From: Arthrobacter sp. FW306-2-2C-D06B
GTDB lineage: Bacteria; Actinomycetota; Actinomycetes; Actinomycetales; Micrococcaceae
Length of the DNA: 64,000 nucleotides
NCBI RefSeq assembly: GCF_021789175.1
Contig: NZ_CP084560.1
Span: forward strand, 2,294,001-2,358,000
Direction of reading: 5' to 3'
Part shown: positions 1 through 64,000 of the stretch, piece by piece
Layout of the letters: each line of letters opens with the position of its first letter
Numbering within the stretch: position 1 is the first letter of the stretch
Position numbers and translations under genes: made by a program
Notes under the pieces: model-generated
What the model was told of the DNA's origin: nothing
Database searches by the model: none
Seen by the model: the letters and a program-made list of their open reading frames with translations, nothing else

Positions 1-538
1 CCCAGGTCGTCGGCGGCTTGATGCCGTACTTGTCCAGCACGTCCTTGCGGTAGATCATGGCCATGGGCCCGCCGTCGACCGGAATCGCGTAGACCGAATC
101 GCCTTGCGAGACGTCCTTCCAGGAACCGGCGCTGAAGTTCTTCTTGACGTCTCCGGCGCCGTACTTGCTCAGGTCGACAAGTGCGTTCTGCAATTCAAAA
201 CCCGTCAGCTGGTCGGCCTCGAGCATGATCACGTCAGGGGCTCCCTTGCCGGCCTGGATAGCTGTTTGGAACTTCGCATACTCCGGTCCGCCTTGGCCGG
301 CCACGGTCCAGCAGACCTGGACATCGGTGTGGGAGTTGTTGAAGTTGTCCACGACCGTGGCCATATTCGGGTACCACGCCCACACCGAGACCTTCGGAGC
401 GTCGGCATGGACGATCTTGTTGGTGCAATTGGTGGTGTTAGAGCCCGCGCTTGCGGCATCCGCGCCGCCACTGCACCCTGCCATTGTGGCGGACAGGGCA
501 GCGGCTGATACTGCTGCTGCGATTGCTTTCTTGTTCAC
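1..538 (-). CDS. ABC transporter sugar-binding lipoprotein, C-terminus beyond the window
   Basis: Extracellular solute-binding protein of the family 1 (sugar) type, which captures a sugar outside the membrane and hands it to an ABC permease. About 179 residues are visible. The GTG start is preceded by AAGGGAAA at normal spacing. The N-terminus has a lysine pair, an alanine-rich hydrophobic stretch and the lipobox ATMAGC, so the mature protein should be lipid-anchored at Cys21. The body has family-like segments such as VSVWAWYPNM, APDVIMLEADQ and YAIPVDGGPMAMIYRKD. The permease genes would lie to the left, outside the window. A perfect palindrome stands about 135 bp upstream and a LacI regulator gene lies beyond it, so repression by that regulator is likely. 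The substrate cannot be read from the sequence. Confidence 0.88.
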   Translation of the reverse strand, partial: MNKKAIAAAVSAAALSATMAGCSGGADAASAGSNTTNCTNKIVHADAPKVSVWAWYPNMATVVDNFNNSHTDVQVCWTVAGQGGPEYAKFQTAIQAGKGAPDVIMLEADQLTGFELQNALVDLSKYGAGDVKKNFSAGSWKDVSQGDSVYAIPVDGGPMAMIYRKDVLDKYGIKPPTTW

Positions 539-672
539 GTAGTTTCCCTTCGGTCGTGCATGGACGTCGTCGTCGGAGGTAGGGCGGTGAGGGTAGGCCG
601 TCCTCCAGCCAATGGATGCTGGTGGGGCTCGGACGGACTCGAAAGTTGGGGCGAGAGGAGATTCCCAGGCTT

Positions 673-686
673 TTACATCGATGTAA
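673..686. promoter_or_regulatory. LacI-family operator, perfect palindrome
   Basis: TTACATCGATGTAA is a perfect 14-bp palindrome with the central CG that LacI-family repressors favour. It lies between the solute-binding protein gene and the LacI gene. Weaker related half-sites follow at 688-699 (TAATCGTTGTAA) and 721-731 (TTACATGTCAA). Confidence 0.65.
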
Positions 687-739
687 GTAATCGTTGTAAA
701 TCTATGATGATGTGACCTGACTTACATGTCAAGAAGAAA

Positions 740-1771
740 TCAGGCGGAGTCTTCGGCGGCCCGGATCGCCGTGGACTCCCGGCTGATGACCTTGAAATCC
801 GCTTCAAACTCGCGGGCGGGCGTTGCTTCGGCCGCGCCGTCGATCCGTTCCAGGAGCATCGCGACGGCGGTTTCGGCGATCTCCCGCCGGCCCGGATCTA
901 TGGTCGACAACGTCGGTAACGAATACCGGGTCTCGTCGATGTCGTCGAAACCGATGATCGCGACATCCTCGGGGATTCTCAGTCCAGCGTCCTGCATGAC
1001 ACGCATGGCACCGAGGGCAATGGAGTCGTTGAATGCCACGACGCCATCGAACTCGAGCCCGGACTCCAGCACCTTCCGCATGGCTTGGGCGCCGTCGGAC
1101 CGGTGCCACGACTGGACGTCGATAGCCAGTTCGTCCCGGTAATCCAGTCCCGCTTTCTGCAAGGCGCGGCGGTAACCTTCCAGGCGGAGCCCGGCTGAGC
1201 CGATGACTTCATTTCGATGGGCCCCAAAGGCGAGTAGTTTGGTTCGTCCCCGCTGCAGGAGGTGTTCCGTGGCCGCTTGCGAAGCCTCAATGTTTTGCAT
1301 GGTCACGTGGTCCGTGGGGCCATGAAAAATCCGCTCACCCAGAAGCACCATGGGCGTCGGAATATCAATGAGGCCCGCGTCCTCCTGGCCCAGGCCAAGC
1401 ACGCTGTACAAGACGCCATCGACCATTCGCATCCGGGGGCCATGGAGGATCTCCAGCTCGCGTGTCCGTGAGCCTCCGCTTTGTTCGATGATCACGACCT
1501 TCCCGCGCTTTGACGCGGCCGTCATCACGGCGTCGGCAAGTTCAGCAAAGTATGCGTTCTTCAAATCCGGGATGATGAGGCTGATGACGTCCGTACGGCC
1601 CGACCGCAATCCACGCGCCGAGAGATTGGGCTGGTAGCCAAGTTTCTCGATGGCCAGCAAGACCCGCTCGCGGGTCTCGGCTTTGATGTTTGGATGGTCA
1701 TTGATGACGTTCGACACCGTCTTGATTGACACATCGGCCGCTTGGGCCACATCCCGCATGGTAATTGCCAC
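740..1771 (-). CDS. LacI-family transcriptional regulator
   Basis: DNA-binding sugar-responsive repressor of 343 residues. The N-terminus carries the LacI helix-turn-helix and hinge (MRDVAQAADVSIKTVSNV, then a NLSARGLRSGRT-like hinge), followed by a periplasmic-binding-protein-like effector domain with VVAFNDSIALGAMR and the DVAIIGFDDIDETRYSLP signature. I chose GTG 1771 because AAGAAGGA stands at good spacing before it; the frame stays open further upstream to 1882 but that part overlaps the divergent gene and looks non-coding. Its neighbour downstream is a sugar-binding lipoprotein gene, which suggests it represses that transporter through the palindrome at 673-686. The inducer is unknown. 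Confidence 0.9.
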   Translation of the reverse strand: MAITMRDVAQAADVSIKTVSNVINDHPNIKAETRERVLLAIEKLGYQPNLSARGLRSGRTDVISLIIPDLKNAYFAELADAVMTAASKRGKVVIIEQSGGSRTRELEILHGPRMRMVDGVLYSVLGLGQEDAGLIDIPTPMVLLGERIFHGPTDHVTMQNIEASQAATEHLLQRGRTKLLAFGAHRNEVIGSAGLRLEGYRRALQKAGLDYRDELAIDVQSWHRSDGAQAMRKVLESGLEFDGVVAFNDSIALGAMRVMQDAGLRIPEDVAIIGFDDIDETRYSLPTLSTIDPGRREIAETAVAMLLERIDGAAEATPAREFEADFKVISRESTAIRAAEDSA

Positions 1772-1868
1772 TTTTCCTTCTTCCGCGCACTTCAGCGTCC
1801 GTCTTAAGCTGAAGATTACAACGTTGGAAAGCGTTTGGGTCGGAATGAAATAGGTGGATGATGTCTGC

Positions 1869-2246
1869 ATGAGCGAAGACAACGGTCCGCGTCAGGATTT
1901 CTTCACCCGGTTCACCACCAGAGTGGCGAAAGTTCTCGGCCACGCCTGGGTGTTCAGCGCGGCAGTGATCATTCTCGTCGTTTGGGCGTTTACGGGACCA
2001 CTTTTAGGATTTTCGGATACGTGGCAATTGGTTATCAATACCGGCACCACCATCGTGACGTTCCTCATGGTCTTCATCATCCAGAACACCCAAAACAGAG
2101 ACAGTGCCGCCCTTCACGTGAAGCTTGACGCTGTGATGCGTGAACTCCAGATCACCAACTCCAAGCTTTATGAGGCTGAAGACGAAGGCGAGAAGGAGCT
2201 CGAGGAGCAGCGTCGACGTATCGAGGAGCAGGCCGAGTCCGATTGA
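1869..2246 (+). CDS. Low-affinity iron permease family protein
   Basis: Small membrane protein of 125 residues. It has an N-terminal cytoplasmic segment, two hydrophobic segments (VFSAAVIILVVWAFTGPLLG and a VINTGTTIVTFLMVFIIQNT stretch), the family-typical QNTQNRDSAALHVKLD segment, and a charged C-terminal helix rich in Glu and Arg that could form a coiled coil. This matches the low-affinity iron permease family (PF04120), although the bacterial members are short and their transport role is not proven. The ATG is preceded by AGGTGG; a GTG 15 bp upstream is an alternative start. It is divergent from the LacI gene. Confidence 0.75.
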   Translation: MSEDNGPRQDFFTRFTTRVAKVLGHAWVFSAAVIILVVWAFTGPLLGFSDTWQLVINTGTTIVTFLMVFIIQNTQNRDSAALHVKLDAVMRELQITNSKLYEAEDEGEKELEEQRRRIEEQAESD

Positions 2247-2277
2247 TCTGATCGGAGTCTTGGACCGGGGAACGTTC

Positions 2278-2502
2278 CTACATCAGCCATTGGACTGAGA
2301 CGTTCATCGCGAACAGGGCATTTGTCAGGGGCGCGAGGATCGACTCGTCGTCCTCCATGCGGTGCAACGTCTCGACGAATTCATCTATCTGAACGGTCGT
2401 GAAACCACCGTCCCGGAGTTGCTGGATGGCAAGTTCGGTATTCTGTTTCCGGGTGTTGCTGAATCGCGGGTTTACCTCTGGCTTTGCCGGTTCCGAATCC
2501 AT
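2278..2502 (-). CDS. Hypothetical protein, 74 residues
   Basis: I do not recognise this protein. It is small and soluble, with a mixed-charge N-terminus (MDSEPAKPEVNPRF) followed by a region that could form helices (NTELAIQQLRDGGF, EFVETLHRMEDDES) and ends in SVQWLM. The frame remains open about 240 bp upstream but the codon use there looks unlike a gene, so ATG 2502 with a weak AAAGG before it is the better start. It lies alone between two plus-strand genes. No operon partner is evident. Confidence 0.5.
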   Translation of the reverse strand: MDSEPAKPEVNPRFSNTRKQNTELAIQQLRDGGFTTVQIDEFVETLHRMEDDESILAPLTNALFAMNVSVQWLM

Positions 2503-2760
2503 TGCCTTTAACTTGCCCCCAACTTTTCCCTGCCCGTAGGACGCTCCTCGCGAAGGGCATTCATGCATTACAAATGCTACTATCTCGGGCCGCGGGCGGT
2601 GCAATGCCGGTACCTGTATGAACTGCCCCTGCTGGTGCTGCCCTGACAGGGGTGGGCACCGTTGGAGGTCAGGAAAAATCCGCTGTGTTGCATCGCATCT
2701 GATGACGGGGCCGGTATCGGCATATATGCTCCGACCAGCGTTCATCTACCAGGGGGCACA

Positions 2761-3297
2761 ATGAAGCGCAGGAGTTGTTTGCAACAAAAGCTAATTCTTC
2801 TGCTTCTGATCGTCACGGCGCTTACTTCGTGTGCGTCAAAGCAAGGGAGGGAGCCGGGACCGGCGGTACCCACCATGGCCGTCCCGACGGGTTCCGCCTC
2901 CCTCTTGACATCCTCTGCGCCTCCGCGGCAGACGTGCGCAGCATTCCAGCCGTCAGCTCCTTGCACCGAGTACGTCAGTATTGCGGGAACAGCGGACGGC
3001 ATTGACCTGCCCTGGGCGGCATCAGGGGGACTCGCGGTGCAGTTGAGTTCCGTGGGTGGTTCCCTCTACCTCATCGCGAAGACTCCCTGCTCCCCGGTCA
3101 GCGGACCGGCCACAATCACGGGGGACACGTTGGTGGCGGGGAAGCTCGGGATCGGCGCCATGGGGTGCGTCAGTGACGCCGGTTCCCAGCAACAGTGGTT
3201 TGTGGATTTCCTGAAGCGGCCTATTGAAATGTCATTTAGCCAAGGCACTCTCACATGGAAGAGCGGTAGCGACACGCTCATTTTCAAGGGCAAGTAA
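2761..3297 (+). CDS. Secreted lipoprotein with META-like (DUF306) domain
   Basis: 178-residue exported lipoprotein. The start ATG follows AGGGGG. The signal peptide is MKRRS-, a leucine-rich core and the lipobox LTSC, so lipidation at about Cys24 is expected. A low-complexity Pro/Ser/Thr linker leads to a C-terminal domain containing SGPATITGDTLVAG, IGAMGC and LTWKSGSDTLIF, which resembles the META/DUF306 fold often found in heat-shock or envelope-associated lipoproteins. It lies 1 bp before the ltrA-like gene on the same strand, so the two may be co-transcribed. No specific function can be assigned. Confidence 0.7.
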   Translation: MKRRSCLQQKLILLLLIVTALTSCASKQGREPGPAVPTMAVPTGSASLLTSSAPPRQTCAAFQPSAPCTEYVSIAGTADGIDLPWAASGGLAVQLSSVGGSLYLIAKTPCSPVSGPATITGDTLVAGKLGIGAMGCVSDAGSQQQWFVDFLKRPIEMSFSQGTLTWKSGSDTLIFKGK

Positions 3298-3298
3298 A

Positions 3299-4438
3299 GT
3301 GGCTCGTGACCCTCGCCGCGTGCACTGGATGGAGCTGTTCTTCGACCTGGTCTTTGTGGCCTTCGTGGGGCAGCTTGCGCGCGGGATCCACGGCGATCCT
3401 GGATGGGCCGAATTCGGCACGTTCGTCCTGCTTTTCTTCCCGGCGTGGTGGGCGTGGGTGAACATTGTTTCCGTCGTCAACCTCCTGCCCCGTTTGTCGT
3501 CCCGGGCGCTGGGTGTCGCCATGCTCGCGGCCATGGCGGCGGCGAGCGTCATGGCCGCCGCGGCGCCCGGCGCCTTTGGCGAGCGGGCCTGGGCTTTTTC
3601 GCTGGCCAATGCTGCCATTCGCGTGGTCCTGCTGAGCTTGTGGCTTTACCAACACCGAGAAAATTCGGCCGAAACTCCGTGGCGCATCTGGATCTACAAC
3701 GGCGGCACGGCCGTCCTCTGGCTCATCTCGGCCTTCCTGCCGCTCCACGTCGCTGTCATTCTGTGGGCTGCCGCGATCGTCGTCGAGGTTGGCATGGTTA
3801 CGGTGAGCGCCCGCCTTTGGCCGGACCGCGGCGTCGGGGGCATCAACATCGAGCACGCCTCCGAGCGGCTTGGATTGTTCGTCATCATTGTCCTCGGTGA
3901 GTCCATCTTCACGATCGTCACCGAGGTCTCTGACGATTGGGGGCCGGGTGCCGGTCTGGTCGGCGCGCTCGGATTCCTCGTTGTTGCCCTGCTCGGCTGG
4001 GCGTTCTTCCAATACGGCACCGGGACCATCGCCGCGGGGCTCGAGCGCTTGCAGGCACGATCCGATTTCGCCGGGATCCTGCAGACCACCTTGTTCATGC
4101 CGTTTCTCCTGGTGCTGGGGGTGACCGCGATCGCCGGGGCGATCGCGACCGTCATTCCGGCACCCTACGAGCACTTGCCGTTCGGTTCCGGGATTTCGCT
4201 CGGCGGAGGCCTGGCCCTCTTCTATGCGTGCAATGCAATCGTGTCACTTCGCTACGGTCAGCCACTGCGCGCCGTGCTGCCGTGGGCGGGGCCCACAGTA
4301 GTGATCGCCGTCCTGCTCATACCGGTGAGCACTGTGGTTTCCGGCTCCGTCGTTTTGGCCCTTGCCGTGATTGTCCTGCTCCTTGTCACGGCCTACGTCG
4401 AGATTCAGAGGCGACGGCGCCACGCCCCAACTGGCTGA
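3299..4438 (+). CDS. ltrA: Low temperature requirement protein A (LtrA) family membrane protein
   Basis: 379-residue polytopic membrane protein of the LtrA family (PF06772). The N-terminal signature RRVHWMELFFDLVFVAFVGQ and the mid-protein GLFVIIVLGESIFTIV motif are characteristic. I count roughly ten to twelve hydrophobic segments. The GTG start lies directly after the stop of the lipoprotein gene, with AAGGG upstream. The family is named for a Listeria mutant unable to grow in the cold; its biochemical role is unknown. The stop codon is embedded in a very long inverted repeat that may act as its terminator. Confidence 0.88.
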   Translation: MARDPRRVHWMELFFDLVFVAFVGQLARGIHGDPGWAEFGTFVLLFFPAWWAWVNIVSVVNLLPRLSSRALGVAMLAAMAAASVMAAAAPGAFGERAWAFSLANAAIRVVLLSLWLYQHRENSAETPWRIWIYNGGTAVLWLISAFLPLHVAVILWAAAIVVEVGMVTVSARLWPDRGVGGINIEHASERLGLFVIIVLGESIFTIVTEVSDDWGPGAGLVGALGFLVVALLGWAFFQYGTGTIAAGLERLQARSDFAGILQTTLFMPFLLVLGVTAIAGAIATVIPAPYEHLPFGSGISLGGGLALFYACNAIVSLRYGQPLRAVLPWAGPTVVIAVLLIPVSTVVSGSVVLALAVIVLLLVTAYVEIQRRRRHAPTG

Positions 4439-4492
4439 CAGTTGTTGTCGTTCTGGGGGCCCAGAACGACAACAACTGTCAGCTAGTTGGGG
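4425..4492. repeat. Long inverted repeat, REP-like hairpin or terminator
   Basis: Arms 4425-4457 and 4460-4492 are complementary at 32 of 33 positions, with a two-base centre. The core arm is AGTTGTTGTCGTT (4440-4452) and its complement. The left arm contains the ltrA-like stop codon. The same 13-bp core in both orientations occurs at 61346-61389, which suggests a dispersed palindromic element and not a simple terminator; there is no T-run after it. Confidence 0.75.
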
Positions 4493-4515
4493 GTGACCCG
4501 CGCCTCCGCCACCGC

Positions 4516-5925
4516 CTAGCCGTTGATGATCTGCGGCACGCCGAGGGCTTTGAGGCCTTCGGTGCCGAATTCGAGGCCGTAGCCGGACTGTTTGGCGCCG
4601 CCGAAGGGGATGCGGGGGTCGACGTTGCCGTGTTTGTTGATCCAGACCGTTCCGGCCTCAAGACGGGCAGCGACGCCGCGGGCAGCGACGGGGTCGGAGG
4701 ACCAGACGGAGGCGCCGAGTCCGACGTCGAGCGCGTTCGCCATCGTTACTGCGTCGTCGACGGTGCTGTAGCGGATGATGGGCAGTGCGGGTCCGAATTG
4801 TTCCTCGGCCACGAGCGGGTTGTCGTTATCGATGTCGGCCACAAGGGTCGTGGGGTAGAAGTTGCCGGGCTGGCCGTCGTCGGGGTTGCCGCCGAGCAGT
4901 ATGCGGGCGCCGGAGTCGCGGGCGGCGTCCACGAGTTTCGCGACGATGTCATATTGCTGCCGGTTCTGCAGCGGTCCCAGCACGTTCGCCTCGTCCAGGC
5001 CGTTCCCCATAGGCATCGCGGCGGCCACGGCTGCGAGTTCGGAGCAGACCGCCTCATAGAGGGAGTCGTGGACGTAGAGGCGTTTGAGGGCGGCGCAGGT
5101 CTGGCCGGTGTTGATGAAGGCGCCCCAGAAGAGGCCTTCGGCGATGGCTTTGGGGTCGGCGTCGGGCAGGACGATGCCGGCGTCGTTGCCGCCCAGCTCC
5201 AGCGTGAGGCGTTTGATCGTGTCCGCGCTGGAGCGGATGATCGCTTTGCCGGTGGCAGTGGAGCCGGTGAACATGACCTTGCCGATGGCGGGGTGTTCGG
5301 CGAGGCGCGCCCCGACGTCGCGGCCGCCGGAGACCACCGTGAGGAGGCCGTCGGGCAGCTCTTCGTTGATCACGGCCGCCAGGGCGAGGACGGACAGGGG
5401 CGTGTATTCGGAAGGCTTGACGACGACGGCGTTGCCCATCCGGAGGGCGGGGGCGATCTGCCAGATGGTGATCATCATGGGCCAGTTCCAGGGTCCGATT
5501 GCGCCGACGACGCCGATGGGCCGGTAGTGCAGTTCGGCGCGGGTTTCGCCGTCGTCCACCACGGTTTCCGGGTCCAGCGGGGTGCCGGCGGTGGCGCGGA
5601 GCCAGGCGGCGCAGGCGCCGACTTCAAAGCGGGCGTTGGGGCCGTTGAGCGGCTTGCCTTGCTCGCGGGAGAGCAGGCGGGCGAGTTCTTCGGCGGAGCG
5701 TTCGACGGCGTCGGCGGCCTTGAGGAGCGCGGCGGACCAGGCGTCGTGGCCCAGCGCAGCCCACGCCGGCTGGGCGCCCTGGGCGGCGGTGATGGCGCGT
5801 TCGAGGTCCTCGACGGTGTGAACCGGGGCTTCGCCGACGGCGGTGCCCGTCGCAGGGTCCAGGATGGTCCGGGTTTCGCCGGTGGTCGGGGTGATTGAAG
5901 CGAGGAGGGCGTCGTAGCTTTCCAA
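4516..5925 (-). CDS. Aldehyde dehydrogenase, probably for amine-derived aldehydes
   Basis: NAD(P)-dependent aldehyde dehydrogenase oxidising an aldehyde to its acid. Family features: PWNWPMMI near the cofactor site, GSTATGK, ELGGNDAG with the general-base Glu, GQTCAALKRLYV with the nucleophilic Cys, EEQFGPALPI, and IPFGGAKQSGYG. It ends a run with amine oxidase and amine permease genes, so the natural substrate is probably the aldehyde made by that oxidase (for example phenylacetaldehyde). I chose TTG 5925 because GGAG stands 7 nt before it, giving 469 residues; an in-frame TTG at 5967 would add 14 residues but lacks a convincing ribosome site. Confidence 0.9.
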   Translation of the reverse strand: MESYDALLASITPTTGETRTILDPATGTAVGEAPVHTVEDLERAITAAQGAQPAWAALGHDAWSAALLKAADAVERSAEELARLLSREQGKPLNGPNARFEVGACAAWLRATAGTPLDPETVVDDGETRAELHYRPIGVVGAIGPWNWPMMITIWQIAPALRMGNAVVVKPSEYTPLSVLALAAVINEELPDGLLTVVSGGRDVGARLAEHPAIGKVMFTGSTATGKAIIRSSADTIKRLTLELGGNDAGIVLPDADPKAIAEGLFWGAFINTGQTCAALKRLYVHDSLYEAVCSELAAVAAAMPMGNGLDEANVLGPLQNRQQYDIVAKLVDAARDSGARILLGGNPDDGQPGNFYPTTLVADIDNDNPLVAEEQFGPALPIIRYSTVDDAVTMANALDVGLGASVWSSDPVAARGVAARLEAGTVWINKHGNVDPRIPFGGAKQSGYGLEFGTEGLKALGVPQIING

Positions 5926-5979
5926 GGTTTTACTCCACTCTGAGTTGGTAATGGTTTCGAAGGACAAACGTTCCAGGGA

Positions 5980-6516
5980 TCAGACGGCCATCAGGATCAT
6001 GGCGCCCAAGGCGCCCGCCGAAGCGATGGCCTCAAGCGATGCAGATGCGTGACGACGGTTTCCGCGGCCGTTTCGTCGAAGCGTCCGGGCCGCCAGGAAG
6101 ATCGAGTAGGCGATGACCGCTGCCGCGAGGGCAACTGCGAGGACGGGGTTCGCTCCACCAAGTCCCGAATGTGCATGTGTCTGGTGTACCGAACTGGATG
6201 AGGCAGGGGAAAGGGTGGTGACGAAGATGGCGAACATTGCAACCATTGACAAGGAGCGGTGTATTTCCATGCCGCCGCGGCGATCCTTGGGCAGGAGCAC
6301 CAGCGGAAGCGGGGATGTAAGGAGAAGCAGCAGTCCCCACACGACGCCCGGAACAATACCCGCACCGACGGTCGTATCGACCATCGCCATCAGCATGAGT
6401 GCCATCGGTCCCCATTGGCTGAGGTTCCTGACCAGGCCTTCGCGCATCGGGCTCCAGATCCCCAAGGCGCAGCAGGCCAGCATGACCATCGAAAGGATTG
6501 TGTGCATGGTGTTCAC
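5980..6516 (-). CDS. Unknown polytopic membrane protein in the amine operon
   Basis: 178 residues with about five hydrophobic segments: an N-terminal one (MVMLACCALGIWSP), a central one starting AGIVPGVVWGLLLLL, MVAMFAIFVTTLSP, PVLAVALAAAVIAYSIFLAA and a C-terminal ALGAMILMA. A His-containing loop (SVHQTHAHSGLGG) lies between the third and fourth segments and could bind a metal. I do not recognise the family with confidence. It lies 17 bp after the permease gene and 54 bp before the dehydrogenase gene, so it is almost surely part of the amine oxidase operon. The GTG start has no strong ribosome site. Confidence 0.7.
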   Translation of the reverse strand: MNTMHTILSMVMLACCALGIWSPMREGLVRNLSQWGPMALMLMAMVDTTVGAGIVPGVVWGLLLLLTSPLPLVLLPKDRRGGMEIHRSLSMVAMFAIFVTTLSPASSSSVHQTHAHSGLGGANPVLAVALAAAVIAYSIFLAARTLRRNGRGNRRHASASLEAIASAGALGAMILMAV

Positions 6517-6533
6517 CGATCATCAGTCCAGGG

Positions 6534-8048
6534 CTACAGGTCTTCTTCGTCCCCGAGGTGTACCGCAGCCGGACCCTCTTCGCCGTGTCCGATCCGCCGA
6601 TACACGGAGGGGTTGCTCCGGCGGAGGCGGAATGCCCAGGCGATCCCCACCAATCCGGGCACGATGATCGTCGCCGGCAGGATGAAGGTCAGGGCATTGG
6701 TCTCGTTTTGGCCCAGCAGTACGTTGAAGTTGACCACGATCAGAACGAAGATCACCGCCAAGAGTACGAAGCCCAGGGCCGGGGCGATCACCCGGGTCCA
6801 GATTCCGGCGTCATGCCTGTTCTTGCGGAAGAATCCAATGACCGCCAGCGAAACAACGGTCATCAAGAGGACAAGTCCCATCGCGCCGTCATTGGTCAGC
6901 CACGTGAACATGGTCAGGACAGGGTAGAGATCGCCGAGAGATGATCCGGTCCCCGCGATGGCGAACCCCACCGTGACCACGACGGCGATCACCGTCTGGG
7001 CCATCGATCCGGCGTAGGGGGCGCCGCTGTGCCGCCGTACTGCACCCAGCTTCCGGGGAAGGACTTGTTCCCGGCCAAGGGAGAAGAAGTAGCGCGCTGC
7101 CGCGTTGTGGAAGCTGACGAGGGCCGCGAAGAGGCTGGTGACGAAGAGCAGGCGGGCCAGGTCGGCGAGAAGGACGCCGGCGTGGTCGCTGAGGAAGCCG
7201 AACATCAGGTCCGGTCCTTGTTTTGCGGAGGCGTCCACCACGGCGGACGGCCCTGTGCCAACGGCCATGGCCCAGGAGGAAACCGCGTAGAACAGGGCGA
7301 TGATGGCGACGGCGGTGTAGGTTGCCCGGGCCACAGTGTGCTTGGGGTCCTTGCTTTCCTCGCCGTAGATCGCGGCCGACTCGAATCCCATGAACGCCGC
7401 GATGCCGAAGGAGAGGACCGCTCCGACGCCCGGTACAAAGAGGCTCTGCAGGCTGAGGGGCGCTCCGCTGACTCCTTCGGGTGCCACGGCAAAGGAGACG
7501 ACGTCGTAGACAATCACCACGAGGAACTCCAGGCCGACGAGCACCCCGAGGACCTTCGCCGACAGGTCCACCCGGTTCACGCCGAGGAAAGCGACGACGG
7601 CGATGCAGACCAGCACCGGAATCCACCAGGGGACAGTGACGCCGAAGCGTTCGTTGATCAGGCTAGAGACGGTGAAGCCGAAGAGGCCGTAAATGCCGAC
7701 TTGCATCAGGTTGTAAGCCATCAGGGCGACCATGGAAACCCCGACGCCGACCGGCCGGGAAATGCCCTGTGCCACGTAGGAATAGAAGGCGCCGGCGTTC
7801 ACGACGTACCGGCTCATGGCCGCGTAGCCGACTGCGAACACGGCGAGGGTTCCGCCGAGCAGGAGGAAGGACAGCGGGACGCCGGTGACCCCGGTGACGG
7901 CAAACGTCGTCGTGACCCCGCCGGCGAGAACGGTAAGCGGAGCCGACGCGGCGATGATCATGAACGTCACCGCCGGAACGCCGAGACGGCGTCGATGGTG
8001 GTGCGGGTGGCCCACCTCAGTGGTCTCTTTCCCGGTTGTTAAACTCAT
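6534..8048 (-). CDS. APC-family amino acid/amine permease
   Basis: 504-residue secondary transporter of the amino acid-polyamine-organocation superfamily, with about twelve membrane segments. The first segment region carries [13 protein letters not shown] and [13 protein letters not shown], and later [17 protein letters not shown], typical of the family. A His-rich cytoplasmic N-terminus (HPHHHRRR) precedes the first helix. Its ATG overlaps the amine oxidase stop by four bases and GGAGG lies at good spacing, so the two are translationally coupled. By context it probably imports the amine oxidised by the downstream enzymes. Substrate specificity cannot be read from the sequence. Confidence 0.9.
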
Positions 8049-9994
8049 TTTTGGGCCTCCATATGGCAGTGGCCGCCTTCAGCGGGCTTCGACGCGGGCA
8101 CGTCGAGGACGGGGCTCCGATCGAAGAAGCCTTCGGGGCGCAGTTTGAAACCCACCGTGTCGACGGGCATGATCGGCCAGTCCTCGGGGCGGGGGAAGTG
8201 GGTCAGCCCGAAGGTGTGCCACACGACGATGTCTTGTCCGTCGATGTCCCTGTTGCGGGCAATGTAGGACGGCAGTCCGGCTCCTCCGGAGTGCTGGTTG
8301 ACGAAGTCGCCGCTGGGGTAGCGCTCGTTTTCGTCATAGCGCGTCACCCACAGGTCCTTCGTAGCGAAGGCGGCACGCTGGGCGATGGATGATTGGGGGT
8401 CGGCCAGGAGCATGGGGTGTCCTTGGCCGTGGAGTTTGTACCCCACGGGGTCGCCCAGGCGGTTGAGTGATTCGGGATTGGAGATGATCCAGGCCCGCCC
8501 GGCCGCCATGTCGGACTCACGGACGGCCTCCGATTCGTTCTTGAGGACAGTCCGACGGCGGGCGAAGGCGTTGCCGCGCTCGTTTCCTTCTCTCATGGGT
8601 ACGCGGACGGCGTCCTCTTCCTCGACCCGGTTGCTCAAGCCGTCGATGGCGAAGTCCAGCCGGGCGCTGAAGAGGTGCTGGTGGAAGGGAGCCCCCAGGC
8701 CCGGGGCGAGTTCCGAGGCGTACGGGTAGCCCTTTCCGGGGTGGGCGCTCGTGAAGACGACGCCGGTGGCCTTTGCTTCGAACTCGATGGTGCCATCGAG
8801 GTAGAGGTACCAGTAGAAGCCGTAGTCGTAGTTGCCGATGGTGGTGAAGAAGCTGATGACGAGCCTGCGGTTCCGGCGCGTGTAGTTCACGCCGCTCCAG
8901 AGGTCGCTGTGCTTGGCGAGGATGCCCCAATCCTCCTCGTGCATGCAGATGCCGTTGCGGATTTCCCGTGGGCGGCCGAACGAGTCGCTCACTACCGGGC
9001 TGAGGTAAGTGATGTCGCCGAGGCAATCGCAGCCGAGCTCGAGCGAGTTGGCGTATTGCCCCACGAGGTATTCGCCGGTATCGAAGTAGTTCTGCCAGGA
9101 GCGCACGGGGGAGGGATCGCCGTACGGGACCACCATTTCGGCGATCGAAGCCCGCTTGAGGATGCTGCGGCGGCGATCGCCGTCGTCGAACGCTACATTG
9201 TGGAGAACGACGCCTTCCCGGACATCGAAGCCGATGTCCAGGCTCCATTTCTCCCACTCGACGTGGTTGCCGTCCCGGAGCGTGAAGCTCGGACCTTCCG
9301 GCTGGGTGATGTGGATCGGTTTCTGGGTGGCGCGCATCGCTCCGGTCAGCTCAGGGTCCGTGAAATTGCCGTGTTCTTCCGGCACTGGAACCGGTCCGAA
9401 ATCCAAGACCTGGTCGACCGTCTTGCCGACGACGTCGACGTAGGCAACCAGCCCATCCACGGGGTGGGCCCAGGCGCTGTCCCCGGGGAACTGCTGGACG
9501 AAAGCCAAGCCGCGCAGAATCCGGCGGCCTTTCTCCTCCGGGTACTCGAAGACCCCGGCCGACAGTGGAGCGACCCTGACCTTGCTGACATCGAGCTTCC
9601 GCTCAGCCAACGCCTTGAGCCATCGCTCATCCTGGGCGAGGATCTCTTCAACAACCTCGAATTCTTCTTCGATGATCGGAAGCTCGCCCGTCACCGAGGT
9701 GTCGAGCTCCACTTTCGAGACGACTTCGCGGTGTGTCACAGAGACCACGATGTCCTGTGCGGCACCGGATGAAACGTTGTGCAGGAACGCCCTGAACCTA
9801 CGGTCTACCGCTTCCGCGTTCCGCGGTGGGTCAAGCAGCCCAAGGTAGGCGATCCGGATGGATTCATCGAAGAGTCCGGCGTCGGCCAAAATGCCCCTGA
9901 CCGCCGTGATGTCTTCGGCACTGGTCATTCCATACCCAGGCAGTCCGGCAAACGCAGGCATTTCGGCGATTTCTGGAGAAGAAGTTGTGCTCAT
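8045..9994 (-). CDS. Copper-containing primary amine oxidase (phenylethylamine/tyramine oxidase type)
   Basis: 649-residue enzyme that deaminates primary amines to aldehydes, releasing ammonia and hydrogen peroxide. The topaquinone precursor is Tyr389 in [10 protein letters not shown], the catalytic base Asp305 in YFDTGEYL, and copper ligands are His438 and His440 ([12 protein letters not shown]) and His599 ([16 protein letters not shown]). All match Arthrobacter globiformis phenylethylamine oxidase numbering, as I recall it, with a constant +7 offset, and overall similarity to that enzyme looks high. The start ATG follows AAAGG. First gene of an operon with permease, membrane protein and aldehyde dehydrogenase, divergent from a TetR gene. 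There is no export signal, so it should be cytoplasmic. Confidence 0.96.
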
Positions 9995-10021
9995 GGAAGG
10001 CCTTTGTGAGTGGCGGGTTTA

Positions 10022-10042
10022 TTTTCTATGTGTGTAGAGAAT
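10022..10042. promoter_or_regulatory. Candidate TetR operator in the divergent promoter region
   Basis: An imperfect inverted repeat (TTCTATG..TGTAGAGAA) lies in the 102-bp gap between the amine oxidase and TetR genes, with a related half TGTAGAAAA at 10071-10079. This is a plausible binding site only; the symmetry is weak. Confidence 0.3.
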
Positions 10043-10096
10043 AGCATCGTGTAATCTGAGTCACAACGGTTGTAGAAAAAAAGATTTGGGGAACGC

Positions 10097-10732
10097 GTGC
10101 CGAAGATCGTAGACCACGAAAAACGCCGGCTGGAGCTTGTCGAAGCGACGTGGCGGATCATCGCCAGCAGGGGGATCGAGGGTGCCACGATGCGGGAAAT
10201 TGCCACGGAGGCAGGGTTTGCCAACGGGGCGCTCAAGCCGTACTTCCCCACGAAGGATGACCTGCTGACGTTTGCCTTCTCGCACATTTTCAACCAGACG
10301 AACACTCGTATGGGCAGCTCCACTGCAGGCCTTCGGGGCCTGCCTGCATTGCGCAGCTATTGCCATGAAATATTGCCGCTCGACGCCGAGAGGCTCAACG
10401 AGGCGCGAATCGCGATCGCCTTCTGGCAACGCGCCCTCACGGACCCGGCGAAGGCCGCCTTGCACGATTCCTCAATGGAGCAATGGCGTGAAGCCCTGTT
10501 CGACAAGCTCCGTGAAGCCAGGGAACTCGGCGAACTGAAGGAGGGGCTGAACGACGACGACATCGTCGGCGGGATCATGACGTTCGCGCTCGGTGCCCAG
10601 ATCACGGCCACGCTGACGCCGGAACACCACTCGGCGGATCAGCTACGGTCCCAACTGGAGACCTATATATCCCTCATTTCATCCGAAAAGGGCGATCTCG
10701 TGGCAACGGCGGGCCCGAAAGGTTCCGCTTAG
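10097..10732 (+). CDS. TetR-family transcriptional regulator
   Basis: 211-residue regulator with an N-terminal TetR helix-turn-helix (ATMREIATEAGFANGALKPYF then PTKDDLL) and a helical ligand-binding domain. GTG 10097 has GGGGA before it. It is divergent from the copper amine oxidase gene and is the obvious candidate to control that operon, with the amine or its aldehyde as ligand; this is inferred from context. Its 3' end overlaps by four bases with the convergent LacI gene. Confidence 0.9.
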   Translation: MPKIVDHEKRRLELVEATWRIIASRGIEGATMREIATEAGFANGALKPYFPTKDDLLTFAFSHIFNQTNTRMGSSTAGLRGLPALRSYCHEILPLDAERLNEARIAIAFWQRALTDPAKAALHDSSMEQWREALFDKLREARELGELKEGLNDDDIVGGIMTFALGAQITATLTPEHHSADQLRSQLETYISLISSEKGDLVATAGPKGSA

Positions 10733-11745
10733 CGGCGAAGTGTGCTCTGCCTCGCCACGAGTTCCGGCGTGAACACCACTTGGCTGTGTACGTGGCCGGG
10801 TTCGTCGTCGATTTCGTCGAAAAGCAGCTGGGCGGCACGCACGCCGATCAGCTGCCTCGGTTGACTGATGGAGCTGAGCGGGATGCTCGATTGGGAGGCG
10901 AAATCGATGTCGTCGAACCCGACGATGGCGATGTCCTCTGGCACGCGGAGCCCGTTGGCCGCGAAGGACTGCAAGAGCCCGAGCGCCAGTTGGTCGTTCG
11001 CCGCAAACACGGCGTCCGGCCGCTTGGGCGGCTGGAGATTCCAGATGAGATCGCCAATTTGGCGCCCGCGCTCAAATTTCAGATCGGGCGTTTCGAATAA
11101 TTGAAGGGGGACGCCCGCCCGTTGCGCCGCGTCGGCTGCACCCCGGTAGCGGTCCTCGACCTGCTGCAGCGTGAAGGGGCCGCCGACGAATGCCGGACGT
11201 ACCGAACCAACGCTGACGAGATGGTCCAGGGCGGTCGCCCCGCCGGCGACGTCGTCCACCGAAACCGAGCAGAACTGATCCGCGTTTGCGAGCCTGTCCA
11301 CGAGCACGGAGGGGATGCCCCGGGTGCGCATCTTCTCCAGGCGTTCAAGGACGTTCCCAAACGGAGTGATCAAAACGCCTTGGACGCGTTGTTGCTCGAA
11401 CAGGTCCAGATATGCCTGCTCACGCCCGGCGTTTTCGGCGCTATTGGCCAGGATCAGGGAGTGCTTGTGTTCTTCGGCGACGTTTTCAGCCCCCAAAGCG
11501 ACATCCGTGAAGAAGGGGTTGCGCACGTCCAAGACCAGCATCCCGAGGCTCCTCGTGGATCCGGACCGCAGCGAGCGGGCTGATTCGTTGCGGACGAATC
11601 CCAGCTCCTCGATGGCGGCAAGAACGCGGGTCCGTTTGTCGAACGACACTTGCTCGGGCCGGTTGAGGACGTTCGACACTGTGCCGACCGAAACCCGCGC
11701 AAGGGCAGCGACATCTGTCAGCTTTGCTCCCGGGCCGATTGGCAC
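10729..11745 (-). CDS. LacI-family regulator of the rhamnose operon
   Basis: 338-residue LacI-type repressor: helix-turn-helix LTDVAALARVSVGTVSNVLN, hinge ESARSLRSGST, then an effector domain with AVFAANDQLALGLL and DIAIVGFDDIDFASQSSIPL. GTG 11745 follows GGGAGG. It is divergent from the L-rhamnose isomerase gene, and two similar palindromes stand in the 205-bp gap, one just before its own start and one near the isomerase gene, which points to joint autoregulation and control of rhamnose catabolism. The effector is probably L-rhamnose or rhamnulose (inference). Confidence 0.9.
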   Translation of the reverse strand: MPIGPGAKLTDVAALARVSVGTVSNVLNRPEQVSFDKRTRVLAAIEELGFVRNESARSLRSGSTRSLGMLVLDVRNPFFTDVALGAENVAEEHKHSLILANSAENAGREQAYLDLFEQQRVQGVLITPFGNVLERLEKMRTRGIPSVLVDRLANADQFCSVSVDDVAGGATALDHLVSVGSVRPAFVGGPFTLQQVEDRYRGAADAAQRAGVPLQLFETPDLKFERGRQIGDLIWNLQPPKRPDAVFAANDQLALGLLQSFAANGLRVPEDIAIVGFDDIDFASQSSIPLSSISQPRQLIGVRAAQLLFDEIDDEPGHVHSQVVFTPELVARQSTLRR

Positions 11746-11763
11746 CCTGAACCTCCCGATTGA

Positions 11764-11775
11764 TGAATCGAATCA
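11764..11775. promoter_or_regulatory. Candidate LacI operator next to the regulator gene
   Basis: TGAATCGAATCA differs at one symmetric pair from the perfect palindrome at 11875-11886. It lies 19 bp upstream of the LacI start, a usual place for autorepression. Confidence 0.5.
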
Positions 11776-11874
11776 AACCGTTTCAACAAGATTACGTGGT
11801 TCGACTGGCGATCTCCGGGTTTGCCTGTTGACACGCCACGGAAGCAGGCCCTACCGTTTGAGTAGGTTCTTGAA

Positions 11875-11886
11875 TGAATCGATTCA
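11875..11886. promoter_or_regulatory. LacI operator of the rhamnose operon, perfect palindrome
   Basis: TGAATCGATTCA is a perfect 12-bp palindrome with central CG, flanked by CTTGAA on the left and AGACTT on the right. It lies 65 bp upstream of the L-rhamnose isomerase start, where bound repressor would block transcription. Confidence 0.65.
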
Positions 11887-11950
11887 AGACTTGATCCAAG
11901 ACGAATTGGCACTGCTGTTCGACGACGCACAGGCAACAGAAGGAACAATC

Positions 11951-13117
11951 ATGAACACCACGGAAACGGCCCTGGGCCGCCTCGGGGAACTGGCCATCGA
12001 GGTTCCCTCGTGGGCCTATGGCAACTCGGGCACGCGATTCAAGGTGTTCGGTACACCCGGCACCCCGCGGACCATCCAGGAGAAGCTGGCCGACGCCGGG
12101 AAAGTCCACGAACTGACGGGCCTTGCCCCGACAGTGGCATTGCACATCCCCTGGGACAAGGTGGATGACTACTCCGCCCTGCGCGCGTACGCAGAGAGCC
12201 TTGGCGTCGGACTGGGAACGATCAACTCGAACACGTTCCAGGACGATGAGTACAAGTACGGCTCCCTGACGTCCTCGGACGCGGCTGTGCGCCGCCGGGC
12301 GATCGACCACCACCTGGAGTGCATCGACATCATGCATGCCACCGGCTCCCGGGACCTGAAGGTCTGGCTGGCCGACGGCACCAACTATCCCGGCCAGGAC
12401 GATATGCGTGGCCGCCAGGACCGCTTGGCTGAATCCCTGCAGGAGATTTACGCGGGCCTCGGAGAAACCCAGCGCCTGGTCCTGGAGTACAAGTTCTTCG
12501 AGCCGGCTTTCTACCACACCGACGTTCCGGACTGGGGTACCTCTTACGCCCAGACCCTCGCACTGGGGGAGAAGGCCTTCGTCTGCCTGGACACCGGCCA
12601 CCATGCCCCGGGCACCAATATCGAGTTCATCGTCATGCAGCTCTTGCGGCTCGGCAAGCTCGGGTCCTTCGACTTCAATTCGCGCTTCTACGCCGACGAC
12701 GACCTGATCGTCGGTGCAGCGGATCCCTTCCAGCTGTTCCGCATCATGCACGAGGTCATCCGCGGCGGCGGCTTCGGTAAAGAGTCGGGTGTTGCCCTGA
12801 TGCTGGACCAGTGCCACAACCTGGAGGAGAAGATCCCCGGCCAGATCCGCTCCGTGCTCAACGTCCAGGAAATGACGGCACGCGCACTGCTCATCGACAC
12901 CGATGCACTGGCCGAGGCGCAGCGCGAGGGGGATGTCCTGGCCGCGAACGGCATTTTCAACGATGCCTTCTACACCGACGTCCGGCCGATGCTGGCGCAA
13001 TGGCGTGAATCGCGGGGCCTGCCCGCGGACCCGATGACGGCGTTCAAGGCCAGTGGCTACCAGAAGAAGATCAACGAGGACCGCGTGGGCGGCCAGCAAG
13101 CCGGATGGGGCGCATAA
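11951..13117 (+). CDS. rhaI: L-rhamnose isomerase
   Basis: 388-residue metal-dependent aldose-ketose isomerase converting L-rhamnose to L-rhamnulose, first step of rhamnose catabolism. It resembles the RhaI type (TIM-barrel related to xylose isomerase) and not the Escherichia coli RhaA type: ALHIPWDKVDDY at the start of the barrel, KVWLADGTNYPGQDD, LEYKFFEPAFYHTDV with metal-binding Glu, VCLDTGHHAPGTNIE with Asp/His ligands, and GSFDFNSRFYADDDL. ATG 11951 follows AAGGA. It starts the operon with the aldolase/dehydrogenase fusion (2 bp later) and rhamnulokinase. A LacI operator stands upstream. Confidence 0.95.
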   Translation: MNTTETALGRLGELAIEVPSWAYGNSGTRFKVFGTPGTPRTIQEKLADAGKVHELTGLAPTVALHIPWDKVDDYSALRAYAESLGVGLGTINSNTFQDDEYKYGSLTSSDAAVRRRAIDHHLECIDIMHATGSRDLKVWLADGTNYPGQDDMRGRQDRLAESLQEIYAGLGETQRLVLEYKFFEPAFYHTDVPDWGTSYAQTLALGEKAFVCLDTGHHAPGTNIEFIVMQLLRLGKLGSFDFNSRFYADDDLIVGAADPFQLFRIMHEVIRGGGFGKESGVALMLDQCHNLEEKIPGQIRSVLNVQEMTARALLIDTDALAEAQREGDVLAANGIFNDAFYTDVRPMLAQWRESRGLPADPMTAFKASGYQKKINEDRVGGQQAGWGA

Positions 13118-13119
13118 GC

Positions 13120-15171
13120 ATGAACATGCAGAACACAACTAACGAGACTGTTGAAGATCTGATCACCCGTTCCAACCGCTTGGGCGCGGATAAGCGGAAC
13201 ACGAACTTCGCTGGCGGGAACACCTCCGCGAAAGGCACCGGGACGGACCCGGTGACGGGCGAGGATGTGGAGTTATTGTGGGTGAAAGGTTCCGGCGGCG
13301 ATCTGGGAACCTTGAAGGCAGCCAACCTGGCGGTGCTGCGGCTGGACCGGCTGCAGGCACTCAAGGCGGTTTACCCCGGCGTCGTGCGCGAAGATGAAAT
13401 GGTGGCCGCCTTCGATTTCTGCCTGCACGGCAAAGGGGGCGCCGCTCCGTCGATCGATACCGCGATGCACGGCCTGGTTGATGCCGCGCACGTGGACCAC
13501 CTGCATCCGGACTCGGGCATCGCGATCGCGACGGCGGTGGACGGCGAAGCGCTGACGTCCAAGATCTTCGGTAACAAGGTCGTGTGGGTTCCCTGGCGCC
13601 GGCCCGGGTTCCAGCTGGGACTGGACATCGCGGCGATCAAGGAAGCCAACCCGCAGGCCATCGGCACGATCTTGGGCGGACACGGCATCACCGCGTGGGG
13701 CGAATCGAGTGAGGAAGCGGAGGCGAACTCGCTCTGGATCATCGAGCAGGCCGAGAAGTTCATCGCCGAGAACGGCAAGGCCGCGCCTTTCGGGGCGAAA
13801 CTCCCGGGCTACGCCGCGCTCCCTGAAGCCGAGCGTCGCGCGAAAGCGGCCGCGTTGGCCCCCGCCATCCGCGGCCTCGCTTCGGCCGACATGCCGCAGG
13901 TGGGCCACTTCAGCGACGACGCCCGCGTCCTGGAGTTCCTCGAAGGCGCCGAGCATCCCCGCCTGGGTGCGCTGGGCACCTCCTGCCCGGACCACTTCCT
14001 GCGCACCAAGGTCAAGCCCCTCGTCCTGGACCTGCCCGCCGACGCCGGCATCGAGGAGTCCGTGGCCCGCCTCAAGGAACTGCATGCCGCGTACCGCGAG
14101 GACTACCAGGCCTACTACGACCGCCACGCGGACGCGGATTCCCCGGCCCTGCGCGGCGCGGACCCGGCCATCGTCCTGGTCCCCGGCGTCGGGATGTTCT
14201 CCTACGGCAAGGACAAACAGACCGCCCGCGTCGCCGGGGAGTTCTACCTGAACGCGATCAACGTGATGCGCGGCGCCGAGGCCATCTCCTCCTACGCCCC
14301 GATCGAGGAATCCGAGAAGTTCCGGATCGAATACTGGGCCCTCGAGGAAGCCAAGCTCGCGCGGATGCCCAAGCCCAAGTCGCACGCCACGCGCATCGCG
14401 CTGGTGACCGGCGCGGCGTCGGGCATCGGCAAGGCGATCGCCACCCGCCTCGCCGCGGAAGGCGCCTGCGTGGTCATCGCCGACCTCAACCTGGACAACG
14501 CCCGCGCCGTCGCCACCGAACTCGGCGGCGCGGACGTCGCCATCGGCGTGCAGGCGGACGTCACCGACGAAGCCCAGGTCGCCGCCGCCATCCAGGAAGC
14601 CGTCCTGGCTTTCGGCGGACTGGACCTGGCGGTGAACAACGCCGGCCTGTCGATCTCCAAGCCCCTGCTGGAAACCACGGAGAAGGACTGGGACCTGCAG
14701 CACAACGTCATGGCCAAGGGCTCCTTCCTGGTCTCCAAGGCCGCCGCGAAGGTCATGATCGATCAGGGCATGGGCGGGGACATCGTCTACATTTCCTCCA
14801 AGAACTCGGTCTTCGCCGGCCCGAACAACATCGCCTACTCGGCCACCAAGGCAGACCAGGCCCACCAGGTCCGCCTGCTGGCCGCCGAGCTGGGCGAGCA
14901 CGGCATCCGCGTCAACGGCATCAACCCCGACGGCGTGGTCCGCGGCTCCGGGATCTTCGCCGGCGGCTGGGGCGCCAAGCGCGCCGCCGTCTACGGCGTC
15001 AACGAGCAGGAACTGGGCAAGTACTACGCCCAGCGCACCCTGCTCAAACGCGAAGTCCTCCCCGAGCACGTGGCCAACGCGGCCGCCGTCCTCACCAGCA
15101 ACGAACTCTCGCACACCACGGGCCTGCACATCCCGGTGGACGCCGGCGTCGCCGCGGCCTTCCTCCGATGA
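13120..15171 (+). CDS. Bifunctional rhamnulose-1-phosphate aldolase / short-chain dehydrogenase
   Basis: 683-residue fusion. The N-terminal part (to about residue 410) is a class II aldolase/adducin-type domain with AHVDHLHPDSGIAIA holding metal-binding His residues and GGHGITAWG; it should split L-rhamnulose 1-phosphate into dihydroxyacetone phosphate and L-lactaldehyde. The C-terminal part is an SDR domain with VTGAASGIGKAIA, NNAGLSISKP and YSATKADQAHQ (YxxxK), expected to oxidise lactaldehyde. The same fusion is known as RhaEW in Bacillus subtilis. ATG 13120 has GGGG upstream; an earlier ATG at 13105 would overlap the isomerase stop. Its stop overlaps the kinase ATG by four bases. Confidence 0.93.
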   Translation: MNMQNTTNETVEDLITRSNRLGADKRNTNFAGGNTSAKGTGTDPVTGEDVELLWVKGSGGDLGTLKAANLAVLRLDRLQALKAVYPGVVREDEMVAAFDFCLHGKGGAAPSIDTAMHGLVDAAHVDHLHPDSGIAIATAVDGEALTSKIFGNKVVWVPWRRPGFQLGLDIAAIKEANPQAIGTILGGHGITAWGESSEEAEANSLWIIEQAEKFIAENGKAAPFGAKLPGYAALPEAERRAKAAALAPAIRGLASADMPQVGHFSDDARVLEFLEGAEHPRLGALGTSCPDHFLRTKVKPLVLDLPADAGIEESVARLKELHAAYREDYQAYYDRHADADSPALRGADPAIVLVPGVGMFSYGKDKQTARVAGEFYLNAINVMRGAEAISSYAPIEESEKFRIEYWALEEAKLARMPKPKSHATRIALVTGAASGIGKAIATRLAAEGACVVIADLNLDNARAVATELGGADVAIGVQADVTDEAQVAAAIQEAVLAFGGLDLAVNNAGLSISKPLLETTEKDWDLQHNVMAKGSFLVSKAAAKVMIDQGMGGDIVYISSKNSVFAGPNNIAYSATKADQAHQVRLLAAELGEHGIRVNGINPDGVVRGSGIFAGGWGAKRAAVYGVNEQELGKYYAQRTLLKREVLPEHVANAAAVLTSNELSHTTGLHIPVDAGVAAAFLR

Positions 15172-16622
15172 GCGGACAGGCCAATGCGGGCGGCGTTTTC
15201 GCCGCGGTCGATATCGGAGCGTCCTCGGGCCGGGTCATGCTCGGCCGGGTCACCGGCGGACGGGCCGGACTCGAACAGGCGGTCTCGCTCGAAACTGTGC
15301 ACCGTTTCCCCAACGGCGTCGTAGAGCTCGACGGCGGACTCCACTGGGACTTCGACGCCCTGTTCGAGGAGGTGCTCACGGGACTTGCGGCGGCCGCGGA
15401 AACGGCCGCCGCAAGCGGGGAGCGGATCGCCAGTATCGGCATCGATACGTGGGCCGTTGACTACGGACTCGTGGATGCCTCCGGGAGCCTGCGGACCCAG
15501 CCGCTCAGCTACCGCGACGAGCGCGGCCGCACCGCCGTCGCGGACGTCCACAAGGTAGTGGACCAGGCGCGGCTTTATGCCACCAGCGGACTGCAGTTCC
15601 TGCAGTTCAATACGCTCTATCAGCTCGCCACCGAACGTGAGCTGCACGGCGTCCAGGCGCTGCTCATCCCGGACTTGATCGCGTTCAAGCTCAGCGGACA
15701 ACGCCGTACCGAGGCCACGAATGCTTCCACCACCGGGCTTTTTGACGCCGTCGCGGGGGAGTGGGCCATAGAATTCTTCAAGGCACTCGGCTTGCCCAAG
15801 AACCTGTTCCCTGCCATCATCCAGCCAGGCGAGACCGTAGGCACGCTGCTACCGGAGGTGGCAGCCCGGACGGGCCTCACAGCAGAGACGGCCGTGGTTG
15901 CCGTGGGATCGCATGACACCGCCTCTGCCGTGGCAGCCGTTCCGGCCGCGCAGGAAGACTTCGCCTACATTTCCTCCGGGACCTGGTCCCTCGTGGGTGT
16001 GGAATTGGACAGCCCGGTCCTCGATGAAGCAAGCCGCTTGGCCAACTTCACCAACGAGCGCGGCGTCGACGGCACCATCAGGTACCTGCGCAACGTCGGC
16101 GGCCTGTGGTTGCTCAGCGAATGCCAACGCACCTGGGCCGCCGAAGGGCATCGACGGGAACTAGCCGCGCTCCTGGAGTCCGCGGCGGCACTTCCTGCCG
16201 GAAGCCCCCAGATCAACGCCGACGATCCTGCGTTCATCGCGCCGGACAACATGCCGGACCGTATTCGCTCTGCGGTTCGAGCCGGCGGTGCCGTCCTGCC
16301 GGACCGGCCGGCCGCCGTCGTGCGCTGCATCCTGGACAGCCTCGCAGCCGGCTACGCCAGGACCCTGGCACGCGCCGAGGAACTGTCCGGCAAGCGGACG
16401 TCGGTGGTCCACATCGTGGGCGGCGGATCCCAGAACAGGCTCCTGTGCCAACTCACCGCTGATGCCACCGGCAAGACGATTGTGGCCGGTCCCGTGGAAG
16501 CCACGGCTCTCGGAAACGTACTGGTCCAGGCCCGGGCGGCCGGAGTGGTTACGGGAGGCCTGTCTGAACTTCGGGCACTGGTGAGGGCCAGTGTCGGCCT
16601 TGAAAGCTACGAGCCGAAATAA
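15168..16622 (+). CDS. rhaB: Rhamnulokinase (FGGY family)
   Basis: 484-residue sugar kinase phosphorylating L-rhamnulose at C1 with ATP. N-terminal phosphate-binding AAVDIGASSGRVMLG, substrate-region IGIDTWAVDYGLVD, SHDTASAVAAVP, YISSGTWSLVGVE and the C-terminal VHIVGGGSQNRLLCQLTADA are typical of RhaB within FGGY kinases. The ATG overlaps the upstream stop (ATGA), so translation is coupled to the aldolase fusion. It closes the rhamnose operon; no rhamnose transporter or mutarotase gene is found beside it. Confidence 0.94.
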   Translation: MSGQANAGGVFAAVDIGASSGRVMLGRVTGGRAGLEQAVSLETVHRFPNGVVELDGGLHWDFDALFEEVLTGLAAAAETAAASGERIASIGIDTWAVDYGLVDASGSLRTQPLSYRDERGRTAVADVHKVVDQARLYATSGLQFLQFNTLYQLATERELHGVQALLIPDLIAFKLSGQRRTEATNASTTGLFDAVAGEWAIEFFKALGLPKNLFPAIIQPGETVGTLLPEVAARTGLTAETAVVAVGSHDTASAVAAVPAAQEDFAYISSGTWSLVGVELDSPVLDEASRLANFTNERGVDGTIRYLRNVGGLWLLSECQRTWAAEGHRRELAALLESAAALPAGSPQINADDPAFIAPDNMPDRIRSAVRAGGAVLPDRPAAVVRCILDSLAAGYARTLARAEELSGKRTSVVHIVGGGSQNRLLCQLTADATGKTIVAGPVEATALGNVLVQARAAGVVTGGLSELRALVRASVGLESYEPK

Positions 16623-16749
16623 CCTCCGGAGGCTAACAACGCCTGTTGCCCCGCAAAGCCCGTCGATAAACTTAAGGGGCGCCGAAGAGACGCAAGGTTG
16701 GTTGCGGGAGGCGCCAGCGGATGACGACAGCCACGAATGACCGGGTCGA

Positions 16750-16977
16750 TCACTTCGGCCGGACCGGGCCCCCTTCGGCCTTGGCGAGGATGAAGCTCAG
16801 ATCCTCGGGAGAGAGGCTGACTTGGCTGTGCCGGTCGGCATCCGGAGTGATGCCGGTTTCCTTGTGGATTATTTCCGTGATAGTTCGCGGCAAGACCACG
16901 CATCCGGGGTTGTCGGTTAGCCAATGCTGCGTTTCGGGGCTGAGCATGTCCCAGTGGTCCCTGATGTTCATCTCCAT
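16750..16977 (-). CDS. Hypothetical protein, 75 residues
   Basis: I do not recognise this protein. It is soluble and acidic, starting MEMNIRDHWDMLSPETQHWL and including PGCVVLPRTITEIIHKETG and a C-terminal LSPEDLSFILAKAEG helix. The composition and codon use look like a real gene, and an opposite-strand frame over the same bases looks worse. It stands alone between the rhamnulokinase gene and the divergent exporter gene. The first ATG lacks a strong ribosome site; the ATG six bases later could be used. Confidence 0.55.
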   Translation of the reverse strand: MEMNIRDHWDMLSPETQHWLTDNPGCVVLPRTITEIIHKETGITPDADRHSQVSLSPEDLSFILAKAEGGPVRPK

Positions 16978-17099
16978 GGATGGCGCCTAACTGAGTGGGT
17001 GCAGGGATAAATGGTGAGTGCAGAGAAGAATGCCGGCCGAGGCCGGTGCCGGAACGTAATTAGGATACGCCGCGGAATAGGGGAAAGACAGGCCCGGAC

Positions 17100-18584
17100 A
17101 TGGCAACTCTAAGCGACGGCGTAGGCTTCCGTTCCAAACGCGGCCCCATACTCATAGCCCTGATGCTCTCGAGCGGTCTTGTCGCGATCGATGCAACTAT
17201 CGTGGCGACCGCCGTGCCTTCGATCGTTCATGAAATCGGCGGGTTCGCCTCGTTCCCGTGGCTCTTCTCCGCCTACCTGCTCGCACAGGCCGTCTCGGTC
17301 CCGGTCTACGCGAAACTCTCCGACATGGCTGGCCGGAAGCCAATCATTCTCACTGGCATCGGACTGTTCCTGCTCGGATCCATCCTTTGCGGGCTTGCGT
17401 GGAGCATGCCCGCGCTCATCGCGTTCCGCGTGGTGCAGGGCCTCGGTGCCGGCGCCGTACTGCCTGTGGCCATTACCATCGCCGGCGATATCTACACCCT
17501 CGCCGAGCGCGCGAAGGTGCAAGGCTACCTTGCCAGTGTGTGGGCCACGTCGTCTGTTGTGGGTCCAACTCTGGGTGGGGTCTTCTCTTCGCTGGGAGTC
17601 TGGCGCGGAATCTTCCTCGTCAACGTTCCGCTGTGCGTCGTGGCGGCGTGGATGCTGGTTCAAAGGTTCCAGGAGAACATCGAACGGGTAAAGCACCGCG
17701 TCGATTATCTTGGAGCCGCCCTTCTCACGTTCACGTTGACCTTGAGCATCCTCGGTGCCTTGGAAGGCGGCCAGGCCTGGGCCTGGGACTCTCCGATCAG
17801 CATCGCAGTATTCGCCATTGGCGCAGTTTTGCTTGTTGCCTTCGTCCTGGTTGAGCGACGGGCAGCTGAACCTGTCCTTCCGCCGTGGGTCGTTTCGAGG
17901 CGTCTTCTCGCCACGACCGCACTGATCTCCTTTGGAGCCGGAGCAGTCGTACTAGGCCTCACCTCGTACGTTCCGACCTTCCTTCAAGGGGCGCTTTCGG
18001 TGTCGCCATTGGATGCGGGCCTGTCCCTGGCGGCCCTGACGATCGGCTGGCCGATCAGCGCTTCGCAGTCGGGCCGTTTTTACCTTAGGATCGGCTTTCG
18101 GGCAACAGCCTTGATTGGAATCACCGTTACCCTTATCGGCTCGGCGGCCCTCGCCGTGACGGCCTACACGCCGAATATCGTGCTCGTCGCAGGCAGTTGC
18201 TTCGTTGCCGGGCTAGGACTTGGGCTTCTGGCAACCCCGAGCCTGATCGCGGCCCAGTCCAGTGTCGAATGGCACGAACGGGGAGTGGTGACGGGCACCA
18301 ACCTCTTCGCGCGATCCATTGGCAGCTCGCTTGGAGTAGCCGTTTTCGGTGCAGTGGCAAATGCGATCTACGGCGGCAGCCCCGGTGGCGCTAAGAATCC
18401 GCAATCGGTGGTATTCGCTTCTGCGGCGGTATTTCTCGCGGTGCTCGTGAGCGCCGCGCTCACCGTCGTCGCTGTCCTCGCGATGCCCGCAACACCTCTG
18501 GAGACTACGGCTGCCCAGGGCGAACGGCCAGCCCCGCGGCTCCAAAAAGTGCGGCGACCAAACGGACGGGACGGAGGCCCTTAG
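17100..18584 (+). CDS. MFS drug exporter, DHA2 (EmrB/QacA) type
   Basis: 494-residue major facilitator with about fourteen membrane segments. Family motifs: LVAIDATIVATAVPSIVHE in the first segment (motif D1), AKLSDMAGRKPIILTG (motif A), FRVVQGLGAGAVLPVAI and VWATSSVVGPTLGGVFS (motif C), the last typical of proton-driven exporters. It should expel hydrophobic or cationic toxic compounds. It stands alone, with no repressor gene adjacent, and ends 19 bp before the convergent Hsp20 gene. Confidence 0.92.
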   Translation: MATLSDGVGFRSKRGPILIALMLSSGLVAIDATIVATAVPSIVHEIGGFASFPWLFSAYLLAQAVSVPVYAKLSDMAGRKPIILTGIGLFLLGSILCGLAWSMPALIAFRVVQGLGAGAVLPVAITIAGDIYTLAERAKVQGYLASVWATSSVVGPTLGGVFSSLGVWRGIFLVNVPLCVVAAWMLVQRFQENIERVKHRVDYLGAALLTFTLTLSILGALEGGQAWAWDSPISIAVFAIGAVLLVAFVLVERRAAEPVLPPWVVSRRLLATTALISFGAGAVVLGLTSYVPTFLQGALSVSPLDAGLSLAALTIGWPISASQSGRFYLRIGFRATALIGITVTLIGSAALAVTAYTPNIVLVAGSCFVAGLGLGLLATPSLIAAQSSVEWHERGVVTGTNLFARSIGSSLGVAVFGAVANAIYGGSPGGAKNPQSVVFASAAVFLAVLVSAALTVVAVLAMPATPLETTAAQGERPAPRLQKVRRPNGRDGGP

Positions 18585-18603
18585 GCTCGCGTCCTCGGTC
18601 GGG

Positions 18604-19056
18604 CTAGTTGCCCGGGTCCTCCGGAGACTGGTTGGCTTCGCGGCCACCCGTTCGGACCACTCGGATTTTCGCGGTCTGCGGCTCTGACTGTTCGGGGAGC
18701 TGGATACGGATTTCGAGGATGCCGTCCTCGTACGTCGCGACAATGCCGTCCTGGCTCACTCCGCGGGGCAGCGGAATGCTGCGGGACCGTTCGCCGTAGC
18801 GGAGTTCCGTACGGTAGCCCTTCTTGTCTACGCGTTCGGCATCCTCTTCGCGCCGCGCCTCGATATGCAGGTTGTCGTCGGCAATGCTGATGTCGACGTC
18901 GCTCTCGGGATCGATTCCCGGCAGATCCACTCTGACGACGAGCGTGTCCCCCTCTTGGTATTGCTCGATGCGGAGCGAAGGGTCGGATTCGCCTTGAAGG
19001 AAGCGTCGGAGCGGCTCCGGTACTCCGAGTCCGCCGCGTCCGAATAGGTTGTCCAT
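18604..19056 (-). CDS. Small heat-shock protein, Hsp20/alpha-crystallin family
   Basis: 150-residue ATP-independent chaperone that holds unfolding proteins. The alpha-crystallin domain runs from about residue 28 to 125: LVVRVDLPGIDPESDVDISI, DNLHIEARREE, SRSIPLPRGVSQDGIVATYE and the DGILEIRIQLP strand with the Ile-x-Ile-type tail later in IRVV. AGGAGG precedes the ATG. I searched the 180 bp upstream for an HspR-type inverted repeat and see no convincing one. Confidence 0.93.
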   Translation of the reverse strand: MDNLFGRGGLGVPEPLRRFLQGESDPSLRIEQYQEGDTLVVRVDLPGIDPESDVDISIADDNLHIEARREEDAERVDKKGYRTELRYGERSRSIPLPRGVSQDGIVATYEDGILEIRIQLPEQSEPQTAKIRVVRTGGREANQSPEDPGN

Positions 19057-19234
19057 GATGACCTCCTGGTAGGTGCCGGCTGAGGGTCAAGACTTGCCGG
19101 GATGAGAAGAAAGCTACGCCTAGCGTGGTCCCGTGGATAGCCCCTCGGTCTCTGCTGAGGTGGTGTACCCCACCGAATAGTGCCATCTTGACGTCAGCTA
19201 TGCCCGGTCGGAAACTGGGCATAGGAGGCGCGCC

Positions 19235-19432
19235 GTGGGCAATTTGGCTTGGATTCTCGTGCTGCTCATCCCACCCTTGGGCTTCTTTGTTTTCCTGGTT
19301 TACGCAAACATTCGATTGTCGGCCAGGCGGAAAGCTCTTGGGCTACCCCCTCTAGGACTGACTCCACGTCGTTCCAAGACTCGCCACAGGAAGCATCACA
19401 AATACGTGATCATTCATCGCTTCAAACACTGA
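19235..19432 (+). CDS. Small membrane protein, 65 residues
   Basis: One hydrophobic segment (LAWILVLLIPPLGFFVFLVY) follows a very short N-terminus, then a strongly basic tail (RRSKTRHRKHHKYVIIHRFKH, broken by few acidic residues). The topology should place the basic tail in the cytoplasm. The GTG start has an excellent AGGAGG at proper spacing, which is the main reason to accept it. It is divergent from Hsp20 and convergent with the following gene. Function unknown. Confidence 0.6.
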   Translation: MGNLAWILVLLIPPLGFFVFLVYANIRLSARRKALGLPPLGLTPRRSKTRHRKHHKYVIIHRFKH

Positions 19433-19444
19433 GAAGTGCGCTTC

Positions 19445-20128
19445 TCAGCTTTGATGGAAGTCCGGAGCCTTTGGTGCGTCGAGCATTCCCGCGATCTTCT
19501 CTTCCAAGGCCGCTATGGTCGCTTCGGGCAGGACAATCAGCCCATCCAATTCGCGCCGGGCACGCTTGTACGCCGTCTGCCGCTCTGCCGGCGTCGCTGC
19601 AGTGTCAGAAGCGATCCTGAGCAGCTTCCTGGCGGTCGCCAGCCGCTGGCGTTCGGGCTCAGTGAAGTTGCCGTCCTTGATGCGTTTGGCTTCCCGCTCG
19701 GCCACGTCGAACGCCAGTTCGAAGCTGCGGACGGCCGTGCGATACTCGGCCAGCCGGGCCGCCGTCGTGATTTCTCCCGGAGTTGCCGGGCGCAAGCCGT
19801 CAGCTTCCCGCTTGGCCCGAAGAAACGCCACGGTCAGCGGCTCGCGGACATCCGACATGACCGGAAAATCGATGAGTTTTCCGACGTCGAGTTCGTATTC
19901 GAGCCATCTCCGGTTCACAGCGTCATGCGCCTCTTGCAGCCGCAGGACCTCGGCCTGGCTGGCTTGCTCCGCTTCCGCCGCGCGGTTCTTGAGCTGATAG
20001 AGCTCCACCCGACGGCGGTGCCGCCGTTCGCTGGCCCTGGACCAGGACCGCGCCCAACCGCCGGCCAATCCGCTGAGGGGAAAGACCAGCCACCAGTAGT
20101 GGCCGACAAATTCGAGGAAGGGATTCAC
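19445..20128 (-). CDS. Hypothetical membrane-anchored coiled-coil protein
   Basis: 227 residues. One N-terminal membrane segment (HYWWLVFPLSGLAGGWA) followed by a highly charged, mostly helical body with long Ala/Glu/Arg/Lys stretches (QLKNRAAEAEQASQAEVLRL, RTAVRSFELAFDVAEREAKR), probably coiled coil. I do not recognise the family; similar proteins occur in Arthrobacter-type genomes as unknowns (recollection). GTG 20128 has GAAG upstream. No clear operon partner: the upstream region holds only a hydrolase remnant. Confidence 0.65.
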   Translation of the reverse strand: MNPFLEFVGHYWWLVFPLSGLAGGWARSWSRASERRHRRRVELYQLKNRAAEAEQASQAEVLRLQEAHDAVNRRWLEYELDVGKLIDFPVMSDVREPLTVAFLRAKREADGLRPATPGEITTAARLAEYRTAVRSFELAFDVAEREAKRIKDGNFTEPERQRLATARKLLRIASDTAATPAERQTAYKRARRELDGLIVLPEATIAALEEKIAGMLDAPKAPDFHQS

Positions 20129-20187
20129 CGCTTCATCGTCCCACCGGCCCGGACGTGTCTCAAGAGGCCCGTGAATGGGCAGCAGGC

Positions 20188-20376
20188 CTAGCCGACCTTC
20201 CGGAGCCAGTCCGTCAGGAGTGGCAAGACGACGGAGCTATGCATCGCTCCGATGTGGTCGAGGCCAGGAAGCACTTGGACATCCCACCCGGCTTCAATGA
20301 GGGCTTGCTTATGTGCCGTCAGGGGCTCGCCGATCTTTACCTGGACGTTCAGCGACCCTTGGAGTGGTCCCCGATC
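20188..20376 (-). pseudogene. C-terminal remnant of an alpha/beta hydrolase
   Basis: Reading the minus strand from an in-frame TGA at 20377-20379 gives about 62 codons that look like the last part of an alpha/beta hydrolase: KIGEPLTAHKQALIEAGWDV, then VLPGLDHIGAMHSSVVLPLL and a final DWLRKVG before TAG. The GLDHIGAM segment corresponds to the catalytic-His loop of such enzymes. There is no start codon with ribosome site and the nucleophile half is absent, so I regard it as a decayed fragment. A plus-strand frame across it has no such resemblance. Confidence 0.5.
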
Positions 20377-20466
20377 TCAGGGCTTTCCCCATCGACAGGC
20401 ACCCTGCCCAGGAATAGCCTTAAGCCGTCCCATTGACCGACAAGGATGACGGAGAGGTATCCGAAC

Positions 20467-20859
20467 ATGGGAGCTACAGAAAACGCTGAATTGGTCCGGC
20501 GGGGATACGAGGCCTTTAATGCAGGTGATCTGGCGACACTCAGCGAGTTGTTCGCGGAAGACGCAGTCTGGCACGTAGCAGGAAGCGGCGTGCTGTCCGG
20601 GACGAAGCAAGGACGCGACGCGATCCTGGCGTATTTCGGCGAGTTGGGAGCGCGTTCCCAAGGTACGTTCCAAGCGACGGTCCAGGACATCGTCGGCGGA
20701 GAAAACCACACCATCGGGCTCCAGCAAAGCCACGCCGAAAGCGACGGAAAGACCCTGGACATTGCAACCGCCATCTCCTTCGTTCTCCGCGACGGAAAGG
20801 TAGTAGAGGGCCGGGAGTTCTTCGAGGACACAGCCAAGGCGGACGAATTCTGGACCTGA
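20467..20859 (+). CDS. Nuclear transport factor 2 / SnoaL-like protein
   Basis: 130-residue protein of the NTF2-like cone fold. It has NAELVRRGYEAFNAGDLATL, LFAEDAVWHVAG, GRDAILAYFGEL and a C-terminal DGKVVEGREFFEDT strand pair, the ordinary pattern of the SnoaL-like ketosteroid-isomerase relatives. Such proteins bind or isomerise small hydrophobic molecules; the substrate here is unknown. ATG 20467 is preceded by GGAGAGG; an ATG 21 bp upstream is in frame but lacks spacing for a ribosome site. Confidence 0.8.
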   Translation: MGATENAELVRRGYEAFNAGDLATLSELFAEDAVWHVAGSGVLSGTKQGRDAILAYFGELGARSQGTFQATVQDIVGGENHTIGLQQSHAESDGKTLDIATAISFVLRDGKVVEGREFFEDTAKADEFWT

Positions 20860-20961
20860 ATCCCGGAGGCGGATCCCGCACCTGAAAACTCATTGACATC
20901 CCGGGTAGCGGGGTCTATTGCTTGGCATGTCCACACCCGTCAACACCAGCAGGGAGCAGAT

Positions 20962-21252
20962 ATGGAGCTGTATGGAGTCGTGCACTTCTTCCCAGGAGGA
21001 ACGAAGGACCAATACGAGGCGTCAATAGCCGCCGTTCACCCAGGAGAAGGGCTCTTGCCCGAGGGCCAGACCTTCCACGCCGCAGGCCCGTCGGCCGGCG
21101 GATGGACGATCATGGCCGTCCACGAGTCGAAAGAAAGTTGGGAGAAGTTCCGCGACGGCATTCTCATGCCCCGCATGCAGGCAGGCATCGAGGGCGGATT
21201 CGAATCACCCCCGGAAGAGACCGTCGTCGATCTCTACAAGGTGATGCCCTAA
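20962..21252 (+). CDS. Hypothetical protein, 96 residues
   Basis: Small soluble protein beginning MELYGVVHFFPGGTKDQYEA and containing AAGPSAGGWTIMAVHESKES and WEKFRDGILMPRMQAG. The pattern of a ferredoxin-like alpha/beta barrel with an early catalytic-type histidine and a late WEKF..GI.MPR helix suggests kinship with the antibiotic biosynthesis monooxygenase/dabb group, but this is only a guess. AGGGAG precedes the ATG. A clear hairpin terminator follows within 10 bp, so it is transcribed separately from the next gene. Confidence 0.7.
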   Translation: MELYGVVHFFPGGTKDQYEASIAAVHPGEGLLPEGQTFHAAGPSAGGWTIMAVHESKESWEKFRDGILMPRMQAGIEGGFESPPEETVVDLYKVMP

Positions 21253-21261
21253 CTATTCGAA

Positions 21262-21292
21262 AAGGCCGCCCCCAGGTCTCGCGGGCGGCCTT
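21262..21292 (+). terminator. Rho-independent-like hairpin
   Basis: AAGGCCGCCC (21262-21271) pairs perfectly with GGGCGGCCTT (21283-21292) around an 11-base loop, 9 bp after the stop of the 96-residue gene. The stem ends in TT but has no long T-run, as is common in high-GC actinobacteria. Confidence 0.75.
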
Positions 21293-21326
21293 CGACTTTC
21301 AGCGGCGGACATGGAAAGGAACAGTC

Positions 21327-21674
21327 ATGGCCTCGATAGTGAACTACTTCGAAGTAGGTTCGCCCGATCCCGAGAGCGCGCGGGCTTTCTACGGCTCGCT
21401 CTTCGACTGGACTTTCGGTGAGTCCTCGCCTGCCAGCTACCAGATGGTGAATGGCGACAAGGGCGGGCTGTGGGACACCTCCTCGCTAGAGGGAACGTCG
21501 TGGGCGATCTTCTACGTCCAGGTCGACGACGTTAAAGCCGCGATCGCCAGGGCAGAGGCGCTCGGTGCGAGCGTCGCCATCCCGTTCGTCGACAACGGCG
21601 CCATCGAGTTCGCGCACCTCCTGGACCCGCACGGCAACCGTTTCGGTGTGTGGCGTCCGAAACAGGCGGGTTGA
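21327..21674 (+). CDS. VOC-family (glyoxalase/bleomycin-resistance fold) protein
   Basis: 115-residue vicinal-oxygen-chelate protein: IVNYFEVGSPDPESARAFYG opening beta-alpha unit, SWAIFYVQVDDVKAAIARAE and IEFAHLLDPHGNRFGVWRP at the end, all standard for the fold. Such proteins are metal-dependent lyases, dioxygenases or drug-binding proteins; the substrate here is unknown. AAAGGA precedes the ATG. It is followed 53 bp later by an oxygenase gene on the same strand. Confidence 0.87.
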   Translation: MASIVNYFEVGSPDPESARAFYGSLFDWTFGESSPASYQMVNGDKGGLWDTSSLEGTSWAIFYVQVDDVKAAIARAEALGASVAIPFVDNGAIEFAHLLDPHGNRFGVWRPKQAG

Positions 21675-21727
21675 AGCGACGGGACAATGCGGATACTCGC
21701 GACGCTCAATGAAAAGGACGAAGTGCA

Positions 21728-22735
21728 TTGACACTCGATACATTGCCCGTGATCGATTTCTCCCAACTGAATGCTGGCCCGGAAGAGGCCGCCCGATTCC
21801 GTGACGAACTGCGCGACGCCATGCATGAGGTTGGCTTTCTCTACTTGGCCGGCCACGGCATTCCGCAGGAGTTGACGGACGCCATTCTCGACGTGTCGCG
21901 CCGCTTTTTCGAGTTGCCGGAAGAAGAAAAACTTGCGATCGAGAACGTCCGCAGCCCCCAATTCCGCGGCTACACCCGCGTTGGCGGCGAGCTCACGGAC
22001 GGCGGGATCGACTGGCGCGAGCAGATCGACATCGGCGTCGAACGTGACTCTGTTGAACCGGGCCCGGGCGTCGCGGAATATTGGCGCCTGGAGGGGCCCA
22101 ACCTGTGGCCGGCCGCGCTGCCTGAAATGCGGGAAATCGTCTCGGAATGGACCGACCGGCTAAGCACCGTCTCGCTTACGTTGCTGCGGGCCTTGGCAGT
22201 TTCCCTCGGGGCGCCCGAGGACACCTTTGATGCGGCCTTCGCCGCCCGGGCTTTCCCTGTCCTCAAGATCGTGAGATATCCGGGGGAGTCGAACCCGGAA
22301 CCCAAGCAGGGCGTGGGGTCCCACCGTGACGGAGGCGTGCTGACACTCCTCCTGGTTGAGCCAGGGAAGGGCGGTCTCCAGGTCGAGTACCAAGGGAAGT
22401 GGATCGACGCGCCACAAGTGCCGGGGACTTTCGTAGTCAATATCGGCGAAATGCTGGAACTGGCCACTAACGGCTACCTCAAGGCGACCCTGCACCGCGT
22501 GATCTCACCGCTCCGCGGCACGGACCGGATTTCCCTTCCCTTCTTCTACAATCCGGCACTTGACGCGACCATGCCGCAGCTTGCCGTGAGCCCGGAATTC
22601 CAGGCAAAAGCCCGTGGCTTGTCGGTTGACCCGACGAATAGTCCGATTCTGGAAACCTACGGTGACAACGCACTCCGGTACCGCCTTCGCGCCCACCCGA
22701 ACGTCGTCGCGGAGCATCACGCCGACCTGCTGTGA
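21728..22735 (+). CDS. Isopenicillin N synthase-like 2-oxoglutarate/Fe(II) oxygenase
   Basis: 335-residue non-heme iron oxygenase. The N-terminal DIOX_N region (LPVIDFSQLNAG, VGFLYLAGHGIP, RRFFELPEEEKL) is complete, and the iron site is in GVGSHRDGGVLTLLL (His and Asp) and KATLHRVISPLRGTDRIS (second His, then the Arg-x-Ser co-substrate motif). Typical roles are hydroxylation or ring closure of small molecules. The TTG start has AAGGA at 9 nt. It lies in a short run with a VOC protein and a thioredoxin-fold protein, without a recognisable pathway. Confidence 0.9.
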   Translation: MTLDTLPVIDFSQLNAGPEEAARFRDELRDAMHEVGFLYLAGHGIPQELTDAILDVSRRFFELPEEEKLAIENVRSPQFRGYTRVGGELTDGGIDWREQIDIGVERDSVEPGPGVAEYWRLEGPNLWPAALPEMREIVSEWTDRLSTVSLTLLRALAVSLGAPEDTFDAAFAARAFPVLKIVRYPGESNPEPKQGVGSHRDGGVLTLLLVEPGKGGLQVEYQGKWIDAPQVPGTFVVNIGEMLELATNGYLKATLHRVISPLRGTDRISLPFFYNPALDATMPQLAVSPEFQAKARGLSVDPTNSPILETYGDNALRYRLRAHPNVVAEHHADLL

Positions 22736-22766
22736 GTCCGACACCGCGGTGCCGGATAATGGGGTC

Positions 22767-23078
22767 ATGGATTTCGAATTGCTCACCATCCAGGACTGTC
22801 CGCACGGCACCGCAGCCAGGGAACTGTTCTCCCGGGCCGTGGAACTGGAAGGGGAGGCCCCTGCCTTGATTGCGGCCAGGGAGATCACCACCGACGACGA
22901 GGCCGAAGCGTCCGGATTCCACGGATCGCCGACGTTCATGGTGGACGGAATTGACCTGTTCCCCTCGACGGCGGATCCGGCCCTGACGTGTCGCGTCTAC
23001 CCTACGGCTGGGGGCCTCTCCGGCCTGCCCAGCCTGGAGTCGCTTCGACGGGCGATCCAGGCCAGGCTCGCCGCTTAA
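22767..23078 (+). CDS. Thioredoxin-fold protein of the DF (seleno)protein type
   Basis: 103 residues with an N-terminal FELLTIQDCPHGTAARELF, where Cys-Pro-His marks the redox or metal-binding position of a thioredoxin-like fold, followed by SGFHGSPTFMVDGIDLF, the cis-proline region. This pattern fits the small family called DF (seleno)protein, often near mercury or arsenic functions, though neither is seen here. A second cysteine lies in ALTCRVYP. It starts 31 bp after the oxygenase gene and ends 2 bp before the convergent ferredoxin gene. Confidence 0.75.
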   Translation: MDFELLTIQDCPHGTAARELFSRAVELEGEAPALIAAREITTDDEAEASGFHGSPTFMVDGIDLFPSTADPALTCRVYPTAGGLSGLPSLESLRRAIQARLAA

Positions 23079-23080
23079 CA

Positions 23081-23398
23081 TCAGCCCGGTATTGGCGCCG
23101 CTGCGACCACCGGGTGGTCCCGGCCGACGTTCCCCAGCACCGATGCTCCTTGTGGGGATCCGAGTTCCTCGAAGAACTCGACGTTGGCCCGGACATAATC
23201 TGCCCACTCATCCGGGACGTCGTCCGAGTAGTAGATCGCCTCGACCGGGCACACGGGATCGCAGGCGCCGCAGTCCACACATTCTGAGGGGTGGATGTAG
23301 AGCGAGCGTTCGCCCTCGTAGATGCAGTCCACCGGGCATTCGTCGATGCAGGCTTTGTCCTTGACGTCCACGCAGGGCTGCGCGATCACGTAAGTCAT
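23081..23398 (-). CDS. fdxA: Ferredoxin FdxA-type (3Fe-4S/4Fe-4S)
   Basis: 105-residue electron carrier of the seven-iron ferredoxin type. MTYVIAQPCVDVKDKACIDE and CPVDCIYEGERSLYIHP supply the first cluster ligands, and CVDCGACDPVCPVEA the second. The acidic C-terminal region DVPDEWADYVRANVEFFEEL is usual for actinobacterial FdxA. It begins 6 bp after the aldehyde dehydrogenase gene and is probably the last gene of that operon. Its presence suggests that an oxidation in the pathway may feed electrons to it, or that it is simply a housekeeping ferredoxin at this site. Confidence 0.93.
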   Translation of the reverse strand: MTYVIAQPCVDVKDKACIDECPVDCIYEGERSLYIHPSECVDCGACDPVCPVEAIYYSDDVPDEWADYVRANVEFFEELGSPQGASVLGNVGRDHPVVAAAPIPG

Positions 23399-23404
23399 GA
23401 CGCG

Positions 23405-24880
23405 CTACACACCGGTGTAAACGGTCTTGCCCCAGGTGAAGAAGTCCAGTGCGGACTTGCCCTGCTCGCGGAAGGTGTTCGTGGAGGAGTCCTTCACGCC
23501 ACCGAACGGCACGTTCAAGTCCAGGCCAGCCGTGGGGCGGTTGACCTTGATCACGCCTGCCTGCGCCCGCGCGGCGAAGTCCGTGGCGAGGGCCAGGGAG
23601 TCGGTGCAGATGCCTGCGGTGAGGCCGTACCGGGAGTCGTTGATCGCGGCGAGTCCGGCCTCGTAATCGGGGACCTCCAGGACCGCGACCACCGGACCGA
23701 AGATTTCCTCCGTCACGGCAGCGTCGTCACGGGGAATGTCGGTGAGCACTGCGGCCGGGAAGAGCAGCGCGCCGGAGGGGTCGCCGTCGTACTCTCCGTG
23801 GAGGAGGGTCGCTCCGCGTTCGACGGCGGTGCGCACCGCGGCCTGGTCCTGTTCGAACTGCTGGCTGCTCACCACAGCGCCCATCTTGGCGCCGTCGAGC
23901 CCGTCACCGGCGGTGTAGCCCGCGGCCTCTACAACAAGGGCTTCGAGGAACGCGTCCCGGACGCCCGGCGTGACGTAGACGCGCGACGTTGCAGTGCACG
24001 CCTGGCCCGTGAGTCCGAACGCGCCGGCTGCGACTACCGCGGCGGCCTTCCGCGGATCGGCGTCGTCGAGCACCAGGACGCCGTTCTTGCCGCCCATTTC
24101 GAGCTGGACGCGGGCGCGGCGGGCATTCAGGATTTCCTGGAGTCCGAGCCCCACTTTGGTGGATCCGGTGAAGGACAGCCCTGCGATGCGGGGATCGCGT
24201 GCCAAAGCGTCTCCGACTACGCGGCCCTTGCCGTGGATGACGTTGAATACTCCGGCGGGCAGCCCGGCGTCCTGCAGGGCGCGGGCAAGGTGCGTCGCCG
24301 AGAGCGGGGTGAGTTCTGCAGGCTTGATGACCACGGCGTTGCCGCTAATGAGGGCGGGGGCGGCCTTCCATGCCGGGATCGCGATGGGGAAGTTCCAAGG
24401 GGTGATGAGCCCGACGACGCCGAGCGGCTCGCGCCGGGTGGTGATCGTGGTGTCCGGGAGGCCACTGGGAAGCACTTCGCCGGTGGCGGCCCAGCCGAGG
24501 GAGCCGAAGAAGCGCAGCACGTCCGAGGCGCGCTTGACCTCTCCCTTGGCTTCAGTGAGGGTTTTGCCTTCCTCGCGGACGAGGTCCTCGGCGATCGCGC
24601 TTTGGCGCTCAAGGAGCAGGTTGCCTGCGGCCATGAGGATGGCGCCGCGGGCGGGGGCGGGCAACGCTGCCCACGCCGGCTGGGCGGCGGCAGCGGCTGT
24701 GATGGCCGCGTCGACGTCGTCGGCGGTGCCTCGCGGGGAGAGGGCGGCGAGTTCGTCCGGGCGGGCCGGGTTGATTCGCTGGATTTCGGGCTCTCCGGTC
24801 CATTCGCCGTTGATCAGGTGCTGCGCTGCGGCAACCTCTTTGCGGGCGGACGTTGCGGATTCGGTGGCGGTGGAAGTCAT
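23405..24880 (-). CDS. Aldehyde dehydrogenase of the unknown catabolic operon
   Basis: 491-residue NAD(P)-dependent aldehyde dehydrogenase: LITPWNFPIAIPAWKAAPAL, FTGSTKVGLGLQ, QLEMGGKNGVLVLDDAD with the general-base Glu, LTGQACTATSRVYV with the nucleophilic Cys, and VPFGGVKDSS. The sequence style is like the alpha-ketoglutaric semialdehyde dehydrogenase group used in sugar acid and hydroxyproline breakdown, but that is not proof of substrate. ATG 24880 follows AAAGGA. It lies 62 bp after the SDR gene and 6 bp before the ferredoxin gene. Confidence 0.9.
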   Translation of the reverse strand: MTSTATESATSARKEVAAAQHLINGEWTGEPEIQRINPARPDELAALSPRGTADDVDAAITAAAAAQPAWAALPAPARGAILMAAGNLLLERQSAIAEDLVREEGKTLTEAKGEVKRASDVLRFFGSLGWAATGEVLPSGLPDTTITTRREPLGVVGLITPWNFPIAIPAWKAAPALISGNAVVIKPAELTPLSATHLARALQDAGLPAGVFNVIHGKGRVVGDALARDPRIAGLSFTGSTKVGLGLQEILNARRARVQLEMGGKNGVLVLDDADPRKAAAVVAAGAFGLTGQACTATSRVYVTPGVRDAFLEALVVEAAGYTAGDGLDGAKMGAVVSSQQFEQDQAAVRTAVERGATLLHGEYDGDPSGALLFPAAVLTDIPRDDAAVTEEIFGPVVAVLEVPDYEAGLAAINDSRYGLTAGICTDSLALATDFAARAQAGVIKVNRPTAGLDLNVPFGGVKDSSTNTFREQGKSALDFFTWGKTVYTGV

Positions 24881-24942
24881 GGTAATCCTTTGGCCTAGCG
24901 GTTGGGATGGGGCATGAGTGCTGTCCGGGAGGAGAGCGGGGC

Positions 24943-25728
24943 CTAGAGGCTCCGGATCAAGCCTCCGTCGCAGCGAAGCGCGACGCCGGTGATGTAGGAT
25001 GCGGGGGCGCTGCAGAGGAACGCTCCGGCGGCGCCGAACTCCTGCGGTTCGCCGTAGCGTCGGGCAGGGATGGTCTTGCGCGATTCGAGTTGGATTTCCT
25101 CTGGGGTGGTGCCGCGGCGTTTGGCCGCCGCCCGGTCCAGTTCGGCAACGCGATCGGTGGCGATACGTCCGGGCAAGATCATGTTGACCGTGACGGCGTC
25201 GAGGGCCACTTCCGCGGCAAGGGTCTTGAGGTAACCGGCCAACGCTGCACGGCCCGTGTTGGAGACGGCAAGGTTGGGCAGGGGTGCCACGACGCCGCTG
25301 GATCCGATGGCCAGGATCCGTCCCCAGCGCCGCTCCCGCATCCCCGGAAGGATCTTCGAGACAAGGGCGTGGTGCGGCTTCACGAGCAACTCGAACGCAG
25401 CGGCGATGTCGTCGGCGCCAAGGCTCGCTGCCGCCCCGGGCTTGGGACCTGGGCCGTTGAGGACGAGGATGTCGATAGGGCCGAGCAGTTCCACGGCGCG
25501 TTCGACGGCGGCGGTCACTCCGTCCGGGGTGCTCAGGTCCGCTTCGACCGCCACGGCGCTGTGGCCGTCAGCCTGCAGTTCCGCCGCGATCTTCTCGGCC
25601 AGCTCGCCGCGGCGGCCGGTGATGGCAACACGGACGCCTTCGGCCGCGAGGCCGCGGGCGACGGCCAGTCCCAGCCCGCCTGTGGAGGCGGCGACGAAGG
25701 CGGTTTTTCCACTGATTCCGAAGTCCAT
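24943..25728 (-). CDS. SDR-family protein with altered catalytic residues
   Basis: 261-residue Rossmann-fold protein. The cofactor site is near normal (AFVAASTGGLGLAVARGLA; ITGRRGE; EADLSTPDGV), and the active-site serine region is AIGSSGVVAPLP. The usual Tyr-x-x-x-Lys is not seen; the aligned place reads LAVSNTGRAALAGY, with Ser/Asn for Tyr and Arg for Lys. A subset of SDR proteins of this kind is known and their chemistry is unsettled. Its ATG overlaps the upstream stop (TGATG), so it is translationally coupled to the DapA-type lyase gene and should belong to the same pathway. Confidence 0.87.
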   Translation of the reverse strand: MDFGISGKTAFVAASTGGLGLAVARGLAAEGVRVAITGRRGELAEKIAAELQADGHSAVAVEADLSTPDGVTAAVERAVELLGPIDILVLNGPGPKPGAAASLGADDIAAAFELLVKPHHALVSKILPGMRERRWGRILAIGSSGVVAPLPNLAVSNTGRAALAGYLKTLAAEVALDAVTVNMILPGRIATDRVAELDRAAAKRRGTTPEEIQLESRKTIPARRYGEPQEFGAAGAFLCSAPASYITGVALRCDGGLIRSL

Positions 25729-26660
25729 CAGAGCCTTCCTGCTGTGTGGGCGGTGAGGGTAAGTGAAAGATCCAAAGCGCGGGCTGCTTCAGCCAGATGC
25801 GTCAGCATTCCGTTCCGGAGGACCTCCGGGAAGGGAGCCGCGGGCGGGCGGACACCGGAATCCTTGATGAGGCCCCGCTCACGGAAACACTCTTTCCGGA
25901 CCGCCAGGGCGATCCGTGCCTGCTGCTCGAAGTTGATGAGCGGCAGGTAGGGGAGCAGCGCGTCCCGGGCGGCGTCGTAGCCGCCCGATTGCCAGGCGCG
26001 GACGCAGGCCACGAGGGCTTCCGGGTAGGAGAACCCCGTCATGGCGCCGGCTGCGCCGGCCACCAGTTCATCCAGCAGCCCCTGGCCGCCCAGCCCGCCG
26101 AACACGGAGACCTCGACGGCGGCCGCCAGTTGGGCGATGGCCACACTGGTGGGCGGGGCCTCGGCCTTGACTGCGATAACGAACTTGCACGCCTGGACCA
26201 CGTAAATGAGCGCTTCCGTGCTGATGCTGACACCGCTGGCGACCGGGTAGTCCTGCAGAACGACCTTGGCCCCGGTGGACTGATGGATGGCGTTCAGGTG
26301 CGCGATGACCACCTCGGGACGGGCCGAATTGGCCTGCACCATAACGGCGGCGAGCCGGTCTCCGGCCACGGCCTGGGCAGCCCGGACTTCTTCGACGGCC
26401 GTGCCCGTGAAGAGCGAGGTCACCCCCACAACAAGGGGCAACCGGGTCTCTTCGACCACCACCTCCAGCGCCAGGCTGCGCTCCGCCGCGGTCAGGGCGG
26501 CGGCCTCGCCGAAGACACCCAGGACAGTCAGGCCCGTGGCGCCGATGGATTCATAGTGCTCTACCAACCGGGCCAGGCTGTCGGTGTCCAGATCGAGGGT
26601 GCTGCCCTGGAATGGCGTGGCGACGACGCCCCACACTCCGGGTGCTAGTGCTTCCCGCAT
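25728..26660 (-). CDS. DapA/N-acetylneuraminate lyase family aldolase or dehydratase
   Basis: 310-residue TIM-barrel protein of the dihydrodipicolinate synthase superfamily. The Schiff-base lysine is Lys165 in FVIAVKAEAPP and the proton-relay tyrosine Tyr138 in LQDYPVASG; the carboxylate-binding loop reads GVFGE (residues 48-52) where family members have GTTGE or similar. Such enzymes form or break bonds next to pyruvate or a keto acid. I chose ATG 26660 because AAGGA stands 7 nt before it; a frame-open ATG at 26717 lacks a ribosome site. It lies 57 bp after the crotonase and overlaps the SDR start. Substrate unknown. Confidence 0.85.
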   Translation of the reverse strand: MREALAPGVWGVVATPFQGSTLDLDTDSLARLVEHYESIGATGLTVLGVFGEAAALTAAERSLALEVVVEETRLPLVVGVTSLFTGTAVEEVRAAQAVAGDRLAAVMVQANSARPEVVIAHLNAIHQSTGAKVVLQDYPVASGVSISTEALIYVVQACKFVIAVKAEAPPTSVAIAQLAAAVEVSVFGGLGGQGLLDELVAGAAGAMTGFSYPEALVACVRAWQSGGYDAARDALLPYLPLINFEQQARIALAVRKECFRERGLIKDSGVRPPAAPFPEVLRNGMLTHLAEAARALDLSLTLTAHTAGRL

Positions 26661-26717
26661 TGGATTGTCCTTCCGTTCGTGCTGAAGTTCGGTGTCTTGC
26701 ATCTGTTCGTGCTGCAT

Positions 26718-27530
26718 TCAGCGGCCCGGCCACACTGGCGGGCGCTTCTCCTGGAAAGCGCGAACGCCTTCGGCGGAGTCTTCGCTGTCGAGGGCGGCCA
26801 TGAGGGCCGGCAGCCTGAGGCCGCGGGCTTCCGCGGCGCTCAAGTGGCTGGTCCGGCTGACCATTTGCTTGACGGCCCGGACGGAACTGGGCGCGCAGGC
26901 GAGGATCTGGTCCAGCCAGCGCTGCACCGCGGCGTCGAGTTCCTCCGCGGGAACCACTTCGTTGACCAGGCCCATCGACTGCATCTCCGTAGCCTCGGCC
27001 TTCCGGCCGGTGAGGAGCATGCCCATCGCTTGCGTGTAGGGGACGCGGCGCACCAGCTGGTGGATGCCGCCGTCGAGCGCCAGGCGCCCGACCCGCGGTT
27101 CGGTGAGGCCGAAGCGGGCCGTGTCCGCGGCAACGACGATGTCGGCTCCGAGCACGATCTCCATGCCGCCGCCAAGCGCATAGCCGTTCACCCTGGCAAT
27201 GACCGGAATGTCCAGGCTCGTGCGCAGGCTCAGTCCGCCGAAACCGTTGGGGTCAAGCTCCGCCCAGTACTGCAGGCCGGTCTTGTCCACGGCGGAGGCG
27301 GACATGTCCGCCCCGACGCAGAACGCCCGCGTGCCGGCCCCGGTGATGACGACGGCCCGCACGTCAGGATCGGTCTCGACCTGGTTCCAGATGTCATTGA
27401 GCCGGGCCTGTGCAGTCCCGTCCACCGCGTTGAGCACGTGCTGGCGGTCGATCACCACGGTGGCCACGTGGTTTTCAATGGTCAGCGTAACCTCGTCAAC
27501 GATCTTCTTCTCTTCCATCGACACAGTCAC
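26718..27530 (-). CDS. Enoyl-CoA hydratase/isomerase (crotonase) family protein
   Basis: 270-residue crotonase-fold enzyme acting on a CoA thioester. The oxyanion-hole segments are AFCVGADMSA and YALGGGMEIVLGADI. The two catalytic glutamates of hydratases match Glu124 (GGGMEI) and Glu144 (FGLTEPRVG), so hydratase or lyase activity is likely. The GTG start overlaps the CoA-transferase stop by four bases with GGGAG upstream, so the two are coupled. Together they suggest: activate an acid as CoA ester, then hydrate or isomerise it. The pairing resembles CaiB/CaiD of carnitine metabolism, without other genes of that pathway. Confidence 0.9.
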   Translation of the reverse strand: MTVSMEEKKIVDEVTLTIENHVATVVIDRQHVLNAVDGTAQARLNDIWNQVETDPDVRAVVITGAGTRAFCVGADMSASAVDKTGLQYWAELDPNGFGGLSLRTSLDIPVIARVNGYALGGGMEIVLGADIVVAADTARFGLTEPRVGRLALDGGIHQLVRRVPYTQAMGMLLTGRKAEATEMQSMGLVNEVVPAEELDAAVQRWLDQILACAPSSVRAVKQMVSRTSHLSAAEARGLRLPALMAALDSEDSAEGVRAFQEKRPPVWPGR

Positions 27531-28786
27531 CGGAGGACTCCCAACTTCTGCAGGCGTTCGATGGTTTCGGCGTCGAAGCCGTTCTCCAGCAGGACCTCCA
27601 CGTTGTGCTCGCCGAGACGCGGCGCCACGCGCCGGATGGAAGGCGGGGTAGCAGACAATCGAATGGGGGCGTTGAGCATCTTCACGGTGCCGACGCCCGG
27701 GTGCTCGGCCTCGACGATCATGCCGTTGGCCTCGGTCTGTGCATCGGCCAACGCCTGTTCAAGGGTATGGACCGGCGCGTTGAGCAGGCCTTGGCTTTCC
27801 AGCTGGTTGGTCCAGTACTCGGTGGTGTTCGTGGCGATGCGCTCCCGGAAGATCGCCTGCAGGGCCGGCTTGTGCTTGAACTGCTGCTCCAGGGTGGCAA
27901 ACTCCGGCCGCTGGGTAAGGTCTTCGTCCAGTCCCAGCGCTTCGGAAATCCGCGCGAGGGGGTCGGGGGTGAAACCGCCTACCATGCAGACGGCTCCGTC
28001 GGTGGTCTCAAAGACGCCGCTCAGCGGCATGGCGCCCCAATTGACTTCATAGCCGCGGTTGAGCTGCATGCATGCCTCCTGCATCTGCAAGTGCAGCATG
28101 GAGTCGTACATGGTCACCTCGACCTTTTGCCCGACGCCGGACGTCTCCCGGGTGCGCAATGCCAGCAGGATGCCCTGCATGAGGTGCATGCCCGTGATGT
28201 AGTCGCAGAGCGTCGTGGGGTAGATGGCCGGCTTCATGTCGTCCGACTCGCGCCGCCACATCACGCCTGAGTACGCCTGCGCGATCGCATCCTGGCCGCC
28301 CTTGTGGGAGTAGGGGCCCACCGGGCCGAAGCCCGTGCCGGAGGCCCAGATGATGCCCGGGTTCGCGGCCTTGAGTTCCTCGTAGCCGAAGCCCATCCGT
28401 TCCATGACGCCGGAGCGGAAGTTGCTGACGACGACGTCGGCGTCGGCCATGACCCGGCGCAGGACGGCCTTGCCCTCGTCGGTGCGCGTGTCCACGGAAA
28501 CGCTGCGCTTGTTCCGGTTGATGGACAGGAAGATCGGGTTGTCCTGGCCGTCCTTGTCCGGGAACGAGTTGCGGGAGATGTCGCCGGCGCCCGGGCGTTC
28601 CACCTTGATGATGTCCGCGCCGTAGTCGCCCAGGAGCTGGGTGCAGGACGGTCCCATGAACACCTGGGTGAAGTCCACGATCTTGATGCCGTCGAGGGGG
28701 AGCGGGATCCCGTTGGGCTTGGCAGCGGCGGCGGGCGCCGCCGTCGTGGTTTCCTCAAACTCATCGAGAAGGGTCTCGGTGCTCAT
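27527..28786 (-). CDS. CoA-transferase family III (CaiB/BaiF)
   Basis: 419-residue class III CoA-transferase moving CoA from one carboxylic acid to another. Features: GIKIVDFTQVFMGPSCTQLL near the start, GADIIKVERPGAGD, SNFRSGVMERMGFGYEEL, and GPYSHKGGQDAIAQAYSG, where Asp166 corresponds to the catalytic aspartate. An N-terminal Ala/Pro-rich extension of about 30 residues precedes the domain. The ATG overlaps the FAD oxidoreductase stop (ATGA). Neighbours suggest that it activates an acid produced by the oxidoreductase. Substrate unknown. Confidence 0.92.
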   Translation of the reverse strand: MSTETLLDEFEETTTAAPAAAAKPNGIPLPLDGIKIVDFTQVFMGPSCTQLLGDYGADIIKVERPGAGDISRNSFPDKDGQDNPIFLSINRNKRSVSVDTRTDEGKAVLRRVMADADVVVSNFRSGVMERMGFGYEELKAANPGIIWASGTGFGPVGPYSHKGGQDAIAQAYSGVMWRRESDDMKPAIYPTTLCDYITGMHLMQGILLALRTRETSGVGQKVEVTMYDSMLHLQMQEACMQLNRGYEVNWGAMPLSGVFETTDGAVCMVGGFTPDPLARISEALGLDEDLTQRPEFATLEQQFKHKPALQAIFRERIATNTTEYWTNQLESQGLLNAPVHTLEQALADAQTEANGMIVEAEHPGVGTVKMLNAPIRLSATPPSIRRVAPRLGEHNVEVLLENGFDAETIERLQKLGVLR

Positions 28787-30165
28787 GCCCCCACCGCCGC
28801 TTCGCTGTCGACGGTAGCGTTCGACGACGGGACGTCGCCCGGGTCCGCACCGTGCCGGCGCATGCCCTGCTGGATGTCCAGCGCGGAAACCTCGCGGACG
28901 AGGGTGCCGTTTTCGACCGCCAATGCGGCGGCGACGCCGACTGCCTGGCCCATGGCCATGCAGGGCGGGATTTCGCGGGACATCTTCTGTGCTTCCGGGG
29001 TGGCCGAGTAGTGGCGCCCGGCGACGAGCAGTTGGTCTACTTCCTTGGGAAGCAGCGAGCGGTACGGGTAGTAGTAATCGCGGCCGCGGGCCACGGTGTC
29101 AGCGAAGTGGCGGCGGGAGGTGACGTCGTCCTTCGTCATGACGTATTCGCCCTCAAGCAGGCGGGTTTGCCGTACCCCCATCTGGGAGGCGACGTCGAGC
29201 ATGTAGCAGTTCTCAAAGCCCGGCAGGTGGGCGCGGACGTACTCAACGGCCTCGGTGATCCGGTCCCGTGCGGCGAACTCGGCGGCGGTCATGTCCGCCG
29301 GGTCCACGCCGTCGTATCCGGTCATGTGGGGAGCGTTGCACCAGACGACGCCGTCGATCGGTGTCTTGAGCCACCACAGTTCCCAGGCGCCGCCGAGGAG
29401 GCGCTTGATGGTGCGGTTGATGGCGCGGGCTTCCTTTGGGTTGGCCTGCTCGAAAGCTTCTGCGGCGGCGGTGTCTACGTTGCCCAGGCGGAAAACAAGC
29501 GTGGTGAGGTAGCTGTCCTTGATGTGGCTGGCGCCGGCACGGGAGGCGACGTCGATGTCTCCGGTGGTGTCGATGACGATGTCCGCCATGAAGGCCTGCG
29601 GGCCGGACTTGGTCTCGCAAATGACGCCCTTGATGACGCCGTTGTCCACGATCGGGCGGGAGAACCACGAGTGCAGGCGGAGGTTGACGCCGGCTTCGCG
29701 GACGAGGTCGTTGGAGACCCGCTTCCAGCCGTCGGGGTCGAAGGCTGCGGCGTAGCAGATCGGCTTGGGGTTGGTGTGGGAGTGGAAGTCGAAGGTGCCG
29801 TAGCGGCCCCACTTGTTCCAGAGTTCCTCGGAGGTTTTGCGGTCATCGGCAGGCGGAACGATGGCCAGGCCGAGCTTCTGCAGCCGTTCGACGTACTCCG
29901 ATACGATGCCGGTGACCGTGATTTCCTGGCCGTTGATCATGTCGTCGAGCACCAGGACCATGCCACCGGAAGCGAGTCCGCCGAGCGAGGAGTAGCGCTC
30001 GAGGAGCGTGACGGATGCGCCGGAACGTGCTGCGGTGACCGCGGCGGCCACGCCGGCGGGCCCACCGCCGACCACGAGGACAGCGGAGCGGGAGATGACG
30101 GGCGCGGTGAGATCCGCCGTCGTCGTACTGAGTTCCAGTGACGATGTGCTGGCAAAGGAGTTCAT
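28783..30165 (-). CDS. FAD-dependent oxidoreductase (PF12831 type), first gene of unknown catabolic operon
   Basis: 460-residue flavoprotein. The dinucleotide-binding motif is AVLVVGGGPAGVAAAVTAAR, followed by SLGGLASGGMVLVLDD, VIDTTGDIDVASRAGA, and a C-terminal LLVAGRHYSATPEAQK with MAMGQAVGVAAALA for flavin binding. This layout fits the FAD_oxidored group whose substrates are mostly unknown. ATG 30165 has AAGGA at 9 nt. It leads seven close-packed genes and is preceded by a 228-bp gap and the regulator gene on the same strand. Function could be dehydrogenation of an imported acid or amino acid (inference). Confidence 0.88.
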   Translation of the reverse strand: MNSFASTSSLELSTTTADLTAPVISRSAVLVVGGGPAGVAAAVTAARSGASVTLLERYSSLGGLASGGMVLVLDDMINGQEITVTGIVSEYVERLQKLGLAIVPPADDRKTSEELWNKWGRYGTFDFHSHTNPKPICYAAAFDPDGWKRVSNDLVREAGVNLRLHSWFSRPIVDNGVIKGVICETKSGPQAFMADIVIDTTGDIDVASRAGASHIKDSYLTTLVFRLGNVDTAAAEAFEQANPKEARAINRTIKRLLGGAWELWWLKTPIDGVVWCNAPHMTGYDGVDPADMTAAEFAARDRITEAVEYVRAHLPGFENCYMLDVASQMGVRQTRLLEGEYVMTKDDVTSRRHFADTVARGRDYYYPYRSLLPKEVDQLLVAGRHYSATPEAQKMSREIPPCMAMGQAVGVAAALAVENGTLVREVSALDIQQGMRRHGADPGDVPSSNATVDSEAAVGA

Positions 30166-30393
30166 GGAGGAGGATCCTTACTTCCCGGCGGGCATGCCGT
30201 TGGAACGGTTGCCGGGGTGTAGACGAGGTGCCCGGGAGGAGTTCGCGGCGATGCACGCAGCGGACCAGGCCCGGGCGGAGGGCATGACGAGTAGCGGTCC
30301 CGCGGGACCTGGACACGGAAAGAGAGATGTTTGCGCACGGACGTCCAAGGGTCCGTGCGTGTGTGGGAGCAGGCGGCGGCTAGCGCCGGGTGA

Positions 30394-31002
30394 TCACCAC
30401 ACGTGTGGGGCGTTGACCCATATTGCTACGCATACCTCTTCGTAGCTGTTTTTGTACCAGTGAGGCGTATCCGAGGAGAAAGTGATCGAATCGCCCGCCT
30501 CGAGCGTGTAGCACTGGCCGTCCAGGAAGATGTCTTTCCTTCCCGAGAGGATGATGCCGAATTCCTCGCCGCTGTGGCGGAAAGGAGTGGCACTGGTGTC
30601 GTGGCCTGGCGGGCTCACGATCCATTGGGCCTCCAACGCGCCGTTGAGGTCCGGGGTCAGGAGCTCGTAGACTGCCTCTCCCACGGACTTCTTGGTGACG
30701 CCTTTGAGGTTTCGCCGTTCGGCCTTGCGGACAACGGGCGATCTGGTTTCTTCCTGGCCGATGAAGAATTTCCCGACGGGAATGTCCAGGCCGTGAGCCA
30801 GCTGTGCCAAGGTAGTGAACGACGGATTGGCCAGCCCACGTTCGATCTGGCTGACGATCGCCGGGCTGAGACCCGTGATTTCCGAGAGTTTGGACAGGGT
30901 CATCCCCTTGTCCTTGCGCATCGTCCGGACCTTGTTGCCGACAGTTGCCAGAAGCGCGCTCGTGCCGGCCGGTGAGGATGCCGTGATGATCTCGTTGGTC
31001 AT
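30394..31002 (-). CDS. XRE-family regulator with C-terminal cupin domain
   Basis: 202-residue transcription factor. The helix-turn-helix covers about residues 20-75: KVRTMRKDKGMTLSKLSEIT, GLSPAIVSQIERGLANPSF, with LAHGLDIPVGKFF after it. A cupin ligand domain follows, with HSGEEFGIILSGRKDIFLDG and FSSDTPHWYKNSYEE. Regulators of this type sense small metabolites and control adjacent catabolic genes. It is preceded by a clear -35/-10 pair. It lies upstream of the FAD oxidoreductase operon and divergent from the transporter. A degenerate second copy lies 240 bp away on the other strand. Confidence 0.93.
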   Translation of the reverse strand: MTNEIITASSPAGTSALLATVGNKVRTMRKDKGMTLSKLSEITGLSPAIVSQIERGLANPSFTTLAQLAHGLDIPVGKFFIGQEETRSPVVRKAERRNLKGVTKKSVGEAVYELLTPDLNGALEAQWIVSPPGHDTSATPFRHSGEEFGIILSGRKDIFLDGQCYTLEAGDSITFSSDTPHWYKNSYEEVCVAIWVNAPHVW

Positions 31003-31036
31003 GATCCAGCTTTCTCTCGGTGAGCTGACTCACATA

Positions 31037-31064
31037 ACTATAGTGAAAAATTTTAGCGAATCAA
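31037..31064 (-). promoter_or_regulatory. Promoter of the XRE-cupin regulator with shared downstream motif
   Basis: On the minus strand TTGATT (-35) and TATAGT (-10) are 16 bp apart, and the -10 is followed by TATGTGAGTC. The same arrangement, TTGACC, 16 bp, TATAGT, then TAAGTGAGTC, is found in the opposite orientation at 31166-31193. The common GTGAGTC segment is a candidate operator for the regulator. Confidence 0.6.
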
Positions 31065-31165
31065 TGGTTTGGTGAATTTTTCTTCTCCACTGGACCGAGT
31101 GGCACGCTCGCGGGTGCGGACTCTTCAGTACTGGCGGCGCCGCGAGGGCTATTTATCAAAAAGCA

Positions 31166-31193
31166 TTGACCTGGTGAATATCTTCAATATAGT
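31166..31193 (+). promoter_or_regulatory. Duplicated promoter pointing to the transporter gene
   Basis: TTGACC, a 16-bp spacer and TATAGT, followed by TAAGTGAGTC, copy the regulator promoter on the other strand. It lies ahead of the degenerate regulator copy and about 360 bp upstream of the transporter start, with no obvious terminator between, so it could drive the transporter. Confidence 0.5.
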
Positions 31194-31239
31194 TAAGTGA
31201 GTCGCATCACGTTGGGACGTTTGTAACACGATCAGAGAC

Positions 31240-31431
31240 GTGGGCGCTTCAGCCTTCTGGCGGAAGGCCCAGCCCAGCCCCGCGTCCACCCTCGTGTTTC
31301 CCATATTGATCCTGCGGCATCCAAGCAAGCCATCCACGTTCCCCTTACCGGGATGGATGTCCCCGTTTGCTTCAAAGCGCTACGAAGAGGCACGCGTAGC
31401 TATCTGGGCTAACTCACTTCCCATGAGGTGA
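31240..31431 (+). pseudogene. Degenerate, internally deleted copy of the XRE-cupin regulator
   Basis: The last codons (31377-31431) read KRYEEARVAIWANSLPMR then TGA, against NSYEEVCVAIWVNAPHVW at the end of the intact regulator, and the bases agree closely (GCTACGAAGAGG, then GCGTAGC in both). A near-identical promoter lies upstream. Almost the whole DNA-binding and cupin region is missing, so this cannot be a working regulator. The orientation is opposite to the intact gene, so the pair forms an inverted duplication. Confidence 0.65.
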
Positions 31432-31552
31432 GCTGGTTCGGCGCCGCCGAACCAAGCCAAAATGATAGTTTCGATCACCGTCCATACCCCCTGGATGTCA
31501 ACGGTGGTCCGTACCCTCACGCACCGCGAAGGTGCGGAGGAAGGAAAGAATC

Positions 31553-32857
31553 ATGACTGACACTGTCGTCAAGAATGGCCCGGAGAGCGCCCGGAAATCC
31601 CGGCTCTCTCCGGAAATCCGCCGTGGGCTGCTGGGCCTCGGACTCGGGAACACCCTTGAGTGGTACGACTGGATGGTCTTCGGACTCCTGTCGGCCTTCA
31701 TCGGGCCAAAGTTCTTCCCCTCGCAGGATCCAACCGCCGCAACGCTTAACGCACTGGCGGTCTTCGCCGTCGGTTTCGCGTTCCGTCCGCTGGGCGGCGT
31801 CCTGCTCGGTACTTTCGCCGACAGAATCGGCCGTCGAAAAGTGATGCTCTGGTCCATCATGATGATGGCAGTCACCACGCTGATCATCGCCCTGTGCCCG
31901 ACCTACCAGCAGATCGGCGGCGCTGCCGGCGTCATCCTCCTGGTCTGCCGCATCGTGCAGGGCATCTCCACCGGTGTTGAAGCTCCGCTTTCCACTGCAC
32001 ACGCCGTCGAACTGGTTCCCGTGGGACGCGAAGGATTCGTCGCAGGCATCATCTCCTTCTTCGTGAACTCGGGCATTCTCCTCGCCTCGCTGGTCAGCTA
32101 CCTGTGCAGCCTGATGCTGAGCGGGGCCGTCATGGCCGACTGGGGTTGGCGTGTTCCGTTCATCGTGGGCGCGATCTTCGGCTTCGTCGTGGTCTACCTT
32201 CGCCGGACCCTTCCGGAAACCATGCGGCCCGAGGAGCTTGCGGAGAACTCCTCGAAAGCTGTCTGGGGCGGGGTGCGCAAGCATTGGCTGAGCGTGCTGG
32301 CCATTACCTTCGTCGTTGGAGCGGCGCAAGCCTACAACTACGCCTGGAACACGGGACTGCCCACCGCGGCCCGCAGCGGCTTCAAGGAAGATGCGACTGC
32401 CGTCTTCGCCCTCACCACCATTCTTGGCGTGGTGCTGGTTGTCGGTAGCCTGGTGGTCGGCAAATTCGCCGATGGCAAGTCGATTTCCAAATGGTTCCTG
32501 ATCACCCGCGCACTGTCCATTCCTTCGGTCTTCCTCATGCTCATGTACGTTCGTCCGGGCATCGGCGGATTCGCCGCGGTCCTCCTCGGCGGTTCGGTTG
32601 TCCTGGTCCTGAACATGACCCTGTACAACGTCGTCACGAGTTCCCTGATGCCCAAGTCCTGCCGGGGCGCCGGAACTTCCCTCGGTTACGGAATCGGCGT
32701 CGCCATCTTCGGCGGCACGGCTTCCTACCTCCTGGTCTGGCTCCAGTCCATGAATGCATCGTGGATCTTCCCGGTTTACGTCGCCGTCCTGTCCGTGTTG
32801 AGCATTGTGTTCTACGTACTCGCCCGGCGGAAGAATGGCATCTTCATTGGAAGCTAG
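31553..32857 (+). CDS. MFS transporter, metabolite:H+ symporter (MHS) type
   Basis: 434-residue importer with about twelve membrane segments. LGNTLEWYDWMVFGLLSAFI in the first helix, FRPLGGVLLGTFADRIGRRK (motif A) and CRIVQGISTGVEAPLSTAHA mark the MHS group that includes ShiA, KgtP and ProP, which take up organic acids, betaines or similar compounds with protons. GGAGGAAGG precedes ATG 31553. It is divergent from the XRE-cupin regulator and the seven-gene catabolic operon, so it most likely brings in the substrate of that pathway (inference). Confidence 0.92.
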   Translation: MTDTVVKNGPESARKSRLSPEIRRGLLGLGLGNTLEWYDWMVFGLLSAFIGPKFFPSQDPTAATLNALAVFAVGFAFRPLGGVLLGTFADRIGRRKVMLWSIMMMAVTTLIIALCPTYQQIGGAAGVILLVCRIVQGISTGVEAPLSTAHAVELVPVGREGFVAGIISFFVNSGILLASLVSYLCSLMLSGAVMADWGWRVPFIVGAIFGFVVVYLRRTLPETMRPEELAENSSKAVWGGVRKHWLSVLAITFVVGAAQAYNYAWNTGLPTAARSGFKEDATAVFALTTILGVVLVVGSLVVGKFADGKSISKWFLITRALSIPSVFLMLMYVRPGIGGFAAVLLGGSVVLVLNMTLYNVVTSSLMPKSCRGAGTSLGYGIGVAIFGGTASYLLVWLQSMNASWIFPVYVAVLSVLSIVFYVLARRKNGIFIGS

Positions 32858-32861
32858 GAAT

Positions 32862-33314
32862 GTGATCTCGTTCGACCTCAGCCAGTCCGATGTGGAGCTC
32901 TACACCGCGGCGCGTCAACTGCTCCTCACCGCCCACCACGGCGAAAACCATCGGGTGGCCGCGGCCATGCGGGGCGAGTCGGGAGCGATCTACCTGGGCC
33001 TTCACATCGGCTCGAAACGAATCAACGTGTGTGCGGAATCCAGCGCCCTCGCCAATGCCCGCATTGCCCAGGAAGCCTCCATCCGGTCATCCGTCGCAGT
33101 GAGCATGGACGAATACGGCGAACCCCAGGTCACAAATCCTTGCGGCGTTTGCCGGGAGCTGCTGCGGAACTATGGGGCCGAGGCAACTGTCCTGGTTGAT
33201 GCCGGGGGAGAGGTTGGAAGCGTCGGCTTGGAGGAACTCCTGCCGTATCCCTGGATGCGGGCCACCGAGACCGAATGGACCACCCAACCGCCCGAAGCCA
33301 TGAAGTCGTACTGA
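32862..33314 (+). CDS. Cytidine deaminase-like zinc protein
   Basis: 150-residue protein of the cytidine deaminase fold. The zinc site is intact: VCAES (Cys57, catalytic Glu59) and NPCGVCREL (Cys94, Cys97). It is longer than many Cdd proteins at the C-terminus (EELLPYPWMRATETEW) and may act on another amino-pyrimidine or similar ring, as blasticidin-S deaminase does. GTG 32862 comes 5 bp after the transporter stop, with GGAAG at 8 nt; ATG 32835 is in frame but poorly spaced. Co-transcription with the transporter is likely, and a strong hairpin terminator follows. Confidence 0.82.
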   Translation: MISFDLSQSDVELYTAARQLLLTAHHGENHRVAAAMRGESGAIYLGLHIGSKRINVCAESSALANARIAQEASIRSSVAVSMDEYGEPQVTNPCGVCRELLRNYGAEATVLVDAGGEVGSVGLEELLPYPWMRATETEWTTQPPEAMKSY

Positions 33315-33323
33315 CTGCAAGAA

Positions 33324-33355
33324 AAATGGCCGGGACTCATGAGTCCCGGCCATTT
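33324..33355 (+). terminator. Hairpin terminator after the transporter/deaminase unit
   Basis: AAATGGCCGGGACT (33324-33337) pairs perfectly with AGTCCCGGCCATTT (33342-33355) around the loop CATG, ten bases after the deaminase stop. Since the next gene is convergent it may serve both directions. Confidence 0.85.
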
Positions 33356-33364
33356 CTGCAGTTC

Positions 33365-33409
33365 GGCGCTATTTGACCAAGCGCTATTTGACCAGGTGCT
33401 TTTTGACCG
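33365..33409. repeat. Three 15-bp tandem units across a gene end
   Basis: Units at 33365-33379, 33380-33394 and 33395-33409 share GCGCTATTTGACC (the third has changes). The middle unit contains the stop codon of the DUF1508 gene, so in the minus strand the peptide pattern LVK-stop-R is repeated. Confidence 0.7.
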
Positions 33410-33740
33410 GGTTCAGCCAACGCTTGGACATCAGCGCTTTGTGGGTGCGTCTACGGACGAGAGAGGTTCGGCCCAGCCAATTCCGGACGCGGGGCTGCCC
33501 CTCTTCGGCCGGGGAAGGGGAGGAGACTTCCGGCGCTGCCCCTGATGCGGCCGGCTGGCTCGGACACAGGTCCGTGATCAGTCCCATCCCCGCGCATGCG
33601 CGCACTTCGCGGATTCCCACCACTGCGGCGCGTTTGGTCTCAAAACCCTTCGAGACCGCCATGACGGTCCCGTCCGCTGCCTTCAGCCGGAACCTGTAGC
33701 GTTCCCGGGCATCGACAAACAGTTCAAACTTCCCAGCCAT
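33384..33740 (-). CDS. DUF1508 (YegP-type) protein, first paralogue
   Basis: 118 residues. The N-terminal 60 residues form one DUF1508 unit: GKFELFVDARERYRFRLKAA, DGTVMAVSKGFETKRAAVVG and a following Cys-containing ACAGMGLITDLCP. The rest is a basic, Pro/Ser/Arg-rich tail (RTSLVRRRTHKALMSKRWL) likely disordered. DUF1508 proteins are small and of unknown role, sometimes induced by stress. Two related genes occur in this window (39.2 kb, 54.3 kb). The gene end lies in a tandem repeat. Confidence 0.8.
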   Translation of the reverse strand: MAGKFELFVDARERYRFRLKAADGTVMAVSKGFETKRAAVVGIREVRACAGMGLITDLCPSQPAASGAAPEVSSPSPAEEGQPRVRNWLGRTSLVRRRTHKALMSKRWLNPVKKHLVK

Positions 33741-33966
33741 TCGCTGACCTCCCCAATAGACACATATGGTCGTCCTCTAATGGACCGTACCCGGCGGTCA
33801 CCCAAAAAACAAAGCACCCTTAGTATTTTAGGTGAAATGCCGCCCGGATGCCGGATCCGCGGCGTGTGGTTGCCGGATGAGGTACTGACGTGTAACTTTG
33901 GCGATGCAAAGCAACCTTAGTAATACCCGCCACCGCCGGGTCCGCGGTTCAGCAGGAGGTACAGCA

Positions 33967-34224
33967 GTGGGAATCGGATCATCCATCTTCCTTATCGCGA
34001 TAGGCGCCATCCTGGCCTTCGCCATCCCCGGAGATGTCGTGTCTTTCATCGACCTCCATATGGTCGGCTACATCCTCATGGTCGTCGGGGTCATCGGCTT
34101 GATCGTTTCCCTTTTCGTGTTCGGCCCGCGCCGGACCCGCCGAATCAGCGAAAGCCGTGCCACAGTCGATCCGGTCACGGGTGACCGCATCGTGACCCGG
34201 GACACCCGCGACGGCGGAATCTAG
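33967..34224 (+). CDS. Small membrane protein of the DUF6458 type
   Basis: 85 residues with two membrane segments: IGSSIFLIAIGAILAFAIPG and MVGYILMVVGVIGLIVSLFV, then a basic tail with RRTRRISESRATVDPVTGDR. The GIGSSI.L...GAIL.FA pattern is the one found in small actinobacterial DUF6458 proteins, function unknown. GTG 33967 follows AGGAGG; the frame is open to 33898 but the upstream part is not protein-like. A perfect hairpin follows the gene. Confidence 0.8.
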   Translation: MGIGSSIFLIAIGAILAFAIPGDVVSFIDLHMVGYILMVVGVIGLIVSLFVFGPRRTRRISESRATVDPVTGDRIVTRDTRDGGI

Positions 34225-34237
34225 CAACAGCAGGAAC

Positions 34238-34271
34238 AAAGGGGAGGGTCGGCGTGCCGACCCTCCCCTTT
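34238..34271 (+). terminator. Perfect hairpin terminator with T-run
   Basis: AAAGGGGAGGGTCGGC (34238-34253) pairs with GCCGACCCTCCCCTTT (34256-34271) around two bases, ending in TTTT. It lies 14 bp after the DUF6458-type gene. Confidence 0.88.
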
Positions 34272-34338
34272 TCGATGCACCGGACGGTAGTCAAACGGGC
34301 CGTTGCCGTCCGGCCCGCCCGTGGGGGACCATCGAGGC

Positions 34339-34677
34339 ATGACCAAATACCTCATCTCGTTCCCGAGCGAAGCCATGGTGCTCACCGAGGAGGAGTTCCC
34401 GATCGTCTCCGCCGAAGCCCACGCAGTGATCGAGGACGCGAAGAAAGCAGGCGTCTACGTCTTCGGCGGCGGGATCGACGAGGAAACCGATCCCGTGCTG
34501 GTTTCCGCCGACGGCTCTGTGAGCACCGATATCTATCCGGGCTCCGAACTCAAGGGCGGGTTCACCGTGCTGGAACTACCGACGCGCGGGGACGCGGTCG
34601 AGTGGGCGAGGAAGATCGCGGTGGCATGCCGTTGCCCGCAGGAGCTCCGCGAGTTCATGTACGACCCCCAGAGCTAG
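34339..34677 (+). CDS. YCII-related (DGPF-type) domain protein
   Basis: 112 residues of the YCII/dimeric ferredoxin-like fold: MTKYLISFPSEAMVLTEEEF, AHAVIEDAKKAGVYVFGGGI and GGFTVLELPTRGDAVEWARK, with the late CRCPQELREFMYD typical of the DGPF group. These proteins are often next to sigma factors; none is here. The start ATG is chosen by homology pattern; the frame is open 36 bp further upstream. Function unknown. Confidence 0.8.
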   Translation: MTKYLISFPSEAMVLTEEEFPIVSAEAHAVIEDAKKAGVYVFGGGIDEETDPVLVSADGSVSTDIYPGSELKGGFTVLELPTRGDAVEWARKIAVACRCPQELREFMYDPQS

Positions 34678-34701
34678 CTTTCGTCAGCTCAGCGCCGGTT
34701 C

Positions 34702-35946
34702 CTAACCGCCGTTTCCCTTGCCGTTGCCCTTGTGGCGTCCCGGTGCCGGTGCCACCGGAACAGGCGCAGCCGGCGTCGATGCCTCCTCAATGGTCGGTGA
34801 GGGCGTTGGCGTCGGGGCGCTGGGCGTGCTCGTTGCCGAGACGGACGGGTCCGGCGCGGCGGGAGCAGGCGGCTGGAAGGCGCTCAGGCCAACGATCACC
34901 AGGGCGGCGGTCAGAAGTGCGGCGCCGACAGCCCATGCCGATCTGCGCGCCCGGCTTACGGGCTTCCCCCGCCTCGCCGTCGCCTCGGGCCGCACCTGCA
35001 TCCGGATGGTTGCCTTGGCGGTGCGGGGCGGGCGATCGGGCATGCGGGGAAGGGCCTGCGTGGCTCCGTTGGGGCCAGCGGGCGTCGCTGCTGGGACGCC
35101 GGAACTGAAGGCGCTCCGAAGTGCTTGCTCAACCTCTAGTGCGCCAGGCCGTGCAGAGGGTTCAGTCAATGTCATGGCGGTGAGGAGGTCAACCCAGCGC
35201 GTCCCCAAGGCCTCCGGTACACGGGGTGGGCGGTGGAGCCTCGCAACGGCCGACTCCACGCTGGTTCCCGGATATTCGAGCTTTCCGGTGAGGCATTCGA
35301 GGAGTAGAAGTCCGAGGGAGTAGATATCGCTTGACGGTCCGAGGACAGAGCCGGTGGCCTGTTCCGGGCTCAGGTATGCGGCGGTTCCCACCATCGTTCC
35401 TGTTGCCGTCAGGCGCGTTCCCTCGATGATGCGGGCGATCCCGAAGTCGGTGAGCTTGGGCCGGATGGCGGATCCTACGGGGGCGTCAGGCAGGAGGACA
35501 TTCGCGGGTTTGATGTCGCGGTGAATGATCCCGCGCCCATGGACGTATTCCAAGGCCGACGCCAGATCCGCCCCTATGTGGGCTACGTCCTGGGGGGACA
35601 GCGGTCGGCCCCGCAATCTGGCATACAGGTCCGGACCGTGAATCAGTTCCATGGTGAGGAATGTCCGGGCATGCTCTTGGTCGCGCTGGTCGGTACCGGC
35701 GTCGAAGAGAGTGACGAGGGACGGATGGTTGAAAGTCGCCAGGAGCCGCATCTCGTTTTCATGCCGGGCAAGCTCGTCCGGCCCGCCGAGCTGGGGAGAA
35801 AAGAGCTTCAGCGCCACGTCGCGGCCTAGCCTCTCATCCTGCGCCCGGTACACCGACGCGGTCGCGCCGCGGCCGATCAAGGTTCCCAGCCTGTACCGAC
35901 CAGCTACAAGGGCATCGCTATCTCCCGTGATGGGGCCACTCGGCAC
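34702..35946 (-). CDS. Membrane Ser/Thr protein kinase
   Basis: 414-residue Hanks-type kinase. Glycine loop LIGRGATASVYRA, catalytic Lys in DVALKLF, HRDIKPANVLL catalytic loop, LTDFGIARI, GTAAYLSPEQATG and SDIYSLGLLLLECLTG are all present, so it should be active. After a basic linker (VSRARRSAWAVG) comes one membrane segment (AALLTAALVIVGLSAF) and an outer Pro/Thr/Ser-rich tail ending GRHKGNGKGNGG; no PASTA repeats. GTG 35946 is preceded by GAGGTG; the frame continues upstream but not convincingly. Divergent from gamma-glutamyltransferase. Confidence 0.93.
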   Translation of the reverse strand: MPSGPITGDSDALVAGRYRLGTLIGRGATASVYRAQDERLGRDVALKLFSPQLGGPDELARHENEMRLLATFNHPSLVTLFDAGTDQRDQEHARTFLTMELIHGPDLYARLRGRPLSPQDVAHIGADLASALEYVHGRGIIHRDIKPANVLLPDAPVGSAIRPKLTDFGIARIIEGTRLTATGTMVGTAAYLSPEQATGSVLGPSSDIYSLGLLLLECLTGKLEYPGTSVESAVARLHRPPRVPEALGTRWVDLLTAMTLTEPSARPGALEVEQALRSAFSSGVPAATPAGPNGATQALPRMPDRPPRTAKATIRMQVRPEATARRGKPVSRARRSAWAVGAALLTAALVIVGLSAFQPPAPAAPDPSVSATSTPSAPTPTPSPTIEEASTPAAPVPVAPAPGRHKGNGKGNGG

Positions 35947-36170
35947 GGTTTCACCTCGCCTTCTTCGAACCGACAAATCCCGCGTCTTCATGGCAAACCG
36001 GTCCGGCCGAGGCTTCACGCGAGGGCCGGATGCGACTGACGCAAACCTCATCATACGGCCGGCCACAGCATTGCTCCCACGGCTGCCGGGTTGCCCGGAC
36101 CGGTTGAGCGTCGGGTAGCCGGGGAGTAGGGTGGCCCCACCCACCTCGCACCACCATTTGAGGAGCGACC

Positions 36171-37997
36171 ATGTCACATCGCAAACTCCGACTGGCCACC
36201 ATGACGGCAGTACTCGCGCTGAGCGTGACGAGCGGCGCCGTCACAAACCCCGCCTTTGCCGATACGCGCCAGACTGAAAAGACCGCCACCGCCACCGGGT
36301 ACGGCGGCGCGGTCAGCACCGTAGACCCTGAAGCATCCGCCGCCGCCATCGAGGTCCTCCGCAAGGGCGGCAACGCAGCAGACGCCGCCGTCGCCGCCGC
36401 CGCGACGCTGGGCGTGACCGAACCGTACAGTGCCGGAATCGGCGGTGGCGGCTACTTCGTGTTCTACAACGCGAAGACCGGCAAGATCAGCACCATCGAC
36501 GGGCGCGAGACCGCCCCGGCGGCGATGCCGCACGACGCGTTCATCGATCCCGCCACGGGGAAGCCGTACAACTTCACGCCCGAGCTCGTCACGAGCGGGG
36601 TTTCCGTGGGCGTCCCCGGCACCGCGGCCACGTGGCAACGTGCGCTGGACCGCTGGGGCACCTTGAGCCTTGGCGACGCCCTGCAGCCTGCCATCAAGGT
36701 CGCGACCCGAGGCTTCGTCGTCGACCCGACTTTCCGTCAACAAACACTCGACAACAAGCTCCGCTTCGCCGCGTTCAGCTCCACGAGCAAGCTGTACCTA
36801 CCGGGAGGCGACGCACCCGCCGTCGGCAGCATCTTCCAGAACCACGACCTCGCCGCAACATACCGGCTACTCGCGAAGGAGGGCACCAGCGCCTTCTACC
36901 GCGGTCCACTCGCCGCTGAGATCGCAGCAACGGTCCAGGCACCGCCGAAGACCGACACCACTAAGCTGCCCATCCCAGTGGGCCACATGACCCCGGCCGA
37001 CCTCGCCGCGTACGAACCCCTGGACCAAGCGCCCACCCACGTCGACTACCGCGGCCTCGACGTCTACGGCATGGCGCCGTCGAGCAGCGGGGGTACCACG
37101 GTAGGCGAGGCGCTGAATATCCTGGACACCGTCAACCTTTCGGAGATGTCCAAGCCAGCTGCCCTGCACCACTACCTCGAGGCGAGCGCGCTCGCCTTCG
37201 CCGACCGTGGAAAGTACGTGGGCGACCCTGCGTTCGTCGACGTTCCCACTGCCGCGCTCACCGACCCGCTGTTCGGCAAGGAGCGCGCCTGCAAGATCGA
37301 CCCGCTGCACGCGGCCACGAAGCCCGTCGCGCCGGGAGATGTGTCCACGTACGACGGCGTGTGCCCGGCTTCCGCGGCGGCCCCCGCCGACGAGAAGGAC
37401 ACCGAAAACATCTCGACGACCAACATGACAGTCGCCGACAAGTGGGGGAACGTGGTCGAATACACGCTCACCATCGAGCAAACCGGCGGATCAGGCATCG
37501 TGGTGCCGGGACGCGGGTTCCTGCTCAACAACGAGATGACCGATTTCTCTGCCGTTTACAGCGCGAGCGACCCCAACCGGATCGATCCCGGCAAGCGCCC
37601 ACGCTCCTCGATGTCCCCGACCATCATCCTCAAGGATGGTAAGCCGTTCCTCGCTCTCGGCTCACCCGGCGGATCGACGATCATCACCACCGTGTTGCAG
37701 ACCATCCTGAACAGGGTGGACCTGGGCATGAGCATTTCCGACGCGATCGCCGCCCCGCGTGCTTCACAGCGGAACACTGCCAAGGTCACGGCCGAGCCGG
37801 ACTTCATCACGGCGTACGGGAGCCAACTGACACCGTATGGCCATCAGTTCACGCCATCTGGCGACGCTTTCACTTCGGCGGCGGAGATCGGTGCCGCAAC
37901 CGCGATCGAGTTCAGGCCGAACGGGCGCATGATCGCCGCCGCCGAGCCGGTCAGACGCGGCGGCGGCTCGGCGATGGTGCTGAAACCGTCGCCGTGA
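36171..37997 (+). CDS. ggt: Gamma-glutamyltransferase, exported
   Basis: 608-residue Ntn-hydrolase that hydrolyses or transfers the gamma-glutamyl group of glutathione and similar peptides. The signal peptide (LRLATMTAVLALSVTSGAV, cleavage likely after AFA) sends it outside. Large-subunit features are ATATGYGGAVSTVDPEASAA and EPYSAGIGGGGYFVFYN. The autoprocessing Thr is about residue 416 in NISTTNMTVAD, where classical enzymes have STTH-x-S; Asn replaces His after the two threonines. Small-subunit RPRSSMSPTIIL and SPGGSTIITTVLQ loops are present. GAGGAG precedes the ATG. Confidence 0.93.
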   Translation: MSHRKLRLATMTAVLALSVTSGAVTNPAFADTRQTEKTATATGYGGAVSTVDPEASAAAIEVLRKGGNAADAAVAAAATLGVTEPYSAGIGGGGYFVFYNAKTGKISTIDGRETAPAAMPHDAFIDPATGKPYNFTPELVTSGVSVGVPGTAATWQRALDRWGTLSLGDALQPAIKVATRGFVVDPTFRQQTLDNKLRFAAFSSTSKLYLPGGDAPAVGSIFQNHDLAATYRLLAKEGTSAFYRGPLAAEIAATVQAPPKTDTTKLPIPVGHMTPADLAAYEPLDQAPTHVDYRGLDVYGMAPSSSGGTTVGEALNILDTVNLSEMSKPAALHHYLEASALAFADRGKYVGDPAFVDVPTAALTDPLFGKERACKIDPLHAATKPVAPGDVSTYDGVCPASAAAPADEKDTENISTTNMTVADKWGNVVEYTLTIEQTGGSGIVVPGRGFLLNNEMTDFSAVYSASDPNRIDPGKRPRSSMSPTIILKDGKPFLALGSPGGSTIITTVLQTILNRVDLGMSISDAIAAPRASQRNTAKVTAEPDFITAYGSQLTPYGHQFTPSGDAFTSAAEIGAATAIEFRPNGRMIAAAEPVRRGGGSAMVLKPSP

Positions 37998-38085
37998 GAT
38001 GTGTATGCCTTTTGGCGGGAACCGCTCGTCCATTCGATCCGCTGTGGTGCTGACGCCCGGGGTAGCGCTGGGGTAACTTGTCCCC

Positions 38086-39108
38086 ATGGCTACCGAAGCA
38101 ACCACCCTCACCGTTGATGGACCGAACGGTCCCCGGGAGATGCGGATCTCCAGTCCCAGCCGGGTTCTCTGGCCGGAATTGGGCATCACCAAGCTCGATC
38201 TCGCGCGCTATATCGTTGATGTCGGGGAAGCATTCATAGCCGCGAACGGTGACCGGCCGGTCTCGCTGCAGCGCTTTTCGGACAACGTCGACGGAGAACA
38301 GTTCTTCTCCAAGAATCCGCCGAAAGGAACCCCAGACTTTGTCCGGTCGGTAAAAGTGATCTATCCGAGTGCGCGCTCGCATCCCCAATTGGTCCTCGAC
38401 GAGCCAGCCGCGGCAGTGTGGGCCGTCCAGATGAACACGGTGGTCTTCCATCCGTGGCCGTCACGTGCCGGAAACACCGACAACCCCGACCAGTTGCGGA
38501 TCGACCTGGACCCCCAGCCCGGAACAGATTTCGACGACGCGATTCCCGCCGCGCTTGAGCTGAAGAAGGTGCTTGCGGAGGCCGGCCTGACCACCTTCAT
38601 CAAGACCTCAGGAAACCGGGGACTCCATGTCTACGCCCCGATCGAGCCTTCGCATGAGTTCTTGGACGTACGGCATGCCGTGATCGCGGCCGCCCGCGAG
38701 CTCGAGCGCCGGATGCCGGACAAGGTCACCACTGCCTGGTGGAAGGAAGAACGAGGCGAACGGGTATTCGTCGACTTCAACCAAGCCAACCGTGACCGGA
38801 CCATAGCCGGCGCGTACAGCCCGCGGGCGCTCGCCCATGCCCCGGTCTCTTGTCCCATCACGTGGGACGAACTCGAGTCGGCGGACCCGAAGAACTTCAC
38901 CATCCTCACCGTGCCCGGAAGGCTGAAAACGGTGGGGGACCCTTGGAGTGACATGAACTCCAAAGCAGGGAAAATCGACGTCCTGCTTCAATGGTGGGAA
39001 CGGGACCTCGGCGCCGGGCTCGGGGAGCTGCCGTTCCCGCCCGACTACCCGAAGATGCCCGGAGAACCACCGCGTGTACAGCCAAGTCGAGCACGCAAGC
39101 AGGACTGA
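38086..39108 (+). CDS. ligD: LigD polymerase-domain protein (non-homologous end joining type)
   Basis: 340-residue archaeo-eukaryotic primase-type polymerase domain as in the LigD of bacterial end joining. SRVLWPELGITKLDLARYI at the start, catalytic RIDLDPQPGTDF (Asp-x-Asp), TSGNRGLHVYAPI with Ser/His, and VFVDFNQANRDRTIAGAYS with the third acidic residue are all intact. No ligase or nuclease domain and no ku gene stand beside it, so it is a stand-alone LigD-Pol. It could fill or extend ends before ligation by another enzyme, or have an RNA-primer role. Confidence 0.93.
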   Translation: MATEATTLTVDGPNGPREMRISSPSRVLWPELGITKLDLARYIVDVGEAFIAANGDRPVSLQRFSDNVDGEQFFSKNPPKGTPDFVRSVKVIYPSARSHPQLVLDEPAAAVWAVQMNTVVFHPWPSRAGNTDNPDQLRIDLDPQPGTDFDDAIPAALELKKVLAEAGLTTFIKTSGNRGLHVYAPIEPSHEFLDVRHAVIAAARELERRMPDKVTTAWWKEERGERVFVDFNQANRDRTIAGAYSPRALAHAPVSCPITWDELESADPKNFTILTVPGRLKTVGDPWSDMNSKAGKIDVLLQWWERDLGAGLGELPFPPDYPKMPGEPPRVQPSRARKQD

Positions 39109-39247
39109 CTGATGGGCCGCGAAGGTGGCCTCGGCAGACAATGAGTGGGAGAATAAGGGCTGGACCAAAACGGCCGGCGGCGCATCTTGCCTGCTGAGAC
39201 CCAGGTGAGTCCCCCAGTGCGCCGTCGGTCCTGACGTTGCTGGCTTC

Positions 39248-39595
39248 TTACGCCGCGCCGGTCCATCTGGGCGCGGTTGCCGCGCGCCGGAGTTCTTTGG
39301 CGCGGGTGCGGAATCCGTCGGACGCTTGGCGCGGTTCGTCACATGCCTGGGAACCCGCATTGTGGAGGATAGCGCTCGGACGAACGGTCGCGGCCGGTTC
39401 GCGTACGCCTGCCGCCGGACAAAGGTCGGTGACTAGTCCCATGCCCGCACACTCCCGGGCAGCGGCGATTCCGGCGACAACCGAGGGCTTGTCCTCGAAC
39501 GGCGTCGAAACCGCGATGACGAGTCCGTCGGGTGATTTGAGCCGGAACCTGAAAAAGGATTCCCCGTCAACAAACACTTCAAATATGCCGGCCAC
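39248..39595 (-). CDS. DUF1508 protein, second paralogue
   Basis: 115 residues. One DUF1508 unit: AGIFEVFVDGESFFRFRLKS, PDGLVIAVSTPFEDKPSVVA, followed by AARECAGMGLVTDLCPAAGV, nearly the same as the paralogue at 33.4 kb (CAGMGLITDLCP). The C-terminal half is a variable, basic tail (RTRAKELRRAATAPRW). The GTG start follows GGGAGG. The close similarity of N-terminal units with divergent tails suggests local duplication and tail exchange. Function unknown. Confidence 0.78.
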   Translation of the reverse strand: MAGIFEVFVDGESFFRFRLKSPDGLVIAVSTPFEDKPSVVAGIAAARECAGMGLVTDLCPAAGVREPAATVRPSAILHNAGSQACDEPRQASDGFRTRAKELRRAATAPRWTGAA

Positions 39596-39801
39596 TGCTA
39601 CCTCCCGGTCTGCGGATCCCGCTCAGTAGCGACTTCACTACCGGCGGGGACGGAGCATCACTGCATTCCTCGTCCGCTGCTCTGGTTGAACAACCACCGT
39701 GAATCGTTTTTCACGTGATATTCAGTCTGTGCTGACTGTGTTGAGGCTAACAAGACCGCGTGAGTAAACCCTGTGTAAAACGTGTGCAACCGCAGGGTGG
39801 G

Positions 39802-40113
39802 TCAGTTGCCGCTCGCCCGGTTCATCAGGTGCTCGAGCAGCGCTAGTTCCGGGAATCCGGGGTGCCGGGCAATGCTGGACCTGAGCTTTGCCCGGAGGCG
39901 CTCGCCGCTTGGTTCGGTTCCGCTGAGGACTTCGTCGATGATGTCCTGGGCTTGCCCACGCAAAGCCGCCAGGCTCCCACCGTCGTCGCCTGGAACCAGA
40001 ACCGGTTCCGGCTCGACGAGCGGGTCTTCAGACTCCAAAGGTTCCGACACTGCCAGCTCCTCATATTTCATCCCGGCAAGTCCCAGCCACGTCGGGAATT
40101 CGCCCCCATCCAC
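39802..40113 (-). CDS. Hypothetical acidic protein, 103 residues
   Basis: Not recognised. The N-terminal half is rich in Glu/Pro/Asp (EPLESEDPLVEPEPVLVPGD), the C-terminal half helical (LAALRGQAQDIIDEVLSGTE, KLRSSIARHPGFPELALLEH). The ribosome sites for GTG 40113 and an internal ATG at 40071 are both weak. It lies 118 bp beyond the transketolase stop on the same strand. The gene is supported only by composition. Confidence 0.5.
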   Translation of the reverse strand: MDGGEFPTWLGLAGMKYEELAVSEPLESEDPLVEPEPVLVPGDDGGSLAALRGQAQDIIDEVLSGTEPSGERLRAKLRSSIARHPGFPELALLEHLMNRASGN

Positions 40114-40231
40114 TCTAGATAGTAATGAGGGCGCCCGGATTGTTCATCGCTTGCGGATCAGCAGGATGAAAATGGCCTCGAAACGACAGTTTGTGACGCG
40201 GACCCCGCGGCGCCGTCGCGGTGTTGCGGCC

Positions 40232-42124
40232 TCAGTCCATGACGAGGTCGCGCGCGGCGGCAGCGATGTGGCGCGCGGAAATACCTGCGGCGTTGAGCAA
40301 GTCCTTGGGTTCGCCGGAACCCGGAAGTTCCCTTACCGCGAGCAGCGCCATATGCAGTTTGGGCGTGTTCGCACTCGCGAGCGCTTCGAGGACGGCCGAG
40401 CCGATGCCGCCTTGTGCGTAGTGGTCTTCTGCGACAACAATCCGGCCATCGGTTTCGAGGCACGTCCGGCGCAGGGTCTCGACGTCGATCGGCTTGATGG
40501 AGTAGAGGTCGATGACGCGCGCTTTGATTCCCGACTGGGCCAATTGCTCGGCGGCTGCGAGGCATTCGTGGAGGGTGACGCCTGCGCCGATGAGCGCCAC
40601 TTGGTCGTCGGCGCTGGCTCCGTGGACCTTGCTTCCGCCAAGGGGGAACTGTTCGTCCGGCCCGTAAATCACGGGATAGGCTCCACGGGTGGCGCGCAGG
40701 TAGGAGATTCCGGGCGTGTCCGCCATGGCGCTCACGAGCTGCGCCGTGGACGGGGCGTCGGCCGGATACAGCACAGTGGAAGTATGCACTGCCCGCATGG
40801 CCGCAATGTCCTCCAGGGCCATTTGCGAAGGTCCATCTTGCCCGATTTCAACGCCGGCATGCGTGCCGACGAGCCTGATGTCCACTTCGGAGACACCCGC
40901 CATGCGGATGAAGTCGAATGGCCGCGAAACCAGGAAAGCCGCGAAACTTGAGGCGAAGGCCACGTAGCCACGCACCGAGAGGCCGATTGTGGCGGCGACG
41001 AGTTGCTGCTCGGCAATGAAGATTTCGAAGTACCGCTCAGGGGCCACCTCCTTGAAGTCACCGGCGTGCGTCGAATTCCCTACCTCGCCATCGAGGACCA
41101 CCACTTCGGGTCGGACCGCAAGCGCGGAGACGGCGGCGCCAAAGGCGGCCCTGGTCGCCACTTTGTCGCCGACTTTCCACCGCGGCAGCGTGACCGCGGC
41201 TTCGGCGCCCGGCGTGATTGCCGGCGTGCCGGACTCCGGAGGAAGGGTGGTCACGTGGACACGGCTTGGCCCCCCAAGGGCCGCGATGGCTTTCTCGGCC
41301 ATGTCCGCCGGGAGCGCTTTGCCGTGCCAGCCGTTCTGGTCTTCGATCTCAGGCACCCCTTTGCCCTTGATCGTCTTGGCGAGAATGACCGTGGGCCTGT
41401 CAGGATCGGTCCGGGCCCGGCTCAGGGCGTCGTCTATCTGGCCAAGGTCATGACCGTCGACGATGAGGGCCCGGGCCCCGAAAGCCTCAACCCGCCTGAC
41501 GTAGGCATCCATGTCCCACTGAAGTTCGGTAGGGCCGTCCTGGCCAAGCCGGTTGACGTCCACGACGGCGGTGAGGTTCCCGAGCTTGTAGTAGGCCGCC
41601 TTGTCCAGCGCCTCCCAGATGGAGCCTTCAGCCAGTTCGCTGTCTCCGCACAACACCCAGGTATGGAAGGGCAGCTTGTCGAGGTACCGTCCTGCGAGGC
41701 TCACCCCGACGGCGACCGGCAACCCTTGTCCCAACGAGCCGGTCGCCACGTCTACCCAAGGGAGAACCGGGGTCGGGTGGCCCTGAAGCCGGGCACCGAA
41801 CCGCCGATAGGTGGTTAACAGCTCATCTTCCTCGACCACGCCCACGGCCCGGTACATGGAGTACAGAAGCGGTGAAGCGTGCCCCTTCGAGAAAATGAGG
41901 TGGTCATTGTTCGGCAAGGCCGGATGTTCCCAGTCGTAGCGAAGGTGCCTGGTGAGGAGGACCGCCATGAGATCCGCGGCCGACAACGACGACGTGGGAT
42001 GACCCGAGCCGGCAGCGGTGCTGCACCGGATGGAGTCCACACGCAATTGCGTCGCCAGGGCACGGATGGAATCCGCTTCTTCGGTTTCCATCAGTGCAGG
42101 CCACATTTCTGGATCGTTCGACAT
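40232..42124 (-). CDS. Transketolase, compact type
   Basis: 630-residue thiamine-diphosphate enzyme transferring two-carbon units between sugar phosphates. RCSTAAGSGHPTSSLSAADL and HLIFSKGHASPLLYSMY hold substrate-site histidines; GDSELAEGSIWEALDKAAYY followed by LTAVVDVNRLGQDG is the thiamine-diphosphate motif; IAEQQLVAATIGLSVRGYVA has the cofactor-activating Glu, and FDFIRMAGV and GTHAGVEIGQDGPSQM follow. It is shorter than the usual bacterial Tkt (about 660-700), resembling the animal/archaeal-like group, so it may be a second, specialised enzyme. It lies ahead of a group of stress-type genes. Confidence 0.92.
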   Translation of the reverse strand: MSNDPEMWPALMETEEADSIRALATQLRVDSIRCSTAAGSGHPTSSLSAADLMAVLLTRHLRYDWEHPALPNNDHLIFSKGHASPLLYSMYRAVGVVEEDELLTTYRRFGARLQGHPTPVLPWVDVATGSLGQGLPVAVGVSLAGRYLDKLPFHTWVLCGDSELAEGSIWEALDKAAYYKLGNLTAVVDVNRLGQDGPTELQWDMDAYVRRVEAFGARALIVDGHDLGQIDDALSRARTDPDRPTVILAKTIKGKGVPEIEDQNGWHGKALPADMAEKAIAALGGPSRVHVTTLPPESGTPAITPGAEAAVTLPRWKVGDKVATRAAFGAAVSALAVRPEVVVLDGEVGNSTHAGDFKEVAPERYFEIFIAEQQLVAATIGLSVRGYVAFASSFAAFLVSRPFDFIRMAGVSEVDIRLVGTHAGVEIGQDGPSQMALEDIAAMRAVHTSTVLYPADAPSTAQLVSAMADTPGISYLRATRGAYPVIYGPDEQFPLGGSKVHGASADDQVALIGAGVTLHECLAAAEQLAQSGIKARVIDLYSIKPIDVETLRRTCLETDGRIVVAEDHYAQGGIGSAVLEALASANTPKLHMALLAVRELPGSGEPKDLLNAAGISARHIAAAARDLVMD

Positions 42125-42176
42125 CTCGGTTGCCTTTCATACGCTCTGAGCGGGCGGCCTGCACTTCATGTCGGGC

Positions 42177-42452
42177 CTACAGGATCGTGAGGGGCGGCTC
42201 TCCCAAGGGGCGCGAGGGCGGGGAGGGAAGGTCCGGCCCCGGCCCGGGGACCGGGGAGGGGCCGGGCTCGGGCAGCGGAACGGGCTCGGGGGTTCCCGGG
42301 CGCGGACCGGGTTCGGGCTCCGGGCCAGGGGTCGGCACAGGCGTCGGCCCGGGCTCCGGCAACGGCACCGGCTCCGGTGTCGGGCTTGGCCCAGGTTCTC
42401 GGGTGGGGTCAGCGTTGGGGTCTCGCGTGGGGTCGGGAGGGAACTCGCTCAT
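42177..42452 (-). CDS. Proline-rich repeat protein, 91 residues
   Basis: Low-complexity protein with alternating Pro and acidic or small residues; the phrase PEPVPLPEPGP occurs twice (with T-PVP or S-PVP after it). There is no signal peptide or membrane segment. GAGGAG at normal spacing before ATG 42452 supports real translation. About half of all residues are proline, so it should be an extended polyproline-II rod. It lies between transketolase and an SRPBCC gene on the same strand. Function unknown. Confidence 0.6.
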   Translation of the reverse strand: MSEFPPDPTRDPNADPTREPGPSPTPEPVPLPEPGPTPVPTPGPEPEPGPRPGTPEPVPLPEPGPSPVPGPGPDLPSPPSRPLGEPPLTIL

Positions 42453-42530
42453 TGTTTGCTCCTCGAAACGTCAATGGAGTTTGGACGGACGTCCGTGGGG
42501 CCGGCCTGTTCGTGGCCGGCCCCACGGGGC

Positions 42531-43229
42531 TCAGCGGTCCGACGTACGCGGAGGGGTTTCGGTTTCTTCCGTGGTGTAGTCGCCTTCGACCCGCTCGGCG
42601 GGGAGATCCGTGACGCGCTCCGTACCGTAGTCGCCCTCGGTGTACTGGCCGACGCGAGTCGTGTCACCGCCGTCGGCCGCTTCCATGGCCGCAGGGGCCG
42701 TCAAGTCGGGATCGACGGCGGGCAGCTCCGAAGTGGCCTCCGCAGGGGAGGCTGCTGCCCCGGAGTCGTCGACATCGCCGGCGGCCACGGAGCCTCGCCA
42801 GCCGCCAGTCTCGTAGCCGCGCTCTTCGATGAATTTCTTGAACTTGTCGAGGTCGGCTGAAACCCGCATATCGTCGATGCCCACCAGCGAGCCCGCCTTT
42901 TCGGCAAGGCTCTCCGGCTCCCATTCGATCTCCACACTCACGCGGGTACGGTCCGCGCTCAGTGGCTCGAAGCTTACCGTCCCCGCGTTCCTTGGTCCGT
43001 CAATGCTGGCCCAGCTGACCAGTGAATCCGGGACCTGCTCAAGGATTTGGGCGTTGAAGTCGCGCTTGACGCCGCCCACGTTGGTGGAAAAATGCAGGGC
43101 AGTCTCGTCGATTTGTTCCACCGCTTCGACGCCCTTCATGAATTCCGGGAAAGACTCGAACTGGGTCCATTGGTTGTAAGCCACTGAAACGGGAACTTCT
43201 ACGTCGATTGTTCGGTTGACGGTAGCCAT
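42531..43229 (-). CDS. SRPBCC-family (cyclase/dehydrase-like) protein
   Basis: 232 residues. The START/SRPBCC domain fills the first 145 residues: VNRTIDVEVPVSVAYNQWTQ, FESFPEFMKGVEAVEQID, VKRDFNAQILEQVPDSLVSW and LDKFKKFIEERG at the end. The remaining 85 residues are an acidic disordered tail with repeated short segments (TEGDYGTERVTDLPAERVEG). These proteins bind hydrophobic ligands, and in actinobacteria often lie in osmotic or oxidative stress regulons (recollection). Neighbouring SDR, acidic and Pro-rich genes support a stress context. Confidence 0.85.
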   Translation of the reverse strand: MATVNRTIDVEVPVSVAYNQWTQFESFPEFMKGVEAVEQIDETALHFSTNVGGVKRDFNAQILEQVPDSLVSWASIDGPRNAGTVSFEPLSADRTRVSVEIEWEPESLAEKAGSLVGIDDMRVSADLDKFKKFIEERGYETGGWRGSVAAGDVDDSGAAASPAEATSELPAVDPDLTAPAAMEAADGGDTTRVGQYTEGDYGTERVTDLPAERVEGDYTTEETETPPRTSDR

Positions 43230-43285
43230 GTTGGTGCTCCTTGCTTGCGCTTGTTCCTGCGGATGTTGGTGGTCTTCGTGGTGAT

Positions 43286-43570
43286 CTAGCCGGCGTCGAA
43301 TGTTTCGCCGTCGTCGTCTTTCGGGGACTTATCCCCGGGCAGTCCTGTCGCATCGCCCTTCGGTTCTGACGAGAAGGAACTCCCTGGCTTGCTTCCCTCG
43401 GAGTTCGAGTCATCCAGCTCGGCATCGGCCGATGGCACCGCGGTTGAACCGTTGCGCCCGTCCTGATCCGCCTCCTGGGCCCCGCGTCCTGCTGTTTCTT
43501 GTTCAGGCGTCGGAGTTCCGTAGCCTCCGGCTTCCTCTTCCTCGGCTGCGTGTTGCTTGTCCATGTCCAT
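43286..43570 (-). CDS. Acidic disordered protein, 94 residues
   Basis: A highly acidic, Gly/Ser/Pro-rich protein (DKQHAAEEEEAGGYGTPTPE, DGRNGSTAVPSADAELDDSN) without hydrophobic core or cysteines, probably intrinsically disordered. Similar small proteins accompany general-stress genes in soil actinobacteria (recollection). The ATG follows GGACGGT, weak. It lies between SRPBCC and SDR genes on the same strand with short gaps. Confidence 0.55.
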   Translation of the reverse strand: MDMDKQHAAEEEEAGGYGTPTPEQETAGRGAQEADQDGRNGSTAVPSADAELDDSNSEGSKPGSSFSSEPKGDATGLPGDKSPKDDDGETFDAG

Positions 43571-43622
43571 ACCGTCCTTTCCGTGCTGGTTGACTTTTTG
43601 ATGGAAAATCCAGGACCGGCTG

Positions 43623-44555
43623 CTAAAGGCCTTTTCCGCCAGTCACCGGGAGAACAGCTCCGGAGATGTACGAGCCCTCGTCCGAGGCAAGAAGCACATA
43701 AGCAGGAGCCAATTCCGCTGGCTGCCCAGCCCTGCCGAGCGGCGTGTCCTGTCCGAAGTCCGGGAGCTTGTCCGGCCACTCCGTCGCGGGAATCAGCGGT
43801 GTCCAAATGGGTCCGGGGGCCACGGCGTTGACCCTGATGCCCTTGGGTCCCAACTCTTGGGCCAGCGCCTTGGTGAAAGCCACTTGCGCTGCCTTGGTCA
43901 TGGCGTAGTCGATAAGTTGGGGCGAAGGGTTGAATGCCTGGATGGATGCAGTGACGATGACCGATGCGCCGGGTTTGAGGTGGGGGATTGCCGCGCGGGC
44001 AGTCCACATCAAGGAGTACAAGTTGGTCTTGAAAACCCTGTCCATTTCTTCGGTCGGCAGGGTCTCGAGCCCTTCCCGGTTTTTTTGGTACCCGGCATTC
44101 AGGACCAGGGTGTCCAGCCGGCCGAATTCGGCTACGGTTCGTTCCACCGCGGACTGGCAGAACTCTTCCGAACGGCCGTCGCCCGGCATGGCCAAAGCCC
44201 TTGTACCGGCCTCTTGGATCCAGCCGGCGGTACTCCGGGCGTCTTCGGACTCTTCAGGTAGGTGCGTGAACGCGACGTCGGCACCTTCGCGGGCGAAGGC
44301 GATGCCAACAGCTGCCCCGATCCCGGAGTCGCCTCCCGTGATGAGGGTTGCCCTGCCCGTCAAGCGGCCATGGCCGGTGTAGGAGAGTTCGCCGTGATCC
44401 GGCACGGGATCCATGGGCGCCGTCAGGCCCGGCTGCTTCTGTTCCTGCTGTGGAAAGGATCCTGTGTGATAACCCGAACGGGGATCTCTCGGTGGAAAAA
44501 GCCGGGCACTACGTGGTTGTTCCGCTTGGCTTTGCTGCGGTTCTGACTGGTACAT
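43623..44555 (-). CDS. SDR oxidoreductase, general stress protein 39-like
   Basis: 310 residues. An N-terminal extension of about 65 residues rich in Gln/Pro (YQSEPQQSQAEQPRSARLFP, PFPQQ-type) precedes the Rossmann fold with ATLITGGDSGIGAAVGIAFA, LVLNAGYQK and the catalytic YAMTKAAQVAFTKALA (YxxxK). This length and extension are typical of the YdaD/YhdF/GSP39 group induced by general stress. ATG 44555 has AGAAGG at 5 nt; a GTG two codons earlier is less well placed. It is the first gene of the minus-strand stress-like group. Confidence 0.9.
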   Translation of the reverse strand: MYQSEPQQSQAEQPRSARLFPPRDPRSGYHTGSFPQQEQKQPGLTAPMDPVPDHGELSYTGHGRLTGRATLITGGDSGIGAAVGIAFAREGADVAFTHLPEESEDARSTAGWIQEAGTRALAMPGDGRSEEFCQSAVERTVAEFGRLDTLVLNAGYQKNREGLETLPTEEMDRVFKTNLYSLMWTARAAIPHLKPGASVIVTASIQAFNPSPQLIDYAMTKAAQVAFTKALAQELGPKGIRVNAVAPGPIWTPLIPATEWPDKLPDFGQDTPLGRAGQPAELAPAYVLLASDEGSYISGAVLPVTGGKGL

Positions 44556-44715
44556 GTTCACCTTCTTCGTCGGTCTTTCGACGCTTGCGTGAGCCTGCTA
44601 CCTCATCGAACCTAGTAGCCCGGGCGGCACCTTGTCCATGGATTCCGAGAAATTGATCAGTAAACTTACTATGTTGATCGAAAGGACTACAATAGCTCGG
44701 TTTTTGTGCTGCGAC

Positions 44716-45237
44716 TTAGGGTTCCGACTCTGCTTTTCTACGCCTGGGAGACCAGGAAAGCAGGGGATACAGCAGCACGAGGGCGGCGAGGGCGACAAGA
44801 ATGCCGCCGCCGGCTGCGAGGCCTACCTCGGGTCCCACGGCCACGCTGAAGATCAGTCCGGCACATCCCGCGATCAGCAGGGATACACATGCGACGACCG
44901 CCTTGACGATCACATCCCCTGCAGCCACCAGCCGATACTTGACGTGATGCTGGAAGAGCCGCCGATGCAGGCTGACCGGAACCAGCATGAGGCCGGTTGT
45001 CATAGTCGCCAGGACGACCAACAGGAGAAACCACCACTTTTGCATCTCGGTCAGGGTGCCGAATCGCTGCTGGAACGGAAGGGTGAGCAGGAAGCCGCCG
45101 ATAATTTGGACGCCTGTTTGAAGGACGCGCATCTCTTGGAGCAGTTCATTCCAGTTGCGGTCCATCCGCTGGTCCTCGGACTCGTGCCTGGTGTCGGCAG
45201 CCTGCCGCGGGAGTGGAGGGTCTTCCGGTCCGGTCAC
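44716..45237 (-). CDS. DUF6328-type membrane protein
   Basis: 173 residues with four membrane segments: VQIIGGFLLTLPFQQRF, WFLLLVVLATMTTGLMLVPV, VIVKAVVACVSLLIAGCAGL and AGGGILVALAALVLLYPLLS. ELLQEMRVLQTGVQIIGGFL and SLHRRLFQHHVKYRLVAAGD are the pattern of actinobacterial DUF6328 proteins of unknown function. The GTG overlaps the stop of the preceding small gene by four bases (GTGA), which fixes the start and shows a two-gene unit; the longer open frame upstream is the antisense of that gene. Confidence 0.82.
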   Translation of the reverse strand: MTGPEDPPLPRQAADTRHESEDQRMDRNWNELLQEMRVLQTGVQIIGGFLLTLPFQQRFGTLTEMQKWWFLLLVVLATMTTGLMLVPVSLHRRLFQHHVKYRLVAAGDVIVKAVVACVSLLIAGCAGLIFSVAVGPEVGLAAGGGILVALAALVLLYPLLSWSPRRRKAESEP

Positions 45238-45437
45238 GACGGCCGCGGCAGTTCGCAACCTGCCACAGGGTTCAGGCCCATGTAGTTCAGGGGACCGGCA
45301 ACAATATTCAGGCTGATTGTTGCCACCTGGGAACACTGCGCGGGAACTGCGCTGAAGTAGCCACGTTGTCCGGCGGCTACCGCTCCAATGATGAGCCAGA
45401 TCACCACGAGCAGCCCGAAAATCGACCCGAATCGCAT
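45234..45437 (-). CDS. Small membrane protein coupled to DUF6328 gene
   Basis: 67 residues with one membrane segment (GSIFGLLVVIWLIIGAVAAG) followed by a short outer part with two cysteines (PAQCSQVA, VAGCEL). ATG 45437 has GAGGG; a TTG eight codons earlier is possible. The stop overlaps the DUF6328 start, so it is translationally coupled. Its two outer cysteines could form a disulfide. Function unknown. Confidence 0.7.
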   Translation of the reverse strand: MRFGSIFGLLVVIWLIIGAVAAGQRGYFSAVPAQCSQVATISLNIVAGPLNYMGLNPVAGCELPRPS

Positions 45438-45514
45438 GGCCCTCGACCAACCTCTCTTCAATCCCGGATATCATCAGCTTACTTATTAAGTGACGTCGAC
45501 CATAGGCTGGGCAC

Positions 45515-46246
45515 ATGGGAACCCACGTTGGAACGTCGGGGTGGAGTTACGAGCACTGGGAGCACGTGCTCTATCCCGCCGGCACTCCCGCGCGCAACCG
45601 GCTCGGTTACTACATGCAACAATTCGAGACCGTCGAACTCAACGCGAGTTTCTATCGGTGGCCGCGTGATCCATCGTTCGCAAGCTGGCGACGCCGGCTA
45701 CCTGAAGGCTTCGTGTTCTCGGTTAAAGCGCCCCGCGGGCTCACCCACGCAAAGCGCCTTTATGCCCCTGAAGCCTGGATTGGCAGGATCACTTCGGCGT
45801 GGCATGAACTCGGAGCCAGGCGTGGGGTCATGCTGGTCCAGTTGCCGCCGGGAATGGAGCGCGACGACGGCCGGCTGGCGTATTTCCTTGACCTCCTTCC
45901 CGAGTGGATGAAAGTCGCCGTCGAATTCCGCCATCACAGTTGGCATGACGAGGCTGTCTACGAGCTGCTTGAAAGGCACCAAACGGCCTACTGCATCATG
46001 AGCGGAGCGGAGCTCCCGTGCGTCCTGAGGGCCACGGCGGCGTTTGTCTACATCAGGATGCATGGGCCGGATCACCATCACCTTTACGGAGGTTCATACT
46101 CCGATCAGGACCTGCGCTGGTGGGCGGACCGCATTGCGGAATGGGAGGCCGCGGGCAAGGAGGTCTTCGTCTATTTCAACAACGACGGCGGCGGAAACGC
46201 GGTCCGTAACGCCCGCACCCTCGGTTCCTTCCTCGCCAAGCAGTAG
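45515..46246 (+). CDS. DUF72 domain-containing protein (YecE type)
   Basis: 243-residue TIM-barrel protein of the DUF72 family. HVGTSGWSYEHWEHVLYPAG at the start, FETVELNASFYRWPRDPSF, FVFSVKAPRGLTH, VAVEFRHHSWHDEAVYELL and FVYIRMHGPD followed by FVYFNNDGGGNAVRNA are conserved segments. The family is widespread, with no settled function. The ATG lies 30 bp from the end of the region divergent to the small membrane gene. It ends 36 bp before the cation efflux gene, possibly co-transcribed. Confidence 0.92.
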   Translation: MGTHVGTSGWSYEHWEHVLYPAGTPARNRLGYYMQQFETVELNASFYRWPRDPSFASWRRRLPEGFVFSVKAPRGLTHAKRLYAPEAWIGRITSAWHELGARRGVMLVQLPPGMERDDGRLAYFLDLLPEWMKVAVEFRHHSWHDEAVYELLERHQTAYCIMSGAELPCVLRATAAFVYIRMHGPDHHHLYGGSYSDQDLRWWADRIAEWEAAGKEVFVYFNNDGGGNAVRNARTLGSFLAKQ

Positions 46247-46282
46247 GCGTGGCCCCGACGGTTGTTGGGTACGGTAGGTTCC

Positions 46283-47263
46283 ATGGTTGAAACCAAGAAG
46301 GTCAGGATGCCACCCTCATCCCTTATGACCGTGATCTTGGCTTTTGCGGCAAATATTCTCGTCGCCGCGGCAAAAACTGTCGCCGCCATACTTACCGGCT
46401 CCGCGTCGATGATCGCCGAGTCCGCGCACTCCTGGGCCGATACCGGAAACCAGGTCTTCCTGCTGGTGGCTGAGAGGAGATCCTCGAAAGAGCGGGACGT
46501 GGCCCATCCGATGGGCTACGGCAGGGAAGCGTACGTGTGGTCGATGTTTGCCGCCTTCGGCTTGTTCACCGCAGGGGCTGTTGTGTCCGTGATGCACGGT
46601 GTCCAACAGCTTTTCGCGCCGGAACCAGCCGGTGATTTCGGGGTCGCCTATGTCGTCTTGGCGATATCCTTCGTGCTTGAAGGGGCCTCGTTCATCCAAG
46701 CGTTCCGGCAGGCCCGCACGTCGGCAAGGCAACTTGAACGTCGCACCTTGGAGCAAGTGCTCAAAAGCTCGGACCCCACCATGCGCGCCGTCTTCGCGGA
46801 GGACAGTGCCGCACTGATAGGCCTGCTCATTGCCTTCTTGGGGATCTTCCTGCACCAGTTCACCGGATCTCCGCTCCCAGATGCCCTCGGATCCATCTTT
46901 GTCGGCATCCTTCTCGGTGTCATCGCGGTGGTGCTGATAGATCGCAATCGTCGCTTCCTCGTCGGTCAGGGCGTTACACCGGAACTCGAGAAGTCGATGG
47001 CGATCAGGGTCATGGAACACCCGGAAATCGATCGCCTGACGTATCTGCACCTGGAGTTTGTTGGGCCGCGCAAGCTGTACCTCGTGGCGGCCGTGGATAT
47101 CACGGGTGACCTTCGGGAGCATGAAGTAGCCATTGCTTTGCGCCGTGTGGAACGGGAACTGGAGGACGAGGAGACCGTCGAGGAGGCGGTGCTGACCCTC
47201 GCTACGCCCGACGAACCTTCGCTGTCCTTTGGCGTTCGGCCACAGTCGCCGGCCGTTGAGTAA
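46283..47263 (+). CDS. Cation diffusion facilitator, SLC30A9-like subgroup
   Basis: 326-residue divalent metal exporter with six predicted membrane segments. TM2 carries MIAESAHSWADTGNQVFLLV with His and Asp metal ligands, TM5 has VFAEDSAALIGLLIAFLGIF (Glu-Asp) and a C-terminal cytoplasmic metal-binding-like domain LTYLHLEFVGPRKLYLVAAV. The ED-S-A motif and the long LERRTLEQVLKSSDPT loop fit the group related to human ZnT9, for which transport direction is less certain. ATG 46283 is chosen over an in-frame ATG 21 bp earlier. Confidence 0.9.
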   Translation: MVETKKVRMPPSSLMTVILAFAANILVAAAKTVAAILTGSASMIAESAHSWADTGNQVFLLVAERRSSKERDVAHPMGYGREAYVWSMFAAFGLFTAGAVVSVMHGVQQLFAPEPAGDFGVAYVVLAISFVLEGASFIQAFRQARTSARQLERRTLEQVLKSSDPTMRAVFAEDSAALIGLLIAFLGIFLHQFTGSPLPDALGSIFVGILLGVIAVVLIDRNRRFLVGQGVTPELEKSMAIRVMEHPEIDRLTYLHLEFVGPRKLYLVAAVDITGDLREHEVAIALRRVERELEDEETVEEAVLTLATPDEPSLSFGVRPQSPAVE

Positions 47264-47464
47264 ACCAGCGCGCGGCGACCCGCTGGAACCTCTGGGGAAA
47301 ACAAGTACAAGCTACTCGTGCCATGTTTCACGCAAAGTTGTTGACTCAAGGAACCAGCATCCGCGCGCTGTCGGCGGACGGCGATCCGAGCTGGCCAACG
47401 TCAGGATCGGCCGAACGATAGAACCTGCGCACCGGAAGCACAGTCAATTTCGAGGGGAGTTGCA

Positions 47465-47908
47465 ATGGACGGGCAAGTATGGATTTGGATCGTAGTGGCG
47501 ATTGTGATCATCGCGGTGATCGTCGCCGTCGTCGCTTATGGGCGCCGCGCGAAGGACGCAGCCAACCGCAAGCGCGCCGCGGACCTCCGCGAGAAAGCCC
47601 GTGCCGACGCCCTCGGAGCGCATGAGCGCAGCGCTGAGGCCGCCCGAGCGGCGGCTGACGCCGCCCGCGCCGAGAGCGAAGCGGAACGCTTGCATCAGGA
47701 GGCCACCGACAAGCAGAAGGCGGCCGAACGGGCCAACGAAGTCTCGCAGGACAGGCTACGACGCGCGGAAGAGTTGGACCCCGACGCGGGCGACCGCTCG
47801 GACACGAACGGTGAGGGACGCCGTCGGGACAGGGACGACGACGGCACCCGGCGGGAGCGCGACGACGACCAAGGCAACGAGGAGGGGCGGAGAGGTCCAA
47901 GATCGTAG
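47465..47908 (+). CDS. Membrane-anchored coiled-coil protein
   Basis: 147 residues. One N-terminal membrane segment (VWIWIVVAIVIIAVIVAVVA) is followed by Ala/Glu/Arg/Lys-rich helix (RKRAADLREKARADALGAHE, AARAAADAARAESEAERLHQ) and a highly charged Asp/Arg tail. It is a likely single-pass protein with a coiled-coil cytoplasmic domain, of a kind common in Arthrobacter-like genomes. GAGGGGAG precedes the ATG. Function unknown. Confidence 0.75.
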   Translation: MDGQVWIWIVVAIVIIAVIVAVVAYGRRAKDAANRKRAADLREKARADALGAHERSAEAARAAADAARAESEAERLHQEATDKQKAAERANEVSQDRLRRAEELDPDAGDRSDTNGEGRRRDRDDDGTRRERDDDQGNEEGRRGPRS

Positions 47909-47951
47909 GCTATGGCGTAACGGCAGCAGGTCATGGGGGGGAGCCCGCGTA

Positions 47952-48857
47952 GTGGAATCAGCACGGTCCAAGGTCCTTTCGCTTATTGGCCTGGACGCCA
48001 TTCGGTCATATGTCGCGGCGAGAGTTGTTCGCGGCTCGGCTCTGCGCCAGGGAGATGTCCTACGCGAGCGGATCGAGCTTTGGACGGATGCAGGCGATAT
48101 GGTCCCTTGTCTATTCCTTACGCCAATCGATGGGGGTCATCAGGTGGGTGCCGTGGTGGCGGTCCATCAACACGCCGGAAACTATTCCTTGGGAAAGAGC
48201 GAGCTTGCCGGGCTTGAAGGTGATCCGCAAATGGCTTTCGCCGTCGAATTGGCCGAGTCTGGCGTTCCGGCGCTCGTCCCGGACCTCCTAGGATTCGAAG
48301 AGCGGCAGCGTGACGCCATTGACCCCCAGCTGGCTGAAAGCCGCGATGCGCAGGATCTGCTCGATGGCGGGTCAACGCTGCAGGGCATCCACACACGGGA
48401 TATTGCCATGGCCACTTCGTGGCTCGAGGCTTGCGATGAGGTGCAAGGGCCTCTGGGGATTGTCGGTCATTCGCTGGGCGGCCAGGTGGGGCTTTTCAAT
48501 CTCGCCTGCGATCCACGGCTGCGGGCCGGCGTTCTTAGTTGCGGGATCGGGACGCTTGAGTCCTTCGAACGTGAGGGCATTTCCCATAACCCGGCCTGGT
48601 TTGTGCCCAATCTTCGCAAAGCGGGTGACGCGCATCTGGTGGCCCAAGCCATCGAAGACCAGCGTGTATTGATCGTCGCCGGACAGCAAGATCCACTGTT
48701 TCCGTTTCAGGACGTCCAGGGCCTCGTCAATTCCTTCAGGGAAGGCGTCGCGGATTTCGTTCCTTTCGAAGGCGGGCACGCCTTTCCGTCCGTTCAGAGA
48801 AGACACGCCGTTTCATGGTTGAAGTCCCGCCTGGCCGCAGCCCGATCAACGCCTTAG
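47952..48857 (+). CDS. Alpha/beta hydrolase
   Basis: 301-residue esterase-type hydrolase. The nucleophile elbow is GIVGHSLGGQVG, the acid is probably Asp in IVAGQQDPLFPFQ, and the histidine is in FEGGHAFPSVQRRH. The fold begins with a cap-containing segment VGAVVAVHQHAGNYSLGKSE like the dienelactone hydrolase/acetyl xylan esterase-like group. GTG 47952 has GGGGGGAG at suitable distance. It ends 7 bp before the convergent regulator gene. The substrate is not evident. Confidence 0.87.
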   Translation: MESARSKVLSLIGLDAIRSYVAARVVRGSALRQGDVLRERIELWTDAGDMVPCLFLTPIDGGHQVGAVVAVHQHAGNYSLGKSELAGLEGDPQMAFAVELAESGVPALVPDLLGFEERQRDAIDPQLAESRDAQDLLDGGSTLQGIHTRDIAMATSWLEACDEVQGPLGIVGHSLGGQVGLFNLACDPRLRAGVLSCGIGTLESFEREGISHNPAWFVPNLRKAGDAHLVAQAIEDQRVLIVAGQQDPLFPFQDVQGLVNSFREGVADFVPFEGGHAFPSVQRRHAVSWLKSRLAAARSTP

Positions 48858-48864
48858 GTTGCCG

Positions 48865-49755
48865 TCACACTCCACCTGCAGTGGGTGCGGCTTGAGGTTG
48901 TTCTGCCAGTTCCTGCGTGGCGGCCCAGCTCGCGAGGAGTCGCAGGGCATCTGCTGAGGGGGAACCAGGTTCTGCAGGGTAGATAAACAGGGAGAGGCCG
49001 GTGTCCGCTGACAACTCCATCGCTTCGAACAGCAACCGGAGTTCGCCCACCACAGGGTGATGGAAATGCTTGAAGCCGCTGTAGTGGCGGCGCACGTTGT
49101 GTGCTGCCCAGCGAGTGCGGAATTCATCGCTGCGGGTGGAAAGCTCTCCTACGAGGTCGCTCAGTCCGCGGTCGAAGGGATCGCGGCCGGCCTCGGTGCG
49201 CAAGATGGCCACCATGTTGTTGGCAGCGAGCTCCCAATCCGGGAAGAACCTCCGGGCCCGCTCCTCATCCAGGAAAATGAAGCGCGCGTAGTTGGCCGGC
49301 CGGACCGGGTCGACGTACATCTCCGAATGCAATGCGCGGCCGAGCCTGTTGGCGGCGAGGATGTCCATGCGTGCGTTGCGGACAAACGCCGGCGCGTCAG
49401 TGATGGCGTCGAGGGCAAACTGGACGCTCGGCCGCAGATTTTGCGGCGCAGATCGACGCTGCCTCTTGCTTGTTCCTGCGGCCCGGGCCAGATCGAACAG
49501 ATGTGCACGCTCAGCTTCGTCGAGGTGCAACGCCCTGGCCAATGCTTCCAGGACGCTTTCAGACACTCCCGCAAGGTTTCCCCGTTCGAGGCGGGTGTAA
49601 TACTCAACGCTTACCCCGGCCAGGGTTGCGACTTCTCCGCGACGGAGTCCGGGTACGCGCCGGTTTCCCCCCGACGTCGGCAGCCCCGCCTGTTCGGGGG
49701 TGATCTTCGCTCGCCGGGAAGCAAGGAATTCGCGGGCGTCGTTCCGGTTGTCCAT
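48865..49755 (-). CDS. XRE-family regulator with MmyB-like ligand domain
   Basis: 296 residues. The N-terminal helix-turn-helix (FLASRRAKITPEQAGLP, RVPGLRRGEVATLAGVSVEY and YTRLERGNLAGVSESVLEAL) is joined to the MmyB-like domain found in many actinobacterial regulators (LLAANRLGRALHSE-type segment as ILAANRLGRALH, ARFIFLDEERARRFFPDWE, HHPVVGELRLLFEAMELSAD). Such regulators often control a divergent oxidoreductase gene; here only a very small frame lies upstream on the same strand. The ATG has a poor ribosome site. Confidence 0.88.
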   Translation of the reverse strand: MDNRNDAREFLASRRAKITPEQAGLPTSGGNRRVPGLRRGEVATLAGVSVEYYTRLERGNLAGVSESVLEALARALHLDEAERAHLFDLARAAGTSKRQRRSAPQNLRPSVQFALDAITDAPAFVRNARMDILAANRLGRALHSEMYVDPVRPANYARFIFLDEERARRFFPDWELAANNMVAILRTEAGRDPFDRGLSDLVGELSTRSDEFRTRWAAHNVRRHYSGFKHFHHPVVGELRLLFEAMELSADTGLSLFIYPAEPGSPSADALRLLASWAATQELAEQPQAAPTAGGV

Positions 49756-49837
49756 GCGATCAACGATAGTGACGTTTGAGCGCTTTGAGGGAGTCCCTAC
49801 CAGTACCTCTATCAGCCGGAGTTTCCCCGGCGTCCTG

Positions 49838-49990
49838 CTAGAAAATGTGGAAATCGCCGGCGTCGGCGTTCGCGGACGGGTACACCACAGGTTCCCGCCC
49901 CAGCTCAAGCAGGACGTCGTTGATGCTCATTTGTCCGTCGAGTTGGACGGCCGGGACGAAGGCGGTTTCGGATTCGACTTCAGCGGTCAT
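49838..49990 (-). CDS. Possible 50-residue protein upstream of the MmyB-type regulator
   Basis: A short frame reads MTAEVESETAFVPAVQLDGQ and ends ADAGDFHIF before TAG. It is acidic, with no membrane segment or cysteines. Composition looks coding (VQLDGQMSINDVLLELGREP), but the ribosome site is weak and the length gives little statistical support. It could be a remnant of a larger gene or a genuine small protein co-transcribed with the regulator 82 bp downstream. Confidence 0.35.
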   Translation of the reverse strand: MTAEVESETAFVPAVQLDGQMSINDVLLELGREPVVYPSANADAGDFHIF

Positions 49991-50079
49991 GGATCGATCT
50001 TATGCGCGGCGGGGCCCACGGACACGATGAACACGCGGCCATAAGCCCAAGACGCCGGACGCTGTTTTGTGTTCGAGGA

Positions 50080-50946
50080 TCACGGCTTCTGGGATGCTGC
50101 CGCGGAGGGGGAGAGGTCGGATAGCGTGAGCGGATGTGTCGGAGCCTCCGGGAAGGAGTGGCTGATGGTCACGCCTAGATCCGGATTGATGTGCACCAAC
50201 GCACCGCCGGGCAGCGCTCTCCACTCCGGATTGTCATCCATCGGTTCAGTGGCGATGAGGACGTGTCCGGAATGGGCCAAGTCCTTGCTGTGGGCGCGGA
50301 TGCGGGAGCTCCGCGCGTCCAGGGGAGCCGCCTCCTCGGAACGGGCGGCCAACCGTTCCAGAATGTGCAGTTCATGCGTGTCCGGATACCTGACCGCCCA
50401 AACGTCGCTCGCCGTCGTCAGGATCAGGTTCAAGCTGAACACTGGGAGCTCCTTCGCGATCCAGCTGATCGCTTGGGTGATACCTTCGCCGACGTCGCCA
50501 TCTGCGCGCCTGCTCTCCGCGGTGATCAATGCGAAGAGGCGTTCACTGTCTGTCTGGCCCTTGACCAGATCCGAAACCCCGAACTCCGCCAGCCGTTGAT
50601 CGAGCCGTTCCAGATCGCCGAAAGCCCCGTTGTGGGCGAACAACCTCCCGTCCTGCTCGAACGGATGCGTGTTGACCATGGTGTGCGCGCCAGTGCTGGC
50701 ATACCGCACATGGGCCAGGAACGTCGTGCTTTTCAGCACCCGCGCCTCACGCGCGAAGGCGTGATCCTCCCATGCGGCAAGCGGCTGCTTGGCGACATGG
50801 GCCTTACCGTCACTGTCGAAGGTGCCTATGCCGGCGCCGTCGGGCTCGCGCCGGCTCTGGTCAGAGAGACTGTCCGGAGCGTCCAAGAGCCAGAAAGTGG
50901 CGCGGACTGCCTGCGAACCGGCATGCAAGCCGAAAAGTCGGCACAT
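50080..50946 (-). CDS. Class II glutamine amidotransferase (YafJ/GATase_6 type)
   Basis: 288 residues with the Ntn-type glutaminase fold. The initiator Met is directly followed by Cys2 (MCRLFGLHAGS), which becomes the N-terminal nucleophile. THPFEQDGRLFAHNGAFGDL supplies the glutamine-binding loop and TDSERLFALITAES the conserved Asp region. No synthase domain is attached, so it either donates ammonia to an unidentified partner or is a stand-alone amidohydrolase, as for EgtC-like proteins, but no ergothioneine gene is near. AAGGACG precedes the ATG. It follows the glutamate decarboxylase gene by 43 bp. Confidence 0.9.
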   Translation of the reverse strand: MCRLFGLHAGSQAVRATFWLLDAPDSLSDQSRREPDGAGIGTFDSDGKAHVAKQPLAAWEDHAFAREARVLKSTTFLAHVRYASTGAHTMVNTHPFEQDGRLFAHNGAFGDLERLDQRLAEFGVSDLVKGQTDSERLFALITAESRRADGDVGEGITQAISWIAKELPVFSLNLILTTASDVWAVRYPDTHELHILERLAARSEEAAPLDARSSRIRAHSKDLAHSGHVLIATEPMDDNPEWRALPGGALVHINPDLGVTISHSFPEAPTHPLTLSDLSPSAAASQKP

Positions 50947-50989
50947 GGCACACGTCCTTCCTTGAAGCGCCTGGCGTTGAAGGCGCTGG

Positions 50990-52391
50990 CTAGTGGTGGA
51001 ACGCCTGGGTTTGCCCGCCGGCCGGCATCGGTGAGGTGAGGCCGTCCAAGTAGGCCACTTCCTTCTTGAGATCGGCCAGGAAACTGGATGCGAGGTCTCG
51101 TGTGAACCCGTTGCGGACAACGATCCGCTGGACCGTGATCTCGCTCAATCCGTCCGGCATGGGGTATGCGGGGACGAGCCATCCATTCATCCGCAGCCGT
51201 TCGGACAAGTGGTGAAGGTTCCAGTTCTCCGTGTAGCCGTCGGTGAGCTGCCAAGCGAAGACCGGAATGTCCGATCCGTCGCTCCACAAAGTAAATGGCT
51301 CCATCGCCCCTATCTCACTCGATAGATAGAGCGCCACATCCCGGGAGGTTGCCTGAACGGATTTGTATCCCTCGTATCCGAGCCGGAGGAACAGGTAGTA
51401 CTGAAGCAGCACTTGGGCGCCGGGCCGCGAGAAGTTGAGGGCGAAGCTCGGCATGTTCCCTCCGAGGTAGCTGACATGGAAGATCAGGTCCTCGGGGAGC
51501 GCTTGCTCGTCCCGCCAAATGATCCAGCCAAGGCCGGGATAGACCAAGCCGTACTTGTGGCCGGACGTGTTGATCGAGGCAACCCTCGGCAGACGGAAGT
51601 CCCAGACAGTCTCCCTCTGCAGGAAGGGCGCAACCATCGCTCCGGAGGCGCCGTCGACGTGGATCGGAACATCAAAGCCGTGCTTATCCTGGATCTCGTC
51701 CAGCGCGGCCGAAATTTTTTCCACGGGTTCATAGACCCCCGTATAGGTCACTCCCATGATGGCTATAACGCCAATGGTGTTCTCGTCCACGTACTTGTCC
51801 AGCTCGTAGCCGTCCAGCATTTGGTGTTCCTTCGACACCGGAACGTACCTGGCCTCCACGTCCCAGTAGTTGCAGAACTTCTCCCAGCAGACCTGCACTG
51901 CCGAACTGAGGACCAGGTTGGGTTTGTCGGTGGAAAAACCGGCCGCCCGCCGCGCATGCTGCCAGCGACGCTTCAAGGCCAGGCCGCCCAGCATGCATGC
52001 CTCGGAAGAACCGATCGTGGAGGTCCCAACGGACTTGGCGGGATCGGGGGCGTTCCACAAGTCGGCGAGCATCCGCCAGCAGCGGGTCTCGATCAAAGCC
52101 GTCTGGGGGGTATTCGTCCTTGTCGATCATGTTCTTGTCGAACGTTTCTGCATACAGCTTTGACGCTTCCGGTTCCATCCACGTTCCAACGAACGTTGCC
52201 AGGTTCAAGCGGGAGTTGCCGTCCAGCATGGCTTCGTCGTGGACAACCTGATAGGCAGTCGAAGGAAGGGACTCACCGTCGGGCATGGTGAACCGTGGAA
52301 AAATACTGGATTCTCCTGGTCGGCTGAACACCGGGTTCAGCTCAACAGCAGTGTCGGGTTCATGGGCTGATGTTCGGTGTGACCTACTGAT
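50990..52391 (-). pseudogene. gadB: Glutamate decarboxylase with a frameshift and abnormal start
   Basis: PLP-dependent enzyme that turns glutamate into GABA using a proton. The upstream segment reads LNLATFVGTWMEPEASKLYA then KNMIDKDEYP; the following bases have a run of six G on the plus strand (52105-52110) where five would continue the frame as QTALIETRCWRMLADLWNAP. The rest is intact, with STIGSSEACMLGG, HVDGASGAMVAPF and the PLP lysine in INTSGHKYGLVYPG. Removing one base gives 466 codons from an ATC at 52391 that sits 6 nt after AAGGAG, the length of Escherichia coli GadB; no ATG, GTG or TTG is there. First usable start would be GTG 52331. Confidence 0.85.
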
Positions 52392-52614
52392 GGTTCGCTC
52401 CTTTGACTCGCCGCTGCGACGGCCGTTGCTGTGGCATGGGCCGCCAAGGCCCCACGCTACCGTGGGCGGCCGCCGTGCCCAAGCCCCGGCGAAGCCGCGC
52501 CGCCTGAGTGGGCGCCACCGACCATTCCTGCTCCGCCATGGTGCCAAAGTGGCTCCTGGTGCATAATCGCAGGGGACGAAGCTCTCTCTCTCTCAGCGAG
52601 CGTAGGAGGCACCA

Positions 52615-54210
52615 ATGTCGATGCAGGACACTCCAGAAGATCGACCGCCTGAGGAAACGCAAAGCGTTCCGCTGCCAGGATCTGACCGGGCTCCCGCTCC
52701 GGGCGTCCGGGACGTTCTCGGTCCCGTCGATCCTTCCCGTCGGATCGAGGCGACGGTCATCCTCAGGCGCCAGGAAGAGATGCCCGAAGTTCCGTCCGCT
52801 GCGCTTTCGCGGGACGAACTAGCCTCCCGGTACGGCGCGTCGGCAGCAGACCTCGATCTCGCTGCGCGCACCTTCGCCGACCTCGGTCTCGACGTCGTGG
52901 AGTCGGACGCGGCCAGCCGCAGGATTCGGCTGTCTGGAACCGTGGAACGGATGAGCAGCATCTTCGGTACGTCCCTTGACGAGCTGACGAGCCGAAGCCC
53001 GGACGGCACCGCTGTCACCCACCGGCACCGCACCGGAGGCCTTCAAGTACCTGCAGATCTCGACGGCGTCGTCGTCGCCGTCCTCGGCCTTGACGACCGG
53101 CCGCAGGCCCGGGCCCATTTCCGCGCCATTTCCCTGGCCTCTGCCGGAACCAGCTACACCCCGCCCCAGCTGGGAAAGATCTACAACTTTCCTGAGGGAA
53201 CGGACGGAACGGGCCAAACCGTTGCCATCCTTGAGCTGGGCGGCGGCTACGGACAGCAGGACCTTGACGCCTACTTCCAAGGCCTCGGCATGGCCACGCC
53301 GAGCGTCACCGCTGCGGGAGTCGACGGCGGAGCGAACCGGCCCGGGCAGGATCCGGCGGGCGCCGACGGGGAAGTCCTGCTCGACGTCGAAGTGGTCGGC
53401 GCCTTGGCGCCCAAGGCCAAAATTGTGGTCTATTTCGCTCCCAACACCGACGCCGGCTTCCTGGACGCGATTGTCGTAGCCTCTCATGCAAATCCGGCGC
53501 CGGCCGCGATCAGCATCAGTTGGGGCCAGAGCGAAGACGCCTGGACTGCCCAAGCCCGGACGGCTTTCGACCAGGCACTGGCCGACGCCGCGGCCCTCGG
53601 GGTAACGGTGACAGCCGCGGCCGGGGACAACGGCAGTGCGGACGGCGCCACGGACAACAAGGATCACGCCGATTTCCCGGCGTCGAGCCCGCATGTGCTG
53701 GCCTGCGGCGGAACCCGCCTTCAAGCGGACACCGCGACAGGCATCATCAGCGCGGAAACGGTCTGGAATGACGGCCCCAACTCGGCTACTGGCGGAGGTT
53801 ACAGCGACGTCTTTCCGGTTCCGTCCTGGCAGTCCGGCATCTCGGGGCACGCCAAGCACAAGAAGGCCGGAAGGGGCGTCCCGGATGTCAGCGGCGTCGC
53901 CGACCCGCAGACGGGTTACAAGGTACGCGTCGACGGGAAAGACATGGTGATCGGCGGAACCAGCGCGGTCGCACCGCTCTGGGCGGCCCTGGTTGCCCGT
54001 CTCGCGCAGGCCACTAACAGGCGCTTCGGGCTCATCCAGCCGCTGCTCTACCAAAACGGCACCCAACCGGCGTCGGGCTTCCACGACATCACCGCTGGTT
54101 CCAACGGAAGCTACCATGCCGCGACCGGCTGGGATCCCTGCACAGGCCTGGGCAGTCCGGACGGCAGTGCCCTCCTTGCATTGCTGCAAACCGGGGGCTC
54201 GGCTCGGTAG
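52615..54210 (+). CDS. S53-family serine-carboxyl peptidase (sedolisin/kumamolisin type)
   Basis: 531-residue peptidase precursor. An activation prodomain of about 150 residues (RRIEATVILRRQEEMPEVPS, ELASRYGASAADLDLAARTF, RHRTGGLQVPADLDG) precedes the catalytic domain. Catalytic residues: Glu253 and Asp257 in GEVLLDVEVV, the oxyanion Asp in AAAGDNGSADG, and Ser450 in GGTSAVAPLWAAL. The calcium site lies in HDITAGSNGSYHAATGWDPC. No signal peptide is visible, as in kumamolisin. These enzymes work at low pH. GTAGGAGG precedes the ATG. It stands divergent from glutamate decarboxylase, an acid-response function. Confidence 0.92.
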   Translation: MSMQDTPEDRPPEETQSVPLPGSDRAPAPGVRDVLGPVDPSRRIEATVILRRQEEMPEVPSAALSRDELASRYGASAADLDLAARTFADLGLDVVESDAASRRIRLSGTVERMSSIFGTSLDELTSRSPDGTAVTHRHRTGGLQVPADLDGVVVAVLGLDDRPQARAHFRAISLASAGTSYTPPQLGKIYNFPEGTDGTGQTVAILELGGGYGQQDLDAYFQGLGMATPSVTAAGVDGGANRPGQDPAGADGEVLLDVEVVGALAPKAKIVVYFAPNTDAGFLDAIVVASHANPAPAAISISWGQSEDAWTAQARTAFDQALADAAALGVTVTAAAGDNGSADGATDNKDHADFPASSPHVLACGGTRLQADTATGIISAETVWNDGPNSATGGGYSDVFPVPSWQSGISGHAKHKKAGRGVPDVSGVADPQTGYKVRVDGKDMVIGGTSAVAPLWAALVARLAQATNRRFGLIQPLLYQNGTQPASGFHDITAGSNGSYHAATGWDPCTGLGSPDGSALLALLQTGGSAR

Positions 54211-54257
54211 ACTGGTTGGTGTCCTTTACAACCGCAGGTTTCAAAGGAGGCTACACA

Positions 54258-54542
54258 ATGGCTGGATACTTTGAGCTGATCGACGGACCCGACGATGGGT
54301 ACAGGATTGCACTACGCGACGGCGACGGCGACATTCTGGCGATGTCTACAACTTTTACCACCAAACAGTCCGCTGTCCGCGGGATATCCACGCTCAGGGA
54401 GATCGCCGGAACCGCACTGGTCAAGGACAGAAGCCATGGCCGGTGGACCCCGTCCCTTGAGCGGCAGGCCCACCGCTTGCATCTGCTCCACCAACCGGCC
54501 TGGCGGAAACACGAAGTGAGAAGCGCCGCAGGCCGCCTGTAG
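54258..54542 (+). CDS. DUF1508 protein, third paralogue
   Basis: 94 residues. The first 60 are a DUF1508 unit: MAGYFELIDGPDDGYRIALR, DGDGDILAMSTTFTTKQSAV then GISTLREIAGTALVKDRS. The tail is basic and His-rich (RQAHRLHLLHQPAWRKHEVR). It shares the M-A-G-x-F-E-L start with the two other members but lacks their CAGMGL motif, so it is more distant. AGGAGG precedes ATG 54258. Function unknown. Confidence 0.75.
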   Translation: MAGYFELIDGPDDGYRIALRDGDGDILAMSTTFTTKQSAVRGISTLREIAGTALVKDRSHGRWTPSLERQAHRLHLLHQPAWRKHEVRSAAGRL

Positions 54543-54786
54543 CCCTGCGTTAGGGCAGTTTCGCGGACCGCACCACAGTCCAGACCCAGAGTCCTCCGTA
54601 TGACGTTGCACGGGTCGCAATCACGTATGCCAAAATGGCCGTCCTTCGCCGCGTCTCCTCGGCGAGAAACGGCAGGCCCGCGCCTGCTTTGGCTGCCCCA
54701 GCCGGAGCGGATACGATGGACAATGGCTGGCTGTGGTCCCCGTACGCCACAAGCTATGAAGCCTTATCAATGAATAGGAGACACCC

Positions 54787-56796
54787 GTGTCAGATGCCCA
54801 GCAGATCACCCTCATCGTCGATGGCGAAGAGACCAAGGTGACGGAAGGGACCACCGGCGCGGAACTCTTCTTCGAGCGCCGCGACGTCGTAGTGGCCCGT
54901 GTCGACGGCGAGCTCAAGGACCTTGACCAGGTGCTGCCCGAGGGTGCCCAGATTGACGGCATCACCATCGACTCGCCGGAGGGCCTGAACGTCCTGCGCC
55001 ACTCCACCGCACACGTGATGGCGCAGGCCGTGCAGCAGCTTCGTCCGGACGCCAAACTCGGAATCGGCCCCTACATCACAGACGGCTTCTACTTCGACTT
55101 CGACGTTGCCGAGCCCTTCACCCCCGAAGACCTGCGCCAGCTCGAGAAGATGATGCAGAAGATCATCAACCAGAACCAGAAGTTCGTGCGCCGCGTCGTC
55201 ACTGAAGACGAAGCCCGCGAAGCCATGAAGGGCGAGCCCTACAAGCTTGAGCTGCTGGGCAAAAAGAACGACGCCGCCGAAGCCGGCGAGGGCGTCAACG
55301 TCGAGGTGGGCGCCGGGGACATCACCATCTACGACAACGTGGACCGTAAGAGCGGTGACAGCGTCTGGTGCGATCTTTGCCGTGGCCCGCACTTGCCCAA
55401 CACCAAGCTGATCTCCAACGCCTTCGCCCTGACCCGCTCCTCGGCGGCATACTGGCTGGGCAACCAGAACAACCAGCAACTGCAGCGCATCTACGGCACC
55501 GCCTGGCCCACCAAGGATGCGCTGAAGGCCTACCAGGAGCGCATCGCCGAGGCCGAGCGCCGCGATCACCGCAAGCTCGGCGCGGAGCTTGACCTGTTTT
55601 CCTTCCCGGATGAGCTGGGCTCCGGCCTGCCGGTGTTCCACCCCAAGGGCGGGATTATCCGCAAGGCGATGGAGGACTATTCGCGCCAGCGTCACGTGGA
55701 CGCCGGGTACGAGTTTGTCTACACCCCGCACATCACCAAGGGACACCTCTACGAAGTCTCCGGCCACCTTGACTGGTACAAGGAGGGCATGTTCCCGGCG
55801 ATGCACATCGACGCGGAACTGAACGACGACGGCACCGTGCGCAAGCCCGGCCAGGACTACTACCTGAAGCCGATGAACTGCCCCATGCACAACCTGATCT
55901 TCCGGTCACGCGGCCGCTCCTACCGGGAACTGCCCCTTCGGCTCTTCGAATTCGGCTCCGTGTACCGCTATGAGAAGTCCGGTGTTGTCCACGGCCTGAC
56001 CCGCGTACGCGGCATGACACAGGACGACGCCCACATCTACTGCACCCGCGAGCAGATGAAGGACGAACTCACCACAACCCTGAACTTCGTCCTCGGCCTG
56101 CTCAAGGACTACGGACTGGACGACTTCTACCTTGAACTGTCCACCAAGAACGAAGACAAGTTCGTTGGCGAGGACGCCGCCTGGGAGGAAGCCACCCGCA
56201 CCTTGGCCGAAGTAGCCGAGGCCTCGGGGCTGGAGCTGGTCCCGGATCCGGGTGGAGCCGCGTTCTACGGTCCCAAGATCTCCGTGCAGGCGAAGGACGC
56301 GTTGGGCCGCACCTGGCAGATGTCCACCATCCAGCTCGACTTCAACCTGCCTGAGCGGTTCGAGCTGGAGTTCCAGGCTGCCGACGGCACCCGCCAGCGT
56401 CCGGTCATGATCCACCGGGCCTTGTTCGGCTCGGTAGAGCGCTTCATGGGCGTACTCACCGAACACTACGCGGGAGCTTTCCCGGCATGGCTCTCGCCCG
56501 TGCAGGTGGTCGGCATTCCGGTGGCGGAGGCGTTCAACGACTACATGTTCGACGTCGTCGGCCAGCTCAAGGCCGCGGGCATCCGTGCCGAGGTGGACAT
56601 TTCCTCGGACCGTTTCCCGAAGAAAATCCGCACTGCGAGCAAGGACAAGATTCCCTTCGTCCTTATTGCCGGGGGAGAGGACGCCGAGGCCGGTGCGGTG
56701 TCGTTCCGCTTCCGTGACGGCAGCCAAGACAACGGTGTACCCGTTGCCGAGGCCGTCCGAAGGATTGTCGACGCCGTCAAGAACCGCGAGAGCTGA
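54787..56796 (+). CDS. thrS: Threonyl-tRNA synthetase
   Basis: 669-residue class II synthetase charging tRNA-Thr. Domains in order: TGS (1-65), editing domain with [14 protein letters not shown] and [12 protein letters not shown], catalytic core with [16 protein letters not shown] holding the zinc Cys, [19 protein letters not shown] (motif 2) and [20 protein letters not shown] (motif 3), and the anticodon-binding domain from about residue 570. All editing and catalytic residues appear intact. The GTG start follows AGGAG. It begins a plus-strand run with the HIT protein and phosphatidylinositol-phosphate synthase, as in other actinobacteria. Confidence 0.98.
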
Positions 56797-56826
56797 CGAG
56801 CCGGACACCGTGGGGGGCAGGAAACA

Positions 56827-57432
56827 GTGCAGGAGAACACGGGCGTGACAGCTGAGTATCCGGGCGATGCCGAAGTGACTGACGACTTCGGCCTGGCAGG
56901 TGTTCCTGATGCCTTCCAGCGCTTGTGGACTCCGCACCGCCTGGCCTACATCAAGGGCGGGCAGAACCAGTTCGATAACGACGACTGCCCGTTCTGCGTA
57001 GCTCCAAGCCGCACGGACGAGGAGTCCCTCATCGTGCGGCGCGGCAAGACGTGCTACGTGGTGCTCAATTTGTTCCCTTACAACCCTGGTCATTTGCTGG
57101 TGTGTCCTTACCGGCACGTTCCGGACTACACGGACATCACAGTGCAGGAAACGGCGGAAATGGCAGAGCTCACGCAGACCGCTATGCGGGTGCTGCGAAA
57201 GGTGGCCAACCCGAGCGGCTTCAACCTGGGCATGAACCAAGGCGTGGCAGGCGGGGCGGGAATCGCCGCACACCTGCATCAGCACGTGGTTCCTCGCTGG
57301 GGTGGGGACGGAAACTTCTTCCCGATCATCGCCCAGACGAAGGCCATCACCCAGACCCTTGGCGAGGTTCGCCAGCAAGTGGCCGAGGCGTGGCCGGAAG
57401 AGTCGGATCTCTCCGGGGAGACGGATGCTTAA
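56827..57432 (+). CDS. HIT-family protein, Ap4A phosphorylase type
   Basis: 201 residues of the histidine-triad family, with AAHLHQHVVPRWGG (His149, His151, His153) at the active site and DDCPFCVAPS with two cysteines upstream. The order after thrS and before the phosphatidylinositol-phosphate synthase equals that of Mycobacterium tuberculosis Rv2613c, an Ap4A phosphorylase, so the same activity is inferred. AGGAAA precedes the GTG. Its 3' end overlaps the next gene by eight bases, showing translational coupling. Confidence 0.93.
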   Translation: MQENTGVTAEYPGDAEVTDDFGLAGVPDAFQRLWTPHRLAYIKGGQNQFDNDDCPFCVAPSRTDEESLIVRRGKTCYVVLNLFPYNPGHLLVCPYRHVPDYTDITVQETAEMAELTQTAMRVLRKVANPSGFNLGMNQGVAGGAGIAAHLHQHVVPRWGGDGNFFPIIAQTKAITQTLGEVRQQVAEAWPEESDLSGETDA

Positions 57433-58054
57433 TCGGCACGCCCGCGGGTTTTTCACCGGGCTGTTCTCGCCCCTTGCCCGATTCCTGCTTAGGGTTGGGG
57501 TCTCGCCCGACGCTGTCACCGTCGTCGGGACCGCCGGCGTAGTTCTCGGCGCCCTGATTCTCTACCCACTGGGCCAGCTCTGGTGGGGTTCGCTGCTGAT
57601 CGCCATTTTCGCGCTGTCCGACGTCGTGGACGGCATCATGGCAAGGGAGCAGGGACGCAGCGGACCGTGGGGAAACTTCCTCGACTCCACGCTGGACCGG
57701 CTGGCAGACGGCGCCATTTTCGCCGGCGTCGCAATCTGGTTCTTCACGGGCGGGGAGAACATTGCGATTGCCATCGCGTCCCTGGCCTGCCTGGTTCTCG
57801 GGATGGTGGTTTCGTACGCCCGCGCCAAGGCTGAATCATTGGGCTTCTACGCCAATGTGGGCATCGCCGAGCGTGCCGAACGGCTCATTTCGGTGCTCCT
57901 CGTCACCGGTCTGACCGGACTGGGGCTGCCTCCCATCGTCTTGCTGGTGACCCTTGTCATGCTCTCCGCCGCTACGGCCATCACAGTCGTCCAAAGGATG
58001 GCGGCCGTCCGCGAACAGGCGATGGCAGACGTCGACGGCGGGACGCCCGCTTAA
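57425..58054 (+). CDS. pgsA: Phosphatidylinositol phosphate synthase (CDP-alcohol phosphatidyltransferase)
   Basis: 209-residue integral membrane enzyme that joins CDP-diacylglycerol with inositol phosphate. The family motif is intact: DVVDGIMAREQG followed by GPWGNFLDSTLDRLAD (D-x2-DG-x2-AR-x8-G-x3-D-x3-D), holding the metal-binding aspartates. About six membrane segments are visible. By position after the HIT gene it corresponds to the actinobacterial Rv2612c-like enzyme at the head of phosphatidylinositol mannoside synthesis. ATG 57425 overlaps the HIT gene. The mannoside acyltransferase and PimA genes usually next are absent here. Confidence 0.92.
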   Translation: MLNRHARGFFTGLFSPLARFLLRVGVSPDAVTVVGTAGVVLGALILYPLGQLWWGSLLIAIFALSDVVDGIMAREQGRSGPWGNFLDSTLDRLADGAIFAGVAIWFFTGGENIAIAIASLACLVLGMVVSYARAKAESLGFYANVGIAERAERLISVLLVTGLTGLGLPPIVLLVTLVMLSAATAITVVQRMAAVREQAMADVDGGTPA

Positions 58055-58118
58055 GCGGTGTGATCACTTTGCTGCCCCGGCGCGTTTTGTGTCGGGGCAC
58101 GCTCACGTCCGGGTGAGG

Positions 58119-59822
58119 TTATGTGCGGGTGGGTCTGAAGTGGTGGTTGCGTCGGGGTGTTTGGCGGGGGTCGATGTGGGGTGGTGGTTTGAACCATGGC
58201 ACGCCGGTTTCCATGGTGATGGTCCAGTGTTCTTTGTGGATGACGTGGTGGTGGTGGCTGCATAAGAGGGTGCCGTTGTCGGTTCCTGTGGTGCCGCCGT
58301 TGGTCCAGTAGGTGATGTGGTGGGCTTCGCACCAGGGTGCGGGGATGGTGCAGTCGGGGAAGGCGCAGCCTTGGTCGCGGGCGATGATGGCTTTGCGGAT
58401 GTGGGGCGGGAAGATCCGGGTGGTGCGGCCGATGTCCAGGACGCGGCCCTCGCTGGCGAGCAGGACGGGGATGATGTCGGCGTCGCAGGCGATTTTGCGG
58501 ATGGCCGAGGGGTGGAGCGGGCCCTGGAATGTGGCGGCGCCGCTGCTGAGGCGGGGGCCGGTGGGCGTTTCGCGGTCGGGGTGGTCGGCGCGTTCGAGGC
58601 GGTTGAGGAGGTCTTGGTAGCCGATGGTGACCATGACCTGCGGGCGGAGGCCGCCGTTGGCGGGCAGTTCGCCGGTGGCCAGGGCCACTGCGCAGGCGCC
58701 GACGAGCCCGTCGAGGAGTTTCTGCGCCCGGGAGCGGCGGTCCAGGCCGGTCCCGGCGCCGGTGCCTGTGCCGGTGCCGGTGGTGTTGGGCTGGAGGCGG
58801 GGGTTGGTGGCGGTGTTCATGACGGTGGCGAGGGTTTCGAATTGTTCGGCGGTGGCGATGATTTCCAGGTGGTGCAGGCCGTGGCGGGGTTTGCGGATGA
58901 ATGCTCCTTGGCGGTGGCGCAGTTCTTCCTCGCCGGGTTCGGTTCCGTCCTGGTCGATGGCGTCGACCCAGCGCTTGGCCATCCGGTTCACGAAGTCGGG
59001 ATCGCTTTCCATGGCGGTCCGGGTGAGGGAGTGTTCCATCTGGTGGGTGGTGTCCGGGTCGGCGAGGTGGCGTACCTGGTCCAGGGCGGTGCTGATGAGG
59101 GTGGCTGAGCGGGAGGGCAGGGCCGCGGTGGTCAGGGCCGCGGCGAGGACCTCGTGCCGTGCGGGGAGGTCCTGCCCGGCGATCCCGGTCTGCGGGAGCA
59201 CTCCGGAGGCCAGTGCGAGGCGGCGTCGTGCTTCGCCGATGCCGATCCGCAGCCTGGCGCGCAGGAATTCGGCGGCGTTCCGGTACCCGTCGTCGAGTGC
59301 CGCGGCTGCGGTATCTGTTGCGGTGGGTTCGGTCCAGCCGGTCCGCCACCCCGGCGCCGGGGACGTGTGCGGTGCGGCCTGGGCTTCGCGCCGGGTCCGT
59401 TCCACGGCCTGGGCTGCGACGAGCTGCAAAAACTCGACCGTCCGGGAGATTTCCTCGACCTTGCCGGCGAAATCAGCGGCTTCGGGGAAAGCCAACAGGC
59501 GGGTGTCGGCGAGAGCGGTTGAGCGCAGCTCATTCATTACCGCCACCACCTGATCAAGACCGCCCGCGGGCAGCGGCCCGCCGGCGGCCGGGCTTTCGAA
59601 CCGGGCGGGGTTTTGGTGCTGCGCCAGGCTTTCGAACCGGGCCAGGCTTTCGAACCGGGCCAGGCTTTGAAACCGGGCCGGGTTTTGAAGCTGGGCTGCG
59701 TATTGGAGCTGGGCATGGCGGGCGGCGACGGGCTTCAGGCGGCGGGCCACGCGCCCCGGCGACGAGATCCCGCCGTCGGGCGCGGCCACCCGAAGTGCGG
59801 TGAATTGACCGGTGCCTTCCAT
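58119..59822 (-). CDS. DUF222 / HNH endonuclease protein
   Basis: 567 residues of the actinobacterial 13E12-repeat type. DUF222 spans about 120-420 (VNRMAKRWVDAIDQDGTEPG and ARLRIGIGEARRRLALASGV). The C-terminal HNH domain is GCAFPDCTIPAPWCEAHHIT and WTNGGTTGTDNGTLLCSHHH, zinc cysteines and His residues present. The N-terminus has short repeated RFESLA segments encoded by tandem DNA repeats, and TGTGTGTGAGTG repeats occur midway. The family is multi-copy, mobile-like and of uncertain function. The gene stands opposite in strand to its neighbours, between pgsA and pdxS, in a place where other genes lie in relatives. Confidence 0.9.
   Translation of the reverse strand: MEGTGQFTALRVAAPDGGISSPGRVARRLKPVAARHAQLQYAAQLQNPARFQSLARFESLARFESLAQHQNPARFESPAAGGPLPAGGLDQVVAVMNELRSTALADTRLLAFPEAADFAGKVEEISRTVEFLQLVAAQAVERTRREAQAAPHTSPAPGWRTGWTEPTATDTAAAALDDGYRNAAEFLRARLRIGIGEARRRLALASGVLPQTGIAGQDLPARHEVLAAALTTAALPSRSATLISTALDQVRHLADPDTTHQMEHSLTRTAMESDPDFVNRMAKRWVDAIDQDGTEPGEEELRHRQGAFIRKPRHGLHHLEIIATAEQFETLATVMNTATNPRLQPNTTGTGTGTGAGTGLDRRSRAQKLLDGLVGACAVALATGELPANGGLRPQVMVTIGYQDLLNRLERADHPDRETPTGPRLSSGAATFQGPLHPSAIRKIACDADIIPVLLASEGRVLDIGRTTRIFPPHIRKAIIARDQGCAFPDCTIPAPWCEAHHITYWTNGGTTGTDNGTLLCSHHHHVIHKEHWTITMETGVPWFKPPPHIDPRQTPRRNHHFRPTRT
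59588..59702. repeat. Tandem 18-bp repeats in the DUF222 gene
   Basis: The unit CCAGGCTTTCGAACCGGG or close variants repeats about five times, with one interruption at 59611-59630, producing RFESLA-like peptide units near the N-terminus. Unit count probably varies between strains by replication slippage. Confidence 0.75.
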
Positions 59823-59915
59823 GACTAAACCCTGTCACGGGGCACTGACAATTAGGCCCCCACGCTGCCACCCGGCGACGCGAAAAATGAAAACAAGGAA
59901 AACACGTCCCAAGTA

Positions 59916-60143
59916 CTAGCTGTTGAGGTCCCAATGAACCCCGACCGCCTCGGCGACCGGCCCGGTGTTGCCCTCACAATTGCCGAAGACAGATTCCTGC
60001 GCCTTTGCATCGTCAACCAATCCGCTGCCGTCAATGGACCTGAAGTATCCGCGACGCGCGGGACCCATATCACCCGGTGTGCGAAGCCCCGTCGGTGCCG
60101 GCGGAACAGCGGGGCGGGGCTGGTAATCAAGTACGACGGCCAC
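59916..60143 (-). CDS. Hypothetical protein, 75 residues
   Basis: Not recognised. The C-terminal part (YFRSIDGSGLVDDAKAQESV, FGNCEGNTGPVAEAVGVHWD) looks like a natural protein and codon use is coding-like, whereas the plus-strand frame over the same bases is poor. The GTG start has no ribosome site; a leaderless transcript is possible, since AATACT lies about 20 bp upstream. It stands alone between the DUF222 gene and the divergent pdxS gene. Confidence 0.42.
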   Translation of the reverse strand: MAVVLDYQPRPAVPPAPTGLRTPGDMGPARRGYFRSIDGSGLVDDAKAQESVFGNCEGNTGPVAEAVGVHWDLNS

Positions 60144-60266
60144 AGCGCAGGGGACTAGTATTGAAGTTACTTGGTCAATGTGACCTGGAAATCCGGTGTG
60201 CGCTGTGTGTGGCCCCTGTCCGCCTGCGCCCCGGCCAAGGTCTTCTATCTACCCATAGGGGTTTTT

Positions 60267-61193
60267 GTGTCTACACCTGATGTAAGCAACGAAGCCGGTT
60301 CGTCCGCAGCCAGCGTTACGGGCAGCAACCGCGTCAAGCGCGGTATGGCCGAGATGCTCAAGGGCGGCGTCATCATGGACGTCGTCAACGTCGAGCAGGC
60401 CCGCATCGCCGAAGATGCCGGCGCCGTGGCCGTCATGGCGCTCGAGCGGGTTCCCGCCGACATCCGCGCCCAGGGCGGCGTGTCCCGCATGTCGGACCCG
60501 GACATGATCGACGCGATCATCGCCGCCGTGTCCATCCCCGTCATGGCCAAGGCCCGAATCGGCCACTTCGTCGAGGCACAGGTCCTGCAGTCCCTCGGCG
60601 TGGACTACATCGACGAGTCCGAGGTCCTGACCCCGGCCGACTACACCCACCACATCGACAAGTGGAACTTCACCGTTCCCTTCGTCTGCGGTGCCACCAA
60701 CCTCGGCGAGGCGCTGCGCCGCATCAACGAGGGCGCGGCCATGATCCGCTCCAAGGGCGAGGCCGGCACCGGCGACGTCTCCAACGCCACCACCCACATG
60801 CGCCAGATCCGCGCCGAGATCCTCCGCCTCTCCACCCTGCCCGAGGACGAGCTCTACGTCGCGGCCAAGGAACTCCAGGCCCCGTACGAGCTCGTCAAGG
60901 AAATCGCCGCCACCGGCAAGCTTCCCGTCGTGCTGTTCACCGCCGGCGGCATCGCCACCCCGGCCGACGCTGCCATGATGATGCAGCTGGGCGCGGACGG
61001 CGTGTTCGTCGGTTCGGGCATCTTCAAGTCCGGCAACCCGGCCCAGCGTGCCGCCGCCGTCGTGAAGGCCACCACCTTCTTCGATGACCCCGACGTCATC
61101 GCCAAGGTCTCCCGCGGCCTCGGCGAAGCCATGGTGGGCATCAACGTCGAGGAAATCCCCGAACCCCACCGCCTCGCCGAGCGCGGCTGGTAA
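60267..61193 (+). CDS. pdxS: Pyridoxal 5'-phosphate synthase subunit PdxS
   Basis: 308-residue TIM-barrel that builds pyridoxal phosphate from ribose 5-phosphate, glyceraldehyde 3-phosphate and ammonia. [37 protein letters not shown], and [17 protein letters not shown] are almost invariant in the family, with catalytic lysines in VMDVV-x-type and MAKARIG segments. GTG 60267 has AGGGG at 5 nt; the open frame continues upstream but is not protein-like. The glutaminase partner gene pdxT is not next to it. A strong hairpin follows. Confidence 0.97.
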
Positions 61194-61224
61194 GTCTCGC
61201 CTGACGGCGCTGAGCTCCAGAATT

Positions 61225-61268
61225 ACGACGCCGGCCGGTCACCTTTCACGGTGACCGGCCGGCGTCGT
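61225..61268 (+). terminator. Hairpin terminator after pdxS
   Basis: ACGACGCCGGCCGGTCACC (61225-61243) pairs perfectly with GGTGACCGGCCGGCGTCGT (61250-61268) around six bases, 31 bp after the pdxS stop. No T-run follows, typical of high-GC actinobacteria. Confidence 0.85.
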
Positions 61269-61345
61269 GCGTTAACACCCAACTGATCCCCACCGCCGCC
61301 CTCGCCTCGCAAGCTCGGCCAGGGAACCCTGGCGGCGTGGGCCCA

Positions 61346-61389
61346 CGCAGTTGTTGTCGTTATGGAGCCTCATAACGACAACAACTGCG
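61346..61389. repeat. Inverted repeat, second member of hairpin family
   Basis: CGCAGTTGTTGTCGTTATG (61346-61364) pairs perfectly with 61371-61389 around GAGCCT. The core AGTTGTTGTCGTT and the right-hand flank ending CAGTTGG are shared with the repeat at 4425-4492. It stands between the pdxS terminator and the end of the M3 peptidase gene, so it may end transcription of that gene from the other side. Confidence 0.75.
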
Positions 61390-61413
61390 AGTCAGTTGGC
61401 TCGGCCGGCCAGG

Positions 61414-63426
61414 CTACTCGAGTCCGCGGCGCTTCAAGAGGGGGTTGAGGGAGGCATCGCGTCCCCGGAGTGCGCGGAAGGATTCCAACGGATCCCGGCT
61501 ATTGCCGCGGGAGAGCAGTTCCGAGCGGAAACGTTCGCCGTTGCTGCGCAGCAGCCCGCCGTTCTCCCTGAACCAGTCCACCGTTTCGGCGTCGAGCACT
61601 TCGCTCCAGATGTAGGAGTAGTACCCTGCGGCGTAGAAGTCCCCGGCGAAGATGTGCTGGAAGTACCCCGTGCGATACCGGGGCGGTATGAGGGAATGCG
61701 CCACGCCCGCCGCAGCCAATGCCTTGGCTTCGAAGTCCTGGGCATCCTGAGGAACGCCGTCTACCTCCAGCACGTGCCAGGCCAGATCCAACAGGGCGGC
61801 TCCGAGGTATTCCGTGGTGGCGAAACCTTCCCCCCAAAGCTTGGACTCGTTGAGGCGGTCGATGATGTCCCGGGGGAGAGGTTCGCCAGTGGCGTAGTGG
61901 CGCGCGTAGTTGCCGATAATTTCGGGCCACATGATCCACATCTCGTTGACCTGTGACGGATACTCCACGAAGTCCCGGGGGACCGAAGTTCCGGAGAACC
62001 GCGGATACATGACCTTGGAAAAGAGTCCGTGCAAGGCGTGGCCGAATTCGTGGAACGTGGTCCGGACCTCGTCCAGGGTGAGGAGCGTTGATTCTCCGGC
62101 TGGCGGTTTGGAGATGTTCAGGTTGTTGATCACCACTGGCTTGGTACCCAGGAGTGCTGACTGATCGACGAGCGAGTTCATCCAGGCGCCGCCGCGCTTG
62201 GAGTCCCGCGCGTAGTAGTCGCCCAGGAAAAGGCCAAGCTCGGAGCCGTCCTCGTTGCGCACCTCCCAGACGCGGACGTCCGGGTGGTACCCCTCAAGGT
62301 CTTGCCGCTCGTGGAAAGTAATGCCGAAGAGGCTCGTGGCCGCGAAGAACACGCCGTCCATGAGTACCCGGTCCAGTTCGAAATAGGGCCGCAGCAACTG
62401 TTCGTCCACCTCGTACCGCTCCCGCCGGACCTTCGAGGAATAGTACGCCCAGTCCCACGCTTCCAACGGGTGCCCCGCGCTCTCCGCCAAGGCGGCCGCC
62501 TCGGCGTCGGCGTTGCGGATGGCGGCAGGAGCAAGCCGGTTCAGCATCGCCTGAACGGACGCGAAATCGGGGGCGGTCTGGCGGTCCATGACCAGTTCGG
62601 CGTAGTTGCCGAACCCGAGAAGTGTCGCCTTCTCGGCCCGCAAACGCACCATCGCCTTCGCCAGCTCCATGACGTCCAGGCTGCCGCCGTCGCTGCCCCG
62701 CGCAATGGACGCCTCATAGAGGCGGCGCCGGAGCTCACGATTTTGCAAAGAAGCCAAAGCAGGCTGGTTGCTCGGCTGTATGAGGGTCAGGAGGTATTTC
62801 CCCTCGTGTCCGGCAGTGCGTGCTGCCTCGGCGGCACTGGCGATGTCGTCCGCCGGCAGGCCGGCAAGCTCCGTGGCGTCATCCACCATCAGCGCGGCAG
62901 CCTTCATGGCTTCCTTGACGCGTTGCCCGTATTCCGTTCCCAAACGGGAGAGCTCCGCATTGAGGCTCTTGAGCTTTTCCTGGTCATCTGGATCAAGTTG
63001 GATCCCCGACTGGCGGAATTCCCTGAGGTATTCCTGCACCAGCCGGATGGATTCATCGTCAAGTCCTGAGGTGTCTATTGCTACGAATCGCTCGTACAGT
63101 CCGCGGTTGAGGTAGACCGCGTCCTGGTGGCTCGCGAAACGGGGAGACAGCTCGGTTTCGAGTTCGCGGATGGCCTCTGAGGCGTCGGCGGAAACCAGTG
63201 TGAAGAAGGATGCCGCTGCCCGCTCCAGCAGGCGGCCGGAGCGTTCCATCGCAACTGCCGTGTTTTCGAAGGATGCGGGCTCTGGGTTATCCACGATGGA
63301 CTGGATTTCAGCCAGGTGCTCAGTGAGGCCTGCGTCCACAGCTTCGGCGTAGTGGCTGTCCTGGATGGCGGCAAAGGGCGGCAATCCGAAGGGAAGGGTG
63401 CTCGGCTCCAAGAGAGGGTTCGTCAT
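61414..63426 (-). CDS. M3-family metallopeptidase (oligopeptidase A / dipeptidyl carboxypeptidase type)
   Basis: 670-residue zinc peptidase degrading short peptides in the cytoplasm. The zinc site TTFHEFGHALHGLFS (HExxH near residue 459) is intact, and the third ligand Glu lies in DFVEYPSQVNEMW. The N-terminal helical half (LPFGLPPFAAIQDSHYAEAV, VDNPEPASFENTAVAMERSG) and the C-terminal FQHIFAGDFYAAGYYSYIWS are typical of Dcp/OpdA enzymes. AAAGGG precedes the ATG. It lies 60 bp downstream of the gatD gene end, on the same strand. Confidence 0.95.
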   Translation of the reverse strand: MTNPLLEPSTLPFGLPPFAAIQDSHYAEAVDAGLTEHLAEIQSIVDNPEPASFENTAVAMERSGRLLERAAASFFTLVSADASEAIRELETELSPRFASHQDAVYLNRGLYERFVAIDTSGLDDESIRLVQEYLREFRQSGIQLDPDDQEKLKSLNAELSRLGTEYGQRVKEAMKAAALMVDDATELAGLPADDIASAAEAARTAGHEGKYLLTLIQPSNQPALASLQNRELRRRLYEASIARGSDGGSLDVMELAKAMVRLRAEKATLLGFGNYAELVMDRQTAPDFASVQAMLNRLAPAAIRNADAEAAALAESAGHPLEAWDWAYYSSKVRRERYEVDEQLLRPYFELDRVLMDGVFFAATSLFGITFHERQDLEGYHPDVRVWEVRNEDGSELGLFLGDYYARDSKRGGAWMNSLVDQSALLGTKPVVINNLNISKPPAGESTLLTLDEVRTTFHEFGHALHGLFSKVMYPRFSGTSVPRDFVEYPSQVNEMWIMWPEIIGNYARHYATGEPLPRDIIDRLNESKLWGEGFATTEYLGAALLDLAWHVLEVDGVPQDAQDFEAKALAAAGVAHSLIPPRYRTGYFQHIFAGDFYAAGYYSYIWSEVLDAETVDWFRENGGLLRSNGERFRSELLSRGNSRDPLESFRALRGRDASLNPLLKRRGLE

Positions 63427-63486
63427 GAAGCAACCCTTTCATGCAGGCTGCCCGCCCACAACGCTTTTGCCGGTATTAGCGCGGTG

Positions 63487-64000
63487 TTAGCGCGGCCGCC
63501 GCGCCGCGTGTTCGCGCGCGAGGCGCGCATAGCCGTCGTCGGGCGTTCCGGGGACGAAAGTACCGTACTTGCGTTCGACGGCGGTCCGGATCAGGAAGTC
63601 GGCGATGGCAGGATTCTTGGGCAACAAGGAACCGTGCAGATAGCTGGCAACCACATTCCGGTGCCTGGCCCCTTCATGGTTGTCTTTGCTGTTGTTGCCG
63701 GCACCCTTGGACACGGTGCCGAGGGGCTCGACGCCGGGACCCAAGGCAGTCTGTCCGCTGTGGTTTTCGTAGCCCATGATTTCGCCGAACTCGGGCGAGG
63801 TGAGCGTGACGTTTCCGATGAGGCGTTCGTCGGTGCCGACCGTCTCGACGTCAAGGATGCCGATACCGGGGATAACAGGGCCGCTCTTCGTCTTAAAGAA
63901 CTTGCCGAAAAGCTGGTAAAGCCCGCAAATAACCAGCATCGGCGTTCCGTCCTCGGCCATCTCGCGGAGTTGCTCGCCTCGTGACTGGAGATCGTCCTGG
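63487..64000 (-). CDS. gatD: Lipid II glutamine amidotransferase GatD, N-terminus beyond the window
   Basis: Glutaminase subunit that with MurT amidates D-glutamate in lipid II, a step of cell-wall synthesis. At least 171 C-terminal residues are visible. The nucleophile is in MLVICGLYQLFG and the catalytic histidine in VASYLHGSLLPKNP, with GILDVETVGTDERLIGNV and GYENHSGQTALG between, all diagnostic of the GatD/CobQ-like group. The usual length is about 240, so about 70 residues and probably murT lie right of the edge. Confidence 0.92.
   Translation of the reverse strand, partial: QDDLQSRGEQLREMAEDGTPMLVICGLYQLFGKFFKTKSGPVIPGIGILDVETVGTDERLIGNVTLTSPEFGEIMGYENHSGQTALGPGVEPLGTVSKGAGNNSKDNHEGARHRNVVASYLHGSLLPKNPAIADFLIRTAVERKYGTFVPGTPDDGYARLAREHAARRPR

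Follow-up and report, generated by a model that had tools for sequence, protein, structure and literature searches.

In the carnitine CoA pathway, a class III CoA-transferase (CaiB) is followed by a crotonase (CaiD) that hydrates the enoyl-CoA. The same pair of families occurs in a ten-gene cluster of Arthrobacter sp. FW306-2-2C-D06B, located within the 64,000-nucleotide stretch of DNA analysed here (the window), but this cluster additionally encodes an FAD enzyme, a ferredoxin, a DapA-type protein, an aldehyde dehydrogenase (ALDH), and a deaminase. The resemblance to carnitine metabolism drawn in the original prediction fails at the curated cut-offs (CaiB, 117.3 of 413 bits; CaiD, 171.5 of 500 bits), and an L-carnitine CoA pathway was rejected. 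The pentose and hydroxyproline routes via alpha-ketoglutarate semialdehyde likewise combine a DapA-fold enzyme and an ALDH of the nearest families, whereas the enzymes of the cluster score below the curated cut-offs; to our knowledge, a CoA-transferase and a crotonase have no place in these routes. The Rut and reductive pyrimidine pathways share a pyrimidine-type ring as presumed target, and rut genes adjoin one related locus (L121). The module, in contrast, is CoA-dependent, and no Rut family is among the profile matches shown for the ten proteins of the window's cluster. Thiamin-pyrimidine uptake by ThiY/ThiXYZ (3ix1, 4nmy) is nearest to the linked ABC binding protein of relatives; there, however, the ABC system lies beside catabolic-type enzymes, and the window's cluster carries an MHS importer instead. 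The regulator shares with PuuR-like XRE-cupin proteins the domain order HTH_3 and Cupin_2, but its 72.4 bits against the PuuR model are below the cut-off of 211, and the module has its own predicted operator. A full-text literature search, covering few subscription papers and no bioRxiv preprints, showed no description of the gene set among the matches listed, and a search by R. leguminosarum locus tags yielded one paper, which names a fused sensor/regulator gene outside the module.

Locus architecture and enzyme families

The cluster had been described as seven tightly packed minus-strand genes with three overlapping junctions, which agrees with the ORF coordinates (Table 1). Overlaps of 4 nt are found at the FAD/CoA-transferase junction and again at the CoA-transferase/crotonase junction, the crotonase and DapA-type ORFs abut, and the DapA-type and SDR ORFs overlap by 1 nt. 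Gaps of 62, 6, and 228 nt separate SDR from ALDH, ALDH from ferredoxin, and the XRE regulator from the FAD gene, respectively. The MHS protein probably starts at ATG 31553. The deaminase probably starts within the 3' end of the MHS ORF, at ATG 32835, as the 99% identical listed protein P0121 consists of 159 amino acids.

Table 1 Features of the cluster, in window positions.
Feature	Position	Strand	Basis or remark
Ferredoxin, FdxA type	23081-23398	minus	NF045480 profile, ORF list
Aldehyde dehydrogenase (ALDH)	23405-24880	minus	PF00171
SDR-fold protein without catalytic Tyr/Lys (Ser156/Arg160)	24943-25728	minus	PF13561
DapA-fold Schiff-base lyase/dehydratase, K-x-E group	25728-26717	minus	PF00701
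Crotonase, enoyl-CoA hydratase type	26718-27530	minus	PF00378
Class III CoA-transferase	27527-28786	minus	PF02515
FAD oxidoreductase, heads enzyme operon	28783-30165	minus	PF12831
XRE-cupin transcriptional regulator	30394-31002	minus	HTH_3 + Cupin_2
Predicted operator, regulator side	31020-31042	minus	Overlaps -10 of regulator promoter
Predicted operator, MHS-CDA side	31188-31210	plus	Overlaps -10 of MHS-CDA promoter
Leader element of MHS-CDA transcript	31377-31480	plus	Conserved; three-way junction predicted
MHS-family metabolite:H+ symporter	31532-32857	plus	MFS_1, TIGR00883
CDA/blasticidin-S-deaminase-like zinc deaminase	32835-33314 (ORF from 32805)	plus	PF00383

Profile searches with Pfam and curated models upheld the family assignments of all ten ORFs. 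The FAD oxidoreductase belongs to PF12831 (289.9 bits, cut-off 27); its fold resembles Fix/EtfC proteins and geranylgeranyl reductases, and sequence and fold searches of the PDB gave nothing narrower than its broad superfamily. The CoA-transferase (PF02515, 363 bits, cut-off 23.3) contains Asp195, which we take to be the catalytic aspartate of class III, in 85 of 85 aligned sequences. The crotonase (PF00378, 190 bits) equally retains Glu124 and Glu144, presumably the two catalytic glutamates of enoyl-CoA hydratases (85/85). The ferredoxin matches FdxA_Actino (NF045480) with 181.6 bits, above the cut-off of 125.

The DapA-type protein (PF00701, 63.2 bits) carries Tyr157, Lys184, Glu186, and Glu71 in all 76 aligned sequences. 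Its nearest solved relatives are 3dz1 and the L-2-keto-3-deoxyarabonate dehydratases, with which it has the K-x-E motif, including the putative Schiff-base lysine, in common in the alignment. An identity as 4-hydroxy-tetrahydrodipicolinate synthase (DapA) was rejected (TIGR00674, 68.8 bits, cut-off 206.15). A retro-aldol cleavage giving pyruvate, as initially envisaged, is unsupported; membership in this K-x-E group makes a dehydratase or hydro-lyase role at least as likely. The SDR-fold protein (PF13561, 131.9 bits) indeed lacks YxxxK, which is replaced by Ser156 and Arg160 in 73 of 73 aligned sequences, the window's own counted, and it was excluded from the classical SDR oxidoreductases. The ALDH (PF00171, 474.8 bits; Cys295 and Glu261 in 69/69 aligned sequences) is nearest to curated models of 2,5-dioxovalerate and alpha-ketoglutarate semialdehyde dehydrogenases. 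Both models remain below their cut-offs (NF052305, 506 of 750 bits; NF042993, 448 of 770 bits), and the latter identity was rejected.

The importer matches MFS_1 (94.7 bits) and TIGR00883 (272 bits, below its cut-off of 443), and the regulator matches HTH_3 (48.6 bits) and Cupin_2 (58.8 bits). The CDA-like protein (PF00383, 28.4 bits, cut-off 25) has the zinc and proton-shuttle residues of the CDA-superfamily zinc deaminases: Cys76, Glu78, Cys113, and Cys116, numbered in the ORF from 32805, form C-x-E...C-x-x-C in 18 of 18 sequences. It is not assigned as a cytidine deaminase (TIGR01354, 40.9 bits, cut-off 113.65).

Conservation of the gene set

The conserved gene order exceeds chance, since the full six-enzyme order is complete in 66 of 79 actinobacterial loci; these were mostly taken from the top 80 matches among at least 530 relatives, and more than half of them belong to Arthrobacter and near kin. 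The original prediction had suggested comparing gene order across relatives, and we find it kept far outside the Micrococcaceae, the enzyme core being common to many actinobacteria and proteobacteria. The XRE-cupin regulator is present in 78 of the 79 actinobacterial loci; a ferredoxin homolog lies within the locus in 42 of these and in 22 of 25 proteobacterial loci. A classical-looking DapA substitutes for the K-x-E type in some proteobacterial loci, and others (L121, L122, L152, L154) encode a distant relative of the window's DapA-type protein. Some hosts are marine or plant-associated. As a conserved and widespread gene set whose function is undescribed in the literature searched, the module represents an unassigned metabolic capacity of soil, rhizosphere, and marine bacteria.

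Importers, deaminases and the candidate substrate

Loci without the MHS importer have an NMT1/THI5-like ABC importer linked to the core. Among ten proteins scanned, all from relatives, eight match PF09084 with 113-176 bits (cut-off 20.5), and the remaining two are an ATPase and a TetR protein. Binding proteins of the NMT1 type are encoded, for instance, at L136:9210-10241 and L119:7217-8248. The ABC binding protein has ThiY-type structures as its nearest matches, which suggests a thiamin-type ligand; the modelled protein, however, is only 22% identical to ThiY. As both importers are present in L080 and L081, the replacement is not strict. Several kinds of deaminase (CDA, TRZ/ATZ, ComEB-like) adjoin the core across loci; with query sequences drawn from these same loci, no deaminase was found near the core in 27 of 66 loci, reduced to 24 on further analysis, and CDA is absent from 60 of 79 actinobacterial loci.

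A nitrogen-containing substrate, as suggested earlier, is probable. Our reading, tentative and with confidence somewhat short of even, is that the module imports, deaminates, and degrades a pyrimidine-type compound bearing an amino group, which may be the pyrimidine moiety of vitamin B1, via a CoA-bound intermediate. We infer the following order of steps. The compound would be taken up by MHS, or by the ABC system in other lineages, and its ring amino group removed by a zinc deaminase. The FAD enzyme and its presumed partner, the ferredoxin, would carry out a two-electron redox step, and the CoA-transferase would activate a carboxylate. The crotonase would then hydrate the activated C=C bond; in a pyrimidine-5-carboxyl-CoA, water would enter at C6 and the ring would open without an oxygenase. 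The DapA-fold enzyme, assisted by the non-canonical SDR protein, may remove water from, or cleave, a 2-oxo intermediate, and the ALDH would convert the semialdehyde by oxidation into an acid that feeds central metabolism. The specific chemistry, in which the B1 pyrimidine or a related aminopyrimidine is deaminated and its ring-carboxyl-CoA hydrated at C5=C6 so that the ring falls open by itself, is a proposal that we consider unlikely as it stands. If it were true, it would add another chemistry of pyrimidine breakdown to the reductive and Rut pathways, and the carriers would be soil, plant-associated, and marine bacteria able to consume a vitamin precursor needed by their neighbours. Consumption of the B1 pyrimidine would also offer a genetic handle on the loss of a precursor that many microbes share, and possibly a new ring-opening chemistry approachable with six purified enzymes.

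The ALDH and DapA relatives fit an alpha-ketoglutarate semialdehyde ending equally well, which counts against the pyrimidine reading. So do the MHS importer in the window's cluster, the low identity of the modelled binding protein to ThiY, the loci with no deaminase near the core, and the lack of a riboswitch match in the four sources scanned. It is possible, if doubtful, that the module degrades a sugar-like or unsaturated C5-C6 acid that contains no nitrogen or is simply aminated. The CoA-transferase would activate this acid and the crotonase hydrate it, the DapA-fold dehydratase would take it on to alpha-ketoglutarate semialdehyde, and the ALDH would yield 2-oxoglutarate. Besides the nearest relatives of these two enzymes, including the shared K-x-E, the CDA-bearing locus L192 is consistent with this, since it encodes two ALDHs and a protein of the FAA-hydrolase fold, presumably of the AraD1 and KGSA dehydrogenase type (an ALDH is found in L191 too, by tblastn). 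MHS transporters import organic acids, which is also compatible. However, the ALDH is far below both cut-offs, the DapA of some proteobacteria is a different one of classical type, and such an acid leaves the deaminases and the thiamin-type binding protein unexplained. Salvage of a vitamin precursor instead of its degradation would account for that binding protein. We nevertheless rate salvage as very improbable: no TPP or other riboswitch reaches the Rfam threshold in the window, L037, L121, or L081, and we know of no role for CoA-transferase, crotonase, DapA, or ALDH in thiamin salvage.

Another amino-N-heterocycle (pterin, modified nucleobase, or a compound resembling s-triazines), reached in some hosts via nucleoside uptake and hydrolysis, is distinctly unlikely. 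TRZ/ATZ deaminases lie beside some module loci; L139, L159, and L161 are flanked by a nucleoside-type ABC, a nucleoside hydrolase (IUNH), and TRZ/ATZ; a nucleoside-type ABC occurs together with CDA in L191/L192, and the rut genes beside L121 point the same way. AtzT is reported to bind guanine and 2-hydroxyatrazine, and its relatives carry names as nucleoside- or purine-binding proteins (PMC6834077). Yet each neighbour link is rare, and the ABC binding protein appears to favour thiamin-type ligands. A nucleoside hydrolase lies within 8 kb of the module in 3 of 42 genomes (the 43 FAD-positive genomes less G1292), against ~0.4 expected from 126 copies; all three neighbourhoods share one arrangement, probably one event, and are thus not independent evidence. 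A pyridine-type acid, homarine or nicotinate-like, whose ring is reduced by the FAD/ferredoxin pair, would fit the Fix/EtfC- and geranylgeranyl-reductase-like fold, the co-encoded ferredoxin, and the marine or plant-associated origin of some hosts. It is nonetheless quite improbable, since without an exocyclic amine it leaves the deaminase nothing to act on, and neither homarine nor 6-hydroxynicotinate reductase has a matching paper among the matches listed.

Predicted operators and the leader element

The two predicted operators are near-identical in sequence and accompany promoter-like hexamers at 31064-31037 (regulator) and 31166-31193 (MHS-CDA). The hexamers alone are at chance level (2 found, 1.2 in shuffles). 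As the operator pattern was drawn up after inspection of these very upstream sequences, its controls show non-random sequence, not a binding site. The module genes are predicted to be co-regulated, and the XRE-cupin protein may keep both promoters repressed as long as its cupin domain has not bound the compound or a product. Together with the conserved order, the shared predicted operators bear out the original view of the genes as one coherent module of catabolic type that includes a regulator and a transporter of its own. Operator and importers could serve as markers to find carriers.

The leader of the MHS-CDA transcript gave nothing at the Rfam gathering threshold, with two chance-level matches only (E up to 5). 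The case for it rests on sequence conservation and an invariant P1 pairing, which on its own shows no covariation. Folding z-scores for the three sequences folded are -3.24 (window), -2.04 (L068), and -0.75 (L045). Standard pairs reach 95.3%, matched by 4 of 500 shuffles; covariation is weak, with two pairs showing double changes (matched by 51/500), a covariation score matched by 9/500, and pair types matched by 377/500. With a covariance model, 18 of 47 matching genomes score above 90 bits and are of the real leader type. Weaker matches in other loci were rejected as further RNA copies, since most coincide with the 3' end of the regulator's coding sequence, as judged from their position and one alignment (L076). 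The 5' half of the leader itself resembles a decayed duplicate of that 3' end, and over 36 nt the mean pairwise identity is 98.2% for the leader copy versus 95.0% for the coding copy.

Gene content, conservation and distribution of the module

Open reading frames in the window bore out the gene list of the original prediction, namely seven minus-strand enzyme genes, a regulator and a divergent MHS-CDA pair, and profile searches upheld its family assignments. The host genome is a single contig of 4.56 Mb. As the enzyme-gene junctions overlap (4, 4 and 1 bases), abut (one pair) or are closely spaced (gaps of 62 and 6 bases), the layout fits one transcript. The protein families are all known singly, and we call the cluster a catabolic gene cluster; a full-text literature search of open-licence papers, mostly listings, found no description of their combination.

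A genome scan with the FAD oxidoreductase (FAD) as query yielded at least 530 relatives. Only the best 80 were retained, which biases the locus sample towards close relatives; it was supplemented with six loci from plasmids. The actinobacterial set comprises 79 loci (77 of the best 80, L034 and L035), some cut by contig ends. FAD, CoA-transferase (CoAT) and crotonase (ECH) are each encoded in all 79 and are collinear in 78, accompanied by the regulator (78), DapA (75), MHS (75), SDR (74), ALDH (69), ferredoxin (42) and CDA (19). The complete order FAD-CoAT-ECH-DapA-SDR-ALDH is found in 66/79. Hosts among the best 80 of at least 530 range from Arthrobacter and Rhodococcus through Streptomyces, Pseudonocardia and Amycolatopsis to Nocardia. 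Raw pairwise distances of the module proteins, which include the species phylogeny, are strongly correlated (0.78-0.97; lower for ferredoxin-MHS, 0.53, and ferredoxin-XRE, 0.70), as joint inheritance would predict. Four loci (L081, L082, L084, L103) carry, close to the regulator, an additional CoA-transferase paralog with about 50-52% identity. In L170, a beta-keto acid cleavage enzyme gene, verified as PF05853, lies near the ferredoxin gene of the module, with relatives in L169 and L171.

The module is patchily distributed. At E <1e-120, FAD relatives occur in 10/197 genomes of the window's family, 13/397 of the order to which G299 belongs (Rhizobiales; source of L119), 43/297 of the family of G699 (a listing that includes G299) and 1/369 of the class containing G297. 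This gammaproteobacterial genome, the source of L115, is itself the sole match in its class.

Proteobacterial form and proposed pathway

All 25 proteobacterial loci encode FAD, CoA-transferase and crotonase; 22 encode ferredoxin, 24 an NMT1/THI5-like ABC binding protein, and many of the loci also LysR regulators. DapA and ALDH, if encoded, are often not closely related to those of the window: L037 and L039 have a classical DapA of KDSS type (21-24% identical), and the DapA of L121, L122, L152 and L154 is distantly related to that of the window. FAD-CoAT-crotonase is thus the constant core, commonly with ferredoxin, and the later steps look exchangeable. Pyrimidine utilisation genes lie directly divergent from the module on a plasmid of Rhizobium sp. 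ACO-34A (L121). In L139, L159 and L161 (the last cut by a contig end) the module is adjoined by nucleoside-type ABC genes, a gene for a nucleoside hydrolase and one for a second TRZ/ATZ amidohydrolase.

Coordinates of the leader element and of neighbouring genes
Feature	Position	Remarks
Leader element of the MHS-CDA transcript	window 31377-31480	104 nt; highly conserved; no Rfam match
Beta-keto acid cleavage enzyme gene	L170:4332-5129	
Pyrimidine utilisation genes	L121:4527-8706	Annotated as pyrimidine utilisation proteins A-D, malonic semialdehyde reductase, FMN reductase
Genes adjoining the module	L139:19-5976	Nucleoside-type ABC genes, nucleoside hydrolase, second TRZ/ATZ amidohydrolase
CDA relative with neighbouring genes	L191:6696-14872	Immediately 3' of nucleoside-type ABC genes
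CDA relative with neighbouring genes	L192:5126-13215	Immediately 3' of nucleoside-type ABC genes

We propose chemical steps from protein family and residues and place them in an order of our own assignment: uptake and deamination would be followed by a redox step involving FAD and ferredoxin and by CoA transfer to a carboxylate. Crotonase would then hydrate the activated C=C; on a pyrimidine-5-carboxyl-CoA, hydration would hit C6 and lead to ring opening. The DapA-fold enzyme would subsequently dehydrate or cleave the product, with oxidation of the aldehyde last. Such ring-opening chemistry, if true, would be new; it is possible but unproven.

That the substrate is an aminopyrimidine-type compound, perhaps the vitamin B1 pyrimidine, is a tentative reading. 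Many loci lack a deaminase close to the module, and the identity of the binding protein to the thiamin-pyrimidine binding protein ThiY is low (22%); both points count against it. So does an alternative ending at alpha-ketoglutarate semialdehyde, suggested by the window's DapA and ALDH, and by the FAA-hydrolase-fold and aldehyde dehydrogenase proteins encoded after the CDA relative in L192. The CDA loci L191 and L192 perhaps represent a second, related pathway.

Predicted operators and the MHS-CDA leader

The regulator and MHS are separated by a 529-bp gap with two promoter-like sites in divergent orientation. These are near-identical over the -10 and presumed start, reading TATAGTTATGTGAGTCAGCTCAC towards the regulator and TATAGTTAAGTGAGTCGCATCAC towards MHS. 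Taken by themselves, promoter-like hexamers in this region are no commoner than chance would give (2 observed vs a mean of 1.2 in shuffles). The exact pattern TATAGTTNNGTGAGTC occurs twice genome-wide, both times in this gap; only exact matches are informative, since up to two mismatches give 5 genome sites vs 5 for the reversed control. The pattern TTGA(C/T)-N8-16-TTCANTA(T/G/A), picked after looking at upstream sequences, lies 5' of the regulator in 55/78 loci (reversed 0, shuffle mean 0.015), and in 14/35 outside the Arthrobacter group. The repeated operator-like sequence and this recurring pattern support the view that importer, deaminase and enzymes belong to a single regulon.

MHS is inverted, as in the window, in 16/79 actinobacterial loci, all 16 with CDA, and these share the leader element with the window. 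The window copy folds into a predicted three-way junction (z -3.24; L068 -2.04, L045 -0.75); that it acts as a regulatory RNA is a suggestion only. The simplest history is that MHS flipped out of a regulator-MHS-FAD order, taking along a piece of its upstream sequence that was afterwards retained as the leader. The first half of the element is similar to the last codons of the XRE-cupin regulator gene, resembling a decayed duplicate of its 3' end; the stop in that frame is lost in 4/17 leader copies, and the leader copy is better conserved than the coding copy (98.2% vs 95.0%).
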